Of a DNA stretch of 31,546 bases, positions 1 through 31,546 are shown one piece after another. The DNA comes from a virus. The position numbers and the translations under genes were made by a program. The stretch is taken from IMG/VR virus record IMGVR_UViG_3300008117_000415, positions 1 to 31,546 of that record; one strand, written 5' to 3'. The notes under the pieces were generated by a model, which made no database searches, was not told the DNA's origin, and saw nothing but the letters and a program-made list of their open reading frames with translations. The stretch's first letter is position 1, and the number at the start of each line of letters is the position of its first letter.

Positions 1-2
1 CA

Positions 3-305
3 GAAGACAAGAAGCAGATGGTCTATGAAATTGACGGGCTGCATGGTCGCTCTAAGTTTGACTTCTTGAATGTTCGCATACTGGTGATTGATGACCTTGG
101 AAAAGAGTACGGTTCAAAGTACGACGACACCTCCTTTGATGAGATACTTCGGTCTAGGTACGACAGAGCGTTGCCGACTATTGTGACAACCAATGTCGTT
201 CTTGAAAATTGGACCGATAAGTACAGCGAAGCGATGGGAAGTTTTGCTAACGAAGCGTTTGTGCGGGTTCCAATATTCGGTTCAGATATGAGAGGGGCAC
301 AATGA
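3..305 (+). CDS. DnaC/IstB-like AAA+ helicase loader (5'-truncated)
   Basis: The gene enters from the left edge, so its start and Walker A motif are outside the window; about 100 C-terminal residues are visible. A hydrophobic strand ends in the acidic Walker B pair (LVIDDLGKE), and about 30 residues later TIVTTN fits the sensor 1 strand. This spacing is typical of DnaC-type ATPases that load the replicative helicase onto single-stranded DNA. The DnaB-like helicase at 1041 and the primase at 2288 support that role. The stop overlaps the next start (ATGA). IstB, the transposon-associated relative, is an alternative, but no transposase is seen. Confidence 0.7.
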   Translation, partial: EDKKQMVYEIDGLHGRSKFDFLNVRILVIDDLGKEYGSKYDDTSFDEILRSRYDRALPTIVTTNVVLENWTDKYSEAMGSFANEAFVRVPIFGSDMRGAQ

Positions 306-610
306 AAGGCGGAAGTGTGCAGACTTCTTGGCGAACCATTCAGTTGTTCATCTCTGCACAGGCTGCTGGAATTTTTGAAGTTGAAGTCGATACTGAGACA
401 AAGAAACTTAGATGTAACTGTCCTAAGTGGAAAAAGACCTTCAACTGTAAACACGTTCGTTTTGTAGATGAACGTATGCTTATGAATTCTGGTCATTACT
501 CAATCCTCATTCCAGACGAGATTCCAGAAGAACTTGCGCTTTATGCAAGCGATACCGCTGAGAAGTTTCGTGAGTTTGTAGTTAAGTACGCTAAGATAGA
601 AGTACTATGA
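302..610 (+). CDS. Small SWIM-type zinc-finger protein
   Basis: This 102-aa protein carries one clear motif, Cys38-x-Cys40-x8-Cys49-x-His51 (CNCPKWKKTFNCKH). It matches the CxCx(n)CxH pattern of SWIM zinc fingers, which bind DNA or proteins and often accompany SNF2 helicases and recombination proteins. The residues before it (about 10-37) form alternating polar and hydrophobic strands that would complete the SWIM beta-hairpin, and the C-terminal 45 residues look helical. It overlaps the loader upstream and the gene at 607 downstream by 4 nt each, so it is translationally coupled to the replication operon. A SNF2 helicase is encoded at 3219, but a direct partnership is only inference. Confidence 0.65.
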   Translation: MKGGSVQTSWRTIQLFISAQAAGIFEVEVDTETKKLRCNCPKWKKTFNCKHVRFVDERMLMNSGHYSILIPDEIPEELALYASDTAEKFREFVVKYAKIEVL

Positions 611-1023
611 AAGACGGAGACATATCGAATGTCTCCTCTCCACAAGTTATCGCTACTACTGATGTAGTGATTAAGTTAGTTGAAGAAGAGACTCGTCGAC
701 TCTTAGGTAAGAAGATTACCTATAAACTTGGCGATGTCGATTTGCTTGGAGCCAACAGATTGTGGATACTTGCCAATAACTACGGCATTTCTCTAGAACT
801 TGCTGGTTTCGAATCGGAGGGTTGGACAGAAGAACTTCTTGACAAAGCCTTTGAAAAACTAGAACGACGTGTAGTTAATCCGTTTAACTACTGGCAATTA
901 TACGAAAGTGTAGATGAGTTAGTTACGATGCTTCCTTATCGACCAAACTTGAAGGGCGTAATTGATAAGCCTGACCGAGTTGCGCGATATGGGTCAGCAG
1001 GAGTAGAACTAGCCAATCTTTAG
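607..1023 (+). CDS. Hypothetical protein in the replication operon
   Basis: This 138-aa protein is not recognised. It is acidic, probably mostly helical, with no signal peptide, membrane segment or cysteine motif. Its central part has amphipathic helices (VVIKLVEEETRRLLG near residue 20-35) and the C-terminal third contains an aromatic patch (NPFNYWQLYE). It starts in an ATGA overlap with the SWIM gene and ends 17 nt before the DnaB helicase, whose ribosome binding site GAGGGGG lies in the gap. Lying between loader and helicase suggests a replication accessory role, but nothing in the sequence proves it. Confidence 0.6.
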   Translation: MKDGDISNVSSPQVIATTDVVIKLVEEETRRLLGKKITYKLGDVDLLGANRLWILANNYGISLELAGFESEGWTEELLDKAFEKLERRVVNPFNYWQLYESVDELVTMLPYRPNLKGVIDKPDRVARYGSAGVELANL

Positions 1024-1040
1024 AGCCTTGAGGGGGCGAT

Positions 1041-2288
1041 ATGGCAGCAGATAACGAACACCGTCTGGTCAGTAAAGTAATACGTGACCGTGACATTGTC
1101 CCTGCCCTTTCACGTGGCGTTCAGGACTCTTGGTTCTTAGATGAAGACAATCGCAAAGTTTGGTCATTTGTTCGCAAGCATTACAGCGAGTACCGCGAAG
1201 TTCCTACTGGCGTAACTGTTAAAGACCATTATCCAAATTACAAAATTCTTGATGTAGAAGACACTGTCGAATATCTACTCGACACTATGGTCGAATTCCG
1301 TCGTCGACTGCTTACACGACAAGGTCTTGAGAATGCTGTTGAGTTACTACAAGACAATAATCACAATGCTGCGCTTCTTGCAATGGAGCAGGCAATTGCT
1401 AAGGTTAATGAACAGGGTGTTTTAGGAACTCACGAAGTTGATTTATCAAAGAACACTGAAGAGCGTTACGAAGATTACAAAGCACTTCAAAGCAAAAAGT
1501 TCTTAGGAATACCTACTGGATTTGAAAAGATTGACGAAGCAACCGCAGGATTACAGGGCGGTCAACTCATAACGATTATTGCTCCTCCAAAAACTGGTAA
1601 GTCTCAGATTGCTCTGCAGATTGCTATAAATGTTCACAAACTTGGCTATGTTCCAATGTTCCAGTCATTTGAGATGAACAATCATGAACAGCAGCAGCGC
1701 CATGATGCGATGCGTGCTCAGATATCTCATGGTCGTTTACGTCGTGGAAAGTTGTTACCTGCAGAAGAAGACCGATATGTAGATATGCTCAATGAGATGG
1801 AGAAATTGCAGCCTTTCCATCTTGTAGATGCCGTAAACGGAATTACTGTATCTGCGCTTTCAGCAAAGATTGAGCAGTGCAATCCTGACATTGTGTTTGT
1901 AGACGGTGTTTATCTGATGCTAGATGAGATTACTGGCGAAATGAACACGCCTCAAGCAATAACCAACGTTACTCGTGCTTTAAAGAGACTGGCTCAAAAG
2001 ATAAACAAGCCAATCGTTATTACAACTCAAACTCTGTTATGGAAGATGCGTGCTGGCAAGGTAACTGCAGACTCTATTGGTTATTCATCATCGTTCTTCC
2101 AAGACTCAGATGTAATTCTTGGTCTTGAGCCAGTGGAAGAAGATGAGGAGATTCGTTTATTAAAGATTGTTCAATCACGTAACTGCCCACCAAGTGAGAC
2201 TGCCATTACTTGGCGTTGGGAGACTGGCTGCTTCCATGATGAAGCCTCTATGACCAAGTGCACATACTGCATGAATTGGGGCGGTTGA
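1041..2288 (+). CDS. dnaB: DnaB-like replicative DNA helicase
   Basis: This 415-aa RecA-fold ATPase would unwind the phage fork as a hexamer. The N-terminal 120 residues are helical and fit the DnaB N-domain. The motor begins near residue 155 (GIPTGFEKIDEATAGLQGGQ), with Walker A APPKTGKS at 181-188, the H1a strand ending in FQSFEM, and Walker B DIVFVD at 283-288. ITTQT further on fits the sensor/H3 region. The ATG at 1041 is preceded by GAGGGGG. The protein is somewhat shorter than bacterial DnaB. Its stop overlaps the primase start by one base (TGATG), so helicase and primase are probably made together. Confidence 0.9.
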   Translation: MAADNEHRLVSKVIRDRDIVPALSRGVQDSWFLDEDNRKVWSFVRKHYSEYREVPTGVTVKDHYPNYKILDVEDTVEYLLDTMVEFRRRLLTRQGLENAVELLQDNNHNAALLAMEQAIAKVNEQGVLGTHEVDLSKNTEERYEDYKALQSKKFLGIPTGFEKIDEATAGLQGGQLITIIAPPKTGKSQIALQIAINVHKLGYVPMFQSFEMNNHEQQQRHDAMRAQISHGRLRRGKLLPAEEDRYVDMLNEMEKLQPFHLVDAVNGITVSALSAKIEQCNPDIVFVDGVYLMLDEITGEMNTPQAITNVTRALKRLAQKINKPIVITTQTLLWKMRAGKVTADSIGYSSSFFQDSDVILGLEPVEEDEEIRLLKIVQSRNCPPSETAITWRWETGCFHDEASMTKCTYCMNWGG

Positions 2289-3238
2289 TGATTGATGTAG
2301 AGAAGGTCTTGATATCACTTGACCTACCACTTGCTGCACAACGTGGTGAAGAAGTAAATGGATTTTGTCCCCTACATAAGAAGCGCACAGGAAAAGATGA
2401 CCGCAATCCTTCTTGGTGGATAAATACAGTTACTGGTGCTCACATATGCTTTTCTTGCGGTTACAAAGGAAACGTCTACACATTAGTTCGTGATTTAAAG
2501 GGAATTGATTATCACGATGCAAAAGAGTTTATAGAAAATCAAGCAGAGATTCCTGCAGATTCTTTACTTCGTCGTATTAAGGATTTGCCACATTTTGTAA
2601 AGCCTGAAGAAGAGCCAATAGGTATGTCAGAGGCTCGTTTGGCTGTGTACTCAGAGCCTCCTGCATTTGAGTTAAAAAAGCGATTCCTAACTGCAGAAGC
2701 AGCAAAGCACCATGGCGTACTTTGGGATGTAAATCATTCAGCATGGATTCTTCCTATCCGCCATCCCGACACATATGAATTGATGGGATGGCAAGAGAAG
2801 GGTGCTTCTGGTCGGTATTTTCGCAATCAACCAGCAGGAGTTAAAAAGTCTAAAACTGTTTTTGGTGTGGAAGTTATGGCTACCGATATTCTTGTTGTGG
2901 TTGAATCTCCACTAGATGTTGTCCGTCTTCGTTGCGCAGGTGTAGAGGGAGCAATCTCTACGTTTGGTGCGATTGTTAGTGAAGAACAAGCAAAGATTAT
3001 GCGCAGAGCAGATAAGGTCATTGCTACGTTTGATAAAGACGAGGCAGGATTAAAGGCTGCCGAATCTATGCGTCCCTTTGCTCGTAAATATGGCTTGAAC
3101 TTATTCTTTTTTGATTACACGGGAATTGATGTGAAAGACCCAGGAGATATGGGAGTCAATGAGATTCATCGCGGTATAGAGAACGCTAAATCCTATGTAT
3201 TAGGAAAGGAGGCGTTCGTTGTTCACCGGAACTCTTAA
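2288..3238 (+). CDS. dnaG: DnaG-type DNA primase
   Basis: This 316-aa primase would make RNA primers for the phage fork. The N-terminal CHC2 zinc-binding domain is visible as Cys27-x2-His30 and Cys54-x2-Cys57 (CPLH, CFSC). A TOPRIM domain follows, with the catalytic glutamate in VVVESPLD (Glu206) and the metal-binding FDKDEAG (Asp249, Asp251). It is about half the length of bacterial DnaG, with no clear C-terminal helicase-binding domain. I chose the ATG at 2288 because it overlaps the helicase stop and has GGGGCGG just upstream. A longer reading from GTG at 2258 would add ten residues. The C-terminus overlaps the SNF2 gene by 20 nt. Confidence 0.88.
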   Translation: MIDVEKVLISLDLPLAAQRGEEVNGFCPLHKKRTGKDDRNPSWWINTVTGAHICFSCGYKGNVYTLVRDLKGIDYHDAKEFIENQAEIPADSLLRRIKDLPHFVKPEEEPIGMSEARLAVYSEPPAFELKKRFLTAEAAKHHGVLWDVNHSAWILPIRHPDTYELMGWQEKGASGRYFRNQPAGVKKSKTVFGVEVMATDILVVVESPLDVVRLRCAGVEGAISTFGAIVSEEQAKIMRRADKVIATFDKDEAGLKAAESMRPFARKYGLNLFFFDYTGIDVKDPGDMGVNEIHRGIENAKSYVLGKEAFVVHRNS

Positions 3239-4751
3239 ACCTTATCAAGTTGAGGCTGTTAGCCGTATGGTTGGCGAAAAGAAGATGCTAGTTGCATACG
3301 AGATGGGTTTAGGAAAGACCTGTATGACTATTGCGGCCCTTGAGAAATTAAACGATACAGGGCAGATACAGAAGGGTCCTGTTCTTGTAATAGCCCTATC
3401 CAGTCTTAAATATCAATGGCAAAAAGAGATAGCAAAATTTTGCAAGGGTGTAGTTTCTGTTGTGGTGGACGGCAGCAAACAACAGAGAACACAGCAGTAC
3501 GAAGACGGACAGAAGGCTGACTACGTCATTACTAATTATGAGTCGATAGTCAATGACTGGTCTATGGTATCTAGATACTTCTGGGGCGCTGTGGTGTGTG
3601 ACGAAGCCACTGCTATCAAAGGCTTTAGGTCTAAACGCTCAAAGAGAGTCAAAGAGTTGTCAAGAAATGTACCTATAAGGTTTGCTCTAACTGGAACTCC
3701 TATTGAGAACGGTAAACCTGAAGAGTTGTACAGCATTATGCAGTTTGTTAATCCAACACTTCTTGGTCGATTTGATTTGTTTGACCAAACCTTCATTGTT
3801 CGAAATCATTTTGGCGGAGTACAAAGATATAGAAATCTTCCAATCTTTCATGAGAAGATGAAGACTTGTTCAGTTAGAAAAGTACAAACAGACCCAGATG
3901 TTGCTCCTCATCTTCCTAGCGTCATAACTAGAGACCCTCTACTTGTCTCCTTTGATTCTGCTGGAAGAAAACTGTATAACTTTATTGCCGAAGAATTGAT
4001 GAATGAGTTAATAGAAGCCAAACAACTTTTAGGCGCTAGTTTTTCTATTGCTGCTCATTATGGCGAGGGGTATAAACCAGGTAGTCCAGCAGACTTAATG
4101 CGTGGCTCGATAATGTCTAAGATAACAGCGCTTCGTATGGTTTGTGATAATCCTATAATTCTTGCCAATAGTGAATCGGCGTATGCTCAATATTTAATTG
4201 CCGAAGGTCACGTTAAATTACACGGAGCAAAGGCACCTAAACTAGATGCTCTTGTAGAGTACGCCAATGACCACCTTGATACTGACCCCGATGCCAAAAT
4301 AGTTATCTTTGCATCTTACCTAGATGCTGTTGCTTTGATTTATGACAAACTAGGTGGAACTATCTATACCGGAGAAATGAACTCTAAAGAAAAAGAAAAA
4401 AGTAAAGAAAAGTTTTTAACTGACCCAGATTGCAGGGTCTTTATTTCTTCGGATGCTGGTGGTTACGGAGTTGACCTTCCTAATGCAAACCTTTTGATTA
4501 ACTATGACTTGCCTTGGAATGCGGGCCTAGCGGTTCAACGAAATGGGCGCATAAAGAGAACCTCTAGCCGTTGGCCCACTATAACTATCCAGGATATACT
4601 CATGAAGAACTCTATAGAAGAGCGTCAGCACGAGATGCTACAGCAGAAGAGCGCCGTGGCTAATGCCGTACTTGACGGTGCGGGAATCAACTCTCGTGGT
4701 GGTGTAGACTTGACCGTAGGAAGTCTTTTGAACTTCCTTTCTAAATCGTAG
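3219..4751 (+). CDS. SNF2-family (SF2) helicase/ATPase
   Basis: This 510-aa SF2 motor translocates on double-stranded DNA, remodelling protein-DNA complexes or branched DNA. Motif I is GLGKT (residues 30-34), motif II is DEAT (128-131), motif III is LTGTP, and the second RecA lobe carries GGYGVDLPNANLLINYD and the arginine finger region QRNGRIKR (Arg441, Arg444). This layout is typical of the small single-chain SNF2 proteins of phages. The start is TTG at 3219. It is chosen because AGGAAAGGAGG ends six bases upstream, within the end of the primase gene, and the next methionines lie too far in. With the SWIM protein and RecA it suggests replication-coupled recombination. Confidence 0.9.
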   Translation: MFTGTLKPYQVEAVSRMVGEKKMLVAYEMGLGKTCMTIAALEKLNDTGQIQKGPVLVIALSSLKYQWQKEIAKFCKGVVSVVVDGSKQQRTQQYEDGQKADYVITNYESIVNDWSMVSRYFWGAVVCDEATAIKGFRSKRSKRVKELSRNVPIRFALTGTPIENGKPEELYSIMQFVNPTLLGRFDLFDQTFIVRNHFGGVQRYRNLPIFHEKMKTCSVRKVQTDPDVAPHLPSVITRDPLLVSFDSAGRKLYNFIAEELMNELIEAKQLLGASFSIAAHYGEGYKPGSPADLMRGSIMSKITALRMVCDNPIILANSESAYAQYLIAEGHVKLHGAKAPKLDALVEYANDHLDTDPDAKIVIFASYLDAVALIYDKLGGTIYTGEMNSKEKEKSKEKFLTDPDCRVFISSDAGGYGVDLPNANLLINYDLPWNAGLAVQRNGRIKRTSSRWPTITIQDILMKNSIEERQHEMLQQKSAVANAVLDGAGINSRGGVDLTVGSLLNFLSKS

Positions 4752-4760
4752 GAGGGGCTA

Positions 4761-5201
4761 ATGCCACGCATATCAAAACAAGAAGCCAGAAGCATCGATA
4801 AAGACGACACTCTGTCGCAAGCACAACAGTATATTTTTTATAAAAAGCAAGTTGAGTATTTCCAACAACAAATGAAAGACTTGCGTGATGACCTTTTCAT
4901 ACACATTGAAGAAAACGGCGAAACTGACGATAAAGGAAATATTATATTTGAACTTCCTCAAGAAATTGAGGGCTTTGCATCTATGACAAAGCAGCGTAGA
5001 GTTTCAAGAAAGATTGATGAAGATGTTGCATTTGAGATTATCGATGAACGAGGATTGCGAGACAAACTTATAAAGACTGTAGAAGTAGTTGATGAAGATG
5101 CTCTTATGGCTGCGCTTTATAGTGACGAACTGACAGAAGAAGAGATTGATGAAATGTATCCTCAGACTGTAGTCTGGGCATTGGTAATTAACAAGGGATA
5201 A
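4761..5201 (+). CDS. Hypothetical acidic protein with N-terminal coiled region
   Basis: This 146-aa protein is not recognised. Residues 15-50 are rich in Gln, Lys and Glu with heptad-like spacing (QYIFYKKQVEYFQQQMKDL), suggesting a coiled coil. The rest is strongly acidic, including TEEEIDEMYPQ near the C-terminus. No cysteine or catalytic motif is visible. GGAGGGGC sits seven bases before the ATG, and only three bases separate its stop from the next ATG, so it belongs to the replication operon. A scaffold or DNA-mimic role would fit the acidity but is speculation. Confidence 0.6.
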   Translation: MPRISKQEARSIDKDDTLSQAQQYIFYKKQVEYFQQQMKDLRDDLFIHIEENGETDDKGNIIFELPQEIEGFASMTKQRRVSRKIDEDVAFEIIDERGLRDKLIKTVEVVDEDALMAALYSDELTEEEIDEMYPQTVVWALVINKG

Positions 5202-5204
5202 CAA

Positions 5205-5684
5205 ATGCCTGGATTAAGAGGAGAGGACGAAATTTACGAGGCCTTCAAAGACCTCGAATACGTTCCTGGTTCAAAGAAGAAACGACGCGAACCAGACCCA
5301 AAGGTTTCTCGCCGTAAAAGCGGTGAGACTAATGGTTGGGATGAAAACCCAATTATTAAAACATTAGGTGGAAAGGAAACTGAAGTCTTTACAATCGGTG
5401 CTCTTGCACAGGCATTGGAAAAGACAATAGTTACTGTTCGTCTATGGGAACGCAAGGGGTACATACCTCGTGCACCGTACCGACTTAGGGCAAAAACCCT
5501 ACAAGGTAAAAAGACTGGAGGAAATCGAGTTTATACTCGACTACTCATTGAGGCTGCGATTGACGAATTCGCCAAACGTAACCTACTAGGTTCTGCTCGT
5601 GTAGAGTGGAATCAACACGAAGACCTGACAGAGGCTTTGTTAAAGCGCTGGAAGGAACTCACATCCATCGAGAGCCAGAAATAG
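5205..5684 (+). CDS. MerR-like helix-turn-helix DNA-binding protein
   Basis: This 159-aa protein has a basic N-terminal tail with KKKRREP and, at about residues 64-90, FTIGALAQALEKTIVTVRLW followed by ERKGYIP. That is the winged helix-turn-helix signature of MerR-like proteins, where a helix-turn-helix is followed by R-x-W-E-x-x-G-x-I/L-P. Unlike true MerR regulators it has no long dimerising helix or ligand domain. It could bind phage DNA as a regulator or as a replication-associated factor. It is packed between genes of the replication operon, with a 55-nt gap after it. No operator is identifiable from sequence alone. Confidence 0.7.
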   Translation: MPGLRGEDEIYEAFKDLEYVPGSKKKRREPDPKVSRRKSGETNGWDENPIIKTLGGKETEVFTIGALAQALEKTIVTVRLWERKGYIPRAPYRLRAKTLQGKKTGGNRVYTRLLIEAAIDEFAKRNLLGSARVEWNQHEDLTEALLKRWKELTSIESQK

Positions 5685-5739
5685 TAAACACGTACAGAGA
5701 TACGAACTATTCCGTGCCTCACTACCAAGAAAGAAACAA

Positions 5740-6390
5740 ATGCCAATTACAAAACCAGCAGTAAATGCTGATTCGTATCTTGAAGAAGATAGCGAAACAG
5801 CAACTCCTAAGGTCGGCACTACAGTCCAACAGGGCTGGGATGCTGCCGATGCATTGTTGAAGTCAGATACACCTTCAGAATTTCCATCTGACTTTAAATT
5901 CTCTGAAGAACCTCAACTTGTTAAGTTCTTAGAGGATGGACCATTCCGTGTCTATGAACAACATTGGATTGAACGTCCAAAAGGAAAGAAATCATTCGTC
6001 GCTCTTGAGGAGAACGACCCATTCACTGAGATTCTAGGAAGCAGGCCACGTCCGCGTTTTGCGTTTAACGTGCTTGTTCTTAGCGCAGAAGCACCTTCTG
6101 TACAAATTCTCACTGCTCCACCATCATTAGCACGTCAAATTAAGAAGGCTCATGATGACGAGCGTAAAGGACCTCTTTCAAAAGAGTTCTGGGAGATTTC
6201 TCGACTAGGCACTGGCCCAACGACGCAGTACACCCTCAACTTCGTCCGTGGTCGTGACCTTGCCGAGGAGTGGAAACTAAACATTGATGAAGTTAATGAG
6301 TTAGTAGCAAATGCTGTTCCATTTACAGCCGACGTAATTCGAGAGACCCCTCGCTCTGAAATGCTGGAAATTGCTCGCTCTTTAGTCTAG
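5740..6390 (+). CDS. Putative single-stranded DNA-binding protein
   Basis: This 216-aa protein has an acidic, disordered-looking N-terminus, a central stretch of alternating strands (residues about 60-165) and a helical tail. Strands such as FLEDGPFRVYEQHWIERP and PRFAFNVLVLS, with a basic QIKKAHDDERKGP segment, fit an OB-fold of the gp32 type. It lies just upstream of PolA and near RecA, where phages often encode their SSB. It is followed by a strong hairpin, as expected for a protein needed in more copies than the polymerase. No zinc-binding cysteines are present, unlike T4 gp32. The call rests mainly on context and general pattern. Confidence 0.5.
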   Translation: MPITKPAVNADSYLEEDSETATPKVGTTVQQGWDAADALLKSDTPSEFPSDFKFSEEPQLVKFLEDGPFRVYEQHWIERPKGKKSFVALEENDPFTEILGSRPRPRFAFNVLVLSAEAPSVQILTAPPSLARQIKKAHDDERKGPLSKEFWEISRLGTGPTTQYTLNFVRGRDLAEEWKLNIDEVNELVANAVPFTADVIRETPRSEMLEIARSLV

Positions 6391-6404
6391 TCACGTTTCC
6401 ACAC

Positions 6405-6442
6405 GTGAGAGGACCTGTTACCTCCATTTCAGGTCCTCTCAC
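6405..6442 (+). terminator. Perfect 13-bp hairpin between SSB-like gene and polA
   Basis: GTGAGAGGACCTG (6405-6417) pairs perfectly with CAGGTCCTCTCAC (6430-6442) around a 12-nt loop. Only ATTT follows, so the U-tract is weak for an intrinsic terminator. It may act as a partial terminator or as a 3'-end stabiliser of the SSB-like message, lowering polymerase expression relative to SSB. The polA ribosome binding site (GAGGGGG) starts 8 bases after the stem. Confidence 0.6.
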
Positions 6443-6460
6443 ATTTAACGAGGGGGTTTT

Positions 6461-8467
6461 ATGAACATAATTACAACAAAAGAACAACTAGAAGATTTAG
6501 TTGCGCATTACAAAAAAGTAGATGCATTTGCTTTTGACATCGAATCTGTTGGTGAAAACAGAATCCAACCTGTAGTTAACGATGTCTTGTGGATTTCTCT
6601 TGCAACAGAAGGCCGTGTTGATGTAATACCTATGGGTCATCCAAACGGCGAGTTCTTACGTTGGGACAAAGAGTTGCTTCTTAGTGGTCAGCGCAAGTTA
6701 GCCGCTGGCAAAGAATTAAAAGAAACAGACTATTCAAAGAATGAAGCGAAGTGGGTTCCAGTGTTTGGTCCTGCTCCTGACCAACTATTGCCTGGAGACG
6801 TGTTCAAGGCTCTTAAGCCTCTATTCTTCAGTGAAAAACTAAAGATTGGTCACAATGTAAAGTTTGATTTAAAGTCTATTGCAAAGTATTACCGTGGGGT
6901 TGTTCCTACAAAGCCCTTCTTTGACACCATGATGGCTGGGTTTATAGTGAATAACCGAACTCGTGGTTATCTAGGACTTGCTGACTGTGCTAAACGAGAA
7001 TTAGGAATTACAGTTGAAAAGGGAGTTGGAGCACAGGTAGAAGTTCACTCTTTTAGTGATGTAGCAGACTACTCAGCACTAGACGCTGAGGTCACTTATA
7101 AACTTTATAAAGTAATGGCTCCTAAACTCACAGGAGATTTAAACCGTGTGTGGAATTTGGAGATGGATGTTCTCGCTGCTCTCTGTGATATGGAATTGAC
7201 TGGAGCAAACATCGACGTTGTTGAGTTAACAAAGTTAAAGAACCGTCTTGAAAAGGACCTTGATGCTGCTAAAGCAAAGGCTTGGAAGTTGGTAGGTAAG
7301 CCTTTTGCCATGAACTCTGTGCAAGAGAAGCAGAAGTTGCTTTTCTCTCCCAAAGAAGAAGGCGGTAGAGGTATAAAGCCAAACCTTCGCATTAAAGTTG
7401 CTTTGACTGCAAAAGGACAGGGAGTTGCTGCTGTAAACCCCATGCAGTTAGGAATTCAACACTATTCCGTTTCATCAGATGCTTTGGAGTTCTATCGTAA
7501 TAAAGACGAACTTGTAGACGCAATACTTGAATATCAAGATTTGAATAAGTTAATGACAACTTATGTAATGCCGTACTTAGGTGGAGAGATAACCCATACA
7601 GTAATGGGCAAAACAAAAGTTGTAGATAAGAAATCTCTTTTAGTAAATGGCAAGGTACACACTAACTTTAAACCTCACGGAGCAGAGACAGGGCGTTTCT
7701 CTAGTAGTGACCCAAACCTACAGAACATTCCTAGTGGTGGAGAGTACGGAAAGTTAATTCGTGATTTGTTCATTGCGCCACCTGGTCACAAACTTGTGGT
7801 TGCTGACTATAGTCAAATTGAGCCAAGAATCATCGCATCCTTTTCAGGTGACCCAATTATGGTAAACAACTATCTTGATGGTGGAGATATCTACACCACT
7901 ATTGGTGACACTATGGGAGTTGACCGCAAGGCTGGAAAGGTTCTTGTTCTTTCTATTGCCTATGGCGTTGGTCCTGAAAAGATTGCTCAAAGTATTGGTT
8001 GCACCGTAAAAGACGCAAAAGATTTGTTAGACCGATTTACCAAGCAGTTCAGTGACATATCTAAGTATCGTGCACGAGTAATTCGTATGGCAGCAGCCCA
8101 GACACCCACGCCATTTGTGTCTACCTTGTTTGGCAGACGTCGGTATATCCCTGACTTAAAGAGCAAGGAACAGGGGTTGAAGTCTAGAGCAGAGCGTCAA
8201 GCATTTAACACAGTTATTCAAGGCTCTGCTGCTGACATTATGAAGTTAGCCATTATTAGGGCTCATTCTTGCTTTGTAGACGAGCCAGGAGCCAATGTCA
8301 TTTTGACCGTGCATGACGAATTGGTTACTGTTGCTCGTGAAGATTTAGCGGAAGATGTGGCAGAAGCAATCCGCGAGTCGATGGAAGGCATACGCCTACC
8401 AGAGATTACCGTTCCGCTTATTGCTGAAGCAAAAATTGTAGATAGATGGGGAGAGGCCAAAGAATGA
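6461..8467 (+). CDS. polA: DNA polymerase I (family A) with 3'-5' exonuclease
   Basis: This 668-aa replicative polymerase lacks the 5' nuclease domain of bacterial Pol I. The proofreading domain shows Exo I FDIE (Asp26, Glu28), Exo II GHNVKFD and Exo III YSALDAE. The polymerase domain shows motif A ADYSQIEPR (Asp449), motif B RKAGKVLVLSIAYG (Arg489, Lys493, Tyr501) and motif C VHDE (Asp619, Glu620), all intact. Residue Leu497 (codon CTT at 7949) sits at the position of E. coli Phe762. Leu here is reported mainly from temperate phages and slows synthesis while raising accuracy. The ATG at 6461 follows GAGGGGG. The stop overlaps the next gene (ATGA). Confidence 0.95.
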   Translation: MNIITTKEQLEDLVAHYKKVDAFAFDIESVGENRIQPVVNDVLWISLATEGRVDVIPMGHPNGEFLRWDKELLLSGQRKLAAGKELKETDYSKNEAKWVPVFGPAPDQLLPGDVFKALKPLFFSEKLKIGHNVKFDLKSIAKYYRGVVPTKPFFDTMMAGFIVNNRTRGYLGLADCAKRELGITVEKGVGAQVEVHSFSDVADYSALDAEVTYKLYKVMAPKLTGDLNRVWNLEMDVLAALCDMELTGANIDVVELTKLKNRLEKDLDAAKAKAWKLVGKPFAMNSVQEKQKLLFSPKEEGGRGIKPNLRIKVALTAKGQGVAAVNPMQLGIQHYSVSSDALEFYRNKDELVDAILEYQDLNKLMTTYVMPYLGGEITHTVMGKTKVVDKKSLLVNGKVHTNFKPHGAETGRFSSSDPNLQNIPSGGEYGKLIRDLFIAPPGHKLVVADYSQIEPRIIASFSGDPIMVNNYLDGGDIYTTIGDTMGVDRKAGKVLVLSIAYGVGPEKIAQSIGCTVKDAKDLLDRFTKQFSDISKYRARVIRMAAAQTPTPFVSTLFGRRRYIPDLKSKEQGLKSRAERQAFNTVIQGSAADIMKLAIIRAHSCFVDEPGANVILTVHDELVTVAREDLAEDVAEAIRESMEGIRLPEITVPLIAEAKIVDRWGEAKE

Positions 8468-8838
8468 GTAACGCTAACTGGTGGGCTAACAAACTTGGAC
8501 AACAACCTGCGCAACAACCGCGTCCTGCAGATATGCCAATGCCGCCGTCTCAACAACCAATGACTCCATATGTTCCACCACAATCAAATCCAGTTTTATC
8601 TAAAGCACAGAGTGCTAATCAAACGCAGTCGTGTCCAAATTGTTCTTCTAGTAACTACATGAGTGTTGGTGGTGCAAAACTTCGTTGCTATGACTGTGGG
8701 TATCCTTTAGAACAATCCGGTAGTAGATATGGTTCTTTAACTGGTGCTAAAGTAGAGGGCGCTACAAAATCAGCCAGAGGAAATGATGCAATAAATAATT
8801 TTAACCCACAACAGATAATTGGAAGGATTGATGGATGA
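8464..8838 (+). CDS. Pro/Gln-rich protein with C-terminal zinc ribbon
   Basis: This 124-aa protein has a low-complexity Pro/Gln N-terminal half (GQQPAQQPRPADMPMPP) followed by a compact zinc ribbon, CPNC then CYDC, at about residues 58-78, with a typical ribbon turn (KLRCYDCGYP). The tail contains NNFNPQQIIGRIDG. The ATG at 8464 overlaps the polymerase stop and has GGGGAGAGG upstream; a GTG or ATG further upstream inside polA is unlikely. It sits between PolA and RecA, overlapping RecA by 4 nt. A DNA- or protein-bridging accessory role is plausible, but the function is unknown. Confidence 0.65.
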   Translation: MSNANWWANKLGQQPAQQPRPADMPMPPSQQPMTPYVPPQSNPVLSKAQSANQTQSCPNCSSSNYMSVGGAKLRCYDCGYPLEQSGSRYGSLTGAKVEGATKSARGNDAINNFNPQQIIGRIDG

Positions 8839-9881
8839 TAACTGATGAGGCTAAAAAAATTGTTGCACAACTCAATAAAAAGTTTGGTGATGGTGTTGTT
8901 GTATTCGCTAGTGACATTCGTTCTGACCTTGTACCTAGGTTTACCAGCGGTTCTACAACTCTCGATTATGTTTTGGGTGGTGGATTTCCTGGAAACCAAT
9001 GGAACGAACTTATTGGCGAGCCTTCACATGGTAAAACCGCAGTTGCATTAAAAGCGATTGCTGCAAATCAAGCAAAGAACCCTGATTTCACAACTGTATG
9101 GGTTGCTGCAGAAGCGTGGGTTCCTGAATATGCAGAGATGTGTGGAGTTGATACTTCTCGTGTAATTGTTGTTGAAACTTCTGTTATGGAAGAGGCATAC
9201 GATGCCGTCATTGCCTTTGCAGAGTCTAAATCTGTAGATGCTATAGTCATTGACTCTTTGCCAGCCCTTTCTCCTTCTCCTGAGTTGGAAAAGAGTATGG
9301 ACGAAATGACTGTAGGAAAAGGTGCACTGTTAACAAACAAGTTCTTTCGTGTTGTCGGTACCGCAATGAAAAGAAGTCTTGTTGAAGCAGAGAGACCTGT
9401 TTTAGGAATAGTTATTAATCAATACAGAATGAAGATTGGCGTGATGCACGGAGACCCACGCACCACTCCTGGTGGAGAAGGTAAGAACTACGCATTCTTT
9501 ACTCGCTGTGAAGTTCGCCGTGATGAATGGATTGAACTTGGTTCCGGTAATAACAAGGTTCGTGTTGGACAGAGAATTAAGGTTCGTACACTAAAGAACA
9601 AGACCGCTCCTCCACAAAGAGTTGCCTACTTTGACTTCTACTTTGCAGACGGTGGTTCTTGTCTTCCTGGAGAGTACGACTTTGCTAAAGAGATTGCATC
9701 TCTTGCAGTCGTAAAAGGATTGATTGAAAGAAAAGGTGGGTGGTATTACTATGGAGAAAGAAAATGGCAAGGAATCGAACCAGTTATTGATAGCCTCCGT
9801 GGCGAAATTGATTTCAAGGAAGAACTTGAAAAGGCTGTCCTCGAATCCAACGATTCCATTGTGGTGGGTATTGATGAGTAA
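8835..9881 (+). CDS. recA: RecA-like recombinase
   Basis: This 348-aa strand-exchange ATPase has Walker A GEPSHGKT at residues 61-68 and Walker B IVIDS with Asp140. The preceding motif TLDYVLGGGFPGNQWNEL matches the canonical RecA approach to the P-loop (TLD..LGGG.P.G...E). Further on, VINQYRMKIGVMHGDP and TPGGEG correspond to the RecA L2 region. It is divergent from bacterial RecA and close in size to phage RecA/UvsX proteins. It would drive recombination-dependent replication and repair, together with the Cas4-like nuclease and resolvases nearby. ATG 8835 overlaps the zinc-ribbon gene by 4 nt. Confidence 0.9.
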   Translation: MITDEAKKIVAQLNKKFGDGVVVFASDIRSDLVPRFTSGSTTLDYVLGGGFPGNQWNELIGEPSHGKTAVALKAIAANQAKNPDFTTVWVAAEAWVPEYAEMCGVDTSRVIVVETSVMEEAYDAVIAFAESKSVDAIVIDSLPALSPSPELEKSMDEMTVGKGALLTNKFFRVVGTAMKRSLVEAERPVLGIVINQYRMKIGVMHGDPRTTPGGEGKNYAFFTRCEVRRDEWIELGSGNNKVRVGQRIKVRTLKNKTAPPQRVAYFDFYFADGGSCLPGEYDFAKEIASLAVVKGLIERKGGWYYYGERKWQGIEPVIDSLRGEIDFKEELEKAVLESNDSIVVGIDE

Positions 9882-10119
9882 CAGATTTGTGATAAATGAC
9901 TCAGGTTGGGCTGAAGAACTAGAACGAGGTGTAGAGGACTACACCGATATGTTGTTTGAAGCCATATATCCTGAAGGAACAGAAGATGAGATAACTGAAA
10001 CTTTGTCAGGAGAACCATTTTGTGGATGTAACAGATGTTTTTGGAGAGAGACACTGTTCTACATAGTTCCCAAGTTGCTTCGTGGCTACGAAGAAGGCAA
10101 AATAGAACTTGAGGAGTAA
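9874..10119 (+). CDS. Hypothetical small protein with CxCxxC motif
   Basis: This 81-aa acidic protein is not recognised. Residues near 50 read PFCGCNRCFWRE, a compact cysteine cluster (C-x-C-x2-C) that could bind zinc with another ligand. The remainder is rich in Glu and probably helical. I place the start at ATG 9874, which overlaps the recA stop by 8 nt, because a start further upstream would run deep inside recA. It in turn overlaps the nuclease gene at 10109 by 11 nt. Such overlaps indicate coupled translation with RecA. Confidence 0.55.
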   Translation: MSNRFVINDSGWAEELERGVEDYTDMLFEAIYPEGTEDEITETLSGEPFCGCNRCFWRETLFYIVPKLLRGYEEGKIELEE

Positions 10120-10426
10120 AGGGCAAAAAGAGTCCAAGAAGCACGAAAAGCGACTTGCCAAAACAATTGGTGGGACACGCAACGCGGCTTCTGGGGCTCT
10201 TTGGGCAAGAAAGGGCGATGTGCGGTCAGAAGACCTGCTGATTGAGCACAAGTGGACTGGTAAAAAACAGTTCACTATAAAGTCCGATGTACTAAAGAAA
10301 AACGTTAGAGAGGCAATCCTTGAAGGAAGAATGCCAGTTCTTGGTGTTCATCTCGATGGGGAAGATTATGTCATTCTTCTTGAGAATGATTTCCTAGAGA
10401 TGAGGGATAAGACAAAGGATGCCTAA
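10109..10426 (+). CDS. Hjc-like PD-(D/E)XK nuclease (Holliday junction resolvase-like)
   Basis: This 105-aa protein fits the small archaeal-type Holliday junction resolvase/VRR-like nucleases. An N-terminal basic helix (KKHEKRLAKTIGG) is followed by TRNAASGALWARKGDVR, where the Gly-Asp is the PD-type metal ligand, then LLIEHK, the E-x-K of the catalytic triad. The order Glu in the first helix, GD, then ExK is the expected one. The start is probably TTG at 10109 because no ATG occurs before the conserved region; the site overlaps the previous gene. It would cut branched DNA during recombination. A plain nicking or VRR-type nuclease is an alternative. Confidence 0.7.
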   Translation: MRSKGQKESKKHEKRLAKTIGGTRNAASGALWARKGDVRSEDLLIEHKWTGKKQFTIKSDVLKKNVREAILEGRMPVLGVHLDGEDYVILLENDFLEMRDKTKDA

Positions 10427-10429
10427 CAC

Positions 10430-10747
10430 ATGGATGAACCAGAGTACGCTTGGAGATACCAAGCACGTTGCTCAGGAGAAGATACCGACCTCTTTTATCC
10501 GCCAAGAGATAAAGAGCAGTACAAAGTTATCGCTACGAAAGCAAAAGCGTTCTGTTTTGGTGAGAGTGGAAAGAACCACTGTCCTGTCAAAAAAGAATGT
10601 TTGTGGGATGCGGTCTCACGAGATGAACCGCATGGAATATGGGGAGGTCTTTCTCATCGTGAGAGAAACGCTCTAATAAGAAAGTGGCAAAAGAAATACA
10701 AAAAGAAAATGACCCTCAAAGAATACATATTCAGTAAGGAAGTGTGA
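10430..10747 (+). CDS. whiB: WhiB-family Fe-S regulator with expanded Cys spacing
   Basis: This 105-aa protein has the WhiB layout: Cys14, then Cys42, Cys51 and Cys57, then the glycine-rich turn GIWGGLS and a basic C-terminal tail. WhiB proteins bind a 4Fe-4S cluster and act on the sigma factor region 4 of RNA polymerase; they are restricted to Actinobacteria and their phages. The usual core is C-x2-C-x5-C, but here the middle reads CFGESGKNHCPVKKEC, i.e. C-x8-C-x5-C, an insertion of six residues between cysteines two and three. All four cysteines are present. It overlaps the following nuclease start by one base. It may control phage or host promoters. Confidence 0.88.
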   Translation: MDEPEYAWRYQARCSGEDTDLFYPPRDKEQYKVIATKAKAFCFGESGKNHCPVKKECLWDAVSRDEPHGIWGGLSHRERNALIRKWQKKYKKKMTLKEYIFSKEV

Positions 10748-11574
10748 TGTCAGTTCAAGCGTCGAAAGACTTCAAGAAGTTCTTGGATGCAAAAAAGGTT
10801 GAAACTAGACTTATTGGAGATGTAGAAAGGCACATTCTATTAAAGCCACCTAGTCCTCGTAGAACAGATGTTCTACACCCATCAGAGATAATAAAGGCCG
10901 ATTGGTGTCACCGCTACGCCTTCTATTTGTTAAAGGGTGGAGTTGCTAAAAAAGAAAAGCCAGGTCTAAGACTGCAGAATATCTTTGATGAAGGCCATGC
11001 TATTCACGCAAAGTGGCAGACCCGATTCCGTGAAATGGGAGTTCTTTATGGAATGTGGCATGGACCTATAGGCAAAGGATGGAACATATCTTCTGACGTT
11101 GATGCAGAGGATGAGTACTTAGAAGTTCCATTAAAAGATGAGTCACTCCGTATACACGGTCATGCTGACGGTTGGATAAAGGGACTTGGAGAAGATTGTT
11201 TAATTGAAATCAAGTCCATAGGTGCTGGAACTCTCAGATTTGAGGCTCCTGAACTTCTGTATGACGCAGACGGAGATGTTACAAAGGCTTGGAAAAACAT
11301 ACGCAGACCTTTTCGCAGTCACTTGCTACAGGGTCAGATGTACCTAGAACTGGCTAATCGTATGTTTGGTGAAGATGCGCCCAAAGAGATGGTCTTTATT
11401 TATGAACTTAAAGCAGACCAGTCTTATAAAGAGTTTACGGTAAAGGCTAATTATGAAGTGGTAGAAAGAGTTTTTAATGCAGCCAAAAAGGTAGTAGATG
11501 CAGTTGAGGCTGACGATATGCCTAAATGCAATGTCTCTTCAGATGGGTGTAAGCAATGCGACTTGATTCCTTAA
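10747..11574 (+). CDS. Cas4/RecB-like PD-(D/E)XK exonuclease with Fe-S cluster cysteines
   Basis: This 275-aa nuclease shows the full Cas4/AddB-type signature. The motifs are a Cys near the N-terminus (Cys54, ADWCHRYAFY), a His-containing helix (EGHAIHAKW), HGHADGW with Asp141, LIEIKS with Glu154 and Lys156, QGQMY (the QxxxY motif), and three C-terminal cysteines (Cys261, Cys268, Cys271). The one-plus-three cysteine arrangement binds a 4Fe-4S cluster in this family. It would resect DNA ends for RecA. ATG 10747 overlaps the whiB stop (TGATG) with AAGGAAG upstream; a GTG three bases earlier is possible. No CRISPR array or Cas1/Cas2 is present, so CRISPR adaptation is not implied. Confidence 0.85.
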   Translation: MSVQASKDFKKFLDAKKVETRLIGDVERHILLKPPSPRRTDVLHPSEIIKADWCHRYAFYLLKGGVAKKEKPGLRLQNIFDEGHAIHAKWQTRFREMGVLYGMWHGPIGKGWNISSDVDAEDEYLEVPLKDESLRIHGHADGWIKGLGEDCLIEIKSIGAGTLRFEAPELLYDADGDVTKAWKNIRRPFRSHLLQGQMYLELANRMFGEDAPKEMVFIYELKADQSYKEFTVKANYEVVERVFNAAKKVVDAVEADDMPKCNVSSDGCKQCDLIP

Positions 11575-12005
11575 CACAAAAAGCGATAGACGTACAAAAA
11601 CCAACGTACGACTTAACGCCTCTGCCACCTGACATCACTTCTTTGAGCAGTGAGCAGTTAGCAGAACTGTTTACTGTTCTTACTGGATGGGCTGACTACA
11701 CAGCCTCTCAACTGGCTCAGGCTCAATTAGATGAAAGAGCCGCTCAAAGAGCCTTTGATTTAAAAGTCAATAGGATGATGGTAGAGAAAATGGGCACTGC
11801 CACGAAGGGTGATAAGGTAACCCTCATAAAGGCTCAGATTGCTATTGATGAGGATGTGCTCGAATTGGAAGATAAGTTTGAGGAGCGGTATGCTCGTCGA
11901 AAGATTCTAGAGATGATGCTCAACAATCAGGAGCGAGACATCACTCTAGTATCTAGGGAAATAACTAGGAGAACGGCTGGAGGGCCGAGGAGGGAATACG
12001 TATGA
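11556..12005 (+). CDS. Hypothetical helical protein
   Basis: This 149-aa protein is not recognised. From about residue 50 it is almost entirely predicted helix, rich in Ala, Glu, Arg and Gln (WADYTASQLAQAQLDERAAQ), suggesting a long coiled coil. No cysteines or catalytic motifs are visible. It overlaps the Cas4-like nuclease by 19 nt and the following secreted protein by 4 nt, so it is expressed with the recombination genes. A structural or clamp-like partner of the nuclease would fit the position but is a guess. Confidence 0.6.
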   Translation: MRLDSLTQKAIDVQKPTYDLTPLPPDITSLSSEQLAELFTVLTGWADYTASQLAQAQLDERAAQRAFDLKVNRMMVEKMGTATKGDKVTLIKAQIAIDEDVLELEDKFEERYARRKILEMMLNNQERDITLVSREITRRTAGGPRREYV

Positions 12006-12724
12006 GAAAGTTACTTGCACTTGTTTTACTATTGGTTGGAGTTTCATTTCCAGCCCAAGCAAACACAACACCAACTGTTGCAATCATTGATGTTGGATTC
12101 AACGCATCGTTGTTTCCAAATAATGTTGTAACCGAAGTCTGTATTGTTTCAAACGCAGCGTGTCCAAATGGTCAAAGATTCCAAGAAGGTGTTGGAGCAG
12201 CATCAGTTTCTGCTAATGCACTTCCCGCATTTGCTCATGGAACAACGATGCTTTCAATTCTTACATCGGTAAATCCAGATGCCAAAGTTGTATTAGTTCG
12301 AGTTCTAGGAATGAACACCAATGGTCGTGCTGGTGCCTACACTATTGATGACATTACAAAGGCTCTTGTTTGGATAGTCAATAATTCATCACGATTAAAC
12401 ATCAAGGCTGTAAGCGTTTCACAAGGAAGAGTAAACGCCCCATGTAGAGCAACACCAGAATTAACTGGTGCCGTTTCTTCTCTGAAAAAGCAAGAAGTGG
12501 CAGTAATAGCCTCTACAGGTAATGAGAAGAACAGAACTAACATTGCTGTTCCTTCTTGTATCGATGACGTCGTCTCTGTTGGAGCAACAGACAATCCTTT
12601 GGCTGGCTCTGCGTGGGATAAGAACGCAACACCAACTATTGCCCTGTACAGCAATGGCAGTGCAACTACTGACTTCTATACCTCTAACCAATGGTTAACA
12701 GGAAGGTATGTGTTTATTCCATGA
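12002..12724 (+). CDS. Secreted subtilase-like protein lacking the catalytic Ser region
   Basis: This 240-aa protein begins with a signal peptide (MRKLLALVLLLVGVSFPAQA, probable cleavage after residue 20). The mature part follows the subtilisin S8 fold: AIIDVGFN with Asp30, AHGTTMLSIL with His79, and ASTGNE with Asn174 in the oxyanion position. Full-length subtilases continue to GTSMATPH with the nucleophilic serine. Here the protein ends before that point (..WLTGRYVFIP), and the next gene starts in its last codons. It is therefore either a truncated, inactive protease or a non-catalytic subtilase-fold protein exported from the cell. The downstream frame encodes another conserved protein, so a simple sequencing frameshift does not explain the end. 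Confidence 0.75.
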   Translation: MRKLLALVLLLVGVSFPAQANTTPTVAIIDVGFNASLFPNNVVTEVCIVSNAACPNGQRFQEGVGAASVSANALPAFAHGTTMLSILTSVNPDAKVVLVRVLGMNTNGRAGAYTIDDITKALVWIVNNSSRLNIKAVSVSQGRVNAPCRATPELTGAVSSLKKQEVAVIASTGNEKNRTNIAVPSCIDDVVSVGATDNPLAGSAWDKNATPTIALYSNGSATTDFYTSNQWLTGRYVFIP

Positions 12725-13005
12725 GTGAACCAGTTCTGCCAGAAGCACATCAGTTAATAAACAACGACAGAAACGAATCTTACGACCACCCTTTAGATAA
12801 CTTTAATAGGATAAAAAAGGGATGGGAAGTAATATTTGGAATTGATGTTACTGAAGAGCAAGTTGGACTCGCCATGGCGTGGGTCAAGATTGCACGAGAA
12901 GCCTACAAGCATAAGAGGGATAACTTGGTAGACGGCGCTGGTTATCTTGGAACTGTAGACATGGTCATTACCGAAAGAGAACGCCGTGCCAACAAAGTCG
13001 TTTGA
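12721..13005 (+). CDS. DUF6378-like phage protein
   Basis: This 94-aa protein resembles a conserved phage family of unknown function (DUF6378, from memory). The pattern DRNESYDHPLDNF, followed by GLAMAWVKIAREAYKHK and DNLVDGAGYLGTVDMV, matches its R..YG/DHP..NF then KxxR then D..VD.AGY layout. The conserved Asp, Arg and Lys residues suggest a nucleotide-related activity similar to the all-helical MazG-like proteins, but this is inference. The ATG at 12721 overlaps the subtilase-like gene by 4 nt; an upstream start inside that gene is less likely. It overlaps the RuvC-like gene by 20 nt. Confidence 0.65.
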   Translation: MSEPVLPEAHQLINNDRNESYDHPLDNFNRIKKGWEVIFGIDVTEEQVGLAMAWVKIAREAYKHKRDNLVDGAGYLGTVDMVITERERRANKVV

Positions 13006-13564
13006 CGGCAATCTTGAGGACGGTAATTTAGTAACAATAGGTATCGACCAGTCACTTACTGGATTTGCTGTAACTGCGCTTCAAGTAAGTGACCCGTCTA
13101 AATATCACACGTGGGTTTATAAGTCTCCATACTTTGGTGTCGAACGTTTGGTTGATATAAGGCAATTCTTATTTGACCATCTAGACTATGTGTCTGAAAC
13201 ACACGCAATAGACAAAATTGCAATGGAGGGAACTGTTCTTGCCAGTTACTCTGCATTAGTTTTAGGTGAATTATCCGCCCTAGTAAAGTTGGCTATTTAC
13301 GACTATTTTGATGACGATACTAGGTTTCCAGTAATGGTTCCCCCTATGACTTTAAAGAAATACGCAGCAGGTAAGGGAAATGCCAAAAAGCAGGAGATGC
13401 TGCTACAGATGTATAAACGCTGGGGCATAGAGTTTAATGATGACAACGCTGCCGACTCATATGCCTTGGCTAGACTGGCTGCTGGCATCTATAAAGACAA
13501 GGTAGAAGAGTCTGTAGTAGAGCAAATGAAAGACCTCAAATACCGAGACCAACCAAGAGATTAG
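12986..13564 (+). CDS. RuvC-like Holliday junction resolvase
   Basis: This 192-aa RNase H-fold nuclease starts its core with TIGIDQSLTGFAVTAL, where Asp21 is the first catalytic aspartate. It continues with IDKIAMEGTV (catalytic Glu), and ends with NDDNAADSYALARLA (two further aspartates). That D-E-D-D order and spacing is typical of RuvC. The segment MTLKKYAAGKGNAKKQEM matches the RuvC substrate-binding loop. The start is GTG 12986, inside the end of the previous gene. It would resolve four-way junctions made by RecA. With the Hjc-like protein at 10109, the window has two resolvase-type enzymes. Confidence 0.85.
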   Translation: MPTKSFDGNLEDGNLVTIGIDQSLTGFAVTALQVSDPSKYHTWVYKSPYFGVERLVDIRQFLFDHLDYVSETHAIDKIAMEGTVLASYSALVLGELSALVKLAIYDYFDDDTRFPVMVPPMTLKKYAAGKGNAKKQEMLLQMYKRWGIEFNDDNAADSYALARLAAGIYKDKVEESVVEQMKDLKYRDQPRD

Positions 13565-13619
13565 CCATACCATTTTGTCCTAGGAGCGGCACTACATCGG
13601 AACCAAAGGACTAACAATC

Positions 13620-13907
13620 GTGTCTATAGAACCAATAATCTCTACTGAAGAACCGTTTTTACGAGTAAGCGCAGGGTCTAATCCACAATCAGTAGCATCA
13701 GCAATCGCTCATGCACTCTATGAAAAGCATGAAGTAAAACTACGTGCCGTAGGTGCTGGTGCTGTAAATCAAGCCGTAAAGGCAATCGCTATCTCTCGTG
13801 GCTATGTCGCTCCTCGTGGCATGGACTTAACCTGTAAGCCAGGGTTTACCACTATTGAGAGCCGAGATGGAGAGATAAGCGCCATCGTATTCGTCATTAC
13901 AGCCTGA
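13620..13907 (+). CDS. spoVS: SpoVS-family (stage V sporulation protein S-like) protein
   Basis: This 95-aa protein matches SpoVS along nearly its whole length: FLRVSAGSNPQSVASAIAH, then GAGAVNQAVKAIAISRGY, VAPRGMDL and FTTIE. SpoVS is a small Alba-like fold protein that affects sporulation and septation in Bacillus and binds nucleic acid in related structures. In a phage it might bind RNA or DNA or influence host cell division; no function can be assigned from sequence. The start is GTG 13620, with AAAGGA nine bases upstream. A 55-nt gap separates it from the RuvC-like gene and a 40-nt gap follows, making it a boundary between the replication operon and the small-gene array. Confidence 0.85.
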   Translation: MSIEPIISTEEPFLRVSAGSNPQSVASAIAHALYEKHEVKLRAVGAGAVNQAVKAIAISRGYVAPRGMDLTCKPGFTTIESRDGEISAIVFVITA

Positions 13908-13947
13908 TAAAACAGGTTTATCCTTGGGTTAAAGCAAGGGAGTTACT

Positions 13948-14406
13948 ATGGCAAATTGGTCAGACATGGGTCATGCAATGCGTCGTCGCATGGGCCTTTC
14001 CGCAAGCCACTCAGAATCGGCAGGTACTATGAAAAACAGAAATATTGATACCCCAGAAGAAGTTCTCGCATCTGCAGCACACATGTCAAGCGCACGTCGC
14101 TATGTTGGCTCAGATTATTCAGGCGTAACAAACATAAGTGGAAAACCACTAAAAGGCAAACTAATGCCTAAGAAGAACACACAGGCTGGCGACCCAAATT
14201 ATGGGGCAAAAGTAAATCGCAAGAATGTTCCTGCAGGAAATGCAGCACAGTCTGAGCGTATGGGTGCTCGTTATGTTGTTGGCGCAAAGTTTCCAGCAGT
14301 TCATTCAATTGAAGCATCAGCAACTCTTAGTAATGCAAAGATTGTTCCATCAAGCAAGGGACGTCAAAGTGCTGACTTTAACTACGGAATGGATAGCGGT
14401 TACTAG
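13948..14406 (+). CDS. Hypothetical basic protein
   Basis: This 152-aa protein is not recognised. It is basic, rich in Ser, Ala, Gly and Asn, and probably largely unstructured. The N-terminus reads MANWSDMGHAMRRRMG and the C-terminus ends NYGMDSGY. AAGGGAG lies seven bases before the ATG. A short stem (CCTTG/CAAGG) in the 40-nt leader overlaps the ribosome binding site and could modulate translation. It opens an array of small genes of similar composition. A minor virion or internal DNA-associated protein would fit the composition, but there is no direct evidence. Confidence 0.55.
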   Translation: MANWSDMGHAMRRRMGLSASHSESAGTMKNRNIDTPEEVLASAAHMSSARRYVGSDYSGVTNISGKPLKGKLMPKKNTQAGDPNYGAKVNRKNVPAGNAAQSERMGARYVVGAKFPAVHSIEASATLSNAKIVPSSKGRQSADFNYGMDSGY

Positions 14407-14408
14407 AA

Positions 14409-14684
14409 GTGCCGAGACAGCCTCGTTCTTATTCACAGTTCGGGGATGATGACGATAGCAGCATTGTAAAGCCAGTCACACCCGATGTAGATTCACCAGT
14501 TTCATACGGGTCTTCAACTCGTGGAACCTATGAACAACGTACTGCTTGGCGTACCCGTGATATGGGTGGTGGAAGACCTCTTCCATATTCAAAGCGTAGT
14601 GCTGGTTCTACATACAATTTTGATAGTGATACTTCTCCTAGTATGCCTCGCTCCGACAAGGGGGTAGGCCGTGGTACTGAGTAA
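14409..14684 (+). CDS. Hypothetical Ser/Arg/Gly-rich small protein
   Basis: This 91-aa protein is not recognised and looks disordered, with an acidic run (QFGDDDDSS), many Ser, Pro and Gly, and basic patches (AWRTRDMGGGRPLPYSKRS). The start is GTG 14409, two bases after the previous stop; no ATG is available before the middle of the frame. It overlaps the next gene by 14 nt. The frame is supported by tight packing and by the absence of a better frame here. Function unknown. Confidence 0.5.
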   Translation: MPRQPRSYSQFGDDDDSSIVKPVTPDVDSPVSYGSSTRGTYEQRTAWRTRDMGGGRPLPYSKRSAGSTYNFDSDTSPSMPRSDKGVGRGTE

Positions 14685-15249
14685 CGCTGAATTTGCAAAC
14701 TTAGCAAATAAAGGTGGTGCAAGCCGTAACTTACAAACCTTTGAACCTGCTGAAGGTCCTGGAGTTATGGTGTCTAAACCTGGCGCAGAAAAAATAACAA
14801 ATGCTCCTTTAACTCCTGAGCAAGCAAAGTCTTTTAGAAAACAACACGAAGTACAGGCAACTTCTTATGACTATCAAGGTGCTTGGAAGTCTGGAAATAA
14901 GATATTTCAAGATGTAAGTCGTAAACATCCTGACCTTGAATCAGCACGTGTCGCTGGAGAACGCGACGAACAAATTGCAGGATATGACCTTGGTGGAACA
15001 GATGTACGTCGTCCTGAAGGTGGCAATATTTACTTTAGCCGTCAGTTGAGGGGAATTGAGTCTAACCCAGAATTTCGTAGTAGTGCGACAGAGACTAGCG
15101 CTGCAGAACGTATGGAGCCAAAACCAAAGTCTATAGAATTTGTAGAACAGCCTCACATTAGTCGAGGCGCACGTCTAAAGGGTAAGCCAATATCAATCAA
15201 TGAAGTGTATGCAAAGATTGCAAAGAACCGTAGAAAGAGGGGTGTCTGA
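14671..15249 (+). CDS. Hypothetical protein of the small-gene array
   Basis: This 192-aa protein is not recognised. It is polar and basic at the end (AKIAKNRRKRGV), with no membrane segment and no cysteines. The middle contains acidic and Gly-rich segments (AGYDLGGTDVRRPEGGN). The likely start is GTG 14671, overlapping the previous gene by 14 nt; a start after the previous stop would lose well-packed sequence. The stop overlaps the ATG of the gene at 15249. Composition resembles its neighbours, suggesting one functional block. Function unknown. Confidence 0.55.
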   Translation: MVLSNAEFANLANKGGASRNLQTFEPAEGPGVMVSKPGAEKITNAPLTPEQAKSFRKQHEVQATSYDYQGAWKSGNKIFQDVSRKHPDLESARVAGERDEQIAGYDLGGTDVRRPEGGNIYFSRQLRGIESNPEFRSSATETSAAERMEPKPKSIEFVEQPHISRGARLKGKPISINEVYAKIAKNRRKRGV

Positions 15250-15782
15250 TGCCAACTGGCTCAAATAACTTCTCAGCATCTCAGAACTGGCAATCATTAG
15301 GCGCTGGTGGATTCTACGGCTATAACAATCAGGGTGGCGCAGGAACTCCAGTTGCTCGTGACACTCTAGATGCAACGCGTATTGGTGTTGGTCGTGTACC
15401 TTCTGCAGAGTATCCAGATGGTTATCTAGGAACAATTCGTTCTCGTCGTGATGACAGGCTTCTTGACTCTGTTAAATCTCGCGTTAATCAAAAAGCATAT
15501 CAACGTGGTGTACATAAGGGTGAGCGTATTGAGCCATCAATGTACTTTTGGCCTCAAGAGTTCACACCAGATATGGGTTTAATACGACAAATGCGTGCAC
15601 AAGTAGACTCAAGTTCTGGAGCAACAGTTTATCGTTCACCAAGATTTGCTCCACAAACACAGTTAACTCCTGCACCACACCTTGTCAATGATGGTAAATC
15701 CAACCTTGTATCTGATGCTCCAGGTCAGATTGATGTTCGTCGTCAGAATATGCTTGCTTATTTGAAACCTGCGTGGCGATAA
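15249..15782 (+). CDS. Hypothetical protein of the small-gene array
   Basis: This 177-aa protein is not recognised. The N-terminal 35 residues are Gly/Asn/Ser-rich (GAGGFYGYNNQGGAG), followed by a basic helical stretch (RSRRDDRLLDSVKSRVNQKA) and an aromatic segment (PSMYFWPQEFTPDMG). No cysteine, membrane segment or catalytic motif is apparent. The ATG overlaps the previous stop, and its stop overlaps the next ATG by one base (TAATG), so it is part of a translationally coupled chain. Function unknown. Confidence 0.55.
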   Translation: MPTGSNNFSASQNWQSLGAGGFYGYNNQGGAGTPVARDTLDATRIGVGRVPSAEYPDGYLGTIRSRRDDRLLDSVKSRVNQKAYQRGVHKGERIEPSMYFWPQEFTPDMGLIRQMRAQVDSSSGATVYRSPRFAPQTQLTPAPHLVNDGKSNLVSDAPGQIDVRRQNMLAYLKPAWR

Positions 15783-16435
15783 TGGCTTACTTTGGTGTTA
15801 ACGAACATGGTCGTTTTGATAAAAATTTAGCGCAACAACAGTTTGACTTGCACGTAAAGAACATTGTTAACAAATACAGAGAAGCAACGCCTAAGTTATT
15901 AAAAGGCGGTTCTGAATGGTATGAGCGTGCTCACGATGAAGCCAAAAAAGTTGGTGGAGGAGACGTTAGAAGAGGTGCAGGAATTATCGCTGCATTATCT
16001 CCGTTAACTGACTGGGATAAGAATGTTGCGTACGCACATCAGTTGGCAAAAACAGGAGACTCTCCTAGCAGTTTGATAAGAGCAAATGTTGAAAAAGCAC
16101 AAAGAATTCATTCTGGAGAAGACCCACACGAAGTATTGGGTGGACATAAAGTTCGTAGTTTTTTTGAAAATATCCATGACCCAAGTAATCCTCAACCTGT
16201 AACTATTGACCGTCATGCTTATGATATTGCAATGGGAAATCCTTTTGTAGGAACTGGTCGTAAGTCAACACCACGTGGTGGAGGTGGCAAGATGTCTCCG
16301 GACATTGGTTTATCTGCAAAAAATAGATACGACCACTTTGTTCATGCTTATCATGCTGCTGCTCAAAACTTAGAAGTTGAAGTTCCTAATAAAGCGCAAG
16401 CAGTATCTTGGGTTGCACATCGAGGTGCATTATGA
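15782..16435 (+). CDS. Conserved phage protein, DUF7178-like
   Basis: This 217-aa protein resembles a family common in actinophages and other environmental phages (I associate it with DUF7178, name uncertain). Conserved-looking features are SEWYERAHDEA, GAGIIAALSPLTDWDKN, GHKVRSFFENI, a VTIDRHAYDIA motif and QAVSWVAHRG at the end. The helical pattern with a V-T-x-D-R-H segment is reminiscent of HhH-GPD base-excision glycosylases, whose catalytic Asp follows a similar stretch; that comparison is inference. The ATG at 15782 overlaps the previous stop; a GTG nine bases earlier is possible. It is the most recognisable member of the small-gene region. Confidence 0.65.
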   Translation: MAYFGVNEHGRFDKNLAQQQFDLHVKNIVNKYREATPKLLKGGSEWYERAHDEAKKVGGGDVRRGAGIIAALSPLTDWDKNVAYAHQLAKTGDSPSSLIRANVEKAQRIHSGEDPHEVLGGHKVRSFFENIHDPSNPQPVTIDRHAYDIAMGNPFVGTGRKSTPRGGGGKMSPDIGLSAKNRYDHFVHAYHAAAQNLEVEVPNKAQAVSWVAHRGAL

Positions 16436-16791
16436 CCCAGAAGTATGACGGAGTTTATGATTACACCAAGCCATGGCGTGCACCTGTTCAACCCGACCAG
16501 GTAGCAAAGCGTTGGCAATATAACGGTCCATGGTCATCCAACATGGAACGGCTAACATCTCAAGCATTAATGATAATGAATATTCCTGCTGAAGAAATCT
16601 CACAGATGGTTCGTCCACCCTTGCCACAGATTCGTTTGTTTCCAGAGCGGTATGGCTATGACCGTCGTGCTGTAGGCATAGATGATGTTATAACCGTAGA
16701 TAGAAACTATGTAGAACCACGCATTTCCTGGTACTCAGGAAGTCCAGCAGGCTACACTGGTGCATCTAGAAACACGTTAGGAAGTGAATAA
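16432..16791 (+). CDS. Hypothetical protein
   Basis: This 119-aa protein is not recognised. It is rich in Tyr, Trp, Pro and Arg (YDYTKPWRAPVQPDQ; RLFPERYGYDRR) with a short helix in the middle (MERLTSQALMIMNIPAEEI). No cysteine or membrane segment is present. ATG 16432 overlaps the previous stop (ATGA) and the stop overlaps the next ATG. The richness in aromatic and proline residues is more typical of a virion or adaptor-type protein than of an enzyme, but this is only an impression. Confidence 0.5.
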   Translation: MTQKYDGVYDYTKPWRAPVQPDQVAKRWQYNGPWSSNMERLTSQALMIMNIPAEEISQMVRPPLPQIRLFPERYGYDRRAVGIDDVITVDRNYVEPRISWYSGSPAGYTGASRNTLGSE

Positions 16792-17072
16792 TGCCAATTA
16801 TCGGACCTATTATTGGAGCAGTTGCAAGAGCCGCAGCAACTCGTGGTGGAGCCGCTGTTAGCGCTTCTCAATTTGCTCGTGGTGCATCAATGTTGAACAA
16901 AGTTAGTAAAGTTGGAAAAGTTGGCAAACTTGGACGTGGAGCATTACTTATGTCTGCGTTTTCTGGTTCAGGTAGTTCAGGAAGCGCATCTTCTGGATTA
17001 TCATCTTTTCCACAACCAAGTGAACCCGCAAAAAAGCAAGGGCTAGATACCTATGGAGATGGGATTTACTAA
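16791..17072 (+). CDS. Hypothetical Gly/Ala/Ser-rich protein with VGK repeats
   Basis: This 93-aa protein has a hydrophobic Ala/Gly-rich N-terminus (MPIIGPIIGAVARAAATRGG), a short basic repeat (KVGKVGKLGRG, three VGK/LGR units), a Ser/Gly run (SGSGSSGSASSG) and a polar tail ending in GDGIY. The N-terminal hydrophobic part is weak for a transmembrane helix because of internal Arg, but it might be membrane-active when amphipathic. No family is recognised. It overlaps the genes on both sides by one base. Confidence 0.5.
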   Translation: MPIIGPIIGAVARAAATRGGAAVSASQFARGASMLNKVSKVGKVGKLGRGALLMSAFSGSGSSGSASSGLSSFPQPSEPAKKQGLDTYGDGIY

Positions 17073-17275
17073 TGGCTGATGACGGCGACGGCGCCCTAAC
17101 AATGGAACTTCAGGCTGGAGAGGTGGCTCAAAATGCCACTGTATACAACGGTTCTTCTGCTTGTCCAACCTGTGGAGTGGTTATGAACCCTGTAGAATTC
17201 TTATCTAATCAAGGTCACTGCTTAAAGTGCATGACTAAGAAACGTGTAAAAAGAGCCAAGGAGATGATTGCCTAA
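17072..17275 (+). CDS. Small zinc-ribbon protein
   Basis: This 67-aa protein has an acidic N-terminus and a zinc ribbon: ACPTCGVVMNP then GHCLKCMTKK, i.e. C-x2-C, about 18 residues, C-x2-C. A basic C-terminal tail (KKRVKRAKEM) could contact nucleic acid. Such ribbons occur in many phage accessory proteins and do not define a function. It overlaps the preceding and following genes by one base, so it is translated as part of the chain. Confidence 0.6.
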   Translation: MADDGDGALTMELQAGEVAQNATVYNGSSACPTCGVVMNPVEFLSNQGHCLKCMTKKRVKRAKEMIA

Positions 17276-17487
17276 TGTATTTTAATGACCGTCGCACTAT
17301 CAAGAATCCTGCAGTTGCAGCAGCAGCAAAGGCTGGCTCAATTAAGGCTACCCAAAAGCCAAAGAAAGAACCTTCAGCATTAAGTAAAAAAATTGGTGGA
17401 ATGATGATGGGCACAGGTTCGAGCAATAAAAAGACCGTAAAAGAGAACCGTGCTGCAATCGATTCTGAAATGAAGAAAGGTTACTAA
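17275..17487 (+). CDS. Small basic protein with N-terminal FNDRR tag (copy 1)
   Basis: This 70-aa protein starts MYFNDRRTIKNP and continues as an Ala/Lys-rich basic segment (AVAAAAKAGSIKATQKPKK), a Met/Gly patch and a tail ending EMKKGY. The first residues match two other proteins of the array (17695 and 17889), which also begin with FNDRR but differ afterwards. The shared start suggests a docking or sorting signal. Without the tag there is no recognised family. It overlaps the zinc-ribbon stop by one base. Confidence 0.55.
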   Translation: MYFNDRRTIKNPAVAAAAKAGSIKATQKPKKEPSALSKKIGGMMMGTGSSNKKTVKENRAAIDSEMKKGY

Positions 17488-17488
17488 A

Positions 17489-17692
17489 ATGGCAGTCAAC
17501 TCATCACGTTCAATGAACAAGTCGCTTGATGCAGGAGCAACAGACGGCAAGTACCGTAAAGTTCGCCCAGATACAGAAGAGAATGCAATGAATACCTCAG
17601 CAACTGAGGCTAATCGTCAATCTCTACATCCATTCTATGGATATGGTTTTAGTACTACTGAATATCCAAACAAGGTGAATCCAGGTAAGTAA
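17489..17692 (+). CDS. Hypothetical small polar protein
   Basis: This 67-aa protein is not recognised. It is polar, with Asn, Ser, Thr and Gly throughout (MAVNSSRSMNKSLDAGATDG) and a Tyr/Phe/Pro segment near the C-terminus (LHPFYGYGFSTTEYPNK). It lies one base after the previous stop. Its stop is followed by TC and the next ATG, a junction repeated at the following three genes. No cysteines. Function unknown. Confidence 0.5.
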   Translation: MAVNSSRSMNKSLDAGATDGKYRKVRPDTEENAMNTSATEANRQSLHPFYGYGFSTTEYPNKVNPGK

Positions 17693-17694
17693 TC

Positions 17695-17886
17695 ATGCAA
17701 TTTAATGACAGAAGACGTAGTACTGCTGTTAAAAAAGGTGAAACTGCTTGCGAAGTTTGTTCAGCAAAAAAACATGAGACCACTCTTTATCGTTATGGAG
17801 GAACTGTTTATTGCGAGCAAGATTTAGGAAGAGCACAAAATGAAGGATGGCATCCTCGCTCTACTAAAGTTACCGAGGTTAAGTAG
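17695..17886 (+). CDS. Small treble-clef-like protein with FNDRR tag (copy 2)
   Basis: This 63-aa protein begins MQFNDRRRST and then carries CEVCSAKKHETTLYRYGG and YCEQD, i.e. Cys-x2-Cys, about 20 residues, then Cys-x2-Asp. It looks like a small zinc knuckle or treble clef in which Asp may replace the fourth ligand. The tag is shared with the genes at 17275 and 17889, but here the DNA encodes it with different codons (gacagaagacgt rather than gaccgtcgc), so selection acts on the peptide. The start follows a stop-TC-ATG junction. Confidence 0.55.
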   Translation: MQFNDRRRSTAVKKGETACEVCSAKKHETTLYRYGGTVYCEQDLGRAQNEGWHPRSTKVTEVK

Positions 17887-17888
17887 TC

Positions 17889-18107
17889 ATGGCTATTGAG
17901 TTTAATGACCGTCGCAAGTTTGTTGCCAGAAAAACTGATAAAGGCGTTCATGTTGAAGCAACTAATGACCGTAATGATTCTGGTGGCGCTTATTACGATA
18001 CTGATTCAACAGAAAAAGCAACTAAGTTACATTCTGACCGTATAAAAGATATGGCATTTGCTCCACGTAATAAAAAGAGACGGTCAAAGGGAAGGAACTA
18101 CCTTTAA
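17889..18107 (+). CDS. Small polar protein with FNDRR tag (copy 3)
   Basis: This 72-aa protein starts MAIEFNDRRKFVARKT, the third occurrence of the FNDRR tag. The middle is acidic/polar (TNDRNDSGGAYYDTDSTEK) and the C-terminus is strongly basic (PRNKKRRSKGRNYL). No known family is recognised. It lies between two stop-TC-ATG junctions, with GAGG before its start. The basic tail suggests nucleic-acid contact. Confidence 0.55.
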   Translation: MAIEFNDRRKFVARKTDKGVHVEATNDRNDSGGAYYDTDSTEKATKLHSDRIKDMAFAPRNKKRRSKGRNYL

Positions 18108-18109
18108 TC

Positions 18110-18433
18110 ATGGCTAAAAGAGTTACTCATAAAAATCTTGGTGAAGCAGTTACTGCAAGAGAATCTTTTGTAGGCCCAAGCAGTCGTGGCGGTTCAGTAG
18201 GAGAAGTTGGTACTGAAACAGGCATGCTTCCATCTCATCTTGCAGAGCAGATGCGCTCTCATAATCCTTCTTATGTAATTAAGTCTTATAACACTCCCGT
18301 TGCTTGGCACGGAGACCAGGGATGGGTTGTCCCTGATGTTAGTTATAGCAAAACTACTTCAAGACTCCAAGGAACAATTCGTCGCTCTATTAATGCGCAC
18401 TTTACCGATGCGCACAATAACGCAAGGAGTTAA
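18110..18433 (+). CDS. Conserved small phage protein with YSxTTS motif
   Basis: This 107-aa protein has a core VIKSYNTPVAWHGDQGWVVP followed by SYSKTTSRLQGTIRR. The combination SYxTxVA, then YSxTTSxxQ, recurs in many phage small proteins of unknown function (I recall the name DUF8033 for such proteins, but am not certain). The N-terminal 40 residues are Gly/Ser/Val-rich. It starts two bases after the previous stop with GGAAGGA upstream. It is probably a folded beta-rich domain rather than a disordered chain, unlike its neighbours. Confidence 0.6.
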   Translation: MAKRVTHKNLGEAVTARESFVGPSSRGGSVGEVGTETGMLPSHLAEQMRSHNPSYVIKSYNTPVAWHGDQGWVVPDVSYSKTTSRLQGTIRRSINAHFTDAHNNARS

Positions 18434-18435
18434 TC

Positions 18436-18717
18436 ATGGGAAGCATGCACGCAGAGGAATATGCTGCTCACGATAGACAGTTTAAAAAGAATGGTAATGC
18501 TGGGCTTCGTGCTCATTTAGCAAGTAACTTGTATCCACCAGTACCGGAATCTATGGTCGCTCCGTCAAAGCGTGCTATCAATGCAGTTAATAAGGGCAAT
18601 CATGATGCAAAGATTAAACTTCCAGATGGCATCACTTGGCGTGGTCAAAAGCATGCTCCAGCCCATGCTATTGTTGAGGGGCATCGTCTTGATGCCTGGA
18701 TTAATCCAGTAGATTAG
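18436..18717 (+). CDS. Conserved small actinophage-type protein
   Basis: This 93-aa protein resembles short proteins found in actinophages: LRAHLASNLYPPVPESM, then AINAVNKGN, IKLPDGITWRG and HAIVEGHRLDAWI. The order PPVP, a helix with Asn, a LPxG strand and a final A.IVE.H.L.AWI helix recurs in them. I know no function. A strong ribosome binding site (AAGGAG) overlaps the previous stop. The stop overlaps the next gene's GTG start by one base. Confidence 0.6.
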   Translation: MGSMHAEEYAAHDRQFKKNGNAGLRAHLASNLYPPVPESMVAPSKRAINAVNKGNHDAKIKLPDGITWRGQKHAPAHAIVEGHRLDAWINPVD

Positions 18718-18899
18718 TGGCAAAGAGAGGCGGAAAAGGGGGCGGTGGTCGTAATGACTCACGCCGTAATGGGAAGGCTATGAAAAAGAATCCAAAAGTT
18801 AATAAAAAGAAGGGCAAATCCTGCTGTGGATATTCCCTTAAAAGAACTGATAGATTGGGGCATGACCAAGGTCATCGCAAACTAACTGTCGCAGCATAA
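18717..18899 (+). CDS. Very basic Gly/Lys-rich small protein
   Basis: This 60-aa protein is extremely basic: MAKRGGKGGGGRNDSRRNG, then a run of Lys (KKNPKVNKKKGK) and a CC pair. Its composition resembles nucleic-acid-binding tails or ribosomal-type proteins. The likely start is GTG 18717, overlapping the previous stop. An internal ATG at 18780 is also possible and would leave 39 residues. The coding status is supported by tight packing but is less secure than that of its neighbours. A strong AAGGAGC follows just before the next gene. Confidence 0.45.
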   Translation: MAKRGGKGGGGRNDSRRNGKAMKKNPKVNKKKGKSCCGYSLKRTDRLGHDQGHRKLTVAA

Positions 18900-18907
18900 G
18901 GAGCACT

Positions 18908-19456
18908 ATGAGTAATGTACCCATTCTGGGTTCTAAACCTGTTGAAAAGAAGAAGACCTTCCGTTTATTACACTGTTGGGTCTGCGACACTCTAGAAGAG
19001 TTACCGCCATTTGAAGGCCCTGCAGAACAAGATTATCTACTTGAAGTTGCCTGCGAAAAACACGTGTTTGATTCTGGTGAACCTCACAGAGGTAATCTAT
19101 TCGTTGACATTCCAGTAGATGCATGGCGTGACCCAGAAACTCGCAGAGACGCTATTCGTCAAATCAGACAAGGCGGTTCAAAAGGTCTTGCTGAAATAGA
19201 CGATAAGTTTTACGAGACTCGCTCTACATTTATGGAAGATGCAATGAAGTGCTACAAAGCACATAATAGTCCTAAAGATGGCTGTGTTGACTGGCATGTC
19301 TCTGACAAGATGCTTATTCCAAACACAATAAAAGAGCGCCGTAAAGAAGGACTAGATAGTTATGAAAGCACTCCAGGAGTAAAGACATACTTATGTGATT
19401 TTTGCCCTGTAGCGATAAAGGTAGCCGAACGTAAACAGAAATTGATGGGGTTATAA
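18908..19456 (+). CDS. Phage zinc-binding protein with three Cys clusters
   Basis: This 182-aa protein has Cys-x2-Cys (HCWVCDTLEELPP), Cys-x2-His (ACEKHVFDSG), a CY...H...GC.DWH segment (CYKAHNSPKDGCVDWH) and a final YLCDFCPV. That makes at least two probable zinc sites. Similar cysteine-rich proteins occur in actinophages, but no function is known to me. It has a strong AAGGAGC before the ATG. It is followed directly by the gene at 19457. The middle is helical and charged (AWRDPETRRDAIRQIRQGG). Confidence 0.6.
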   Translation: MSNVPILGSKPVEKKKTFRLLHCWVCDTLEELPPFEGPAEQDYLLEVACEKHVFDSGEPHRGNLFVDIPVDAWRDPETRRDAIRQIRQGGSKGLAEIDDKFYETRSTFMEDAMKCYKAHNSPKDGCVDWHVSDKMLIPNTIKERRKEGLDSYESTPGVKTYLCDFCPVAIKVAERKQKLMGL

Positions 19457-19807
19457 ATGGAAGATATAAAGAGTGTAACTGAGCCCATAGAGAAAGAAAA
19501 GGCTTGGGAAGACCTTGGAAGACCTGAACCAACTATTCAGTACTCCTACACGGTAATAGTAGATAGAGACGGCGCTATACACACGCAGGTATCAGAGCCA
19601 TCAGATAAGGTTTCTAGACGGGCCAATACCTTTGATATTTACTCTACTTGCAAAGACCTGGTCAGTGATATTGAGTCTCAGTTGTTGGCAGACCGCGTAG
19701 CACGGGCTGTTGTGTCATCTCTGCAACCTGCAGATAGCGCTAAAGAATTACGAGAAAGATTGATGTCCGCTCTTAGTGATAGAGGCATAGAGACACCAGG
19801 CGCATAA
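19457..19807 (+). CDS. Hypothetical protein
   Basis: This 116-aa protein is not recognised. It is acidic at the start (EPIEKEKAWEDLGRPEP), has a strand-rich centre (SYTVIVDRDGAIHTQVSEP), and ends with helices (KDLVSDIESQLLADRVARAV). No cysteine or membrane segment is present. Its ATG starts in the base after the previous stop without an evident ribosome binding site, so translation is probably coupled. It ends 19 nt before the nucleotidyltransferase. Confidence 0.55.
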   Translation: MEDIKSVTEPIEKEKAWEDLGRPEPTIQYSYTVIVDRDGAIHTQVSEPSDKVSRRANTFDIYSTCKDLVSDIESQLLADRVARAVVSSLQPADSAKELRERLMSALSDRGIETPGA

Positions 19808-19826
19808 ATAGACATAGACTAGGCAC

Positions 19827-20756
19827 ATGGAACGCCAGTTTGGTCTAGATGAGCCTGTCGAAATTCGACGTGGCTCTACGTCCTACTTTTCTGAGCCAGA
19901 AGAGACCTTAGACCCGCAGTTATTTACTGGCACAGTTCTCAAGGGCTGGGTGCGTAACGGCATTCTGCAACTTCTATTCGGATTCTTGAATGAGCAATAC
20001 CGACACCCAGACCTTTGGGCTCATGCATGGATTGCAGGCTCTGCAGTTTCCTTCCAATGGGCAGCACATCGTGACCCAGGTGATTTGGATGTCTTGATTG
20101 GTGTTGATTATGTACAGTTTAGAAAAGCACATCCTGAATACATAGGGCTGTCTGATACAGAAATTAGCAAAATGCTCAATGAAGATTTTCGTGAGTATCT
20201 ACAACCAGATACAACTAACTGGCATGGCTTTGAAGTTACCTTCTATGTAAATCCTGGTGCTACAGATATCCGAACTATTAATCCTTATGCTGCATATGAT
20301 TTAAAGTACAACGAGTGGACAGTATTCCCACGCAGAACTTCTGCGCCACAGAATGCTGCATGGGAAAAGGCTGCTCAGAGTGACCGCACAATGGCTATAA
20401 ACATTGTGTCTAGGTATTCTAAAGCCATGACAGAAATGCAATCTGCTCCTAATGATGCAGCACGTCGCAATGCAGAGTTCAAACTACAACAAGCGCTACA
20501 ACATGGCGCAATGTTATTTGATGACATTCATCGCTCACGTAAACTTGCCTTTACAGAATTTGGTAAAGGATATGATGACTTCCATAACTATCGCTGGCAG
20601 GCTGGTAAAAAGTATGGAACTATCCCTGCTCTTCGCAAAATGCATGACTATTTAAAAGACTACGAAGGTCAGCAGGCTTTGGAAACTTACGGTGTAGAGT
20701 TACCTGATACACAAACACTTATTCGTAGAGCAGCAACATATAGAGTAAGGGAGTAA
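19827..20756 (+). CDS. Nucleotidyltransferase-fold (Pol beta superfamily) protein
   Basis: This 309-aa protein carries the Pol beta superfamily signature: IAGSAVSFQWA with Gly71-Ser72, then DPGDLDVLIGVD with Asp86 and Asp88 as the DxD metal ligands. HGFEVTFYVNP later could supply the third acidic residue. The C-terminal half is helical, as in template-independent nucleotidyltransferases. Possible substrates include tRNA, RNA ends or proteins; none is shown. It is followed after one base by the HAD-like gene and then by the TGT-like gene, so these three form a coupled set. A toxin-type nucleotidyltransferase (MenA/AbiEii-like) is an alternative, but no partner antitoxin is seen. Confidence 0.75.
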   Translation: MERQFGLDEPVEIRRGSTSYFSEPEETLDPQLFTGTVLKGWVRNGILQLLFGFLNEQYRHPDLWAHAWIAGSAVSFQWAAHRDPGDLDVLIGVDYVQFRKAHPEYIGLSDTEISKMLNEDFREYLQPDTTNWHGFEVTFYVNPGATDIRTINPYAAYDLKYNEWTVFPRRTSAPQNAAWEKAAQSDRTMAINIVSRYSKAMTEMQSAPNDAARRNAEFKLQQALQHGAMLFDDIHRSRKLAFTEFGKGYDDFHNYRWQAGKKYGTIPALRKMHDYLKDYEGQQALETYGVELPDTQTLIRRAATYRVRE

Positions 20757-20757
20757 T

Positions 20758-21243
20758 TTGAATATAATTCTTTCACTAGACGGGGTACTTAGGGCGGAAT
20801 CTGGAGAACCAAACAGAGCAGGAGTGCTGGTCTACTACGCATTAAATAACCTTCATCGTGTTGCGTTAATTACAAAAGGCGATTTAGCCGATGCAAAGCA
20901 CTGGCTTAATTCTCACGGCATTATTGGTTATGACGATTTATTAGATAAGTCGGTTGAACTTGCTGGAGAAGACCTAAAGAAGCGTCAGTTCACCTTAAGT
21001 CGTCAAAAGGCGCCTGTAGAACTGTTTGTTGATTCAGACCCATCTATGTGCGCTTGGGTAATGGAACAAGGTATCCCAACGTTACTCGTCAGTAACCCAA
21101 GTTACTTGCCAGTAGAGCACAGACCTGATGCCCCAAGCAAAGTTCGTAAATGGTCAGACATAGAAAATGCCATTACAAAAGTTAACATTGCTAAATCAAA
21201 ATATGCAGCACAGCCTAAAGACGCACAACTTTGGGATGAGTAA
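20758..21243 (+). CDS. HAD-like protein with altered nucleophile position
   Basis: This 161-aa protein has the HAD-superfamily outline: motif I ILSLDGVL, motif II ALITKGD, and motif IV LFVDSDPSMCAW, with a Rossmann-type strand order. In active HAD phosphatases motif I reads DxDG, with the first Asp as nucleophile. Here it is Ser6-Leu-Asp8-Gly, so the nucleophile is missing. That suggests a binding or regulatory role rather than hydrolysis, unless Ser is used. The start is TTG 20758, supported by AAGGGAG six bases upstream. It overlaps the next gene by one base. Confidence 0.7.
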   Translation: MNIILSLDGVLRAESGEPNRAGVLVYYALNNLHRVALITKGDLADAKHWLNSHGIIGYDDLLDKSVELAGEDLKKRQFTLSRQKAPVELFVDSDPSMCAWVMEQGIPTLLVSNPSYLPVEHRPDAPSKVRKWSDIENAITKVNIAKSKYAAQPKDAQLWDE

Positions 21244-22745
21244 TGCTTATCTTCTCAGGAACAGAGGTTGGGAGTAACCGTACCCTTTTAGAGGGAATGA
21301 AAGTTGAGTCGATGGGACTCAACTATTGGGGATTGCGTAAAAGAGGACTGCCTAAAACAAAGATATGGCTTATTTCTGAACATTTCCAAGATAATGCAAA
21401 GGTTTACATTGAGTCAGGAGCATCACAAGCAGACAAGGCAGGCCTTTCAAAGCAAGAGTTACTAGACCTCGCCGCTGACTACCAGGAGTTTTTAGTAAAT
21501 AACGCCGACAGAGCCGCAGCCTTCCAGGAGTTTGATTCCCAAGTTTTGGGCAAAGAATGGGTAGAACAACAACGTCCCTTCTTTAGTAACGACCCTAAAC
21601 TATGGGTCATCTGGCATCAAGAGTATGGACTACTGAACTTAAAAGAACTATCACAGCAATTCCAAAACATTGCAATACCCAATGATGAGATTGAATCAGT
21701 AACTAACTTATCCGGTATAACCAGAGCCTACGAAAGACAGTATGGGACGCGATATCACGCCCTTGGATGTGCCAAGCCAGATAACTTAAGGCAGATACCA
21801 TTTGCCACAACCAGCACATTGTCATGGCTTTCGCCCATGAGAAGAGGCGAGACAATCGTCTGGGATGGCACTAAGTTAGTTAGATATCCCAAGAAGATGA
21901 AGGACCAAGCCAGACTCCGATACAAGGCGATTGTTGAAGGAGCAGGTCTAGACTATTCAGAGTTTGTAAACGATAGTACCCTTGAAGCCACTAAGGTTGC
22001 CGTGTGGTCATACCTACGATTGGAAGAGTCAATGGATAAGAAGAAGCCCGATTTACATATTATCGAAGGTGGCAAAACTGAAGAAGTATCTGATAATAGC
22101 GATACGCCCCTTATGTCGGGTTTGATGGAATTGATGGGGGTACCTTCTGATAACAGTGGAGTAGAAGGGAGGAAAGTGGAGCGAAGTGAAGTGGTTCAAA
22201 GAGACCCTGAAGAGATGCAAAACTTACCTGTCTTTGGCTTTAATATAAAGACTGTAGTAGAAACGGATGAGAATGGAAGAGATGTCCTCAAAGATGTACC
22301 AGTCGTCCAAACGCAGAGTAGTTCGATTCGTCAGTGCAATACTTGCTTTGTCGCTTCTAACTGTCCTGCTTTCAAGCCTAATAACTCTTGTGCCTTCAAT
22401 CTTCCCGTAGAAGTTAAGACCAAAGAACAACTAAAAGCCCTGCTCACAGCCATAATTGAGATGCAAGGTCAGCGTGTAGCCTTCATGCGATTTGCCGAAG
22501 AAATGAACGGTGGATACGCAGACCCTAACGTATCTCAGGAGATAGACCGTCTATTTAAATTGGTCAATCAGGTTAAAGAGATGGAAACTAATAAAGAGTT
22601 TATACAGATTACAGCCCAGCGTCAGAGTGCTGGTGGAGTGCTTTCAGCCATCTTTGGTGACCGTGCACAGGCGCTTCGTGAGTTACCAGAGACATTGAAA
22701 GAAGATACAGTTACAAAGATTATCTCTGAGTCAATAGAAGAGTAG
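21243..22745 (+). CDS. Large phage protein; TGT/DpdA-like TIM barrel N-terminus plus Cys cluster
   Basis: This 500-aa protein is not firmly identified. The N-terminal 230 residues run as alternating strands and helices (MLIFSGTEVGSN; IWLISEHF; VYIESGASQADKAGLS; VIWHQEYGL; YHALGCAKPDNL; PFATTSTLSWLS). The SGA segment and the PF..S.LSW strand recall tRNA-guanine transglycosylase and phage DpdA barrels, but the catalytic Asp expected in the latter motif is not obvious. A low-complexity linker follows, then Cys365-x2-Cys368-x5-Cys374-x8-Cys383, which could bind zinc or an Fe-S cluster. The C-terminal part is helical. It lies directly after the nucleotidyltransferase and HAD-like genes. Confidence 0.5.
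   Translation: MLIFSGTEVGSNRTLLEGMKVESMGLNYWGLRKRGLPKTKIWLISEHFQDNAKVYIESGASQADKAGLSKQELLDLAADYQEFLVNNADRAAAFQEFDSQVLGKEWVEQQRPFFSNDPKLWVIWHQEYGLLNLKELSQQFQNIAIPNDEIESVTNLSGITRAYERQYGTRYHALGCAKPDNLRQIPFATTSTLSWLSPMRRGETIVWDGTKLVRYPKKMKDQARLRYKAIVEGAGLDYSEFVNDSTLEATKVAVWSYLRLEESMDKKKPDLHIIEGGKTEEVSDNSDTPLMSGLMELMGVPSDNSGVEGRKVERSEVVQRDPEEMQNLPVFGFNIKTVVETDENGRDVLKDVPVVQTQSSSIRQCNTCFVASNCPAFKPNNSCAFNLPVEVKTKEQLKALLTAIIEMQGQRVAFMRFAEEMNGGYADPNVSQEIDRLFKLVNQVKEMETNKEFIQITAQRQSAGGVLSAIFGDRAQALRELPETLKEDTVTKIISESIEE
21302..21324 (+). repeat. 9-bp hairpin inside the TGT-like gene
   Basis: AGTTGAGTC (21302-21310) and GACTCAACT (21316-21324) form a perfect 9-bp stem with a GATGG loop, about 60 bases after the start codon. 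In mRNA this would lie just behind an initiating ribosome and might slow early elongation. It could also be coincidental coding sequence. Confidence 0.4.
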
Positions 22746-22748
22746 TAT

Positions 22749-22768
22749 CTGATAACAGAAGTTATCAG
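22749..22768 (+). promoter_or_regulatory. 8-bp hairpin in the ribonucleotide reductase leader
   Basis: CTGATAAC (22749-22756) pairs with GTTATCAG (22761-22768) around an AGAA tetraloop, starting three bases after the stop of the TGT-like gene. No T-run follows, so it is not a typical intrinsic terminator. It may be a processing or operator site in the 159-nt gap before the reductase. A 13-codon reading frame with a C-x2-C (ATG 22772 to TAA 22813) follows at once and could be a leader peptide. I find no cobalamin riboswitch signature in the gap. Confidence 0.45.
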
Positions 22769-22904
22769 GCTATGAAACATGGTTCAACCTGTAAAGATTG
22801 CCAAAAGTATTAAACGAAGTTAACAAGTGCATGATAGGTTTCGTGCCTTCACAATAAGCCTTCCTTTTGAGGGTATTTGACAATATGATGAAATGGTAGG
22901 GGAA

Positions 22905-24917
22905 ATGAATTACTTTTCTTTTAAGTTGGCTGAAGACTTTGTTGGTCAGTACAAGGACAAAAAGGCTCCATTTGGTTATCAAGATGCTGGTGGCAATTCG
23001 GTAGGGGAGATAACTTTCTTGCGCACCTATTCTCGTCTAAAGGAGAATGGTCGTAAAGAGACATGGACAGATGTATGCGAACGCGTAATCAATGGCATGT
23101 ATTCGTTGCAGAAGGACCATGCTAAAAGTCAGAGACTTCCATGGTCTGATGCCAAAGCAGCAGCCTCGGCAAAGGAGGCCTTTGACAGACTATTCAACTT
23201 GAAGTGGACTCCACCTGGACGTGGTCTGTGGGTCATGGGCACACCGCTAGTAAATGTCCAACGAAATTCAGCAGCCCTACAAAATTGTGCATTTGTATCA
23301 ACTGGCTCTATGACAAAGACCGACCCAGCAAAGCCATTTGCTTTCTTAATGGAGGCATCAATGCTTGGTGTTGGAGTTGGCTTTGACGATAAGGGCGCAG
23401 ACAAAGAGTTCAATATCTATGAACCACAAGGAGAACAACCTTATGACATCCCAGATACCAGAGAGGGCTGGGTCGAATCGACAGCCACCCTCATCAATGC
23501 CTACCTACGACCAGATTCGAAGAATCCAGTATTTAATTATGAAGCAATCCGTCCAGCAGGCGAACCAATCAAAACGTTTGGAGGAACAGCAGCAGGACCA
23601 GACCCACTAATTAAGTTACATAACTTAATTAGTGGAATGTTTAGTGGTCGTGCAGGACAGAAACTAACCCGTAGAGATATTGCTGACATCGGCAACATGA
23701 TTGGTGTTTGCGTTGTATCTGGAAATGTTCGTCGCTCTGCTGAGTTATTGATGGGCAGACTAGATGATGAAGACTTTCTAAATCTAAAGAACTACGAGAA
23801 GCACCCAGAGCGTATGGCTCATGGCTGGATGTCAAACAACTCTGTTGAGGTATCTGTAGGTCAAGACCTAAGCCCAATCATTGATGGCATTGCCCGTAAT
23901 GGTGAGCCTGGAGTTATCTGGATGGATGTTACTCGTAAGTATGGTCGCCTTGCAGACCCAGAGAACAACAAGGATTGGAGAGCGGTAGGTTATAACCCAT
24001 GCGCTGAACAGTCCCTAGAGTCTTACGAATGTTGCACTCTTGTAGAGACCTACCTCAATCGTCACGATGATATAGAAGACTTCAAGCGCACTCTAAAGTT
24101 TGCATATCTCTATGCAAAGACTGTAACGCTCTTGCCTACACATTGGGAAGATACCAATGCAATCATGCAACGCAATCGCCGTATTGGAACTTCTATATCT
24201 GGCATTGCAAACTTTGCAGATATAAAGGGCTTACCTGTTTTGCGTGAGTGGATGAACCAAGGTTACGAAGTAATTAAGGGCTACGACAAGACTTACTCTG
24301 AATGGCTTGGTATTCGTGAATCAATCAAGATGACCACCGTTAAACCATCAGGCACGGTCTCTATTCTTGCTGGTGAATCTCCTGGAGTTCACTGGTCTGT
24401 AGGTGGTCAATACTTCTTGCGTGCAATTCGTTTTGCAAACAATGACCCAATGCTTCCTCTATTCAAAATGGCGCAATATAAAGTTGAGCCTGCAAATGAA
24501 TCTCCTGATACGACTTCTGTTGTCTTCTTCCCTGTAAAGTCTAACGCTATACGTTCTGAGAAGGATGTAAGTATCTACGAGAAGATGGCTCTTGCTGCTA
24601 CTGCACAGAGATATTGGTCAGATAACTCTGTAAGTGTGACTATCAGTTTTGACCCTGAGAAAGAGGCTTCGGCTATTGGTACGGCTTTGCATATGTATGA
24701 CGGTCAACTCAAGACCGTATCCTTCTTGCCAAGTGGTAACCACGTCTATCCGCAGATGCCATACACACAGATAGATGAAGAGTATTACGAAGATGCAACT
24801 ATGGAAATCTTCCCCATTGATTTCAGTGGCGTCTATGCTGGAATGGCTGCTGACGCTATTGGTGAAGCGTATTGCACAACTGATGCGTGTGAGATAAAGT
24901 TAATCTCAAACACATAG
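22905..24917 (+). CDS. nrdJ: Class II (adenosylcobalamin-dependent) ribonucleotide reductase
   Basis: This 670-aa enzyme converts ribonucleotides to deoxynucleotides for phage DNA synthesis. It matches the monomeric Lactobacillus-type enzyme (RTPR). Cys128 (LQNCAF) and Cys377 (YECCTL) correspond to the redox pair, NPCAE has Asn364, thiyl Cys366 and Glu368, and the C-terminal Cys657-x4-Cys662 fits the RTPR reducing pair. TVKPSGTVSILAGESPG is the phosphate-binding loop. No N-terminal ATP cone is visible. I prefer ATG 22905 because TAGGGGA lies just before it; ATG 22893 has no ribosome binding site. No separate radical-generating subunit is needed, but cobalamin must come from the host. Confidence 0.93.
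   Translation: MNYFSFKLAEDFVGQYKDKKAPFGYQDAGGNSVGEITFLRTYSRLKENGRKETWTDVCERVINGMYSLQKDHAKSQRLPWSDAKAAASAKEAFDRLFNLKWTPPGRGLWVMGTPLVNVQRNSAALQNCAFVSTGSMTKTDPAKPFAFLMEASMLGVGVGFDDKGADKEFNIYEPQGEQPYDIPDTREGWVESTATLINAYLRPDSKNPVFNYEAIRPAGEPIKTFGGTAAGPDPLIKLHNLISGMFSGRAGQKLTRRDIADIGNMIGVCVVSGNVRRSAELLMGRLDDEDFLNLKNYEKHPERMAHGWMSNNSVEVSVGQDLSPIIDGIARNGEPGVIWMDVTRKYGRLADPENNKDWRAVGYNPCAEQSLESYECCTLVETYLNRHDDIEDFKRTLKFAYLYAKTVTLLPTHWEDTNAIMQRNRRIGTSISGIANFADIKGLPVLREWMNQGYEVIKGYDKTYSEWLGIRESIKMTTVKPSGTVSILAGESPGVHWSVGGQYFLRAIRFANNDPMLPLFKMAQYKVEPANESPDTTSVVFFPVKSNAIRSEKDVSIYEKMALAATAQRYWSDNSVSVTISFDPEKEASAIGTALHMYDGQLKTVSFLPSGNHVYPQMPYTQIDEEYYEDATMEIFPIDFSGVYAGMAADAIGEAYCTTDACEIKLISNT
23604..23635 (+). 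repeat. 32-bp near-perfect palindrome within the reductase gene
   Basis: CCACTAATTAAGTTA (23604-23618) and TAACTTAATTAGTGG (23621-23635) are perfect inverted repeats of 15 bp separated by CA. The sequence encodes PLIKLHNLISG of the reductase. It could form a cruciform or bind a dimeric protein. The region is coding, so the pattern may be partly due to conserved codons, but 15 perfect pairs are unlikely by chance. Confidence 0.8.
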
Positions 24918-24924
24918 CAAGGAA

Positions 24925-24948
24925 AAAGCCCCCAATTAAGGGGGCTTT
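24925..24948. terminator. Bidirectional intrinsic terminator between converging units
   Basis: AAAGCCCCC (24925-24933) and GGGGGCTTT (24940-24948) form a 9-bp GC-rich stem with an AATTAA loop. On the - strand the stem is followed by a run of T (CTTTTTCC), and on the + strand by CTCTTTT. It sits between the ribonucleotide reductase (+) and the muralytic enzyme (-), so it ends both convergent transcripts. Confidence 0.85.
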
Positions 24949-25046
24949 CTCTTTTGGTATTGCTTCTGGTATGACTTTGCTTTACTAGCCTTTACCTATC
25001 ACTTTACCTATTACTTTTTGCCTTTGCCTTTTGCTATTGCTTTGGC
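24949..25046. repeat. CT-rich repetitive stretch between convergent genes
   Basis: No gene is seen. The stretch is built of short words: a tandem pair CTTTACCTATCA / CTTTACCTATTA (24990-25013), a copy of the GGTATGACTTTGCT repeat that also occurs in the integrase gene (24966-24983), a shortened variant CTTTTGGTATTGCTT at 24951, and GCTATTGCTTTG, which recurs at about 25803. An attachment-site arm or slipped-strand low complexity are both possible. No tRNA-like sequence is visible. Confidence 0.5.
24966..24983. repeat. Short copy of the integrase repeat in the 3' region
   Basis: CTGGTATGACTTTGCTTT matches the two 19-bp repeats of the integrase gene over 15 to 17 bases. It lies outside any gene, downstream of the integrase/lysozyme unit, so no coding constraint maintains it. 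Confidence 0.65.
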
Positions 25047-25592
25047 TTATGGCTTGCCTTCCGGGAACTTCTCTATCCATTCTTTGGTTCGAGGTGTGAT
25101 TCCCTTCCATGCGCCCCACTTCTTGCCCCCATCGCTCATGTGATAAGCGATTTGAGCATTAACCACAGGGTTTAGCAGTTCGGCATTGGAATCCAATCCA
25201 AACTTCGCTCGTCTTGCTTCTCCCAACTCTCCTAGCATGTTTATTTGAAACAAGCCGTATGAGTTGTCGCCTGTCGAGGCGTTCCCATTGTGTGCGAGCG
25301 GTCTGCCTGTTGATTCTTTCTTTGCGATTGCCCACGCTTCTCGTAAGGCTTTGCCTTCGAAGCCTACTGCTTTCAGTAGGGCTATTAGTTCTTGGTCACT
25401 CAACTTGTGAGCGTTCTCGAACTTGGCAAGTAACTTACCGGAGTTGGACTCCTTCTCGACTACTTGTGCTTCTAGTGCTTCGGCTTTAGTTGGACTAAAT
25501 GCTGGAGTCACTCGACCTATTCCTAACGCCCCTGAAAGGAACGCAAAGGATAAGACCAACACAACTATTCGATTCTGTGTTTCTAGTTTCAT
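25047..25592 (-). CDS. Secreted/anchored lysozyme-like transglycosylase
   Basis: This 181-aa protein has a signal or anchor segment at residues 8-27 (IVVLVLSFAFLSGALGIG), a spacer, and a lysozyme-like domain. The likely catalytic Glu93 is in AIAKKESTGRP, followed by DNSYGLFQINML and NAQIAYHMSDGG, the SLT/G-type order (E-S, then GLFQIN, then the A.Y motif). It would cut peptidoglycan. It is read with the integrase, 8 nt downstream of it, with AGGAGAA before the ATG. In a lysogen such a protein could remodel the wall or change the host surface; it could also be a lytic enzyme. No holin is visible nearby. Confidence 0.75.
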   Translation of the reverse strand: MKLETQNRIVVLVLSFAFLSGALGIGRVTPAFSPTKAEALEAQVVEKESNSGKLLAKFENAHKLSDQELIALLKAVGFEGKALREAWAIAKKESTGRPLAHNGNASTGDNSYGLFQINMLGELGEARRAKFGLDSNAELLNPVVNAQIAYHMSDGGKKWGAWKGITPRTKEWIEKFPEGKP

Positions 25593-25600
25593 CAGTTCTC

Positions 25601-26878
25601 CTAACCCAGAAAATCATTGACAACTTCACTCGCCTTTGATTTCTGGTGACGAACGCGGTGGAGATAGCGTTCGGTAGTTTTGATGGATTGATGACCCAAT
25701 CGCTCTTTTACTTCATGGACATCAACGCCGTTCTTTAACAACTGCGTTGCGTTCGCATGCCGTAAGTCGTGAGTTCTTGGACTCCAACCCATTCCTGATT
25801 TGGCTATTGCTTTGTTCCAGATGGTTCTCCATGTATCTCGTGGCAAGTGGCTCGGTTCTTTAAGTATGACCTCACCCTTTTGGTATGACTTTGCTCTTTG
25901 CGACCTTCGATACTCTCGAACTATCGCTTTACACTCATCACACCTACAAGACCCACTTGCGTAAGCCCTGAGCGTGCCATGTTGGAACAGTTTTCCGTCT
26001 TTCACGAATGGTCGTGAAGACTTTGCTATGCCACGAGAATCCTTTAGTTTATCTTTTGGTATGACTTTGCTTTTCTCAAACACTAGGTCTTCTTTCCCTA
26101 TGCGATTTAGCCTGACATACGCCTGAATCTCTTGTATTAGGGCTTCCGGTAACACGACTACACGCTTGTAGCCCGACTTAGTGCCATCTACGACTAGGAA
26201 TCTGTTGCCATTGTTACGCTTCTTGCCTAGTTCGCTTACTCGCCTTTGTATAAAAACTTCTTTTGTATTGAAATTAAAATCTTTTAATCGAATCTCACTC
26301 GCTTCACCGAATCTCGCTCCTGAAGCAACTAGGAACTTCGCAAGTAACTTTGCGCCCTCTGAAGGAAGGTGAATAACTATCTTCTTGAAATCGTCAGGCT
26401 CTAGGATTCCTGTGATGTCCGATTTGCCTGTTTTGACCTTTATGCCATGAGTCGGGTTGATTTGGGTGATTTGACCCTCTATGAGCCATTTATACAGAGA
26501 GCCTAGACACGCCTTGATTTGAGCCAGCGTTGCCCCACCGACCCCCTGAGCCTTCAATTCGCCCAAGATTTCCCTTATCTCTAGCGTTGATACCTCTAAT
26601 ACGCCTTTAGAGCCGATTTGAGGGGCTAGATACCGCTTCCATAGGGATTCATACCCCTTCTTTGTGATAGGCAGTAATTCGGCGGTTCTAAGCCATTTTT
26701 CGGCATACTCAGAAAGGCTCAAATTAGCCCTTGAAAGCCCCTTAGAGCCCCCATTCTCCATGCGTAGGGCTTGATACTGCGCTTCCTTGAAAGAGCCCCA
26801 AGTGCCAGCAGAAAGGCGTTTAGAGCCCTTGCGGTAATAGCCTGTATAGCGTGCGCCACGCCTGACCACATACGCCAT
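25601..26878 (-). CDS. int: Tyrosine integrase
   Basis: This 425-aa recombinase inserts and excises the phage genome. The core-binding domain (about 60-140) precedes the catalytic domain: Arg189 in SGARFGEASEI, HDLRH with His370 and Arg373, RLGHQSIKTTERYLH with the nucleophile Tyr405. Between the first Arg and HDLRH it has an insert, QHGTLRAYASGSCRCDECK (about residues 299-317), with C-x-C-x2-C at 311-316. This resembles a small motif seen in actinobacterial proteins. The start is ATG 26878 with AGGGGGC upstream. Two copies of a 19-bp repeat lie in the gene, read in different frames. Confidence 0.93.
   Translation of the reverse strand: MAYVVRRGARYTGYYRKGSKRLSAGTWGSFKEAQYQALRMENGGSKGLSRANLSLSEYAEKWLRTAELLPITKKGYESLWKRYLAPQIGSKGVLEVSTLEIREILGELKAQGVGGATLAQIKACLGSLYKWLIEGQITQINPTHGIKVKTGKSDITGILEPDDFKKIVIHLPSEGAKLLAKFLVASGARFGEASEIRLKDFNFNTKEVFIQRRVSELGKKRNNGNRFLVVDGTKSGYKRVVVLPEALIQEIQAYVRLNRIGKEDLVFEKSKVIPKDKLKDSRGIAKSSRPFVKDGKLFQHGTLRAYASGSCRCDECKAIVREYRRSQRAKSYQKGEVILKEPSHLPRDTWRTIWNKAIAKSGMGWSPRTHDLRHANATQLLKNGVDVHEVKERLGHQSIKTTERYLHRVRHQKSKASEVVNDFLG
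25877..25895. repeat. 19-bp repeat in integrase gene, copy 1
   Basis: CTTTTGGTATGACTTTGCT occurs here and identically at 26053-26071. A shorter copy sharing TGGTATGACTTTGCTTT with the second site lies at 24967-24983. Here the integrase frame reads it (minus strand) as AKSYQK within the zinc-insert region. Confidence 0.8.
26053..26071. repeat. 19-bp repeat in integrase gene, copy 2
   Basis: Identical to 25877-25895. Here the integrase frame reads it as SKVIPK, shifted by one base relative to copy 1. A protein-level repeat would keep the frame, so identity at DNA level in two frames suggests a DNA site or a recent duplication. Confidence 0.8.
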
Positions 26879-26880
26879 GA

Positions 26881-26974
26881 AAGCCCCCTCTACTGACGAG
26901 TAACCTACTGACGGGTAAGTTACCCACGAGTAACATCTAGGTCAAATTGGAAGCCCCCTCTACTGACGAGTAAC
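26881..26974. repeat. 15-bp iterons and 24-bp duplication upstream of int
   Basis: Three tandem 15-mers, CTACTGACGAGTAAC (26890-26904), CTACTGACGGGTAAG (26905-26919) and TTACCCACGAGTAAC (26920-26934), are followed by a fourth exact copy at 26960-26974. The first and fourth copies lie in a perfect 24-bp direct repeat (26881-26904, 26951-26974). A GGGTAA/TTACCC inverted repeat is at 26913-26925. This is a typical binding array for an integrase arm domain, excisionase or repressor. The int ribosome binding site is inside the first copy. Confidence 0.75.
26917..26945 (-). promoter_or_regulatory. Candidate int promoter
   Basis: On the - strand TTGACC (26945-26940) and TAACTT (26922-26917) are separated by 17 bases. 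TTGACC is one mismatch from the -35 consensus and TAACTT fits the actinobacterial -10 pattern TAnnnT. Iterons overlap the -10 and the expected start, so a protein bound there would control int. No experimental support is available. Confidence 0.4.
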
Positions 26975-26986
26975 TTAGCGGGCATG

Positions 26987-27020
26987 AAAAAGCCCCCATT
27001 CCCGATTGAGAATGAGGGCT
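26987..27020 (-). terminator. Intrinsic terminator between xis and int
   Basis: On the - strand AGCCCTCATTC pairs with GAATGGGGGCT (27020-27010 with 27001-26991, one mismatch) and is followed by TTTTT. It would stop transcripts coming from xis and upstream genes before int, so int would need its own promoter or antitermination. Confidence 0.75.
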
Positions 27021-27068
27021 CACATAGTGGCTAAGTAACTTAGAAGAGAGTTGTAGTTCCGCTATGTG
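27021..27068. repeat. 10-bp inverted repeat at the xis stop
   Basis: CACATAGTGG (27021-27030) and CCGCTATGTG (27059-27068) are inverted repeats with one mismatch, 28 nt apart. They flank AGTAACTTAG (27034-27043), which also occurs at 26969-26978. The right arm overlaps the end of xis. It could be part of an attachment or excisionase site. Confidence 0.45.
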
Positions 27069-27289
27069 TTAGTTATTGAATCAGATTCATCTACTAATTC
27101 AATTTCAGTTTGTTTTCGATTCTGATTCCATTCTTCGATTGTCTTTCGATTCCATACAGGAGTTCTTCCTATGTATGTATCGGGTTCGGGAAGGGTGTTT
27201 CTTTTTCGATAAGTGTAAAGAGTTGAATACTTCAACCCTAACAACTCGCTTACTTGGTCGTTTGTTAGCCATTCTGATTGCCCACTCAC
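27062..27289 (-). CDS. xis: Excisionase-like helix-turn-helix protein
   Basis: This 75-aa protein has an N-terminal MerR/AlpA-type helix-turn-helix: WLTNDQVSELLGLKYSTLYT, then YRKRNTLPEPDTYIGRTP and VWNRKTIEEW. This is the standard pattern of phage excisionases and other helix-turn-helix-17 proteins. The tail is acidic. The start is GTG 27289, overlapping the previous stop (GTGA), with AAGGAA upstream. Its position next to the integrase and iterons supports a directionality factor, bending attachment DNA for excision, but a regulator of int is equally possible. Confidence 0.8.
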   Translation of the reverse strand: MSGQSEWLTNDQVSELLGLKYSTLYTYRKRNTLPEPDTYIGRTPVWNRKTIEEWNQNRKQTEIELVDESDSITNT

Positions 27290-27729
27290 TTTGTTTCCTT
27301 TTCATAGAGTTGTTCTGTTGTGTTGTCGAACCACAAATAAGGTAAATCATTTGTGATGTTGAAGTGATAGTAAGTTGAATCTTTGCGATTGAGATTGCTC
27401 TGATGTGAATTGTGAAAGTTTGTATTGCCAAACCATTTCGGTAATTCACAATCAGGATAAGTTGAATGAAGCGCAACAAATCTTTCACGCATTGAATCTT
27501 TGTAACCACGAGCAATCCATTCATCACAGATTGCGATTCCGTATTCACAAAGTAACTTCTCATGACCGCGCCACAAGTTAGTGGCAGGGTGATTACGCCA
27601 ACCCTTAGTTTCGCCACGCAAGGCGCGTAGTATCTGCCACGCCTCTACTCGTTGCTTACCAAGTCGCTTGTAATCAAGAGCCTGAGCCGACTTAACAAAG
27701 TCGGGATAAGGCAGGAATGTATTAACCAT
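27286..27729 (-). CDS. Pyrimidine dimer DNA glycosylase-like (MSMEG_6728-type) protein
   Basis: This 147-aa protein matches a family common in actinobacteria, annotated as pyrimidine dimer DNA glycosylase or MSMEG_6728 family: MVNTFLPYPDFVKSAQALD, RLGKQRVEAWQILRAL, then GWRNHPATNLWRGHE and CDEWIARGYKD. Family members are thought to repair UV-damaged DNA, but activity has been shown mainly for the distant T4 DenV. The start ATG overlaps the stop of the 58-aa gene by 8 nt. UV repair would benefit a phage of surface waters. Confidence 0.65.
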   Translation of the reverse strand: MVNTFLPYPDFVKSAQALDYKRLGKQRVEAWQILRALRGETKGWRNHPATNLWRGHEKLLCEYGIAICDEWIARGYKDSMRERFVALHSTYPDCELPKWFGNTNFHNSHQSNLNRKDSTYYHFNITNDLPYLWFDNTTEQLYEKETK

Positions 27730-27898
27730 TATTTATTTCCTCTACTTCGTAGAAGTGCGAACCTTCGGTGTTGTCTTCATGCCAATTTTCAAGCGGAGTC
27801 ATTTCCGCAATCTCTTCGGCATGAGTTTCAGAATCGGCTTCTATCTTTAGTGAATAGAAGGTTGTTGTATCGGTTGTTACCCAATAGGTAGGTGTCAT
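27722..27898 (-). CDS. Small acidic hypothetical protein (58 aa)
   Basis: This 58-aa protein is not recognised. It begins MTPTYWVTTDTTTFYSLKIE and continues as an acidic sequence (EADSETHAEEIAEMTP), ending in EVEEINNG. The frame is supported by AAAGGAGTAAGGAC before the ATG, a 4-nt ATGA overlap with the WhiB gene upstream, and an 8-nt overlap with the glycosylase-like gene downstream. The strand-helix-strand pattern hints at a small alpha/beta domain. Confidence 0.6.
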   Translation of the reverse strand: MTPTYWVTTDTTTFYSLKIEADSETHAEEIAEMTPLENWHEDNTEGSHFYEVEEINNG

Positions 27899-28224
27899 TT
27901 GTCCTTACTCCTTTCTGCTTTGCGAATTAAACTTTGTCGCTCAATTTCAGTAGTGCCACCCCAAATCCCATAACGAACACGATTCGTTACTGCGAAAGAA
28001 AGACACTTAGTTGATTCGTGGCATTGAGCGCATAATGATTTTGCCAACTTAATCTTTTTAGTATCTTCGGGAAGATTCTCTCCACTAGGAAACCAAATCT
28101 CAGGGTCATTCTTTTGGCATGGAGTTTTATCCATGTCACGCGGTGTTGGCACTTTGAGATTGAATACAGGATTCTTAGTCGCTCTCTTGGGTTGTGCTGA
28201 GGGCAATCGTTTAATGTAAGTCAT
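27895..28224 (-). CDS. whiB: WhiB-family Fe-S regulator (canonical spacing)
   Basis: This 109-aa protein has Cys36, Cys65, Cys68 and Cys74 with the regular C-x2-C-x5-C core (CAQCHESTKC), a PSGEN segment before it and GIWGGTTEIERQ after it. It therefore has all features of a WhiB protein that binds 4Fe-4S and interacts with the sigma factor. It is a different gene from the one at 10430, which has expanded spacing. It overlaps the Api92-like gene upstream by 4 nt (ATGA). As it is read with the int/xis side, it may regulate lysogeny. Confidence 0.88.
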   Translation of the reverse strand: MTYIKRLPSAQPKRATKNPVFNLKVPTPRDMDKTPCQKNDPEIWFPSGENLPEDTKKIKLAKSLCAQCHESTKCLSFAVTNRVRYGIWGGTTEIERQSLIRKAERSKDK

Positions 28225-28832
28225 TCTTTTTCCTCTCCATGTTTTCCTTCATTACAATCATTACAAAGTGTTTGTTGGGTGCGGTTAGAGCAATTACAAA
28301 CTTCACAATCGCACTCGCCACAATCTTCACAATCAGGAATACAATCGCCCCAATTTTCCCAACGATAGACACAATCTATTTCGCCTTCAATGTCAGAAAC
28401 TCTTATGCCTTTCTCATACTCTGTTTTGCCGTAGAAGCCACTCTCTTCTTCCCAATCCAAAGTTATGTAAGTGAATGGAAACATCTCGGCAATCTTTGTA
28501 ATGACAGGCATAGGCGGTGACCATGCGGTGCTGAATCGAATGTGAATCTGTTGTGGCGTATCAAGATTTAATTCAACATCTTTTGCGTTCCACTTAGTTC
28601 CCCAATTACGACTTCTCCAATCATACCAATCAGAAAATCCATACTTTGCTTTCATTTCATCAGGATTAACATTGTTGGGTGATTTTGTATTTTGGAGTTC
28701 TTCGGGCATTTCAATAATTCGATTGAAGTCGAATAATTGTTCTGAATTGTTTGTAATACCTTGAATAACTTTTTCTAATTGTTTGTTATCTTCGGAAGTA
28801 ATGTAAAGATTGTTATAGCACCAATTAGGCAT
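28221..28832 (-). CDS. Api92/YubB-like ferredoxin-fold protein with Cys-rich tail
   Basis: This 203-aa protein begins MPNWCYNNLYITSED and contains EMPEEL, SRNWGTKWNAKDV and FSTAWSPPMPVI. This is the layout of the Api92/DUF1281 (YubB) family found on plasmids and phages; function is not settled. The C-terminal 50 residues are unusual: CIPDCEDCGECDCEVCNCSN, then CNDCNEG, about ten cysteines in pairs, which could bind several metals. AAAGGAA precedes the ATG. The stop overlaps the WhiB start. Confidence 0.75.
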   Translation of the reverse strand: MPNWCYNNLYITSEDNKQLEKVIQGITNNSEQLFDFNRIIEMPEELQNTKSPNNVNPDEMKAKYGFSDWYDWRSRNWGTKWNAKDVELNLDTPQQIHIRFSTAWSPPMPVITKIAEMFPFTYITLDWEEESGFYGKTEYEKGIRVSDIEGEIDCVYRWENWGDCIPDCEDCGECDCEVCNCSNRTQQTLCNDCNEGKHGEEKE

Positions 28833-28857
28833 TTATTTTCCTTTCTTTGTTTTAGGA

Positions 28858-29004
28858 ATCTAGTGGGGGCAGATACAACTCGCCTAACAAGGTCGAAAGG
28901 AGTTCATGAAGCCCCTCATAGGGTCATGGTTGCTCTTTGGTCTTGAATAGTTTGTAGGGAATGAAGAAACCTACAAAGGTCATTAACTTTGACCCCCACT
29001 AGAT
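28858..29004 (-). ncRNA. Candidate structured RNA next to the HNH gene
   Basis: A perfect 12-bp closing helix, ATCTAGTGGGGG (28858-28869) with CCCCCACTAGAT (28993-29004), encloses three hairpins. These are an 8-bp stem TTTGTAGG/CCTACAAA (28951-28977), CATGA/TCATG extended by CCCT/AGGG (28905-28928), and AACTC/GAGTT (28877-28904), the last two directly adjacent. The whole 180-nt gap contains no gene. The - strand is more likely transcribed because all neighbours are read that way. The element begins 9 nt after the HNH stop codon. I recognise no RNA family. The transcribed strand and the RNA nature are inference. Confidence 0.5.
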
Positions 29005-29012
29005 ACATTTGT

Positions 29013-29564
29013 TTATTTAGTTAATTGTTTGTGTGCGTGGTATCTCCAACTCTTGGCACGCTTCACAGTAATAATGTCGTGACAGTTATGACAACGCACT
29101 ACACACTTTTGTATTTCCTTTTTAATCTTGTGTAATGGTTGAATGTCACGAATCATGTCAGCGATTGTGTATTCCTTATCGCCCCTAGTGTGTAGGTGGT
29201 CAAAGGTCAGACTACGAATGTCGGAATCAGTAATCTTAACTATTTGGTTAATTGTGGAATTAGGAACTTTGCCTTTAAGTAACTTCTTAATGCGAAGTTT
29301 CTTTTTGGCGCAATCAACGCAAGTATGTTTAGCAAAGTAAGTCGCTAAGAAAGCATGAATCTCTTTCTTACGCCTTCTTCTATTCCGATACATTCTTTGT
29401 AATTGAGCGTTTGTATTCTTTCGATAGTAAGCCCTCTGTCGCTCGCTTTGGCATGGTCGGCAATAGGGTTGTGTATTACCGACAACGCCACGAGTTGAAC
29501 GCTTCTTATTGAATGAAGTCAATGGTTTTTTAGTTTTACAATGACTACAAACTTTTGTTTTCAT
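29013..29564 (-). CDS. HNH endonuclease (homing-type)
   Basis: This 183-aa protein starts with a zinc finger (CSHCKTKKPLTSF with Cys6, Cys9, then YCRPC with Cys35, Cys38), followed by a basic helical stretch. The HNH domain holds TCVDCAKKK, LTFDHLHTRGDK and RCHNCHD, a His-Asn-His metal site with paired structural cysteines. Such free-standing phage HNH genes often spread by cutting genomes that lack them. AGGAG precedes the ATG. It lies 9 nt upstream of the structured region. It is too small for an IscB-type RNA-guided nuclease and has no RuvC motif. Confidence 0.85.
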   Translation of the reverse strand: MKTKVCSHCKTKKPLTSFNKKRSTRGVVGNTQPYCRPCQSERQRAYYRKNTNAQLQRMYRNRRRRKKEIHAFLATYFAKHTCVDCAKKKLRIKKLLKGKVPNSTINQIVKITDSDIRSLTFDHLHTRGDKEYTIADMIRDIQPLHKIKKEIQKCVVRCHNCHDIITVKRAKSWRYHAHKQLTK

Positions 29565-29572
29565 TATTTCTC

Positions 29573-29734
29573 CTAGTTGAGAACTTTATTCACGCAATTA
29601 AAACAGAACCACAACACAGGAACGCCGTATGAATCACTTACATACTTACCCGAAGTTGTTAGTCCGTCTTGCTGGCATGAATCACAGTTAGTTAATTGGT
29701 CAGGTGTCACTCTGATTGCTTCTACATAACCCAT
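29573..29734 (-). CDS. Small zinc-ribbon protein (53 aa)
   Basis: This 53-aa protein reads MGYVEAIRVTPDQLTNCDSC at the start and WFCFNCVNKVLN at the end, giving C-x2-C, about 23 residues, C-x2-C, a zinc ribbon. AAAGGAA lies before the ATG within the end of the upstream gene. Spacing to neighbours is 2 to 8 nt, consistent with an operon. Function unknown. Confidence 0.6.
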   Translation of the reverse strand: MGYVEAIRVTPDQLTNCDSCQQDGLTTSGKYVSDSYGVPVLWFCFNCVNKVLN

Positions 29735-29736
29735 GA

Positions 29737-29877
29737 TTATTTCCTTTCCAAGATTGTGTAAGTTAAATCATCAGCAAGTTCTGAATCCATGAAATCGGCA
29801 ATCCAACCTTCTAAAGAGCCCTCAAACTCTTCTAGGTCATGATTACGCAACTCAAACTGAATTACTAACTTTTTCAT
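29737..29877 (-). CDS. Small acidic hypothetical protein (46 aa)
   Basis: This 46-aa protein reads MKKLVIQFELRNHDLEEFEG and continues as an amphipathic acidic helix (GWIADFMDSELADDL). It overlaps the membrane-protein gene upstream by 4 nt (ATGA) and ends 2 nt before the zinc-ribbon start codon. It is too short to identify. Tight packing with neighbours in one strand is the main evidence that it is a gene. Confidence 0.5.
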   Translation of the reverse strand: MKKLVIQFELRNHDLEEFEGSLEGWIADFMDSELADDLTYTILERK

Positions 29878-30053
29878 TTATTCACCGCCTCATCTATTAA
29901 CTTTTGGCATGAGCCATAACCGAAAGCGTTTGCGTAAGGTTTATCGCCTACATAACAAACATCACGAGTAGCCCATGACATAAGTATTGTTAAAAGAATT
30001 GCTGGAATTATTACGAGAACAATCCAACCTCTACGAGTTAATTTGGTAGCCAT
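29874..30053 (-). CDS. Small single-pass membrane protein (59 aa)
   Basis: This 59-aa protein has a basic N-terminus (MATKLTRRG), a transmembrane helix at about residues 10-27 (WIVLVIIPAILLTILMSW), and a short outer part with two cysteines (DVCYVGDK and YGSCQK) that might form a disulfide. AAAGGATT precedes the ATG inside the gene upstream. It could be a membrane-located phage protein, for example for superinfection exclusion; a holin is less likely with a single short helix. Confidence 0.6.
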   Translation of the reverse strand: MATKLTRRGWIVLVIIPAILLTILMSWATRDVCYVGDKPYANAFGYGSCQKLIDEAVNK

Positions 30054-30056
30054 GAT

Positions 30057-30680
30057 TTAATCCTTTGGATAGATTTGAGATAGGGGAAGTGTTTTGTAAT
30101 GAACATCTTGGGCGTTACTTGGAGTCATGTAAGCAACAACAAACCGACTACCAACTAACTTCACAATCTTTCCAAGTCTTGTTCTACCAAACGCACGAAT
30201 AGCAACTACATCACCGATTAGTGCGTTGTATAGAGGGTTTGCGTTAGCAATACGACCTCTGTAAGAAATAGAGAGGGCTCGAAGTTCTGCCTTGTGAGCA
30301 TAGACCTCAGATAGTAAATCAACTCTCTTTCTCATCTTCTTAATTGCTTGTTCATAGGTAGTTGAGTTGTGACCTGTGCTAATAACACCCTGACCAAGCC
30401 AAGCGAGATGTATCAGTTCATCAAAGACACCGCCAACTTCCCACACATAACTATTGAATGAGATTCGAGTTTTGTTATTTGGTTGTTGCCATTCCTGCTT
30501 CCAAGTAACTATTGCGAAACCTTTGTAGATTTCACAGTTATAGTCTTCGTCAATCACACGACCATTGACATAGTTTCTGTCTTCAACGCACCTCTTGAAT
30601 CTGTCTAAATAAAAAGATTCATTAGGAACATTTGTATTAACAGAAGATTGAGTTTCTTCAACTTGTAGTTCAGTTGTCAT
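30057..30680 (-). CDS. Hypothetical protein
   Basis: This 207-aa protein is not recognised. Residues 1-25 are disordered, 25-100 mixed alpha/beta (AIVTWKQEWQQPNNKTRISF), 105-140 helical, and the final 55 residues strand-rich (VVAIRAFGRTRLGKIVKLVG), which look like a small KOW- or SH3-like barrel with an aromatic and basic face. No catalytic motif is visible. It overlaps the upstream gene by one base (TAATG). Confidence 0.55.
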   Translation of the reverse strand: MTTELQVEETQSSVNTNVPNESFYLDRFKRCVEDRNYVNGRVIDEDYNCEIYKGFAIVTWKQEWQQPNNKTRISFNSYVWEVGGVFDELIHLAWLGQGVISTGHNSTTYEQAIKKMRKRVDLLSEVYAHKAELRALSISYRGRIANANPLYNALIGDVVAIRAFGRTRLGKIVKLVGSRFVVAYMTPSNAQDVHYKTLPLSQIYPKD

Positions 30681-31291
30681 TAGCCCATTACCTCTCTTGC
30701 TTCTAATACTTTCTCGATAAGGATTTGCGCCAACTCAATGTCGAGTTGAACAATGTTTATTTCTTTGTAATTACCTTGTTGGTCACGAATAGAGCGTGTA
30801 TCAAACTTTAGATTGTTTGAGTTACCGCGACCACCAAGAATGGATTGAAACGAATCAAGAACTGACTTCTCTAATCTAGCGCGTTGCTCTTGAATCATCT
30901 TGCGTTCTAGGTCGCGTTGCTCTTGTTCTCTCTTTGCTTGCTCACGCTCTTCATTTTGTTTGCGTTCCTCTTCTGCCCAACGCGGTTCAAGAACAGACCA
31001 ACACTCAACAATGTCTTGTGGGCGTGCGAGCCAATAGACATCTTGTGTGCCGTTCTTAGCGGTCACTAGATAACCAACAGAGCGAGAGCCCTGTGGTGCT
31101 TTAACGAACTCAGGGTGATTCTGAATGTCAGAGCGATACACCTTGTATTCGTATTTAGTTAGATTGACGAGAGTTGCTTTCTCAACATCTGCCTTATGAA
31201 CTCGTTGTGGGTCTTTCTTATCGCGTGATGAATACTGCCATGACGGAATAACTGCGTATTCAACACCAACTTGTAATTCATTGAACTTCAT
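30680..31291 (-). CDS. Hypothetical protein with central charged coiled coil
   Basis: This 203-aa protein is not recognised. Residues 1-100 form an alpha/beta domain with several Tyr and Trp (VGYLVTAKNGTQDVYWLARP). Residues 105-150 are a highly charged coiled coil (AEEERKQNEEREQAKREQEQ). The C-terminus is strand-helix (NIVQLDIELAQILIEKVL). The coiled coil suggests oligomerisation. TTAGGAGAA before the ATG is a good ribosome binding site. The gene is the first of the run that ends near 29573. Confidence 0.6.
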   Translation of the reverse strand: MKFNELQVGVEYAVIPSWQYSSRDKKDPQRVHKADVEKATLVNLTKYEYKVYRSDIQNHPEFVKAPQGSRSVGYLVTAKNGTQDVYWLARPQDIVECWSVLEPRWAEEERKQNEEREQAKREQEQRDLERKMIQEQRARLEKSVLDSFQSILGGRGNSNNLKFDTRSIRDQQGNYKEINIVQLDIELAQILIEKVLEAREVMG

Positions 31292-31340
31292 GATTTCTCC
31301 TAATTGTTTGTATTTGTATTTGGATTATTTGTAATTGGAA

Positions 31341-31377
31341 TGTGGGGCGTGCGAATCTCGTAACTACACGCCCCACA
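31341..31377 (-). terminator. 11-bp hairpin between the last two leftward genes
   Basis: TGTGGGGCGTG (31341-31351) pairs with CACGCCCCACA (31367-31377), loop 15 nt. On the - strand no T-run follows the stem, so it is at best a weak terminator, possibly a processing or stabilising element. A smaller hairpin TGTCAC/GTGACA (31380-31398) sits at the end of the partial gene. The rest of the 108-nt gap holds only the ribosome binding site of the next gene. Confidence 0.55.
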
Positions 31378-31399
31378 CTTGTCACCTAGAGAGTGACAT

Positions 31400-31546
31400 C
31401 TATGAGTTGGAAGTAACTCTGCGAGCAATCGCGTTGCGAACGATTGTGCGAGCCATACCAACTAAATCGAATGGATTGTTAATCACAGAAGCAACATCTG
31501 AGTAATGCGCTTTCTCATGAGTTAATCCAATCATTTCTTCGTGACT
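31400..31546 (-). CDS. Partial hypothetical protein (C-terminus only)
   Basis: The C-terminal 48 residues of a leftward gene enter from the right edge. They include EEMIGLTHEKAHYSDVASVI and end with RNAIARRVTSNS and a TAG stop. Too little is visible to name it. The frame is open to the window edge. It is separated from the next gene by a hairpin. Confidence 0.5.
   Translation of the reverse strand, partial: SHEEMIGLTHEKAHYSDVASVINNPFDLVGMARTIVRNAIARRVTSNS

Follow-up and report, generated by a model that had tools for sequence, protein, structure and literature searches.

The locus described here raises the question of what occupies the gap between an HNH endonuclease gene and the gene that follows it, and to which of the two it belongs. 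The window, i.e. the whole stretch of DNA analysed, is the viral IMG/VR record IMGVR_UViG_3300008117_000415 (31.5 kb; 31,546 nt), and a temperate actinobacterial phage is suggested by its gene content, which includes an integrase, an excisionase-like gene, WhiB and a lysozyme-like gene. A gene for a 183-aa HNH endonuclease (29013..29564; PHROG 2255 "HNH endonuclease", E 6.5e-22) lies upstream of one for a 203-aa DUF1281_C/Api92-like protein (28221..28832; Pfam PF18406, E 6.4e-16), both on the minus strand, and the gap between the HNH stop codon and the latter gene holds a structured RNA on the same strand, as are the parts of this RNA and the ribosome-binding site located below. A preliminary description of this gap reported a perfect 12-bp closing helix around a 123-nt closed loop with three hairpins, directly behind the HNH gene, too elaborate for a simple terminator and matching no RNA family; a regulatory RNA, an element mobilised together with the HNH gene and a miniature inverted-repeat element were offered as possible roles. 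The inverted repeat is exactly as described, with arms at 28858-28869 and 28993-29004 separated by 123 nt, and it reaches 13 pairs if the next U.G is counted. It does follow the HNH stop codon, from which 8 bases (29005-29012) separate it, but it lies equally in front of the DUF1281/Api92-like gene. The repeat alone is not remarkable and proves nothing, because inverted repeats of 12 bp whose arms are no more than 200 nt apart occur in 37 of 100 random windows, and the window itself has three. Folding z-scores were -3.9 for the plus and -3.6 for the minus strand, better than nearly all shuffles on both. What lifts the repeat above chance is covariation among ten homologues.

DNA-pattern and protein-guided searches found the full element in at least 11 further IMG/VR viral contigs, a minimum in that the searches were pattern-based and may miss diverged homologues; a lack of homologues was among the outcomes that the preliminary description had named as evidence against its claim. 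One further copy, identical to the window, is truncated. After removal of duplicates, ten distinct sequences including that of the window were retained (alignment A1, model R1). Every complete copy sits between the HNH and the DUF1281 gene. The length of the element ranges from 148 to 153 nt and there are stops in the frames of most copies, thus the RNA is not coding. Further homologues were found neither in INPHARED phages, which gave only 26-nt chance matches, nor in genome contigs searched by HNH protein and by pattern, nor at distant DUF1281 and HNH loci, nor in a neighbour-protein scan, nor with a looser pattern in the viral-contig stretches among the matches listed. In 396 actinobacterial genomes no credible copy was present, the single weak match (89 nt, E 0.05) being judged a chance one after reading. 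A literature search did not find a description of the element. We regard the element as a genuine new family of structured RNAs, narrow in its distribution, in phages of actinobacteria.

RNAalifold applied to the ten sequences gave five helices, P1 (13 bp), P2, P3, P4 and P5, and the element (28855..29006) was delimited from these homologues, pair counts and strand. The claim of a branched structured RNA was borne out, in a different shape: instead of three hairpins inside the closing helix there are two arms, P2-P3 and P4-kink-turn-P5, which join P1 in a three-way junction. Standard pairs fill 97.8% of the pair cells of the ten sequences, and two-sided changes occur in 13 of 41 pairs (33 two-sided cells). 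The covariation score is 0.300, compared with 0.146+/-0.014 for shuffled alignments and at most 0.083 when the structure is slid; none of 500 shuffles reached 0.300. The changes are compensatory, which is the opposite of the uncompensated breaks that the preliminary description had named as evidence against a structured RNA. P1 (AUCUAGUGGGGGU, 28992..29004, with GCCCCCACUAGAU, 28858..28870) is 100% paired, and five of its 13 pairs show two-sided changes; a single pair passes through U-A, A-U, G-C and G-U. In P2 (28980..28988 with 28939..28946) such changes affect three of seven pairs. P3 (UUUGUAGG, 28970..28977, with CCUACAAA, 28951..28958) has 7-8 bp, with changed pairs, in every homologue (10/10 once the helix ends were set by hand). 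P4, the C helix of the kink-turn, is 100% paired, with pair-keeping one-sided changes at two positions; its 5' strand is AGAGCAAC (28929..28936) and its 3' strand, invariant in sequence, is GUUGUAUCU with one bulged A (28871..28879). P5 (28914..28922 with 28883..28892) is 97.5% paired and has two-sided changes in four of eight pairs. In the minus-strand consensus 34 cells are G.U and only 4 are A.C, and P2 and P3 disappear from the consensus of the plus strand, therefore the functional strand is the minus one. A plus-strand or DNA cruciform reading was rejected on the same grounds, since 34 A.C mismatches would arise. The RNA thus has the orientation of the two genes, and the ten aligned sequences show that the element, about 150 nt long, is a real and evolutionarily conserved folded RNA.

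No known family accounts for it. As already supposed in the preliminary description, Rfam 15 covariance models gave no match in the window at gathering score, none on the element at E<=5 with lax filters and none in four homologous loci at E<=2. An intrinsic terminator, likewise doubted there, was rejected: the 3' strand of P1 is followed by UCC UAAAACAAAG and not by a U-run. One terminator-scan match inside the element (28973-28999, minus strand) is at chance frequency and away from the end of P1.

The internal loop between P4 and P5 has the form 5' CAU(A)-GA-C / Y-GA, with GA/GA invariant in all ten sequences. One strand (28923..28928) consists of the bulge CAU, which is CAA in one homologue, followed by G1b, A2b and C3b in all ten, and the other (28880..28882) of Y3n, G2n and A1n. 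A three-nucleotide bulge is thus followed by G.A, A.G and a non-Watson-Crick C.C or C.U, and the -1b,-1n pair is C-G, or U-G in two sequences. A standard kink-turn is defined by a 3-nt bulge and then G.A and A.G, flanked by a C helix on one side and an NC helix on the other (PMC4316175; PMC5061560), and at the level of sequence the loop fits this published definition. From C at position 3b, the kink-turn is predicted to fold in Mg2+ without protein.

The terminal loop of P5, L5 (GGCUUCAUGAACUCCUUUCGA, 28893..28913), has the layout GGCUU-variable-AACUCCUUUCGA, in which GGCUU is mostly and ACUCCUUUC fully conserved. Its invariant CUCCUUUC (28895..28902) matches the 16S rRNA 3' tail in Actinomycetota letter for letter and could mimic an anti-Shine-Dalgarno sequence. 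We found GGATCACCTCCTTTCT in 32 of 60 Actinomycetota genomes; this we take to be the 3' end of 16S rRNA, so that L5 repeats CUCCUUUC of that tail. The Shine-Dalgarno (SD) sequence of the DUF1281 gene, GAAAGGA (28839..28845), begins about 12 nt past the end of P1 and can pair with L5. In nine phages the duplex contains an uninterrupted run of 6 or more Watson-Crick pairs, 10 at most, and in the remaining one it has 7 bp, G.U included; with G.U allowed, at least 7 bp form in 10/10. L5 pairs more strongly with this SD than with the start regions of eight genes nearby (p 2e-5, a value drawn from related sequences), and the same SD is also a strong one for 16S rRNA (p 1e-4). When loops were swapped among phages they paired equally well (own SD -12.15, SDs of other phages -12.13 kcal/mol), i.e. 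L5 has no preference for its own SD and the two do not covary. Pairing between L5 and the SD is compatible with these sequences, not demonstrated by them.

A second fold competes for the same arm. In it AACUC in L5 (28900..28904) pairs with GAGUU (28877..28881), a segment that the competing hairpin shares with P4/kink-turn; pairs form in 49 of 50 cells. By nearest-neighbour energies, in a model that ignores the kink-turn, this fold beats P1+P4+P5 by 2.6-9 kcal/mol in nine of ten sequences, and in several it also pairs CUUUC. AACUC:GAGUU never covaries, whereas 12 two-sided cells fall in P5, and P4 stays paired through all its changes. We rejected an H-type pseudoknot of P5 with AACUC:GAGUU, which overlaps P4, P4 being favoured by a G.U to A-U change in three sequences, and so AACUC:GAGUU is kept only as a competing fold. 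Kissing of L5 and L3 was also discarded, complementarity being absent by eye. Since the alternative is calculated to be the more stable one for nine of the ten phages, a switch between two states is a plausible hypothesis.

A regulatory role is probable for this RNA, and of the options in the preliminary description the regulatory RNA is still the best reading. We propose that it works like a translational cis-regulator. It may be a riboswitch, which would combine a conserved aptamer upstream of a gene with an expression platform; what is seen here is a conserved element just before an SD, with competing folds and an SD-complementary loop. More specifically, the RNA would act in cis in the intercistronic leader of the DUF1281/Api92-like gene, its kink-turn arm presenting or hiding the anti-SD loop, a mechanism that we consider about evenly poised between right and wrong. 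With the P4/kink-turn/P5 arm folded, L5 would pair with GAAAGGA(G) and translation of DUF1281 would be blocked; with the arm refolded into the hairpin closed by AACUC:GAGUU, L5 would be hidden, the SD free and DUF1281 translated. The direction of control could also be the reverse. The trigger might be a small molecule, an ion, a protein (the DUF1281 product or one of L7Ae type) or the arrival of ribosomes at the HNH stop codon 8 nt upstream. Inheritance of the element points to the same gene, as pairwise RNA distances follow those of DUF1281 (Mantel r 0.64-0.68, p<=0.001). They also follow other backbone genes, the integrase with r 0.49 and an upstream gene with r 0.70 (six contigs), so co-inheritance does not single out DUF1281.

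If the RNA instead served as a protein-binding or processing site, the kink-turn or the junction would bind a protein (DUF1281 as autoregulator, an L7Ae-like host protein or an RNase) that sets the stability or translation of the mRNA between the two genes without SD pairing. Kink-turns are classic protein sites (PMC5061560), the sequence of P4 is nearly invariant, and co-inheritance with DUF1281 fits an autoregulator. Yet the C at 3b predicts folding without protein, and the invariance of CUCCUUUC is left unexplained; we consider such a site unlikely.

Bacterial RNAs with CU-rich loops suggest a further explanation. RoxS and LhrC are small RNAs of Gram-positive bacteria that carry an unpaired CU-rich stretch complementary to SDs, and the phage RNA has such a stretch too. 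Cut from the mRNA or transcribed free, it could act in trans, its CU-rich L5 pairing with the ribosome-binding sites of further mRNAs from phage or host. Many SDs would be partners for CUCCUUUC, 6-8 nt of L5 match several genes of the window, and the complementarity of L5 is not specific to the neighbouring SD. Unlike RoxS and LhrC, the phage RNA is intercistronic; neither a promoter-like site for a separate transcript was seen at the element nor, in a scan, a terminator at its end, and its intergenic position is constant while its distances track DUF1281. We regard a trans-acting small RNA as rather improbable.

The element could also be imagined as part of a mobile HNH unit, either as a homing element or as a HEARO/OMEGA-like guide RNA of the endonuclease, and HNH indeed adjoins the RNA in every contig with a complete copy. 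RNA distances, however, are uncorrelated with those of HNH (Mantel r 0.14, p 0.13), and a relative, G006/L015, has a 67%-identical HNH gene adjoining an integrase, while the RNA is absent from its whole record and DUF1281 from the stretch read. These correlations and this relative suggest that HNH is an independently moving gene, in the manner of mobile or recombining endonuclease genes, and that the RNA looks like part of the backbone with DUF1281; since HNH is present in all contigs with complete RNA, it is from distances and one counter-example that the RNA is linked to DUF1281. An RNA of IscB-IsrB systems was rejected because the 183-aa protein has no RuvC-type match in Pfam or PHROGs and the RNA, for which there is no Rfam match, is not congruent with HNH. 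Mobilisation together with HNH, as first envisaged, is thus largely refuted and we give it very little credence. The miniature inverted-repeat element did not hold either: each of the 11 matching records and the window has a single copy, and none in the 396 actinobacterial genomes is credible. Distances of the HNH gene (29013-29564) agree with those of no neighbour (r 0.18 or less), other genes mostly agreeing with each other. A self-cleaving ribozyme or another catalytic RNA, which the compact junction with conserved unpaired residues might suggest, is the most improbable explanation of all, as Rfam ribozyme families do not match even at lax filters and the position calls for no cleavage.

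The proposed cis-regulator can be compared with several known systems. Riboswitches of the preQ1 and SAM-II type sequester the SD, and the phage RNA would likewise act by pairing with a ribosome-binding site, but its predicted partner is an anti-SD loop about 50 nt upstream. The TPP riboswitch has a three-way architecture of P1, P2-P3 and P4-P5, which the phage RNA shares; in the latter, the kink-turn is inside the P4-P5 arm and not at the junction, and Rfam gives no match. Some TPP riboswitches use a k-junction, an elaborated kink-turn (PMC4005666). SAM-I, cobalamin, cyclic-di-GMP and T-box RNAs also have a standard kink-turn in a junction arm before a gene (PMC4316175), and the phage kink-turn is similarly predicted to fold in Mg2+, although it is set in a three-way junction with a different core that matches none of the Rfam families. 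Phages are known to carry orphan cis-regulatory motifs, manA and wcaG in cyanophages (PMC2864571); these too are structured RNAs with no known ligand in front of genes of aquatic phages, but the phage RNA matches no Rfam family and is hence not one of them. A broader reading, possible but less likely than not, is that of a new RNA class: a three-way junction with a kink-turn would display in one of its loops a decoy of the 16S 3' tail and, as a switch under the control of a ligand or protein, capture ribosome-binding sites of a phage gene, perhaps of others as well, during infection.

In this element actinobacterial phages have a structured RNA that is well supported and belongs to no family. 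It is compact, contains a recognisable architectural module and would have a testable output, the ribosome-binding site of the next gene. It suggests that actinophages may control translation with a copy of the 16S tail. It also offers a regulatory context for the uncharacterised but widespread Api92/DUF1281 phage proteins, for which no function was found in a literature search. The AlphaFold2 model of the window's protein (pLDDT 83) has a single PDB match below E 0.001, Api92 itself (2ijr, E 2.5e-6). Compared with most of its neighbours this protein (28221-28832) diverges fast, with 52-80% identity; its terminal tail, rich in Cys and similar to a zinc ribbon, is conserved in 10/10.

Downstream of DUF1281 on the same strand are genes for a pyrimidine dimer glycosylase (PF03013) and a WhiB regulator (27286-27729 and 27895-28224). 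Three to four copies of the direct repeat CTACTGACGAGTAACYTA at 26878-26977, just upstream of the integrase start, are possibly integrase/excisionase arm sites or attP; the same motif, read on the other strand as TACTCGTCAGTAACTTA, also precedes the integrase of L015. The integrase of the window (25601-26878) has a Cys-rich stretch, HGTLRAYASGSCRCDECKAIVREYRRSQR, at residues about 297-334 with matches to two HNH-endonuclease families of PHROG, 4234 and 23251, and a similar stretch is found in the L015 integrase. Between HNH and integrase (1550-1680), L015 has a hairpin, GGGGGCAGGTTGCCAAGCGCAACTTGCCCCC, that resembles a terminator and runs into a stretch of T; in the window this place is taken by the RNA, by DUF1281 and by other genes.
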